In this document: positions 1 through 26,366 of the stretch, in pieces
How the letters are laid out: the number at the start of each line of letters is the position of its first letter
Position numbering within the stretch: position 1 is the first letter of the stretch
Origin: a virus
IMG/VR virus record: IMGVR_UViG_3300034061_000205
Span: 1-26,366 of that record
Direction: 5' to 3' (one strand)
Length of the DNA: 26,366 nucleotides
The notes under the pieces: generated by a model
What the model was told of the DNA's origin: nothing
Databases searched by the model: none
The model's input: the letters and a program-made list of their open reading frames with translations, nothing else
Made by a program: the position numbers and the translations under genes

Positions 1-1
1 A

Positions 2-424
2 TTTAAAAAGCGCATGGAGTTTCCTGAGCTAAAACAGAAAGCGTTTGAAGAATGGAAAGAGTGGGAACCAGACGCTATGATTGTGGAAGCGAAAGCGGCA
101 GGCTCGCCATTGATATTTGAGCTTCGAGCGATGGGTATTCCTGTCCAAGAGTTCACACCTTCTAAAGGTAACGATAAAATAGCGAGACTAAATGCGGTAG
201 CTGACTTATTTGCGAGTGGGCACGTGTGGGTTCCAAACACAAGTTGGGCAGAAGAATTGGTAGAAGAGGTCGCAAGCTTTCCGTCGGGCGAGCATGATGA
301 CTTGGTAGACTCGATGACGCAAGCCCTGCTGCGGTATAGACGTGGCGGCTTTATTCGGTTAGAGTCTGATGAACCCGACGATATAAAGTATTTTAAATCC
401 AAGCGCACCGCTGGGTACTATTAA
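2..424 (+). CDS. terL: Terminase large subunit, C-terminal nuclease domain (5' end outside window)
   Basis: This is the C-terminal end of the packaging motor; the reading frame is open to the left edge, so the ATPase domain lies outside the window. The visible part is the RNase H-like nuclease that cuts concatemeric DNA during head filling. Counting from the Met at base 14, an acidic residue sits in VEAKAAG (E25), as in the second nuclease motif, and the terminal metal-binding motif reads GEHDDLVDS (D95, D96, D99). A basic tail ending in KSKRTAGYY follows. The portal gene starts 9 bases downstream, the usual packaging order. The Met at base 14 is internal, not the true start. Assignment is by motif and position. 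Confidence 0.9.
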   Translation, partial: FKKRMEFPELKQKAFEEWKEWEPDAMIVEAKAAGSPLIFELRAMGIPVQEFTPSKGNDKIARLNAVADLFASGHVWVPNTSWAEELVEEVASFPSGEHDDLVDSMTQALLRYRRGGFIRLESDEPDDIKYFKSKRTAGYY

Positions 425-433
425 GGATAAATT

Positions 434-2911
434 ATGGCAGCTAATATTGACAAAGGTTTGTACGCAGCCCCTGAAGGGATCGAAGCTCTTGCCGCCGCAG
501 AGCCCGAGATTGAGATAGAAATCGAAGATCCTGAGTCAGTCACTATTGGCATGGATGGTCTAGAAATAGTTCTAGAGAAGGAAGAAGAAACAACCGACGA
601 GTTCAACGCTAACCTTGCCGAGTACATGAGCGAGGGCGAGCTGACAAAGTTAGCGGGTGATTTGGTTGGTGACTTTGATTCGGATATTGGCAGTAGAAAA
701 GACTGGATCCAGACTTACGTTGACGGCTTAGAACTTCTTGGTCTAAAGATTGAGGAGCGCACAGAACCTTGGGAAGGCGCATGCGGTGTGTACCACCCCC
801 TTCTCTCAGAAGCCTTAGTCAAGTTCCAAGCAGAAACCATGATGAGCATGTTCCCAGCAGCGGGACCGGTAAAGACCGTCATCATCGGTAAAGAGACTCC
901 ACAGAAAAAAGATTCGGCTGAGCGTGTCCAAGATGACATGAACTACCAGCTTACAGAAGCAATGCCAGAGTTCCGCCCTGAGCATGAGCGCATGTTGTGG
1001 GGCTTGGGCTTAGCAGGTAATGCGTTCAAAAAAGTGTACTTCGATCCAAACTTAGATCGTCAAGTGTCGATGTACGTCCCTGCAGAAGACATCGTGGTGC
1101 CTTATGGCGCGTCTGACTTAGCTTCCGCAGAACGGGTCACGCATGTGATGCGCAAGACCGAGAACGACCTAAAGAAACTACAAGCAGCGGGCTTTTATCG
1201 TGACGTGGACTTAGGTGATCCGGACAATACGCTTGATGAGGTCGAGAAGAAAATTGCTGAGAAGCTTGGCTTTAGAGCAACAACGGACGACCGTTACAAA
1301 TTACTAGAGATGCACGTGGACCTTGATTTGCCAGGCTACGAGCATAAAGATGAGGATGGCAAACTTACTGGGATTGCACTTCCTTATGTAGTGACTCTAG
1401 AAAAGGGTAGCAACACCATTTTGGCTATCCGCAAGAACTGGGAGCCAGATGATGAGACTTATAAGAAACGTCAGCATTTCGTCCATTATGGATACATTCC
1501 GGGCTTTGGTTTTTATTGTTTTGGCCTTATTCATCTCATCGGCGCTTTTGCTAAGTCTGGTACTTCTCTTATCAGACAACTTGTCGACGCTGGTACATTA
1601 TCGAATCTGCCAGGTGGCTTTAAAACCCGAGGACTGCGAGTTAAGGGAGACGATACCCCGATCGCCCCAGGTGAGTTTAGAGACGTAGATGTGCCTAGTG
1701 GCACAATGCGTGACAACATTCTGCCGCTTCCATACAAAGAGCCAAGCCAGACATTAATGGCATTGCTCAATCAGATCGTTGAAGAAGGTCGTCGCTTTGC
1801 TAATACTGCTGATCTGCAGATCAGTGATATGTCCAGCCAAGCTCCTGTTGGCACAACCCTAGCAATCTTGGAGCGTACGCTCAAAGTGATGTCTGCTGTA
1901 CAAGCTCGCATCCACTTCTCAATGAAGCAAGAGTTAAAACTGCTCAAGCACATTATTGCTGCGTACACACCAGACGAATATCCATATCAGCCGGTCGAGG
2001 GATCAAGGTTTGCTAAGAAGTCTGACTACGACAATGTGGACGTTATCCCTGTCAGTGATCCTAATGCTTCAACAATGGCACAGAAGATCGTCCAGTATCA
2101 AGCGGTCCTCCAATTGGCACAAGGCGCACCACAGCTATACAACTTGCCATTACTGCATCGTCAGATGCTAGATGTGCTCGGTATTAAAAATGCCAGCAAG
2201 CTCATTCCAATGGACGAGGATCAGAAGCCAACAGACCCAGTATCTGAGAACCAGAACGTGCTCAAGGGCAAACCGGTCAAAGCATTCTTATATCAAGACC
2301 ATCAAGCCCACATCACAGTTCATATGTCGGCGATGCAAGATCCAAAGATTATGCAGTTGCTACAGAACAACCCAATGGCTGGGGCGTTGCAGAGCGCTAT
2401 GATGGCGCACATCAATGAGCATCTGGGCTTTGAGTATCGCAAGCAGATTGAGATGCAGTTGGGTATGTCCTTACCTCCACAACAAGATGCGTCGGGTGAA
2501 GACGTCAATATGAACCCAGAAGTGGAAGCTCGTCTGGCACCAATGCTTGCCGAAGCTGCAACCCGTCTGTTACAACAGAATCAGGCGCAGGTGGCTCAGC
2601 AGCAGGCTCAACAACAAGCGCAGGATCCGATCATCCAGATGCAACAACAAGAGTTGCAACTTAAGATGCAAGAGCAACAACGCAAGGTTGCTAAAGATGC
2701 TGCCGATGTAGCCCTTGAGCAGGAACGCCTAGCGATTGAGGGTATGAAAGTTGAAGCAGATGTGAAGAAAAACGCCGATAAAGTGAAGTTTGACGCTCTC
2801 AAAACCGCTGCGACAATGCGCAACGAGAAAGAGAAACTGGTCGCTAATGCCGGAATGGACCTATTGAAGGCTGAGCTGACCCCACCTAAACAAACCCGTA
2901 AAGGAGACTAA
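434..2911 (+). CDS. Portal protein (long, P22-like)
   Basis: This 825-residue protein is probably the dodecameric portal at the head vertex, the channel for DNA entry and exit and the nucleus of head assembly. It directly follows terminase and has the length and layout of P22-class portals (P22 is about 725 residues). The N-terminus (about residues 15-60) is very acidic and holds EPEIEIEIEDPE. A central mixed domain follows. The C-terminal part (about 690-810) is a long Gln/Ala/Lys-rich predicted helix or coiled coil, compatible with a P22-type barrel reaching into the capsid. The start is supported by AAGGA eight bases upstream. The stop overlaps the next start (TAATG). Function is inferred from position, size and architecture. 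Confidence 0.88.
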   Translation: MAANIDKGLYAAPEGIEALAAAEPEIEIEIEDPESVTIGMDGLEIVLEKEEETTDEFNANLAEYMSEGELTKLAGDLVGDFDSDIGSRKDWIQTYVDGLELLGLKIEERTEPWEGACGVYHPLLSEALVKFQAETMMSMFPAAGPVKTVIIGKETPQKKDSAERVQDDMNYQLTEAMPEFRPEHERMLWGLGLAGNAFKKVYFDPNLDRQVSMYVPAEDIVVPYGASDLASAERVTHVMRKTENDLKKLQAAGFYRDVDLGDPDNTLDEVEKKIAEKLGFRATTDDRYKLLEMHVDLDLPGYEHKDEDGKLTGIALPYVVTLEKGSNTILAIRKNWEPDDETYKKRQHFVHYGYIPGFGFYCFGLIHLIGAFAKSGTSLIRQLVDAGTLSNLPGGFKTRGLRVKGDDTPIAPGEFRDVDVPSGTMRDNILPLPYKEPSQTLMALLNQIVEEGRRFANTADLQISDMSSQAPVGTTLAILERTLKVMSAVQARIHFSMKQELKLLKHIIAAYTPDEYPYQPVEGSRFAKKSDYDNVDVIPVSDPNASTMAQKIVQYQAVLQLAQGAPQLYNLPLLHRQMLDVLGIKNASKLIPMDEDQKPTDPVSENQNVLKGKPVKAFLYQDHQAHITVHMSAMQDPKIMQLLQNNPMAGALQSAMMAHINEHLGFEYRKQIEMQLGMSLPPQQDASGEDVNMNPEVEARLAPMLAEAATRLLQQNQAQVAQQQAQQQAQDPIIQMQQQELQLKMQEQQRKVAKDAADVALEQERLAIEGMKVEADVKKNADKVKFDALKTAATMRNEKEKLVANAGMDLLKAELTPPKQTRKGD

Positions 2912-3099
2912 TGGACGCATCTGATGTTCTAGTACAAGCCCTAGACAAAGAAGTAACTGGTAAACGTGACTGGATAGCCTCTGGACAAGCAAAGGACTAC
3001 GCCGATTACCAACGAATTTGTGGTGAGATACACGGTCTGCTCATTGCAAGGCAGGAAATATTAGACCTTAAACAAAAAATGGAGAACTCAGATGAGTGA
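2911..3099 (+). CDS. Small conserved phage protein downstream of portal
   Basis: This 62-residue protein is mostly helical and amphipathic, with the pattern YQRICGEIHGLLIARQEILD near the middle. Similar tiny proteins often follow portal genes in podovirus-like phages, but no function is known to me. It starts on the portal stop codon with AAAGGAG just upstream, so it is probably translationally coupled, and it overlaps the next gene by 8 bases. No signal peptide or membrane segment is visible. It may be a minor head component or an assembly helper, but that is a guess. Confidence 0.75.
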   Translation: MDASDVLVQALDKEVTGKRDWIASGQAKDYADYQRICGEIHGLLIARQEILDLKQKMENSDE

Positions 3100-3514
3100 A
3101 ATCCTTATCGGCACAAATCCCGATAAACCCCAAATAGTAGGATCAGTAAATTTCGAAGCCACAGAAGCCGAGAAAGCAAGACAACTCCCAATCCCGCAAG
3201 GATACAGAATACTTTGCGCAATTCCAGAAGTCGAAGAAGCCTACGACAGCGGGATCATCAAGTCTGATGAAACCCGTCGGTATGACGAGCTCTTAACAAC
3301 CGTGCTGTTTGTGGTTGATATGGGCCCTGACTGCTATACCGATAAAGAACGGTTCCCAAACGGTCCTTATTGCAAAAAAGGTGATTTTGTTTTGGTTCGT
3401 CCAAACGCTGGAACTCGCCTAGTTATCCATGGTAAAGAGTTTAGGATTATTAACGATGACTCTGTGGAGGCTGTAGTTCAAGACCCACGTGGCATCACCC
3501 GTAAATTCGTTTAA
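3092..3514 (+). CDS. GroES-like co-chaperonin
   Basis: This 140-residue protein has the order of elements of a Cpn10/GroES fold. PQGYRILCAIPEVEEAYDSG (35-54) matches the first strand and the run into the mobile loop, followed by GIIKSDETRR. VLFVVDMGPD (71-80) matches the central strand. GDFVLVRPNAGTRLVIHGKE (97-116) matches the GD-V-L ... GT-V---G-E strand pair, and FRIINDDSVEAVV (117-129) matches the last strand. A GroES subunit is about 97 residues; this one has an extra N-terminal arm of about 35. GroES caps GroEL, and phage versions such as T4 gp31 let the host chaperonin fold the capsid protein. Its place among head genes fits that role. It could instead be only a GroES-fold structural protein. 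Confidence 0.65.
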   Translation: MSEILIGTNPDKPQIVGSVNFEATEAEKARQLPIPQGYRILCAIPEVEEAYDSGIIKSDETRRYDELLTTVLFVVDMGPDCYTDKERFPNGPYCKKGDFVLVRPNAGTRLVIHGKEFRIINDDSVEAVVQDPRGITRKFV

Positions 3515-3526
3515 GGAGCCCACACA

Positions 3527-4534
3527 ATGGCTGAAATGGAAAAAGAGCAATATAAGTTCCCTGATGAAGTAGAAGATCAGGGTAAACCCTTAGAACAAGT
3601 TGAGGAAGAGCAGCGGCAAGAAGCTGACGGTCCTGAGCTTGAGATCGAAATTGAAGACGATACACCCCCTGAAGACCGTGGGCGTGAGCCTACTCCCAGA
3701 GAAGTTGTACAAAAGCTTGAGGTAGATGTAAGCGAGCTAGATCAGTACAGCGAGGACGCTAAGAAGAAGATGATCCAGATGAAGAAGATCTGGAACGACG
3801 AGCGTCGGGCACGGGAGGCAGCTGAGCGTGAGCAAAATGCCGCACTTGACGCCGCAAAACGGCTTCGGGAGGAAAACGAGCGTATTAAGAGCATGCTCTC
3901 AAAGGGTGAGCAAGAGTACGTCGCTGCGATGAAGACAACAGCCGACTTACAACTTGAAATGGCAAAGCGTTCGTACAAAGAAGCGTATGACAACGGTGAT
4001 AGCGAGGGCATGATGAACGCCCAACAGGCTATTACTAATGCCACTCTGCAATTAGACAGAGTAAAGAATTTTAAAATGCCCCCTTTACAAGAAAAGGAAA
4101 CTGATGTACAAACACAGGAACAGTACCAACCTGCTGCTCGCCCTGATGACAAAGTCATGGCGTGGCAGTCAAGGAACCCCTGGTTCGGACAGGACGAGGA
4201 GATGACAGCATCGGCATTAGGCTTACATGAAAAGCTAAAACGCCAAGGTGTCGTGGTTGGATCTGATGAGTACTATGCCGCACTGGACAAAACCATGCGC
4301 AAACGCTTCCCAGAAAACTTCGACGAAGATCTGGAAATGCCAGTACCCGAAGAAGTAAGGGAAGTGAAAGCTGCTGACAAACCAGTAGTTAAACCGTCCA
4401 CGGTAGTTGCACCGGCTACTAGGAGCACAGCCTCCAAGAAGATTAGGTTAAAGACGTCGCAAGTTGCGATCGCCAAAAAACTTGGTCTAACGCCTGAGCA
4501 GTATGTCCGTGAACTTATGAAATTGGAGGCCTAA
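3527..4534 (+). CDS. Probable capsid scaffolding protein
   Basis: This 335-residue, strongly charged protein lies between the portal and capsid genes, where scaffolds are usually found. The first 60 residues are acidic and contain ELEIEIEDD. About residues 75-180 are a long predicted helix or coiled coil rich in Lys, Glu, Ala and Gln. A more ordered section around 210-265 contains AWQSRNPWFGQDEEMT and DEYYAALDKTMRKRFPE. A Val/Pro/Ala linker leads to a basic helical C-terminus (about 300-335), which would suit binding to capsid subunits as scaffold C-termini do. AAGGAG precedes the start. No protease motif was seen. Position and composition support scaffold, but a minor internal head protein remains possible. 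Confidence 0.75.
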   Translation: MAEMEKEQYKFPDEVEDQGKPLEQVEEEQRQEADGPELEIEIEDDTPPEDRGREPTPREVVQKLEVDVSELDQYSEDAKKKMIQMKKIWNDERRAREAAEREQNAALDAAKRLREENERIKSMLSKGEQEYVAAMKTTADLQLEMAKRSYKEAYDNGDSEGMMNAQQAITNATLQLDRVKNFKMPPLQEKETDVQTQEQYQPAARPDDKVMAWQSRNPWFGQDEEMTASALGLHEKLKRQGVVVGSDEYYAALDKTMRKRFPENFDEDLEMPVPEEVREVKAADKPVVKPSTVVAPATRSTASKKIRLKTSQVAIAKKLGLTPEQYVRELMKLEA

Positions 4535-4535
4535 C

Positions 4536-4985
4536 ATGGCTAGTAATAAATTAACTCGTGAGCTAGAAACCCGTGAATTTTCGGAGCGTCCTAAACAGTG
4601 GATGCCACCAGAACTTCTCCCCGCGCCAGACAAACAGGCTGGGTTTGCTTATCGCTGGATTCGTACTTCAACCATGAACCAGGCTGACCCACGTAACCTT
4701 TCCGCCAAGTTGCGTGAAGGATGGGAACCTGTAATGCTAGAAGAACAACCTCAATTCAAACTGTTAGTCGATCCCAATAGTCGTTTTAAGGACAACATTG
4801 AGATTGGCGGTTTGTTGCTTTGCAAGTCACCAGAAGAATTTGTAGATCAGCGTAATAGATATTACTCTGCTCAAGCAGATGCCCAGATGGAGGCTGTAGA
4901 CAACACTCTTATGCGCCAGAACGATCCTCGGATGCCTCTCTTTAATGAGCGGAAGACGACGAATAGTTTTGGAAAAGGTGGTTAA
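4536..4985 (+). CDS. Conserved head-associated phage protein, function unknown
   Basis: This 149-residue soluble protein has a conserved-looking middle with RWIRTSTMNQADPRN, LREGWEPV and EIGGLLLCK, then a C-terminal part with QMEAVDNTLMRQNDPRMPL. I recall this set of motifs from proteins in the same genomic position in cyanophages and other environmental podoviruses, where the role is not established. There is no membrane segment or signal peptide. It begins one base after the scaffold stop, with TTGGAGG inside the end of the scaffold gene, so it is probably coupled to it. Minor virion component or assembly factor are both plausible. Confidence 0.75.
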   Translation: MASNKLTRELETREFSERPKQWMPPELLPAPDKQAGFAYRWIRTSTMNQADPRNLSAKLREGWEPVMLEEQPQFKLLVDPNSRFKDNIEIGGLLLCKSPEEFVDQRNRYYSAQADAQMEAVDNTLMRQNDPRMPLFNERKTTNSFGKGG

Positions 4986-5009
4986 TTTTTTTAATTTAGG
5001 AGATTTATT

Positions 5010-5642
5010 ATGGCTTATCCAAGCGTAACTACTCCATATGGCTTAGTCCCAATCAACAGCGTAGATGGCAAACCCTACGCTGGTGCAACCCGTCAATTGC
5101 CAATTGCAAGTACTTATAACACTGCAATTTTCAACGGGGATATTGTGGCTGTAGTCGATGGTGGCACTATTGCATTATCAGGCGTTACAGACGACTCTAC
5201 AACTTCCGCTGCTAACTACACCTATGGTGTGTTTGTTGGTGTGCAGTATGTAAACAGTCAAGGTCAAACAGTTCAAGCTCAGTACTACCCAGGTAATGCT
5301 GCTGCTTCTTCTGCTATCGCCTACGTTGTTGACGATCCTATGGCTGCCTTTAAAGTAGCTGTTGTTGCCGCAAACAGTGTTGTACAGACTGTTAACCAAA
5401 GCGTTGTAGGTATTAACTTGGCAGTCCAGCCAGAGTCACCACAAGGTAGCACTACTAACGGTAACTCTTACACTGGCGTTCTTGTTCCTACCAACAACTT
5501 AGGTAATGCAGCGACTCTTCCAGTCCGTTGCGTTGCTGTGGTTCCAGAAACTGCTACCGGCACAAATGCCTTCACAGAAGTTATCGTGAAGTTGAACAAC
5601 CCACAAATACTCCGTGCAACGGGTATTGACTACGCCGCTTAA
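5010..5642 (+). CDS. Putative virion structural protein next to capsid gene
   Basis: This 210-residue protein is rich in Val, Ala, Thr, Asn and Gly with few charged residues, the typical composition of a beta-rich virion protein. It starts MAYPSVTTPYGLVPINSVDG and has a middle segment NYTYGVFVGVQYVNSQGQ. It is placed between the scaffold group and the major capsid gene, behind a strong AGGAG site in an AT-rich spacer, which suggests high expression. A capsid decoration or cement role would fit size and position, but no family is recognised with certainty. Confidence 0.72.
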   Translation: MAYPSVTTPYGLVPINSVDGKPYAGATRQLPIASTYNTAIFNGDIVAVVDGGTIALSGVTDDSTTSAANYTYGVFVGVQYVNSQGQTVQAQYYPGNAAASSAIAYVVDDPMAAFKVAVVAANSVVQTVNQSVVGINLAVQPESPQGSTTNGNSYTGVLVPTNNLGNAATLPVRCVAVVPETATGTNAFTEVIVKLNNPQILRATGIDYAA

Positions 5643-5653
5643 GGAGCTAAAAC

Positions 5654-6559
5654 ATGGCTATTTCTCGCGCCCAACTACTTAAAGAGCTCCTCCCAGGCTT
5701 AAACGCTTTGTTTGGTTTGGAGTATGCTCGCTATGGTGAAGAACACAAAGAGATCTACGAAACAGAGACCTCTGAGCGTTCCTTCGAAGAAGAGACCAAG
5801 TTATCAGGCTTTAGTGCCGCTCCCGTCAAGAACGAGGGCAGTGCAATTGCTTATGACAACGGTCAAGAGGCTTGGACAGCTCGCTATACCCACGTAACGA
5901 TCGCTCAAGGTTTCTCCCTCACGGAAGAGGCTATTGAGGACAACTTGTATGACAGCCTATCTGGTCGTTATACCAAGGCGTTAGCTCGTTCCATGGCGTA
6001 TACCAAGCAAGTTCGTGCTGCTTCTGTATTAAATACTGGCTTTACCGCTTCTACTGGTGGTGATGGTCAGCCTTTATTCAGCACTGCACACCCACTCGTG
6101 TCTGGTGGTACAAACTCTAACGAGCCAGCTACTGCCGCTGACCTTAACGAGACTTCCTTGGAAGCCGCCGTTATTCAAATCAGCTTGTGGACAGACGAGC
6201 GCGGTTTGCTCATCGCTGCTAAGCCACGTAAGTTGATCGTGCCACCCTCACTACAGTTCGTTGCAACTCGTTTGCTAGAAACCGAACTCCGTGTTGGTAC
6301 CAACGACAACGACATCAATGCACTCAAGAACAATGGTTCGATTCCAGAGGGTTACACCATTAACCACTATCTGACCGACACCAATGCTTGGTTCTTGACC
6401 ACTGATGTACCTAACGGTATGAAGCACTTTGTTCGTACACCATTGCAAAACTCAATGGACGGGGATTTCGACACAGGCAACGTACGTTACAAGGCTCGTG
6501 AGCGTTATTCCTTCGGATTCTCGGATCCGCTCGGAATGTTTGGTTCGCCAGGCGCTTAA
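5654..6559 (+). CDS. Major capsid protein (Mu gpT-like)
   Basis: This 301-residue protein resembles the Mu-like major head subunit family (gpT). Features are the helical N-terminus MAISRAQLLKELLPGLNALF, a segment AYTHVTIAQGF-like followed by LTEEAIEDNLYD (about 94-105), the DGQPLFSTAHPLVSGG motif (136-151) typical of gpT-type proteins, and a C-terminal FVRTPLQNSMDGDFDTGN ... YSFGFSDPLGMFG. The fold would be HK97-like. It assembles the icosahedral shell. AAGGAG lies ahead of the start. A strong intrinsic terminator follows 33 bases after the stop, the arrangement T7 uses behind its capsid gene. Family assignment is by motif memory and was not searched. Confidence 0.87.
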   Translation: MAISRAQLLKELLPGLNALFGLEYARYGEEHKEIYETETSERSFEEETKLSGFSAAPVKNEGSAIAYDNGQEAWTARYTHVTIAQGFSLTEEAIEDNLYDSLSGRYTKALARSMAYTKQVRAASVLNTGFTASTGGDGQPLFSTAHPLVSGGTNSNEPATAADLNETSLEAAVIQISLWTDERGLLIAAKPRKLIVPPSLQFVATRLLETELRVGTNDNDINALKNNGSIPEGYTINHYLTDTNAWFLTTDVPNGMKHFVRTPLQNSMDGDFDTGNVRYKARERYSFGFSDPLGMFGSPGA

Positions 6560-6590
6560 GTACTACCCCCCTTGTTACTTCGGTGACTTG

Positions 6591-6619
6591 GAGCCCCTCT
6601 TCGGAGGGGCATTTTATTT
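6591..6619 (+). terminator. Intrinsic terminator behind the capsid gene
   Basis: A 7-bp perfect GC-rich stem (bases 6593-6599 pairing with 6604-6610) closes a TTCG tetraloop, one of the most stable loop types, and is followed by ATTTTATTTG. It lies just after the major capsid gene and ends or reduces transcription there. This is the only clear terminator in the window. Confidence 0.88.
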
Positions 6620-6630
6620 GTGTGAAACAC

Positions 6631-6658
6631 TTGCACAAAGTTAAAAAAGTAGTAAGAT
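6631..6658 (+). promoter_or_regulatory. Weak candidate sigma70-type promoter
   Basis: TTGCAC (6631-6636) and TAAGAT (6653-6658) stand 16 bases apart directly behind the terminator and ahead of the next gene group. Each box only partly matches the consensus (3 of 6 and 4 of 6). The position is right for restarting transcription, but this could be chance in AT-rich sequence. A phage-specific polymerase promoter is not excluded. Confidence 0.25.
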
Positions 6659-6677
6659 GACACGAACTGGGTGAATC

Positions 6678-6720
6678 GCTTATCAAACCGCCCCAGCGGA
6701 CGCATACACGATTGATAGGC
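6678..6720 (+). promoter_or_regulatory. Predicted structured leader RNA
   Basis: Bases 6678-6686 (GCTTATCAA) can pair with 6712-6720 (TTGATAGGC) over nine positions including one G-U pair. Inside this stem a second helix forms between 6688-6691 (CCGC) and 6696-6699 (GCGG) around the loop CCCA, leaving bases 6700-6711 unpaired. It lies between the terminator and the ribosome site of the gene at 6748. It may act as a stabilising 5' element, a regulator or a processing site. I recognise no known riboswitch family in it. Confidence 0.35.
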
Positions 6721-6747
6721 TGAACTTTGTATGAAGGACAATTTATT

Positions 6748-7239
6748 ATGGCAACATCTACTACCTCCTCGGTATGGCGCTCCACAGGCGGCGATCAGAC
6801 CCGTACAGCAACCGCTGGCTCTATGGTCATGGCTGCTCAATTCTTTATTTCTAACTGTGCAGCAACTGCAAACGTAACTAACGCAGATGGTTCTGGGGCT
6901 CTAATCCTCCCAGCCGGCGCTGTTGTTACCGATGTTTCCCTTACTGAAGTTGGTACTGGTAACATTGACTTAGGGTTTACCCCACTAATTGGTGTAGGTC
7001 CTGGTCAAACAACCACTACTGGCACTAACGTTCCTACTGGTTTTGGTATTGACGTTGACCTTACAGCCCGTATTAACATCACTGTTGGTACAGCTACTGT
7101 AGGCGGTGCGTCTTTGGGTAACGTAGCTAATGCAACCAACTTGGTTGTTGTAACTACCGCTGCTAATACCTCTGCTTCTGGCAACTGCTCTGGAATTATT
7201 CGTTATTTCGTAGCTGATACTGGCGCAGAAAACGTCTAA
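6748..7239 (+). CDS. Putative virion structural protein
   Basis: This 163-residue protein is rich in Thr, Ala, Val and Gly and almost without charge, so it is probably a beta-rich virion component. It begins MATSTTSSVWRSTGGDQTRT and has a central GSGALILPAGAVVTDVSL segment. An upstream in-frame TTG at 6727 exists, but ATG at 6748 has AAGGA nine bases before it and is preferred. It is the first gene behind the terminator and structured leader, so it may head a separately controlled transcript. A decoration or head-surface role is possible. No family is recognised. Confidence 0.7.
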   Translation: MATSTTSSVWRSTGGDQTRTATAGSMVMAAQFFISNCAATANVTNADGSGALILPAGAVVTDVSLTEVGTGNIDLGFTPLIGVGPGQTTTTGTNVPTGFGIDVDLTARINITVGTATVGGASLGNVANATNLVVVTTAANTSASGNCSGIIRYFVADTGAENV

Positions 7240-7251
7240 TAGGAGGCTCTT

Positions 7252-7542
7252 ATGGGCATGCAATATGACGTAAAAGCAACGGCTATAGCTGCTGGGCAGA
7301 CAAACGCCGCAGTATTTGCTGGTCCTGCTCGTATTAAGGGCATGGTCGTTGCGATACCTGCTGCTGGTGGCACTTTAACTATTCGTGATGGGTCTGGGGG
7401 CACAGTTCGTTTTAGCTTTGTAGCCCCTGCTGGCGATGCTACTGTGACCAATATTTTGGTTCCGGGAGAAGGTATTCGTTGCGATAGCGGTATTTACGCA
7501 ACCACCCCAGCAGAAATGCCTGTAACGGTGTTCTATGGCTAA
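7252..7542 (+). CDS. Small putative structural protein
   Basis: This 96-residue protein is Ala/Gly/Val/Thr-rich and looks beta-stranded: alternating hydrophobic stretches such as IKGMVVAIPAAGGTLTIRDG are followed by VRFSFVAPAGDATVTNILVP. It ends in TVFYG. Similar short proteins lie next to capsid genes in many phages and are usually annotated only as hypothetical or structural. AGGAGG ends six bases before the start, a very strong site. It overlaps the following gene by 8 bases. It may form a small trimeric surface protein, but this is inference. Confidence 0.68.
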   Translation: MGMQYDVKATAIAAGQTNAAVFAGPARIKGMVVAIPAAGGTLTIRDGSGGTVRFSFVAPAGDATVTNILVPGEGIRCDSGIYATTPAEMPVTVFYG

Positions 7543-7855
7543 GTCCCCTGCCTGGCAACGTAAGGAAGGCAAAAATCCCGAAGGCGGTCTAAACGCCAAG
7601 GGGCGTGCCTCCTATAACGCTGCTAACCCTGGGAAACCGGGGTTAAAGGCTCCTCAGCCAGAAGGCGGTTCAAGACGCGATTCGTTCTGTGCCCGCATGA
7701 AGGGTATGAAAAAGAAGCTGACTTCCGCTAAAACCGCTAACGACCCAGACTCACGGATTAATAAGTCCTTACGGGCTTGGAATTGTAAAGAAGGCGGGGC
7801 TGTTCGTGGTGGTGGATGCGAAGTCCGTGGCAAGACCAAAGGGAAAATAGTCTGA
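7535..7855 (+). CDS. Small basic protein, DUF6321-like, with ADGC/GKT-type tail
   Basis: This 106-residue, Lys/Gly/Arg-rich protein starts SPAWQRKEGKNPEGGLNAKG (4-23), then RASYNAANPGKPGLKAP and SRRDSFCARMKGM, with SLRAWNC (78-84). I recall this pattern as Pfam DUF6321, found in phages and some bacteria and of unknown function. The tail from 92 onward, GGGCEVRGKTKGKIV, is related to a motif in the genes at 8121, 8306 and 10844. Cys at 52, 84 and 95 may bind a metal or form disulphides. Its stop shares bases with the next start. A DNA- or RNA-binding role would suit its charge but is unproven. Confidence 0.75.
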   Translation: MAKSPAWQRKEGKNPEGGLNAKGRASYNAANPGKPGLKAPQPEGGSRRDSFCARMKGMKKKLTSAKTANDPDSRINKSLRAWNCKEGGAVRGGGCEVRGKTKGKIV

Positions 7856-8118
7856 TGGACCACATTCTAACTATTGTCGTAGCTGCTTGGTCAGGGCTTT
7901 TAACTGTATTTTTATCCGTATTAGGTTATATCGTGAACGAAAAATTTAGCAAGATTAAAGAGCTAGACGATAAACTCAATACAACAAGAGTGGAGGTAGC
8001 TCGTGAGCACATTACTCGTGAAGAAGTTACAAGAATTACGGACCACATTGATGCAAGGTTTAACCGCCTTGAAGCAAAAATTGACCAACTTATTCAAAGC
8101 AAACTAATAGGAGCTTGA
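7855..8118 (+). CDS. Small single-span membrane protein with coiled coil
   Basis: This 87-residue protein has a hydrophobic N-terminal segment at about 4-26 (ILTIVVAAWSGLLTVFLSVL) followed by a charged helical part with heptad-like spacing (FSKIKELDDKL and ITDHIDARFNRLEAKIDQLI). The layout is a membrane anchor plus coiled coil. An upstream in-frame Met at 7816 lies inside the previous gene; ATG at 7855 is chosen because it overlaps the previous stop as TGATG. It could be a lysis accessory or a virion membrane-contact protein. A separate holin and endolysin are found at 20677 and 21077, so it is probably not the main holin. Confidence 0.72.
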   Translation: MDHILTIVVAAWSGLLTVFLSVLGYIVNEKFSKIKELDDKLNTTRVEVAREHITREEVTRITDHIDARFNRLEAKIDQLIQSKLIGA

Positions 8119-8120
8119 AA

Positions 8121-8306
8121 ATGAAACATTCAGATATGAGCAAAGACATGCCAATGATGAAAAAAGTAGCCTCGGCTGCTGTTAAAGGGCACGAAAAGAA
8201 AATGCATAGCATGGCTAAAGGCGGTGTAACCCGTGCTGACGGTTGCGTTATGAAGGGCCACACCAAAGGCAAGATGGTTAAGATGGCTGGTGGCGGCAGC
8301 TGCTAA
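8121..8306 (+). CDS. Small basic Met/Lys/Gly-rich protein with ADGC...GHTKGK motif
   Basis: This 61-residue protein has a Met/Lys-rich N-terminal half and the C-terminal motif MAKGGVTRADGCVMKGHTKG (31-50), ending in GGGSC. The ADGC and GxTKGK elements recur in the genes at 7535, 8306 and 10844. Two Cys (42, 61) and several His and Met could bind metal, though this is not shown. An in-frame TTG at 8115 is too close to the AGGAG site (8109-8113); ATG at 8121 with seven-base spacing is the better start. Function unknown. Confidence 0.7.
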   Translation: MKHSDMSKDMPMMKKVASAAVKGHEKKMHSMAKGGVTRADGCVMKGHTKGKMVKMAGGGSC

Positions 8307-8644
8307 TGACTAAGCCTGTAGAACCCGTTAGCCCAGCCCCGAAAGTCGGGGAAGGGAAGTCCTTTCTTGAAAGGATGGAACGGGGTATGAAGAATGATGA
8401 CCCTGAAACTAAAAGACTGTTTGCCGAGAAGTTAGAGAAGTACGTTAACGAAGGCAAAGCTTTAAACGAAGCTAGGAACGAATACAAAAAAGTTCCTGCT
8501 TTATCCAGAGCAGGCGGTGGTGGCGGTGGTGGTGATTTCAGTGGTATGAAGGGCTTAGACAAACCGTTTAAAGCTGGTGGCAAGGTATCTAGCGCTTCTA
8601 AACGGGCTGATGGATGTGCTATTCGAGGGAAGACAAGAGCATGA
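8306..8644 (+). CDS. Small charged protein with poly-Gly linker and RADGC...GKT tail
   Basis: This 112-residue protein has a charged helical N-terminal section (about 18-62: SFLERMERGMKNDDPETKRL and EKLEKYVNEGKALNEA), a run of seven glycines at about 70-76, and a basic tail KAGGKVSSASKRADGCAIRG followed by KTRA. The tail motif is shared with the genes at 7535, 8121 and 10844. The layout suggests a helical binding part joined to a basic tag by a flexible linker. Start and preceding stop share a base (TAATG); its stop overlaps the next start (ATGA). No known function. Confidence 0.7.
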   Translation: MTKPVEPVSPAPKVGEGKSFLERMERGMKNDDPETKRLFAEKLEKYVNEGKALNEARNEYKKVPALSRAGGGGGGGDFSGMKGLDKPFKAGGKVSSASKRADGCAIRGKTRA

Positions 8645-8928
8645 GAGCCAGTCGTGGAATGGGCGCAATTAGCCCTTCTAAAATGCCCAAGGCTAAGGTT
8701 ATTAACCGCACGGATAACCCCGATGCGGTGGATATGTATGCCAAAGGTGGTAAGACTTCTAGCGTTAACAAGGCTGGTAACTATACGAAACCTGGTATGC
8801 GCAAGTCTTTATTTGAGAGTATCAAAGCGTCGGCTGTGCAAGGCACTGCGGCGGGTCAATGGTCAGCTAGGAAGGCACAACTCTTAGCTAAAAAATACAA
8901 AGCAAAAGGTGGAGGTTATCGTGGCTAA
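8641..8928 (+). CDS. Small basic protein with QWSARKAQLLAKKYK motif
   Basis: This 95-residue basic protein starts MRASRGMGAISPSKMPKAKV, has YAKGGKTSSVNKAGNYTKPG in the middle, and ends with the conserved block MRKSLFESIKAS ... GQWSARKAQLLAKKYKAKGG (about 73-92). That last block is widespread in phages and large DNA viruses; from memory it resembles DUF5872, unverified. The family is of unknown function. ATG at 8641 forms a four-base ATGA overlap with the previous gene, so the longer reading from 8614 is rejected. Its end overlaps the next gene and carries that gene's GGAGG site. Confidence 0.72.
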   Translation: MRASRGMGAISPSKMPKAKVINRTDNPDAVDMYAKGGKTSSVNKAGNYTKPGMRKSLFESIKASAVQGTAAGQWSARKAQLLAKKYKAKGGGYRG

Positions 8929-9184
8929 GTTTCCAGATCTAAACGAAGATGGAAAAGTAACTCAGGCAGACATCCTTAAAGGACGTGGCGTTGCTATGAA
9001 AAAAGGCGGCAAAGTTAATTGGATCCAAGATGCAATTAAGAAGCCTGGTGCTTTAAAAGCATCTATGGGTGTTAAGAAAGGCGAGAAGATCCCCGCTAAA
9101 AAGCTTGCCGAAGCGGCTAAGAAGCCTGGCAAAATGGGTCAACGTGCGAGATTAGCGCAGACTTTGTCTAAGCTAAAGAAGTAA
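8921..9184 (+). CDS. Small basic protein with dockerin/EF-hand-type calcium loop
   Basis: Translated from GTG at 8921 (GGAGG five bases upstream), this 87-residue protein reads MAKFPDLNEDGKVTQADILK at its start. Residues 6-17 (D6-x-N8-x-D10-G11-x-V13-x3-D17) match the 12-residue calcium loop of EF-hands and dockerins, but only one loop is present. A MKKGGK link leads to NWIQDAIKKPGALKASMGVK and a Lys/Ala-rich helical tail with KIPAKKLAEAAKKPGKMGQR. Calcium binding is inferred from spacing. Role unknown; a virion-stabilising or DNA-contact function could fit the combination of an acidic loop and a basic tail. Confidence 0.7.
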   Translation: MAKFPDLNEDGKVTQADILKGRGVAMKKGGKVNWIQDAIKKPGALKASMGVKKGEKIPAKKLAEAAKKPGKMGQRARLAQTLSKLKK

Positions 9185-9465
9185 TGCCGTTTATCTGGGA
9201 TTGGATTTGGGAGAAATTAAGTGGCGTTAGCAAAACCGCAACGGAGCCTAAAGGCTTGGGGGGACCAGAAATGGACAACCAAGAGCGGAAAGCCGTCGTC
9301 CGAAACAGGCGAAAGGTACCTGCCAAAAAAGGCAATCCAGTCGCTAAGCCCGCAGGAGTACGCAGCAACAACAAGAGCAAAACGAGCGGGCAAAGCGCAG
9401 GGAAAACAGTTCGTGCCCCAGCCAGCAAAAGTAAAAGCAAAAGTAAAGCCGTTCCGAAAGGTTAA
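9184..9465 (+). CDS. Doubtful overlapping ORF in alternate frame
   Basis: A 93-codon frame starts on the previous stop (TAATG at 9182-9186), as most neighbours do, and begins MPFIWDWIWEKLSG, an aromatic short peptide. From 9221 on it lies over the conserved gene in another frame and becomes a low-complexity Lys/Ser run, which looks like a by-product of that gene's codons. It may be only the remnant of an upstream ORF whose first 37 bases now carry the ribosome site of the gene at 9221. Expression is possible but unsupported. Confidence 0.25.
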   Translation: MPFIWDWIWEKLSGVSKTATEPKGLGGPEMDNQERKAVVRNRRKVPAKKGNPVAKPAGVRSNNKSKTSGQSAGKTVRAPASKSKSKSKAVPKG

Positions 9466-9469
9466 ATAA
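9221..9469 (+). CDS. Conserved small basic phage protein (QRSLKAW...GERYLP family)
   Basis: This 82-residue protein carries a pattern I recognise from many phages: PQRSLKAWGDQKWTTKSGKP (6-25), ETGERYLPKKAIQSLS (28-43), EYAATTRAKRAG (46-57) and GKQFVPQP (61-68). Function is unknown; the composition is strongly basic. The start is GTG at 9221, supported by GGGAG seven bases upstream. It is in a different frame from the overlapping 9184-9465 reading, and its conserved motifs show it is the real gene. Its stop shares sequence with the start of the next gene (TAAATAATG). Confidence 0.78.
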   Translation: MALAKPQRSLKAWGDQKWTTKSGKPSSETGERYLPKKAIQSLSPQEYAATTRAKRAGKAQGKQFVPQPAKVKAKVKPFRKVK

Positions 9470-10401
9470 TGTCCACTACAGGAACAACTTCCTTCAACCT
9501 AGACATGAACGACCTCATTGAAGAGGCGTTTGAGCGTTGTGGTCTTGAAGTTCGGTCTGGTTATGACTTCCGTACTGCACGGCGGTCTTTGAACCTGCTT
9601 ACCATTGAGTGGGCAAACCGGGGTATTAACCTTTGGACGGTTGAGCAAGGGCAGATTCTAATGAACACGGGGCAAGCTATTTATCCTATTCCTGTGGATA
9701 CGATTGACCTCTTGGATACCGTGGTGCGTACTAATAACGGTCAAGGTAATAATCAGATTGACATCAACATTAGCCGCATTAGCGAGTCTACATACATCAC
9801 CATTCCTAATAAAAACGCTACAGGGCGTCCAATTCAGGTCTGGATTAACCGACAGTCAGGTAACGTCGCAAACATCCCACAGGCTGCTTTAAACGGCGCT
9901 ATTGACGCAGATGACACGACCATTACCCTAGTTAATGCTGCTAACCTCCCAACTCAGGGGTTTATCAATATTGATAACGAGACCATCGGCTATCAGAACA
10001 TCGTAGGAAATCAGATCCTAAACGCTTGGCGTGGTCAGAACGGCACAACGGCGGCAAGCCATTTAACGGCTGCAGAGGTATATGTAAATAACCTCCCTTG
10101 CATTAACGTTTGGCCTACTCCTAATCCACCTGGAACCCAATACACGTTTGTGTACTACCGCATGCGTCGCATTCAAGACGCTGGTACGGGCGTGCGCACG
10201 GAAGACATTCCATTCCGCTTTATACCCTGCATGGCTGCTGGTTTGGCTTATCAGTTAAGCGCCAAGATGCCTGGTGTTGACCCAAATCGCATAATGATGC
10301 TCAAATCTGACTACGAACAACAGTGGACATTAGCAGAGCAAGAAGACCGGGAAAAAGCCCCTATTCGGTTTGTGCCACGTAACTCGTTTTATTACCGATG
10401 A
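9469..10401 (+). CDS. Head-tail connector/adaptor-like protein with inserted domain
   Basis: This 310-residue protein has a helical N-terminal part, MNDLIEEAFERCGLEVRSGY (13-32) and RRSLNLLTIEWANRGINLWT (38-57), and a C-terminal part with FRFIPCMAAGLAYQLSAKMP, followed by a helix containing SDYEQQWTLAEQED. The pattern fits gp4-like head-completion or adaptor proteins that sit below the portal. Between about 140 and 207 lies a beta-rich insertion (DADDTTITLVNAANLP ... GFINIDNETIGY ... WRGQNGTTAASH), a small domain I recall from diverse phage structural proteins. Connector function is inferred from architecture and from the stabilisation protein encoded later. Confidence is good for virion protein, lower for exact role. 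Confidence 0.75.
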   Translation: MSTTGTTSFNLDMNDLIEEAFERCGLEVRSGYDFRTARRSLNLLTIEWANRGINLWTVEQGQILMNTGQAIYPIPVDTIDLLDTVVRTNNGQGNNQIDINISRISESTYITIPNKNATGRPIQVWINRQSGNVANIPQAALNGAIDADDTTITLVNAANLPTQGFINIDNETIGYQNIVGNQILNAWRGQNGTTAASHLTAAEVYVNNLPCINVWPTPNPPGTQYTFVYYRMRRIQDAGTGVRTEDIPFRFIPCMAAGLAYQLSAKMPGVDPNRIMMLKSDYEQQWTLAEQEDREKAPIRFVPRNSFYYR

Positions 10402-10407
10402 TATGCC

Positions 10408-10833
10408 ATGCCAAGTAGATTTGCTTCTGGAAAATATGCAATTGCCGAGTGCGACAGATGTGCGCAGCGGTATAAGCTTACGGAGTTAAGGATACAGATA
10501 TTAAAGACAAAGCCATATCAAGTTAAGGTTTGCCCGTCTTGCTGGGATCCAGATCAGCCTCAGTTATCTCTAGGCTTGTATCCTGTAAATGATCCACAGG
10601 CGGTACGGGAACCAAGACCAGACGTGAGTTATTTAGTATCAGGACAAAGTGGCTTGCAGATTAACGAGACGGGTATTGGCCCAAATGGGTTTGGTAGTCC
10701 AGAGTTAGGTAGTAGGGTGTTTCAGTGGGGTTGGAATCCAGTCGGGGGTAGTAGAGGACCTGACGCAGGTTTAACTCCAAATGACTTGGTACAACAAGTA
10801 ATTGTTGGTACAGTAACGGTAACGACAACTTAA
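10408..10833 (+). CDS. Small zinc-finger virion-associated protein
   Basis: This 141-residue protein begins MPSRFASGKYAIAECDRCAQ. It has two CxxC knuckles, C15-D-R-C18 and C42-P-S-C45, 23 residues apart, a likely single zinc ribbon. PQLSLGLYPVNDPQAVREPR follows (51-70). The C-terminal half is Gly/Asn/Pro-rich and ends in a beta-like run VQQVIVGTVTVTTT. I recall close relatives in environmental phages at the same location, between adaptor genes, annotated as hypothetical. It probably assists tail or connector assembly. The start lies 6 bases after the previous stop, with no clear ribosome site. Confidence 0.72.
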   Translation: MPSRFASGKYAIAECDRCAQRYKLTELRIQILKTKPYQVKVCPSCWDPDQPQLSLGLYPVNDPQAVREPRPDVSYLVSGQSGLQINETGIGPNGFGSPELGSRVFQWGWNPVGGSRGPDAGLTPNDLVQQVIVGTVTVTTT

Positions 10834-10843
10834 GGAGTTGAAA

Positions 10844-11038
10844 ATGGGATACAAAAAAGGCGCTGACGGAATTACTAAAACAGGTAAAACCGAAGGTAAA
10901 AACTTAGGTGACTCTGGTCCATCAATAGGTATTGAGAAGGGCCCAAAGAAAAGCACAAGCATGATGAACAAGAACATGAAGTTAATGGGTCGCAACTTGG
11001 CTAAAATAGCTAATCAAAAAGCTGGAAGAGGTCGATAA
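10844..11038 (+). CDS. Very small basic protein with ADG...GKTEGK motif
   Basis: This 64-residue, Lys/Gly/Met-rich protein begins MGYKKGADGITKTGKTEGKN. Residues 7-18 align with the ADGC...GKTKGK motif of the small proteins at 7535, 8121 and 8306, but with Ile in place of Cys. A central SGPSIGIEKGPKKSTS is followed by a basic helical tail, MMNKNMKLMGRNLAKIANQK. ATG at 10844 has AAGGAG six bases upstream; the in-frame TTG at 10838 touches that site and is rejected. The stop overlaps the next start. No known function. Confidence 0.65.
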   Translation: MGYKKGADGITKTGKTEGKNLGDSGPSIGIEKGPKKSTSMMNKNMKLMGRNLAKIANQKAGRGR

Positions 11039-11304
11039 TGGCTAAATTTTCTATGAAAAAAGGCGGTAAGGAAGTAGGACCTGCTGAGGTCTACGCTGCA
11101 CCGCACACAATGGATGGCAAGGCTACCAACGTAATGGCAGATAGCACTACCAAACCTGGTAAAGATAAAATTAACCAGATGAACATGTCTGTTGCTGGTG
11201 TTAGTAAGGGTAACTATGCTCCTATTAACCCATACGGCGTTGGTGTAATGCGTGGTTATGGCGCTGCTACCAAAGGTCGTAAGATCAGTGGAAAGATGGG
11301 CTAA
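11038..11304 (+). CDS. Small basic protein, function unknown
   Basis: This 88-residue protein begins MAKFSMKKGGKEVGPAEVYA and is rich in Lys, Gly, Met and Asn, with little predicted secondary structure (for example INPYGVGVMRGYGAATKGRK near the end). The MKKGGK segment also occurs in the product of the gene at 8921. It is coupled to both neighbours through TAATG overlaps. It belongs by composition to the group of small basic proteins of this phage. It may be a virion-embedded peptide, but no role is known. Confidence 0.65.
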   Translation: MAKFSMKKGGKEVGPAEVYAAPHTMDGKATNVMADSTTKPGKDKINQMNMSVAGVSKGNYAPINPYGVGVMRGYGAATKGRKISGKMG

Positions 11305-12209
11305 TGAACTACCAGCAGTTATCTGAAGCAATCCAAAGTTACGCTGAGTCTACAGAGCAGTTATTTGTATTCAACATTCCTAACTTTGTCCAGCTTTGTG
11401 AAGAGCGGGTGTACAACGCCGTTCAGATTCCTGCTATTCGTAAGAATGTCATTGGTAACTTCACTCAAGGCGATCATTATTTGGCGCTCCCTGAAGACTA
11501 TCTAGCCTCGTTTTCCCTTGCCGTTATTGATGCAGATGGCAACTACGAGTATCTGATTGATAAAGACGTTAACTTTATTCGCCAAGCGTACCCTAACCCT
11601 AATGATGAGGGGCTGCCAAGATACTATGCGCAGTTCAGCCCATATACCTACATCATTGGCCCAAGCCCTGATGCGAACTACCAGACAGAGCTGCATTATT
11701 ACTACTACCCTACTACGATCGTACAGGGCGGTATTGCTGGGTTTGGCACTATTGTGGGTGGCGCTGGCTATACCAATGGCACGTATGAGAATGTGTCTTT
11801 GACTGGCGGTGATGGCTCAAATGGTACAGCCACAATTACTGTATCAGGTGGTTCGGTAACTGCTTTGACTTTAGTTAATCCAGGATTTTTATATCTTGTT
11901 GGTAACTCTTTAAGCGCCGCTACCTCTACAATAGGTGGTACTGGAAGTGGATTTTCAGTACCTGTTAGTAATATTCAAAACGCAGCTGGCACTTCTTGGC
12001 TAGGCGATAATTTTGAAAGTGTTTTGTTGTATGGTTCGTTACGTGAGGCTATCATCTTCCAAAAAGGTGAACAAGACTTAGTTGCGTATTACGAACAGAA
12101 GTACCAAGAATCCTTAGCGTTACTCAAAGACTTGGGTGATGGTAAAGATAGACGTAGTGCTTATCGTGATGGACAATTACGATTACCTATACCTGGACCC
12201 GTTAGATAA
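11304..12209 (+). CDS. Second connector/tail adaptor-like protein with inserted Gly-rich domain
   Basis: This 301-residue protein has a helical N-terminus (MNYQQLSEAIQSYAESTEQL, then FVQLCEERVYNAVQIPAIRK), a beta section around 50-140 with LALPEDYLASFSLAV and a PSPDANYQTELHYYYYPT strand, and a helical C-terminus with LLYGSLREAIIFQKGEQDLV and YYEQKYQESLALLKDLGDG. This resembles adaptor or gatekeeper proteins of short-tailed phages. About residues 143-226 are a Gly/Thr/Ser-rich beta insertion (GAGYTNGTYENVSLTGGDGS ... IGGTGSGFSVPVS), of a type seen in many phage tail proteins and apparently mobile. Exact position in the connector is inferred only. Confidence 0.72.
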   Translation: MNYQQLSEAIQSYAESTEQLFVFNIPNFVQLCEERVYNAVQIPAIRKNVIGNFTQGDHYLALPEDYLASFSLAVIDADGNYEYLIDKDVNFIRQAYPNPNDEGLPRYYAQFSPYTYIIGPSPDANYQTELHYYYYPTTIVQGGIAGFGTIVGGAGYTNGTYENVSLTGGDGSNGTATITVSGGSVTALTLVNPGFLYLVGNSLSAATSTIGGTGSGFSVPVSNIQNAAGTSWLGDNFESVLLYGSLREAIIFQKGEQDLVAYYEQKYQESLALLKDLGDGKDRRSAYRDGQLRLPIPGPVR

Positions 12210-12226
12210 ATTTTTAGGAGCAAAAA

Positions 12227-12658
12227 ATGGCAATTACCCAAGGCATGGCAACAAGTTTCAAGGTTCAAATCTTGAATGGTCAGCACAACTTTTCAGCAAA
12301 CACGTTTAAATTAGCCCTGTATACCAGCTCGGCTACTATTAACGAGAACACAACTGCTTATTCAGCAACAAACGAAGTGGCTTCTGCAGGCAACTACACT
12401 GCTGGCGGTAATACTTTGTCTGTTAGCGTAACCCCAACAAATACTGGCAACGTAGCTTTCGTCTCGTTCTCAAACACTTCTTGGGCAAATGCAACAATTA
12501 CCGCTAACGGCGCTTTGATTTATAACGCTAACTTGTCTAACGCAGCTGTTGCTGTATTGGCTTTTGGTGGTGATAAGACATCGACCAACGGTACTTTTGC
12601 AGTGAACTTCCCAACTGCGGACGCAAGCAACGCCATTATTCGTTTGACAGCTAGTTAA
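12227..12658 (+). CDS. Putative virion structural protein at head of fibre module
   Basis: This 143-residue, Ala/Thr/Asn/Val-rich protein with few charges starts MAITQGMATSFKVQILNGQH and continues FKLALYTSSATINENTTAYS (27-46), a pattern I recall as a common phage structural protein next to fibre genes. The rest is alternating beta-like segments, for example VAFVSFSNTSWANATITANG. It may cap or link fibre components. TTAGGAGC with eight bases of AT-rich spacing precedes the start. No enzymatic motif is seen. Confidence 0.72.
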   Translation: MAITQGMATSFKVQILNGQHNFSANTFKLALYTSSATINENTTAYSATNEVASAGNYTAGGNTLSVSVTPTNTGNVAFVSFSNTSWANATITANGALIYNANLSNAAVAVLAFGGDKTSTNGTFAVNFPTADASNAIIRLTAS

Positions 12659-12671
12659 TTAGGAGAGCCTT

Positions 12672-15600
12672 ATGGCTTTGATTCTGAAAGATAGGGTTAA
12701 AGAAACTAGCTCTAGCTCTGGCACAGGCAGTATTACGCTTGGTGGTGCATTTCCTGGCTATCAAACGTTTAATGCCGCCATTGCTTCTGGTTCTACCGTT
12801 TACTACACCATTCATAACTTAACCGCCGGATTTGACGGCGAGTGGGAAGTTGGTCTTGGTACGTTCACGTCCCCAGCTACACTGGCTAGGACTACGGTTC
12901 TTTCTTCGTCTACAGGATCAGCAGTTAACTTTACCGCTGGCGCAAGTGGTCTCGAGGTATTTATTACCCAGCCAGCTGAAGAAGCGGTATACATCAACCA
13001 AGCCACAGGTTTAGTAGAAGCGTTTGGTAACGGTGCAAATACTATTGCTTTTACAAACATTAATGCTTCTAACGTAGTCATGGTATCAGGCACAATTAGC
13101 ACCAACGCTGCTAATGCCACGGATATTACCAATAAGACTTACGTTGACGGGCTTTTTTCCACAGGCATCACGTACCACGACCCTGTTCTTGTTGAGTCCC
13201 CAACGGCTTTAATTGCCACGTATAACCAACCAGGTGGCGCAGGTAACGGCGTAGGCGCTACGCTGACCAATAGTGGTTCAAACGTAGCCTTAAGTATCGA
13301 TGGTGTGTCATTATCTAACACAGCTCGCGTTTTGGTTTATACCCAGTCTAATGCCGCCCATAATGGTGTTTATACGGTTACTAATGCGGGTGCGCCCGAT
13401 GCTCCTGGTCCTGGGGCTGCCTGGGTACTTACTCGTGCTACTGATGCTGATACCTTTGGACTTGCTAACCCTAATCAGTTGGGCCAAGGCGACGCATTTT
13501 TCGTACAGTCTGGTAATACAGGCGCTGGTGAGACTTACATTTGTAATACCGTAGGCACAATTACGTTTGGCTCAACCAACATTACGTTTGCGCAGATTAG
13601 CTCTTCCCAGATTTATTCTGCTGGTACGGGTCTTACCCTTGCCAACCTGGCATTTAGTATTTCTAATACAGCCGTTACAGCTAATACTTATGGTAACGAT
13701 GGCGCAGTTGGTCAGTTTACGGTTAACGCACAAGGCCAGATTACCAATGCTGCTACGGTGTCTGTTAACGCTTCGGCTATTTCAGTAGGTACTTTAGCAA
13801 ACGCTAGAACAACCGCTTCAGATGCAAACGGTGCTTCAACCATCGTAGCTCGTGATGCGACTGGTTCGTTCACTGCTAATACAATTACAGCAACCACGTC
13901 TAACGCTACGACCTTTAACGGCACGACAGGTAACTTCACCAATATCTCAGGCAATGGTGTATCTCTAACCGCCATCAACGCGTCTAACATTACTAGCGGC
14001 ACAATTGCCAATGCTAGAACAACGGCTTCAGATGCAAACAGTGCCTCCACGCTTGTTGTTCGTGATGCTAATGGCGCATTTGCGGCGGGCAACGTAACTG
14101 CAGCAAACTTTATTGGTGCTGGTGCAACCATCACTTCTATTAACGCAAGCAACATCTCGTCTGGAACCATCGCAAATGCTCGCACTACTGCGTCTAGCTC
14201 TAATGGGGCTTCTACTATTGTTCAGCGTGATTCTGGTGGTAACTTTAGCGCTAATACTGTAACAGCTGCCGTTATTGGTGATCTGTCTGGCGGCTCAAAT
14301 ATTAATGCGTCTAACATCGCTTCGGGGACTATTGCAAATGCGAGAACTACTGCTTCCTCTAGTAACGGCGCTTCTACTATTGTTCTGCGCGGAGCTTCTG
14401 GTGAATTTGCTGCTGGGGCAATAACGGGCGCATCTTTCTCTGGTAACGGTTCTGCCATTACTGCTATCAACGCTTCGGCGATTACTACGGGAACCTTAGA
14501 CAATGCCAGGACTACTGCTGCTTCTGCCAATGGTGCTTCCACTATTGTGGCTCGTGATGCTGGGGGTAATTTTAGTGCCAATACGATAACGGCTACAACT
14601 TTCAGCGGTTCTGGCGCTTCTTTAACTAATATCCCTAATGGCGCTTTGGTTAACTCGTCTACGACTATTAACGGTACAGCTATTGCTTTAGGCGCATCTG
14701 GAACTATTACTGCAACTGCAACTAATTCATTGACTTTTGGAACAGGCCTTTCTGGCGTTCCTCCATTTGCCACTTCGTATAACGGTTCTACAGCGGTAAC
14801 AATTACCAATAGTGGCGTATTAAGTTTAGCTAACGGCGGCGGTATTACTGCAAGCACTTCTACTGGGGCTATTACTTTAGGCTCTACTGCTAATTCGGCT
14901 AACGGAGCGTCTACGATTGTGGCTCGCGACTCTAATGGATCATTTACTGCTAACGTAGGTACGTTTACTACAGTTAGTGGCGCTGGTGGTGGTTTGACAG
15001 ATATTAATGCCTCGAGCATATCGTCAGGCACAGTAGCCACAGCTCGTCTTGGTTCTGGTACAGCTAACAGTTCTACTTTTTTACGTGGCGATCAAACGTA
15101 TGCAGTAGTTTCTTCAGGTACGGTAATCCCTGCTGGTACGGTTATGTTGTTTGCCCAAACCACGGCGCCGACAGGATTTACTAAAAATACGACTACAGGT
15201 GATAACTCAGCGTTGCGGGTTACAACGGGTACAGCAAGCACGGGCGGTTCTGTAGCGTTTACTACAGCGTTTGCAAGCCAAACACCTACTGGCTCAGTAT
15301 CAACTACAGTAAATAACCAAACTGCAACGAACCAAGCCCAAACAGCAACTAACATAGCGACAACAGCAACTAACCAGGCTCAAACGGCAACGAACCAATC
15401 AATTACACCAACTGGTTCTGTATCTATTACAGCAGTTGCAGGTAGTGCTGGCGCTACAACGCTTTCTACACCTCAAATCCCAAGTCACACCCATCCTGGT
15501 GGAGTTAGCAATACACAAGGTTTTGGTACTGGCACTAAATTTGAACCTTCTGGTTCAGCTTTTGTCCCTCCAGCAGTTGCTACAGGTGGCACTGGTGGTG

Positions 15601-15836
15601 GTGGTAGCCACACTCACCCATTTAGCTTCTCAAGTGGTTCTGGATCGTTTACTGGTAATGCTGTCACTGCACTACAAAACTCGCACAATCACACGCAAGA
15701 TTCACATAACCATACGCAAAATTCACATAATCACACACAAGATGCTCACAATCACACTGCGTCAAGTTCGTTTACTGGTAACGCAATTAACCTTGCGGTT
15801 CAATACATTGACGTCATTCGTGCAACTAAGGATTAA
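12672..15836 (+). CDS. Large modular tail fibre protein with collar-like, His-rich tip
   Basis: This 1054-residue protein is probably a trimeric receptor-binding fibre. The N-terminal 110 residues (ILKDRVKETSSSSGTGSITL ... GSAVNFTAGASGLEVFITQP) form the type of virion-attachment domain found in many fibres. Residues 366-654 hold five shaft modules with INASNITSGTIANARTTAS-type cores, with partial copies further on. From about 818 the tip is homologous to the second fibre's (gene at 18784): PAGTVMLFAQTTAPTGFTK, Thr/Gln/Asn-rich repeats around 880-920, then TTLSTPQIPSHTHPGGVSN. Near the end NSHNHTQ-type heptads repeat four times. HxH-rich tips bind metal in T4 short fibres. Strong AGGAG site before the start. 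Confidence 0.87.
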   Translation: MALILKDRVKETSSSSGTGSITLGGAFPGYQTFNAAIASGSTVYYTIHNLTAGFDGEWEVGLGTFTSPATLARTTVLSSSTGSAVNFTAGASGLEVFITQPAEEAVYINQATGLVEAFGNGANTIAFTNINASNVVMVSGTISTNAANATDITNKTYVDGLFSTGITYHDPVLVESPTALIATYNQPGGAGNGVGATLTNSGSNVALSIDGVSLSNTARVLVYTQSNAAHNGVYTVTNAGAPDAPGPGAAWVLTRATDADTFGLANPNQLGQGDAFFVQSGNTGAGETYICNTVGTITFGSTNITFAQISSSQIYSAGTGLTLANLAFSISNTAVTANTYGNDGAVGQFTVNAQGQITNAATVSVNASAISVGTLANARTTASDANGASTIVARDATGSFTANTITATTSNATTFNGTTGNFTNISGNGVSLTAINASNITSGTIANARTTASDANSASTLVVRDANGAFAAGNVTAANFIGAGATITSINASNISSGTIANARTTASSSNGASTIVQRDSGGNFSANTVTAAVIGDLSGGSNINASNIASGTIANARTTASSSNGASTIVLRGASGEFAAGAITGASFSGNGSAITAINASAITTGTLDNARTTAASANGASTIVARDAGGNFSANTITATTFSGSGASLTNIPNGALVNSSTTINGTAIALGASGTITATATNSLTFGTGLSGVPPFATSYNGSTAVTITNSGVLSLANGGGITASTSTGAITLGSTANSANGASTIVARDSNGSFTANVGTFTTVSGAGGGLTDINASSISSGTVATARLGSGTANSSTFLRGDQTYAVVSSGTVIPAGTVMLFAQTTAPTGFTKNTTTGDNSALRVTTGTASTGGSVAFTTAFASQTPTGSVSTTVNNQTATNQAQTATNIATTATNQAQTATNQSITPTGSVSITAVAGSAGATTLSTPQIPSHTHPGGVSNTQGFGTGTKFEPSGSAFVPPAVATGGTGGGGSHTHPFSFSSGSGSFTGNAVTALQNSHNHTQDSHNHTQNSHNHTQDAHNHTASSSFTGNAINLAVQYIDVIRATKD
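13767..14633 (+). repeat. Tandem fibre shaft modules (five copies)
   Basis: Five related modules start at 13767, 13977, 14142, 14304 and 14469. The first is 70 codons, the others 55, 54, 55 and about 55. Each has an INAS core, a GT-ANARTTAS segment, an NGASTIV-RD segment and a beta-like end. Copies differ at the DNA level. Partial copies occur near 14898 and 15006. They encode a repetitive fibre shaft. Confidence 0.85.
15678..15758 (+). repeat. Histidine-rich 21-base repeat (NSHNHTQ heptads)
   Basis: Four consecutive 7-codon units (15678, 15699, 15720, 15741) encode N/D-S/A-H-N-H-T-Q, the last cut to six codons. They place eight histidines as HxH pairs near the tip of the large fibre. The DNA copies differ at several wobble bases, so the repeat is kept by selection on protein or is not very recent. 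Confidence 0.85.
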
Positions 15837-15838
15837 TA

Positions 15839-16165
15839 ATGGGAACAATTAAAAACGGCACGTTTTGTCCGCTAATTAAAAAAGACTGCGTTGGCCTTAC
15901 CTGTGCCTGGTATACCCGTGTGCAAGGGTATGACGTAAATACTGGGAACCAAGTAGATAGTTATGAATGTGCAATATCGTGGCTACCTATGCTTTTAATT
16001 GAAAATTCTGGGCAGCAGCGCAGTACTGGAGCGGCGGTTGAATCATTTAGAAACGAAATGGTAAAGTCAAACGAAAAAGCCCAGCAGCTTTTACTAGCTA
16101 CCGCAGGTATTGTGCAGGTGCAAAACGAGGACCAACCAAAATTAATTAGGAGCATTGAAGAATGA
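15839..16165 (+). CDS. Small conserved Cys4 phage protein
   Basis: This 108-residue protein has an N-terminal motif NGTFCPLIKKDCVGLTCAWY (6-25) and CAISWLPMLLIENSGQQRST (44-63). Cys 10, 17, 22 and 44 (spacing 6, 4, 21) could hold zinc or an iron-sulphur cluster. A helical part with GAAVESFRNEMVKSNEKAQQ (64-83) follows. I recall it as a conserved phage protein in tail regions, function unknown. The start overlaps the region just after the fibre stop (TAATAATG), without an obvious ribosome site, so coupling to the fibre gene is likely. Confidence 0.74.
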   Translation: MGTIKNGTFCPLIKKDCVGLTCAWYTRVQGYDVNTGNQVDSYECAISWLPMLLIENSGQQRSTGAAVESFRNEMVKSNEKAQQLLLATAGIVQVQNEDQPKLIRSIEE

Positions 16166-16455
16166 AATTAACTATTATTCCTATCGACAACACAGTCTAT
16201 ATAGACGGCGTTGTGAAACCTTGGGGCATAAAACCTCTTGATTTAAGTAATTGTGGTATTCCTTCTGATGTTCACGCACTCCAATGGGATAACGGAAGTG
16301 GTTGGATTGAATTTAAGGATCCAGTACCTAATCAAGATATAACTTCGCTACCAGAATGGGCAAATGCTTGTGTGGAGACTTGGAATCAGTGGACTCCATA
16401 TGTGCCGCCACCAACCCCACCAGTAGATCCAACTATTCCAGTAACAGAAATTTAA
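16162..16455 (+). CDS. Small protein next to fibre genes, function unknown
   Basis: This 97-residue acidic protein has an N-terminal beta-like part, MKLTIIPIDNTVYIDGVVKP, then SDVHALQWDNGSGWIEFKDP (35-54) and a helix around WANACVETWNQW. The C-terminus is Pro-rich (PPPTPPVDPTIPV). The N-terminal two-thirds resembles a family of small phage proteins (VHALQW ... GWIEF) found beside tail-fibre genes, possibly attachment or assembly factors. It overlaps the previous gene by 4 bases (ATGA) with TTAGGAG upstream. Confidence 0.68.
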   Translation: MKLTIIPIDNTVYIDGVVKPWGIKPLDLSNCGIPSDVHALQWDNGSGWIEFKDPVPNQDITSLPEWANACVETWNQWTPYVPPPTPPVDPTIPVTEI

Positions 16456-16458
16456 GCT

Positions 16459-16827
16459 ATGTCTAGTTATCCAGTAACTAAAATATCTTGTGTTGCTAAT
16501 TTATTTAGTAGGATGATGCACTTTCAAAAAAAGGGTGACAAAGAAAATGGTCATTCTCATGTGTTCAATCATTTAACTTTATTAGCAAAAGGTTCTCTTG
16601 AAGTTACTGTTGATGGGCGCGTAACTGTTTTTAATGCCCCCCATATGATCTATATTAAAAAAGATAAGCTGCATGAACTTGTTGCGTTGGAAGACGACAC
16701 AATAGCTTTTTGCATACACGCGCTAAGAGATGGTGAAGGTGTAGATGATATTTTGGACCCTGACAGCATACCAGAGGGAACAGACTTACTAGAGATTGCA
16801 AAAAATATAATTCGGAAACCTGAATAG
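16459..16827 (+). CDS. Cupin-fold protein
   Basis: This 122-residue protein is a single small cupin. Metal-ligand-type residues are in ENGHSHVFNHLTLLAKGSLE (29-48: H32, H34, H38), with H72 in KLHELVALEDD and H87 in AFCIHALRDG. The GHxH-x(3)-H pattern differs slightly from the classic HxH-x(3,4)-E. It probably binds a divalent metal; substrate unknown. Base composition is clearly more AT-rich than the head genes. It comes just before two 2OG-Fe(II) oxygenase-like genes and overlaps the next by one base. It could be an enzyme modifying virion or cell components, or a sugar-binding fold. Confidence 0.78.
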   Translation: MSSYPVTKISCVANLFSRMMHFQKKGDKENGHSHVFNHLTLLAKGSLEVTVDGRVTVFNAPHMIYIKKDKLHELVALEDDTIAFCIHALRDGEGVDDILDPDSIPEGTDLLEIAKNIIRKPE

Positions 16828-17372
16828 TGAATGCCCAACTTGAGCAAAACAATTTTTTATTTGTTCCTAACTTCATTAGTCAGGAGCGTGCTCAAGATTT
16901 AAATTCTTGGTTGTTGTTAGAACGTGATGCTGGACGCCTTATTGATGATCCTCGTTCAAACTATGGTTTATATGGAAAAGCGTACCAAGATGCAATACCT
17001 TTTCTAGAGTTGCTTTGTGAAAAAAGAAACGAAGTAACTAATTTAGTTGAGGAATCGGTTCTACCTACGTATTCTTTTTGTATGATTTATGGCCCAGAAA
17101 GCCAACTTATAAAACATTTAGATAGACCTGCTTGCGAAATTAGTTTGACTGTACATCTAAACGGCGATGCAGAATGGCCTATTTTTATTAAAAAACCATC
17201 TGGTGAAGAAGTATCTTTTAAATTAAACCCTGGAGATGCGGTTATTTATCTGGGATGTATAGCAGAACATTGGCGTGAAAAATTTAATGGGCAAAGTTAT
17301 AGCCAAGTATTTTTGCACTATGTTCGTAGTAATGGGCCTAACGCCTGGGCATATTTTGATAAAAGAAAATGA
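16827..17372 (+). CDS. 2OG-Fe(II) oxygenase-like protein (first of two)
   Basis: This 181-residue protein has a double-stranded beta-helix layout: QLIKHLDRPACEISLTVHLN (93-112) provides H97-x-D99, and GDAVIYLGCIAEHWREKFNG (136-155) the distal H148, with SQVFLHYVRSNGPNAW following. These match the iron triad of prolyl-4-hydroxylase-like dioxygenases. The usual R-x-S 2OG-binding motif is not obvious at the end, so co-substrate use is uncertain. The start is GTG, overlapping the cupin stop; the nearby ATG at 16831 is in another frame. It overlaps the second oxygenase gene by 4 bases. AT-rich like its neighbours. Target unknown; hydroxylation of a fibre or host molecule is possible. Confidence 0.78.
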   Translation: MNAQLEQNNFLFVPNFISQERAQDLNSWLLLERDAGRLIDDPRSNYGLYGKAYQDAIPFLELLCEKRNEVTNLVEESVLPTYSFCMIYGPESQLIKHLDRPACEISLTVHLNGDAEWPIFIKKPSGEEVSFKLNPGDAVIYLGCIAEHWREKFNGQSYSQVFLHYVRSNGPNAWAYFDKRK

Positions 17373-17926
17373 ATCAATTAAAAGACTACATATTGCTCGT
17401 GCCAAACGTAATTCCAAGTGAGTTATGCGATGCTGTACTGTCTGAATATAAAGAATGCGATAGCTGGGTTTCTGCAAATATAGCAAATGGCACAAATTTA
17501 AACGTACGGAATTGCCAGACAATAGGTATATCGTTTGACAGCGTTATAGAACAAAATAAAGAAGTAAGACAGAAAATAGATCAAAATCTTTTTAGCTGCG
17601 CTGCAAACGCTATAAAAGAATATAGAAACAAATTTGATAAGTGCACGATTGAACAAGACTCTGGTTATGATTTACTTAAGTATGATGTAGGTAATTTTTA
17701 TGTAATCCATACAGATTCTTTTAAAGACCGGCCCAGAGCAGTGTCTTGTTCATTTGCATTGAATGACGGATATGAAGGTGGTGAGTTTGCGTTTTTTAAT
17801 CGTGAGCTGGTGTATAAACTAAAAAAAGGTGATGCTCTAATGTTTCCTTCTAATTTTATGTACCCACACGAAATTATGCCCGTGACTAGTGGTACACGGT
17901 ACTCTATTGTTACTTGGTTTGTATAG
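17369..17926 (+). CDS. 2OG-Fe(II) oxygenase, prolyl-4-hydroxylase-like (second of two)
   Basis: This 185-residue protein has the full catalytic set: LLKYDVGNFYVIHTDSF with H114-x-D116, the distal H167 in MYPHEIMPV and R177-Y-S179 in SGTRYSIVTWFV for 2OG binding. The GYEGGEFAFF (134-143) and LKKGDALMFP (151-160) segments are typical of prolyl-4-hydroxylase-like enzymes. Enzymes of this class use oxygen and 2-oxoglutarate to hydroxylate proteins or nucleic acids. Similar genes are common in cyanophages and other marine phages. It starts in an ATGA overlap with the related gene before it, and sequence similarity between the two is low. AT-rich. Substrate not identifiable. Confidence 0.87.
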   Translation: MNQLKDYILLVPNVIPSELCDAVLSEYKECDSWVSANIANGTNLNVRNCQTIGISFDSVIEQNKEVRQKIDQNLFSCAANAIKEYRNKFDKCTIEQDSGYDLLKYDVGNFYVIHTDSFKDRPRAVSCSFALNDGYEGGEFAFFNRELVYKLKKGDALMFPSNFMYPHEIMPVTSGTRYSIVTWFV

Positions 17927-17934
17927 GATAAGCC

Positions 17935-18774
17935 ATGACTTTTGGCTTTTCGCCCTACGCTGCAGCACCTTTTGCTGATACTGGTGAGGCTAGTCTTGGT
18001 ATTTCAGTTCAGTTAACTGGGGTATCGGCTATAGGTGTAGTTGGTACGGCTGCTGTTCAAACAGATAACAACATAGATGTAACAGGTGTAAACGCAGTAG
18101 GTGCAGTAGGCACTGTAGAGGTTCAAGCTGGTGGAAGCGTAGATTTAGTTGGCATTAATACGCCATGTTTAGTTGGCACTGTAGATGTAGAAGCCGACAG
18201 TAATCTTGCTTTGACTGGTGTAAATGCAGTTGGCGTTATTGGCGATGTAGACGTTCAAATTAATGCAGATGTGCTTGTTACTGGTGTTAGTTCGGCAGTT
18301 CAATTAGGAAACGTAGAAGTTACTGGCACTGCGGTTGTTGATTTAGTCGGTGTTACGGCTATTGGGGTTGTTGGAACCGTAACTGCCGCGGCTAATGCAG
18401 ATGTTAACGTGACTGGGGTATCTTCAGTCGTTAATTTAGGTAACGTAACTGTAATTGGTGGAGCAGTTGTTAATCCTACTGGGGTAGTAACCGTTGGTAG
18501 AATAGGCGATGTTTCGGTAAATACCGATCAAATTATTGATGTTACTGGGGTTAGCGCAGTAACTAGACTTGGTAACGTAGAAGCTGCGGCTAGTGCTGAT
18601 GTTAACGTAACAGGCGTGTCTGCTATTGGCGTAGTAGGAACCGTTAGCACCGCTGCAAACGCTAATGTTAATTTGACTGGTGTTAGAACCGTTGTTAGAC
18701 TAAATAAACAAAACGTTTGGGGCTTAGTAAATACTGCGCAGACCCCAAATTGGACAGAAGTAATAGCGGCTTAA
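17935..18774 (+). CDS. Repeat fibre-like protein of ten 22-residue units
   Basis: This 279-residue protein has an N-terminal cap (MTFGFSPYAAAPFADTGEAS), ten 22-residue repeats at 28-247 without any insertion or deletion, and a partial eleventh. A consensus is TGV-SAIGVVGTV followed by about ten less conserved residues ending in V-V. It closes with QNVWGLVNTAQTPNWTEVIA, an end I recall from other phage structural proteins. The regular hydrophobic pattern suggests a beta-solenoid or trimeric beta-fibre. Only a few charged residues occur, mostly Asp. It lies between the oxygenase pair and the second fibre gene. Confidence 0.8.
   Translation: MTFGFSPYAAAPFADTGEASLGISVQLTGVSAIGVVGTAAVQTDNNIDVTGVNAVGAVGTVEVQAGGSVDLVGINTPCLVGTVDVEADSNLALTGVNAVGVIGDVDVQINADVLVTGVSSAVQLGNVEVTGTAVVDLVGVTAIGVVGTVTAAANADVNVTGVSSVVNLGNVTVIGGAVVNPTGVVTVGRIGDVSVNTDQIIDVTGVSAVTRLGNVEAAASADVNVTGVSAIGVVGTVSTAANANVNLTGVRTVVRLNKQNVWGLVNTAQTPNWTEVIAA
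18016..18675 (+). repeat. Ten tandem 66-base coding repeats
   Basis: Units begin at 18016 and every 66 bases to 18610, each coding for 22 residues with a TGV or VGV start and an IG-V-G-V or LGNV core. A further partial unit starts at 18676. There is no frame slippage or length change. Units differ clearly at DNA level, so this is not a young duplication. Confidence 0.88.
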
Positions 18775-18783
18775 GGATAAATT

Positions 18784-19842
18784 ATGGCAAGTACATATTC
18801 ACCAAGTTTAAAAATAACCCTGATGGGGGATGGCGATCAATCAGGTCTTTGGGGTCAAACTACCAATGTAAACCTAGGCACTTTGATTGAACAGGCTATT
18901 ACTGGTGTTACTTCAATAGTCATGTCCGATGCTAACTACACCTTAACTAATTTTGATGGTGTATCAAACGAAGCTAGAAACGCGGTTTTAGTAGTTACTG
19001 GAACAAATAATGCAGTCAGAGACTTGATTCCACCAGTCGTTAAAAAACTATATGTTGTTGCAAACAATACTTCGGGCGGCTACGCAATCCGGGTCATAGG
19101 GGCTTCTGGTACGGGTGTGTCTATAGCTAGTGGTGCTACTCAAGTTGTTTACTGTGACGGAACTAATTTTATTGCAGCGTCTGGGGCTTTTACTAACGGA
19201 GCTGTTTTAAATGTGCCTAGTGGTGGTACAGGACAAAGCACATTAACTGCTAATAACGTTATTCTCGGTAATGGTACTTCTCCAGTTACTTTTGTATCTC
19301 CATCAGTATCAGGAAATTTTTTACGTTCTAACGGAACTACTTGGGAATCAGCAGCACCTCCTGGTGCCGAATTTAGTTCGGGTACCAGAATGACATTTAA
19401 TCAAACCGCTGCCCCAACTGGTTGGACTAAAGATACAAGTGTTGATAATGCTGCGTTTAGATTAGTTAGTGGGTCTGTTAGTTCTGGGGGCACTTTAAAC
19501 TTTAGCGCAGTATTTGCTGCTTCATCTAGCACGGTTCCTGCTGGTTCAGTATCTATTAGTTCTATTGCTGGTTCAGCAGGTGCAACTACCTTAAGCACAC
19601 CTCAGATCCCAAGCCACAGCCATTCTGGTGGAGTTAGTAGTACCATTAGTCGTGCTGGCCCAACCAAATTTGACCCTGGTGCTCCAGCTTTTAACCCCCC
19701 ATCAGTTGATACAGGTACTACAGGCGGTGGCGGTTCACATACACATCCGTTCTCATTTAGTTCTGGTTCAGCTAGTTTTACTGGCACTGCCCTAGATCTT
19801 GCTGTCAAGTATGTTGATTTAATTATTGCTCAGAAAAACTAA
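18784..19842 (+). CDS. Second tail fibre protein, tip homologous to first fibre
   Basis: This 352-residue protein has an N-terminal attachment domain (MASTYSPSLKITLMGDGDQS, then LWGQTTNVNLGTLIEQAITG) that I recall as the standard start of many phage fibres. A beta-rich part follows, then NVPSGGTGQSTLTANNVILG. From about residue 196 the tip is homologous to the large fibre: APTGWTK, IAGSAGATTLSTPQIPSHSH and GGGGSHTHPFSFSSGS. It lacks the Thr/Gln repeats and the SHNHT heptads of the large fibre. The site before the start, TTAAGGATAAATTATGGCA, is identical to that of the portal gene. It may form an alternative or second receptor-binding fibre. Confidence 0.85.
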   Translation: MASTYSPSLKITLMGDGDQSGLWGQTTNVNLGTLIEQAITGVTSIVMSDANYTLTNFDGVSNEARNAVLVVTGTNNAVRDLIPPVVKKLYVVANNTSGGYAIRVIGASGTGVSIASGATQVVYCDGTNFIAASGAFTNGAVLNVPSGGTGQSTLTANNVILGNGTSPVTFVSPSVSGNFLRSNGTTWESAAPPGAEFSSGTRMTFNQTAAPTGWTKDTSVDNAAFRLVSGSVSSGGTLNFSAVFAASSSTVPAGSVSISSIAGSAGATTLSTPQIPSHSHSGGVSSTISRAGPTKFDPGAPAFNPPSVDTGTTGGGGSHTHPFSFSSGSASFTGTALDLAVKYVDLIIAQKN

Positions 19843-19851
19843 GGAATAAAC

Positions 19852-20061
19852 ATGATTAAAACTATTCAAGACTCCATGGAAGACGGCGAATTTAAGCCAC
19901 GCCATACTGTTGAAATCTACTGCCCTAACTGCAGTCGAGACGTAGACGAAACCGAACTGGCTATGAAAGTATGCGGTGACTGCGGGTTTGACCTATCAAA
20001 TCCTGAACAGCACGTAGCTATTGTGGTAGCTAATTTATCGTCTGGCGGTCAGACGCTTTAA
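19852..20061 (+). CDS. Small zinc-ribbon protein
   Basis: This 69-residue protein has two CxxC knuckles, C24-P-N-C27 and C41-G-D-C44, in EIYCPNCSRDVDETELAMKV and CGDCGFDLSN, a typical single zinc ribbon. No further domain is seen. Such small proteins are frequent in phages and may bind protein or nucleic acid. AAGGAATAAAC precedes the start. It lies between the second fibre gene and the membrane-protein/lysis group, which it may join by co-transcription. Function unknown. Confidence 0.72.
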   Translation: MIKTIQDSMEDGEFKPRHTVEIYCPNCSRDVDETELAMKVCGDCGFDLSNPEQHVAIVVANLSSGGQTL

Positions 20062-20065
20062 GGTT

Positions 20066-20677
20066 ATGGCTGGAAAGTTAAATGCAGACGATACGCTGAC
20101 TAAAGTATTAGCGTATGTAGATTCACCATTTAAGCTGTTTGCCATTGTTTTGATGGCTGTTTTTGCATTTACGGGCTACATTATTTATGACCACAAAGAG
20201 TTAATTGTCGGTACTTACAAGGAAAGCCAAAAGCTACCTAGTATTAACAAAGACAGAGTTGATGAGGTAGCGGTTCATTTGTTTAAAACGACCGATGCAA
20301 CTGTAGTAACAATATTCAAAGTTAATCCTTTGCTTGCTACTCGAATACAGTACCGTGCTTACACAACAAATGGTCGGGATAAAACAAACGATGGCTTAGA
20401 CGTAGGGTTGTTTACAAGTAATCAAAAGAACAATGAAGATGTAGTAGCTTTAATGGCTGGCAATATACCTTGTGGTGAATACAAAACGGCTCAGTCAGAA
20501 ATTGGGTTGTGGTATTTAGAAAAAGGGATGAGATACGGTTGCAGAATTAGTGTGCCGCCTGACCCTAGTAAATTTGTAGGACAGATTACGGTTGGCTGGG
20601 AAAAACAACCAGCAGATTTAGAACAAACAAGAGCAATGCTTTTTATTGCAGCAACTATGTTATCGAGGAAAAAATAA
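20066..20677 (+). CDS. Single-span membrane protein near lysis genes
   Basis: This 203-residue protein has a short N-terminal soluble segment, one transmembrane helix at about 21-41 (PFKLFAIVLMAVFAFTGYII) and a mixed alpha/beta domain of about 160 residues with positive and negative charges. The helix has no lipobox Cys, and the domain after it would lie outside the inner membrane if the N-terminus is inside. It stands directly before the holin gene with a one-base overlap. A lysis accessory or spanin-like role is possible by position, but long coiled coils and Pro-rich stretches typical of spanins are absent. A membrane protein for DNA entry is another option. Confidence 0.7.
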   Translation: MAGKLNADDTLTKVLAYVDSPFKLFAIVLMAVFAFTGYIIYDHKELIVGTYKESQKLPSINKDRVDEVAVHLFKTTDATVVTIFKVNPLLATRIQYRAYTTNGRDKTNDGLDVGLFTSNQKNNEDVVALMAGNIPCGEYKTAQSEIGLWYLEKGMRYGCRISVPPDPSKFVGQITVGWEKQPADLEQTRAMLFIAATMLSRKK

Positions 20678-21087
20678 TGCTAGGACTAGACACCATCGTT
20701 GGCGTAGGAATGAAGCTAATTGACAAGCTGATCCCTGATCCAGCCGCTAAAGCACAAGCCCAGTTAGAACTTGCCAAACTTGCCCAAGATGGCAAATTAG
20801 CCGAAATACAAGCTGATACCGCAGAATCCCAAGAAGTCACCAAACGGGCGCAAGCGGACATGGCAAGCGATTCTTGGCTGTCAAAGAACATTCGCCCAAT
20901 GACTTTAATCTTTATCCTTGGTGGCTATTTTGTGTTTGCCATGATGAGTGCTTTTGGCAACAACGCTAACGAGAAGTATGTAGAACTGCTGGGTCAGTGG
21001 GGCATGCTTGTGATGTCGTTCTACTTTGGCGGTCGTACCCTTGAGAAGATTATGGACATGAAGTCGAAAGAAAAAGATGCAAAGTAA
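20677..21087 (+). CDS. Holin (GTA-type 3TM family)
   Basis: This 136-residue protein fits the GTA_holin_3TM family (PF11351 by memory). The N-terminal half is charged and helical with LIPDPAAKAQAQLELAKLAQ (18-37), then SDSWLSKNIRPMTLIFILGG, two hydrophobic segments at about 74-93 and 103-121, and a lysine-rich tail. The family is named for three membrane spans; here the amphipathic N-terminal helix could be the third. Holins make pores in the inner membrane that release the endolysin and time lysis. The start overlaps the previous gene, and the endolysin starts inside its end (11-base overlap). Confidence 0.87.
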   Translation: MLGLDTIVGVGMKLIDKLIPDPAAKAQAQLELAKLAQDGKLAEIQADTAESQEVTKRAQADMASDSWLSKNIRPMTLIFILGGYFVFAMMSAFGNNANEKYVELLGQWGMLVMSFYFGGRTLEKIMDMKSKEKDAK

Positions 21088-21595
21088 TTTTGAAACCTGC
21101 CTAGCAAAGATGCTTGCCCACGAGGGCGGCTTTGTAAACCATCCGCAAGACCCTGGAGGTATGACCAATCTAGGCGTTACAAAACGAGTTTGGGAAGAAT
21201 GGGTAGGTCACGAGGTTGACGAGAAACAGATGCGGGCGCTTACCCCTGAAACCGTTGCACCACTTTATAAAAGGAAATACTGGGATGCTTGCCGAGCTGA
21301 TGATCTTGTGGCTGGGGTTGACTACTGTGTTTTTGACGTCGCTGTTAATTCGGGCCCAGGGCGAGCCATTAAGTTTTTGCAGTCGTGTGTTGGTGCTACT
21401 GCTGATGGTGGTTTTGGTCCTGCTACTCTCGCCGCCGTAAAAAAAGCGGAAGAAGACCCAGCACGATTAGTAGAACTCTATTGCGCTAAACGGTTAGAGT
21501 TCTTACAATCACTAAAGACCTTTGAAACCTTTGGTAAGGGCTGGTCAAGGCGCGTTGCCGAGGTCAAAGAAGAAGCACTCAAAATGTTAGGGTAA
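21077..21595 (+). CDS. Endolysin, GH108-type N-acetylmuramidase
   Basis: This 172-residue protein matches glycoside hydrolase family 108. MLAHEGGFVNHPQDPGGMTN (12-31) holds the catalytic Glu (E16), with LGVTKRVWEEW next, then a YKRKYWDAC segment, FDVAVNSGPGRAIKFLQSCV (90-109) and a DGGFGPATLAAV motif. The C-terminal part resembles the peptidoglycan-binding domain that usually joins GH108. It cleaves cell-wall glycan at the end of infection. Residues 1-25 show no signal peptide, so release depends on the holin encoded upstream, which it overlaps by 11 bases. Length is normal for the family. Confidence 0.91.
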   Translation: MQSNFETCLAKMLAHEGGFVNHPQDPGGMTNLGVTKRVWEEWVGHEVDEKQMRALTPETVAPLYKRKYWDACRADDLVAGVDYCVFDVAVNSGPGRAIKFLQSCVGATADGGFGPATLAAVKKAEEDPARLVELYCAKRLEFLQSLKTFETFGKGWSRRVAEVKEEALKMLG

Positions 21596-21600
21596 ACCCC

Positions 21601-23778
21601 ATGCCGTTACAGAAACTACAATTCCGTCCAGGAATTAACCGAGAAGGTACCGATTACAGTAACGAGGGTGGTTACTTCGACTGTGACAAGGTACGCTTTC
21701 GTTCTGGTTTTCCTGAGAAGATTGGCGGCTGGACTCGGATGGCAAGTGCCCAGTTTCTGGGGTATGCCCGCTCGTTATGGAATTGGATTGCATTAAACAG
21801 TTCTAACTATTTAGGTGTTGGCACTGAAATTAAGTATTATATTGAGCAGGGCGGTACATACAATGACATTACGCCTGTTGTGTTTACCTCTGCAAACGTG
21901 GCTAATGCGTTTACGATTACTAACGGGTCAAACGTACTTACGATAGTTGATTCCTCCTACCAGCCAAACGTAGGCGATTATTTAACCATCTCAAATGCAG
22001 CCACAATCAGTACTAGCAACATAACTGCTGCGGTTTTAAATCAAGAGTACTCGATTACGACTAGGATTAATACTACAGCCTATACCGTGACAATGAGTGT
22101 TACAGCCAATCTTTCTGCGACTGGCGGAGGGGCTGCTACTGATATTGCTTACCAACAACCTGTTGGTCTTAATACATACACCATAGGTACGGGGTGGGGT
22201 GCAGGTCCTTGGCCTGTTACAGGCATAACAACTAACCTAACCAACCCTTTTACTACAACTAATGGCAGTAATTCTGTCGTAGTAACCCAGACAGCCCACG
22301 GTTTAACTAACGGGCAAGCGGTTATTTTTTCCAATGCTGCAAATACGGGCGGGGTTTCATCTGTTCTTTTAAATACCTTGTTTTACCCCACGGTGGCTAA
22401 TGCCAATGCATACACCATCACTGTTCAGGCTAATGCCACGTCTAACGTAGCTGGGGGCGGGGGTAACGTTATTGCCTATACTGAAACAGGTACTCGTGGT
22501 TGGGGTGAAGGCTTTACATCAGGTATTGGGCAACAGCTGCGCCTTTGGTCTAATGATAACTACGGACAAGACCTTGTAATTGCACCCCGTGGGGGAAGTG
22601 TTTTTTACTGGACAGCGGCTAATGGGCTTGCTACCCGCGCAGAACCTTTATCTAAATTGTCTACCGACAAAGGGTTTGACGGCACTCGCGTCCCAACGCA
22701 AACTAATCAGGTAGTAGCTTCGGCAATTCAGCGGTTTGTTATTTGTATGGGCGCTAACCCGTATGACCCAGTAACAGCAGCTACCACGTTTGACCCAATG
22801 CTGGTGCGCTGGTCAGATCAAGAAAACCCGTACGAGTGGGTTCCAGACGTAACAAACCAGTCAGGCGAGTTTAGGCTTTCTAGCGGCTCATTTATTATGT
22901 GCGCCCGCAATACCCGTCAGGAAATCTTGGTTTGGACTGACTCTACCATTTACTCGATGCAGTACTTAGGACCTCCTTATGTTTGGGGCTTTCAAGTATT
23001 GCAAGACAACATCTCCATCATGTCACCAAATGCGGCGATTACAGTAAATAACGTAACTTACTGGATGGGTGTGGATAAGTTCTATATCTATTCAGGCCGA
23101 GTAGAAACCCTACCTTGCTCGCTTTGGCAATACATCTTTAATGACATTAATAAGGAACAGGCGTTCCAGGTGTTTTGCGGCACAAACGAAGGTTATAGCG
23201 AAATCTGGTGGTTCTATTGCTCACAAGGTTCAAACGACATTGACAAGTACGTTATCTTTAACTACTTAGAGCGCAGTTGGTATTACGGCACTATGGCTAG
23301 AACGGCTTGGCTTGATTCGGGTATTCGCCAGTATCCAATGGCTGCAGACTATAACAGTCGGATGCTGTTTCATGAGAGTGCAGTAGACGACGTGTCAGGT
23401 TTAGAGCCTGTACCTATTAATGCTTATGTTCAGTCTTCGGACTTTGACATCGGTGACGGACATAACTTTGGCTTTGTGTGGCGCATCCTGCCAGATATTA
23501 ATTTTACTGGGTCAAACGTAAATCAGCCGTCGGTAACAATGACAGTCAAACCACGCCAAAACTCAGGAGCCCCATACGGCACGGCTAATAGCCCTAGGGT
23601 ATTAAGCAGTGACAATTACTCCAGCGTAAGCGTCTACAACATCCAAGAGTTTACGGGTCAGGTATATACCCGTCTGCGGGGCCGCCAGCTTGCTTTTAGG
23701 ATTGAGTCAAATACTCTGGGTGTGGCATGGCAGTTAGGTAGCCCACGAATTGATATTCGCAACGACGGACGTAGGTAA
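21601..23778 (+). CDS. Tail/DNA stabilisation-like structural protein with insertions
   Basis: This 725-residue protein starts LQKLQFRPGINREGTDYSNE, then FDCDKVRFRSGFPEKIGGWT (26-45), which matches the N-terminal pattern of the phage stabilisation family (P22 gp10-like, PF11134 by memory). Later segments such as VCMGANPYDPVT-like and WSDQENPYEWVPDVTNQSGE, and RNTRQEILVWTDSTIYSMQY, suit a tail nozzle or hub ring. Between about 95 and 280 there are two related beta-rich insertions beginning FTITNGSNVLTIVD and TTTNGSNSVVVTQTAHGLT. Function would be to close the tail channel and keep DNA inside. It begins 5 bases after the endolysin stop. Confidence 0.8.
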   Translation: MPLQKLQFRPGINREGTDYSNEGGYFDCDKVRFRSGFPEKIGGWTRMASAQFLGYARSLWNWIALNSSNYLGVGTEIKYYIEQGGTYNDITPVVFTSANVANAFTITNGSNVLTIVDSSYQPNVGDYLTISNAATISTSNITAAVLNQEYSITTRINTTAYTVTMSVTANLSATGGGAATDIAYQQPVGLNTYTIGTGWGAGPWPVTGITTNLTNPFTTTNGSNSVVVTQTAHGLTNGQAVIFSNAANTGGVSSVLLNTLFYPTVANANAYTITVQANATSNVAGGGGNVIAYTETGTRGWGEGFTSGIGQQLRLWSNDNYGQDLVIAPRGGSVFYWTAANGLATRAEPLSKLSTDKGFDGTRVPTQTNQVVASAIQRFVICMGANPYDPVTAATTFDPMLVRWSDQENPYEWVPDVTNQSGEFRLSSGSFIMCARNTRQEILVWTDSTIYSMQYLGPPYVWGFQVLQDNISIMSPNAAITVNNVTYWMGVDKFYIYSGRVETLPCSLWQYIFNDINKEQAFQVFCGTNEGYSEIWWFYCSQGSNDIDKYVIFNYLERSWYYGTMARTAWLDSGIRQYPMAADYNSRMLFHESAVDDVSGLEPVPINAYVQSSDFDIGDGHNFGFVWRILPDINFTGSNVNQPSVTMTVKPRQNSGAPYGTANSPRVLSSDNYSSVSVYNIQEFTGQVYTRLRGRQLAFRIESNTLGVAWQLGSPRIDIRNDGRR

Positions 23779-24476
23779 TGGCTGTCAACCCACAAATAAA
23801 GACCCTTGATCTTAGGCCGCCAAAAGCTCCTAACTTATTGATTGCGCCAGTAGATTACCGTCAGGCGTACCTTGACCAGCTTAATAACGCTTTGCGTTTA
23901 TATTTCAACCAGATTGATAACGGCTTAAGTTCTTTATTTTCGAATACTGGCGGGGCTGGGCTTAGTTTGCCCCATATTTCCGCTTCAGATAATGCCGACC
24001 AACTTGCTACTGCTTCTAATACACCAACGGAAGTAAAGTGGGATACGCTAGAGTCTGGCTTGGGATGGACACTAAATGCACCTGGAACGGCTACGGCAAA
24101 TGTTCCTGGTATATACACAATAAGATACAGCCTTCAGCTTGCAAATACCGATAATGCCCAGCATGACGCAGCGGTCTGGCTCAAAGTAAATACCTTTGAT
24201 GTGCCTAGATCTACCACTATATTTACCGTACCAGCTCGCAAAAGTGCGGGAGTTTTTAGCTATGTCTGTGCTTATTCAGAAGCTACGTTTCAAGTAGAGG
24301 CTGGCGACACCATATCGCTGTACTGGGCAACTAATCAAGCCTACGATAACTCACCCGCAACAGACGGTGTTTATATCGAATATATTGCAGCGCAAACTAG
24401 CCCATATGCAAGACCTGCAGTTCCGTCCGCTATTGGTTCAATTACCTTTGTATCAAGACTTCCAACAACGGTATAA
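23778..24476 (+). CDS. Virion protein with C1q/TNF-like C-terminal domain
   Basis: This 232-residue protein starts with an N-terminal part, PPKAPNLLIAPVDYRQAYLD and LNNALRLYFNQIDNGLSSLF, seen in many phage neck or tail proteins. A Ser/Gly-rich linker leads to a predicted jelly roll, with GIYTIRYSLQLANTDNAQHD (110-129), AAVWLKVNTF and EAGDTISLYWATN. The fold resembles C1q/TNF domains, which form trimers. It may be a small receptor-binding or decorating protein around the tail. It overlaps the gene before it by one base; the next gene starts 40 bases after its stop. Family is by recalled pattern and not searched. Confidence 0.72.
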   Translation: MAVNPQIKTLDLRPPKAPNLLIAPVDYRQAYLDQLNNALRLYFNQIDNGLSSLFSNTGGAGLSLPHISASDNADQLATASNTPTEVKWDTLESGLGWTLNAPGTATANVPGIYTIRYSLQLANTDNAQHDAAVWLKVNTFDVPRSTTIFTVPARKSAGVFSYVCAYSEATFQVEAGDTISLYWATNQAYDNSPATDGVYIEYIAAQTSPYARPAVPSAIGSITFVSRLPTTV

Positions 24477-24516
24477 CAATGATAAAGTACTACTTAATTT
24501 AGGCGAGGTATATCTT

Positions 24517-25863
24517 ATGGGAACCGGTGTAGGCGAGGCGATGTTAATTGGTGCTGCTGTCGGAGCGACGGCAGGTGGCGCTGGTGCGGCTATTCAAGGT
24601 GGAGACCCACTTAAAGGTGCGTTATTAGGTGGCGCTATGGGAGGCGTTGGTGGCGGTCTAGGAGCCGGTTTTGGTGCGGCTGGTGGAACTGCTGCGGGGG
24701 GTACTTCAGGGGTTACGGCGGGGGGTACTTCAGGTGCCGCTGCTGGTGGGGCTAGTGGAACTGCGGTTGGGTCTCTTTCTCCTACCGTTACTAGTTTGGC
24801 TGGTTCTGCCACACCTTCTACTTTTGGCGCTTTTTCTCCTGCTGTTACTAGTGGTATTGGCGCAGCGGTTCCTACGGGTGGTACTGTTGGGGCTCTTGCT
24901 GCACCTACAGGCGGTATTGCTGGTTTAGCTGTTCCTACAGGTAGCGCCCTTGCTGGTACAGGTGCTGGGGCTGTTGGTGGTACAGGTGGTGCTATGGCTG
25001 GTAACTTTACTGGTTTTGCCCCTGCTCTATCTAATACCGCTTTAGCCACTATTGGCGGTACTTCTTTACTTGGCGGCTTAATGCAGGCTGAGCGGGATGA
25101 TTTTGGTATTCCTGCGCAAGAAGACTATGTAAGCAGTTTTGACCCTTCTAAATTTAAACGATCTGAGCCTACCTACGCCCCAGGAAGTGTTTATCGCCCT
25201 GAGTATAGGGACTATACAACTGCGGCTGAAGGCGGCATTATGAAGTTAGCCAATGGGGGTCCAGTTGAGCGCATGAGCCAAATGAACACGGCTATGAACC
25301 CCCAAGGTGGCTTGTACCCACAAGGAATGATTGATAAGACCCAGTACGCTACCCCTACCCAGCGTCCAGTAAGTGCAGAATTAATGACGGAAACCCCCGC
25401 CTATGAGCGGTCTAACCCGATGCTAATGGCTGAAGGTGGTATTGCAGGAATTCTAGAATCTGCCAAAGCTCAAGGATTAACTCCAGAAGCGTATCAAAAT
25501 ATATATGGTCGAGGCAATGCCATTATCGAAATGGAAAAAGCCCTTAAAGAAGGCAAGATGGTTAACTTAGCTAGTGGGGGTATTTCTTCTTTAGGAGGGT
25601 ATTCAGATGGCGGCAGAATGCTTAAAGGACCTGGCGATGGTATGTCTGATTCTATTCCTGGGGTTATTGCTGGTAAACAGCCCGCCCGACTGGCTGACGG
25701 GGAGTTCGTGGTTCCTGCTGATGTTGTCTCTCATTTAGGCAATGGCTCTACAGATGCTGGTGCTAAACAGTTATACGCCATGATGGACAAAGTACGCAAA
25801 GCTAGGACAGGTAAAAAGAAACAAGCCCCAGCAGTTAAAGCTAACCGTTACATGCCTGCCTAA
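24517..25863 (+). CDS. Gly-rich tail/ejection-type protein with conserved C-terminal module
   Basis: This protein starts at ATG 24517, preceded by GAGG eight bases upstream; a longer in-frame reading from 24367 lies mostly inside the previous gene and is rejected. It has 448 residues. About 1-60 are a Gly/Ala-rich glycine-zipper-like hydrophobic stretch (LIGAAVGATAGGAGAAI), 60-190 a Gly/Thr/Val low-complexity run, and later parts carry repeated MKLANGGPVE, LMAEGGIAG and LASGGISSLGG elements. The last 78 residues contain GDGMSDSIP, PARLADGEFVVPADVVSHLG and STDAGAKQLYAMMDKVRKAR, a module I recall at the end of many phage tail-region proteins. Membrane insertion during DNA entry is a plausible role, unproven. 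Confidence 0.74.
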   Translation: MGTGVGEAMLIGAAVGATAGGAGAAIQGGDPLKGALLGGAMGGVGGGLGAGFGAAGGTAAGGTSGVTAGGTSGAAAGGASGTAVGSLSPTVTSLAGSATPSTFGAFSPAVTSGIGAAVPTGGTVGALAAPTGGIAGLAVPTGSALAGTGAGAVGGTGGAMAGNFTGFAPALSNTALATIGGTSLLGGLMQAERDDFGIPAQEDYVSSFDPSKFKRSEPTYAPGSVYRPEYRDYTTAAEGGIMKLANGGPVERMSQMNTAMNPQGGLYPQGMIDKTQYATPTQRPVSAELMTETPAYERSNPMLMAEGGIAGILESAKAQGLTPEAYQNIYGRGNAIIEMEKALKEGKMVNLASGGISSLGGYSDGGRMLKGPGDGMSDSIPGVIAGKQPARLADGEFVVPADVVSHLGNGSTDAGAKQLYAMMDKVRKARTGKKKQAPAVKANRYMPA

Positions 25864-26294
25864 TGGACTTAAAGATTCAGCCAGTTGGAATTGATTACGT
25901 ATCACAGACTTGGCCTTTTGTAGAAACATATTTGAAGGAAGCGTTAGAAAAAGGAGAACCGGTACCTGAGTGGAGCGATAATTACGACATTTCCCATGTA
26001 CAAGGCTTTTTGACTTCGGGCTTATGGACGTTGTTAGTTGCTACAGATGATAGTAACCAAGTGCACGGGGCGGCAACTGTGTCATTTGCTAATTATCCTA
26101 AGAACCGAGTCGCTTTTATAACGCTTATTGGTGGAAAATTAATATCTAATAAAGATACGTTTGAACAGATGAGCAACATATTAAGACATGCAGGAGCAAC
26201 AAAGATTCAAGGAATGGCTCGTCCCGCTATAGCCAGATTGTGGAAGCGGTATGGGTTTGAAGAACGCACTACTTTAGTGGAAGTAAAACTATGA
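25863..26294 (+). CDS. GNAT-fold-like phage protein
   Basis: This 143-residue protein resembles small GNAT (acyltransferase-fold) proteins of phages: VQGFLTSGLWTLLVATDDSN and VHGAATVSFANYPKNRVAFI are beta strands around the core, and IQGMARPAIARLWKRYGFEE (114-133) matches the C-terminal strand-helix ending of GNAT proteins. A clear acetyl-CoA P-loop (Q/R-x-x-G-x-G/A) is not visible, so enzymatic activity is doubtful. In T7-like phages a small protein of comparable size (gp13) lies near internal virion proteins and is needed for assembly. It is overlapped by both neighbours. Confidence 0.68.
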   Translation: MDLKIQPVGIDYVSQTWPFVETYLKEALEKGEPVPEWSDNYDISHVQGFLTSGLWTLLVATDDSNQVHGAATVSFANYPKNRVAFITLIGGKLISNKDTFEQMSNILRHAGATKIQGMARPAIARLWKRYGFEERTTLVEVKL

Positions 26295-26366
26295 AACACT
26301 ATTCTCGCCGTGAACTGTACGCTTTAGGGGAACCCCTAGGTGAATCCGTAACCCAAGTCAAAGTTG
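26291..26366 (+). CDS. Start of a further virion gene (3' end outside window)
   Basis: An ATGA overlap with the GNAT-like gene opens a frame that stays open to the right edge, 25 full codons. The start MKHYSRRELYALGEPLGESV is a pattern I recall from proteins of environmental phages located next to tail or internal virion genes; their function is not established. Nothing more can be said from this fragment. Confidence 0.65.
   Translation, partial: MKHYSRRELYALGEPLGESVTQVKV

Follow-up and report, generated by a model that had tools for sequence, protein, structure and literature searches.

Two adjacent Fe(II)-oxygenase-fold proteins and an optional cupin in a phage fibre locus, and the viral 'ferrochelatase' label

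What do three small genes encode that stand in one block between the fibre genes of a phage, and on what might their products act? The question is raised by an IMG/VR virus record of 26,366 bases, here called the window. From fibre 1 to the endolysin, every gene in the ORF list lies on the plus strand with inter-gene gaps of -11 to +9 nt, in the order fibre 1, g108, g97, cupin, oxy1, oxy2, rep22, fibre 2, a 69-aa protein, a 203-aa protein, holin and lysin. An earlier note on this DNA described a block of three metal-dependent beta-barrel proteins in the fibre region; family searches, predicted structures and residue conservation bear this out. The features of the locus are:

12672..15836, + strand: fibre 1, 1054 aa, HxH-rich C-terminal tip with six HxH motifs, weak match to PHROG 5342 (tail fibre)
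15839..16165, + strand: g108, 108 aa with four conserved cysteines, the block's constant neighbour on the upstream side
16162..16455, + strand: g97, a small tail protein in a short version
16459..16827, + strand: cupin, 122 aa, conserved H32, H34, H38 and H72
16827..17372, + strand: oxy1, 181 aa, GTG start, PHROG 2954 ('ferrochelatase'), triad H97-x-D99...H148
17369..17926, + strand: oxy2, 185 aa, PF13640 / PHROG 61, H114-x-D116...H167 and R177
17935..18774, + strand: rep22, 22-residue repeat protein
18784..19842, + strand: fibre 2, 352 aa, two HxH motifs, PHROG 31104
20677..21087, + strand: holin (GTA_holin_3TM, Pfam E 4.8e-11), downstream end of the same gene run
21077..21595, + strand: endolysin (Glyco_hydro_108 and PG_binding_3, Pfam E 3.5e-29)
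21601..23778, + strand: bigtail, virion structural protein (PHROG 3287), a landmark adjoining oxy1 in distant relatives

The cupin and oxy1 genes overlap by 1 nt (TAGTG), oxy1 and oxy2 by 4 nt (ATGA). The 22-residue period that had been reported beside the block is present in the gene that separates the block from fibre 2. Several neighbours have features of their own. The six HxH motifs of the fibre 1 tip (window 15486-15755) and the two of fibre 2 include four in SHNHTQ-like heptads; the metal-binding tips of T4-type fibres are likewise rich in HxH motifs. The conserved cysteines of g108 follow the pattern FCPL..DC....C....C and possibly form a metal or Fe-S site; the protein has no Pfam or PHROG match, yet it is highly conserved and occurs in 468 viral stretches. 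For g97, the C-terminal domain of 154-aa relatives weakly matches Phage_tail_APC, a tail assembly chaperone family (PF16778, E 2.5e-4 and 2.4e-3, below cut-off). Further downstream, a 498-aa ORF (window 24367-25863) with no Pfam or PHROG match contains a local GC peak of 58% with strong AT skew at 24501-25000.

In Pfam, oxy2 matches 2OG-FeII_Oxy_3 (PF13640; E 4.7e-16, 60.0 bits against a curated cut-off of 27), and it also matches PHROG 61. Its family profile, when searched against the PDB, retrieved prolyl 4-hydroxylases first (3itq, E 8e-9), followed by PHD2, prolyl 3-hydroxylase and lysyl hydroxylase 3. The motifs H114-x-D116, H167 and R177-x-S179 are present as the earlier note had read them. 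Among aligned oxy2 relatives, H114 and H167 are conserved in 100%, D116 and R177 in 93%. Alongside the HxD...H triad, R177 provides the basic 2OG anchor about 10 residues past the distal His. Profile matches and residue conservation show oxy2 to be a 2OG-Fe(II) oxygenase of the prolyl/lysyl-hydroxylase-like group. oxy2 also matches PHROG 2297 and 274, both labelled 'DNA endonuclease V'. Phage proteins carrying this label in two other stretches (L107:8552-9022; L317:5053-5532) show weak 2OG-FeII_Oxy_3 matches (E 0.002 and 0.03), and the 'DNA endonuclease V' phage proteins of PHROG 274 and 2297 are probably a second group of misannotated oxygenases.

For oxy1, Pfam yielded no match and sequence-profile searches of the PDB nothing useful, whereas PHROG 2954, a widespread phage family labelled ferrochelatase, is matched with E 5.9e-53. 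The AlphaFold2 model, built from 48 sequences, is a strand-rich barrel (pLDDT 95.6, pTM 0.90). Its best Foldseek match in the PDB is the prolyl-4-hydroxylase of P. putida (4j25, E 2.5e-9, TM 0.73); the complex of this enzyme with EF-Tu (4iw3) and several PHD2 entries are also among the top matches, and all 50 matches listed are Fe(II) oxygenases. Metal sites were judged by residue conservation, not by model geometry. The motif H97-x-D99 with H148, named in the earlier note, is present; all three residues are invariant (100%) in the 48 aligned sequences and also kept in homologues from cultured phages. At positions +9 to +12 from the distal His, oxy1 has S157, Y158, S159 and Q160. Since the usual 2OG-anchoring Arg is absent there, 2OG remains a putative co-substrate of oxy1. 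R150, Q160 and H164 are invariant in the same alignment and offer alternatives to the canonical anchor, the position of which varies within the 2OG-Fe(II) oxygenase superfamily.

The PHROG label, adopted in two studies (PMC9599517, PMC11561400), would make oxy1 a true ferrochelatase that works with a 2OG oxygenase in the metabolism of haem or iron. This is practically out of the question. Although all 48 aligned oxy1 sequences match both PHROG 2954 and PHROG 3531, none matches Pfam ferrochelatase, and neither does any of eight annotated phage 'ferrochelatases' (S-PM2, Syn30, P-SSM7, S-SM1, Mosig, HTVC008M, 023Pt_psg01, ACG-2014f). A strand-rich model of 181 residues with no ferrochelatase among its 50 listed Foldseek matches likewise argues against it, as do the invariant HxD...H and the fusion of oxy1 to a 2OG domain in several phages. 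Single genes in which oxy1 and oxy2 are fused occur in S-SCSM1, S-SCSM2R and ACG-2014f; PHROG 3531 is a single profile spanning both proteins, and the second half of the ACG-2014f 'ferrochelatase' matches 2OG-FeII_Oxy_3. An HxDR...H pattern is common in the alignment to window oxy1, seven of the eight 'ferrochelatases' (without ACG-2014f) and three more. oxy1 is thus shown to be an Fe(II)-oxygenase-fold protein and not a ferrochelatase; the oxygenase-fold identity and the rejection of the label, taken together, are held with near certainty.

This bears on published work. In a study of pelagiphage gene content, each 'ferrochelatase' studied has an adjoining 2OG oxygenase, and haem is discussed (PMC9599517). 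Elsewhere, phrog2954 and phrog61 were found seasonally enriched (PMC11561400). The authors of S-SCSM1 had already recognised two oxygenase domains in its ORF248 (PMC9602691). The pelagiphage co-occurrence of 'ferrochelatase' and 2OG oxygenase is most likely the two-oxygenase pair, and the observations of both PMC9599517 and PMC11561400 are read more simply in this way, which concerns the family label and not their abundance data. Published work in viral ecology treats PHROG 2954 as an auxiliary metabolic gene for haem/iron, as in the claim of seasonal enrichment (PMC11561400) and the study of pelagiphage gene content (PMC9599517). Such functional readings need revision, because fold, motifs and family searches indicate one half of a two-oxygenase pair. 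The practical result is a correction to a widely used annotation.

The third protein matches Cupin_2 with E 3.5e-5 and 23.9 bits, under the curated cut-off of 27.2, so that it is classed as cupin-like by fold only. In its model, the barrel core has a pLDDT mostly above 90, while the tails are of low confidence, and the core resembles KdgF in Foldseek (E 1.7e-5). The motif HSHVFNH lies at residues 32-38 as the earlier note had it, and H32, H34, H38 and H72 are conserved in 98-100% of the aligned relatives. Compared with the metal motif HxH...E...H, H32, H34 and H72 are conserved and H38 is found near the usual Glu position. The alignment shows a conserved, putatively metal-binding four-histidine site. 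The cupin might be an accessory enzyme or a metal-binding partner. It has no match among 50,697 phage records. Taken over all three proteins, the earlier assignment to 2OG-FeII_Oxy and cupin families stood in Pfam for oxy2, which is above the cut-off; the cupin was recovered as Cupin_2 below it, and oxy1 remained unmatched. The predicted folds are those expected for metal barrels, an oxygenase for oxy1 and a barrel for the cupin, and a conservation of 93-100% among relatives argues that the named motifs did not arise by chance.

Is the block a fixture of this position? To avoid selecting loci by the oxygenases themselves, g108 was used as bait. Among the best 80 of 468 viral g108 loci, oxy2 is present in 76, oxy1 in 67 and the cupin in 40; as these are the nearest of the 468, the counts describe one broad lineage. 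Removal of redundancy and short contigs left 58 non-redundant loci, 56 of which have oxy2 and 49 both oxygenases. The cupin is encoded in 27 of them, and eight have a second, shorter cupin-like protein (35 cupins in all), in which an HYH...H pattern was seen by eye and which has no Pfam or PHROG hit. The order is cupin-oxy1-oxy2 or oxy1-cupin-oxy2, or the cupin is lacking. An HxH-tipped ORF lies directly upstream in 57 of 61 loci. These counts and orders show the oxy1-oxy2 pair to be the norm at this place, with the cupin as a third member that can be absent, relocated or replaced; the three genes, regarded as neighbours in the earlier note, do occur together in relatives. As for the two loci that lack the pair, the slot of L119 is occupied by a DUF6445 protein, with an HxD...H pattern read by eye, and L138 has no such protein there. 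The window and locus L081, which lacks the cupin, share 90% identity in oxy1 and 65% in oxy2, and judged from such comparisons the window locus looks mosaic. Synteny among these related phages may reflect shared descent.

Relatives carry other genes in the same or an equivalent slot (L134:5657-7129; L024:8923-10401; L168:9127-10017; L036:8330-9942). They encode a carbamoyltransferase, a radical SAM/B12 protein and one that is like a glucosyltransferase; genes resembling methyl- and glycosyltransferases were recognised there by eye. The fused pair of S-SCSM2R has overlapping glycosyltransferases downstream. In several other phages, the cupin was recognised by eye among the translations, unaccompanied by the pair; it then closes fibre regions, and putative lysis genes often come next. 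Beside the cupin of a different phage, L067:8503-8919 resembles by eye an extra oxygenase-like protein of 16 cassette loci (e.g. L143:4981-5541) that has no Pfam or PHROG match.

The block is AT-rich, as had been noticed: GC content is 36.0% for the cupin, 35.9% for oxy1 and 35.3% for oxy2, against 45.8% for the window. The separate acquisition that the earlier note had derived from this is not supported in that form. In 74 of 74 relatives, a partly redundant set, GC of oxy1/oxy2 is below that of the neighbours (mean 35.4% vs 45.0%), and since low GC is stable in all of them, there is no sign of recent acquisition by this phage. AT-richness as a mark of recent transfer was consequently dropped. 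Selection or an old AT-rich origin may lie behind the low GC.

The association with fibre genes extends to distant relatives. Among 49 further viral oxy1 loci collected with the oxy1 profile (mostly 32-47% identity), 39 have homologues of bigtail, fibre 2 or the repeat protein within 6 kb. The same test was positive for five of 77 oxy1 loci from cellular genome assemblies, and the gene neighbourhoods of bacterial oxy1 relatives provided no clear functional context. In many distant viral loci the oxygenases stand after fibre 2 and before bigtail, another position in the same region. In the pelagiphages 023Pt_psg01 and Mosig, the oxygenase cluster precedes a tail-fibre-like gene and follows a tail fibre gene, respectively, and tail or fibre neighbours are found beside the fused pair of S-SCSM1. 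Exceptions are the cyanophages Syn30 and P-SSM7, where oxy1 lies in a DNA-replication cluster, and ACG-2014f with oxy1 near ribonucleotide reductase genes. In another locus, a 471-aa ORF (L203:6087-7502) that by eye is like a flavin-dependent tryptophan halogenase lies amid several oxygenase-like genes beside oxy1.

What, then, might the pair do? We tentatively favour, at somewhat less than even chances, a late fibre-locus modification cassette that hydroxylates a late phage protein, with fibre-associated proteins as the likeliest targets. This preference is based on the fold class, the position and the modifying enzymes in the same slot of some relatives. Transcription of the cassette would be late, in common with that of the fibre and lysis genes. 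Fe(II), O2 and 2-oxoglutarate would serve oxy2, and probably oxy1 as well, in hydroxylating side chains on a phage protein produced at that stage; this would most likely be the repeat protein, a fibre or a fibre chaperone. Hydroxylation could alter adhesin stability or receptor binding, and in some relatives the hydroxyl might be capped by glycosyl- or carbamoyltransferases of the same slot. The nearest solved relatives of both oxygenases are protein hydroxylases, which is consistent with a fibre target. The modification of fibre proteins suggested in the earlier note is thus backed by the conserved placement, the late same-strand run and the nearest folds, but the candidate sites failed simple tests. 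In Mantel tests, oxy2 co-diverged weakly with the fibre tip (partial rho 0.23, p 0.004), and no co-divergence was found for oxy1; these signals are not relied on, because several tests were made on small sets. No work on virion hydroxylation in phages was found in the literature.

Three candidate substrates were rejected. The proline-rich tail of g97 contains PP in 81 of 119 cassette loci, and in close relatives, L081 among them, an Ala/Gln tail takes its place. Prolines beside the HxH tips of fibres are also present in L119 and L120, which are without the pair. Collagen-like Gly-X-Y repeats were not seen in the fibres of the window.

Alternatively, the enzymes might act on small molecules such as amino acids or the 2-oxoglutarate pool and redirect host metabolism, as cyanophage and pelagiphage 2OG oxygenases have been interpreted (PMC9602691, PMC11561400). 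Some oxy1 genes do lie outside fibre loci, and several Foldseek matches of oxy1 are small-molecule enzymes (HygX, SnoN, OkaE). However, the fibre-locus placement is conserved, the top matches are protein hydroxylases and no metabolic partner genes were seen beside the window pair; we consider auxiliary metabolism unlikely. Glycosyltransferases, a carbamoyltransferase and a methyltransferase in some relatives, together with the resemblance of the cupin core to the sugar-acid enzyme KdgF, would fit a role of the enzymes and the slot transferases in altering sugars of host-surface or phage-borne glycans. Most loci, including the window, are without such transferases, and the oxy2 profile matches are protein hydroxylases, which makes glycan modification quite unlikely. 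Finally, the top Foldseek match of oxy1 is the P. putida enzyme (4j25, and 4iw3 in complex with EF-Tu). It evokes the hydroxylation, late in infection, of a host protein for translation or regulation, comparable to the action of this prolyl-4-hydroxylase on EF-Tu. Yet a distant fold similarity at about 14% identity is not predictive of substrate, and a host target leaves the fibre-locus placement unexplained, so that this reading appears decidedly improbable.

Under the favoured reading, fibre-associated hydroxylation, the conserved placement makes the role of viral 2OG oxygenases addressable by mass spectrometry of virion fibres, possibly with existing proteomic data. A broader view, to which we give less than an even chance by a clear distance and offer as speculation, is that many aquatic phages have a dedicated, exchangeable fibre-modification locus of hydroxylases, optional cupins and glycosyl-/carbamoyltransferases. 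It would diversify the chemistry of receptor-binding fibres and so offer a post-translational way of changing the receptor, and the viral 'ferrochelatase' signal of ocean surveys would largely be this system.

Comparable systems are known. BaP4H, P. putida P4H, PHD2 and LH3, the nearest solved relatives, share the fold class and the Fe-binding triad with the window oxygenases, but identity is low and oxy1 is without the usual arginine. KdgF and TM1459, single-domain metal cupins, have the barrel core and in part the metal-ligand pattern of the window cupin, which in contrast stays under the Pfam cut-off and has a His in the usual Glu position. A virus-encoded prolyl 4-hydroxylase of PBCV-1 has viral proteins as its suggested targets (Eriksson et al., 1999, cited in PMC9301287), and tail-fibre collagen has been raised as a possible target (PMC9301287). 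PBCV-1 is an algal virus, likened here by description and not by sequence, and the window's fibres are devoid of collagen repeats. The oxy1-oxy2 pair itself is already known in cyanophages and pelagiphages, and the window is a variant of it. In S-SCSM1 ORF248 (PHROG 3531), both oxygenase domains reside in one protein with 45% and 50% identity to the window, downstream of g108 and g97 homologues as in the window. It differs by the fusion, a long insertion between the domains and the lack of a cupin, whereas the window has two overlapping genes. The pelagiphage and cyanophage 'ferrochelatase' and 2OG oxygenase (PHROG 2954 and PHROG 61; PMC9599517, PMC11561400) are the same two families, also adjacent, and the pairs of 023Pt_psg01 and Mosig adjoin tail or fibre genes like that of the window. 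Compared with them, the window lineage is set apart by an oxy1 identified as an oxygenase fold, a pair fixed in the fibre locus and a cupin that is often added.
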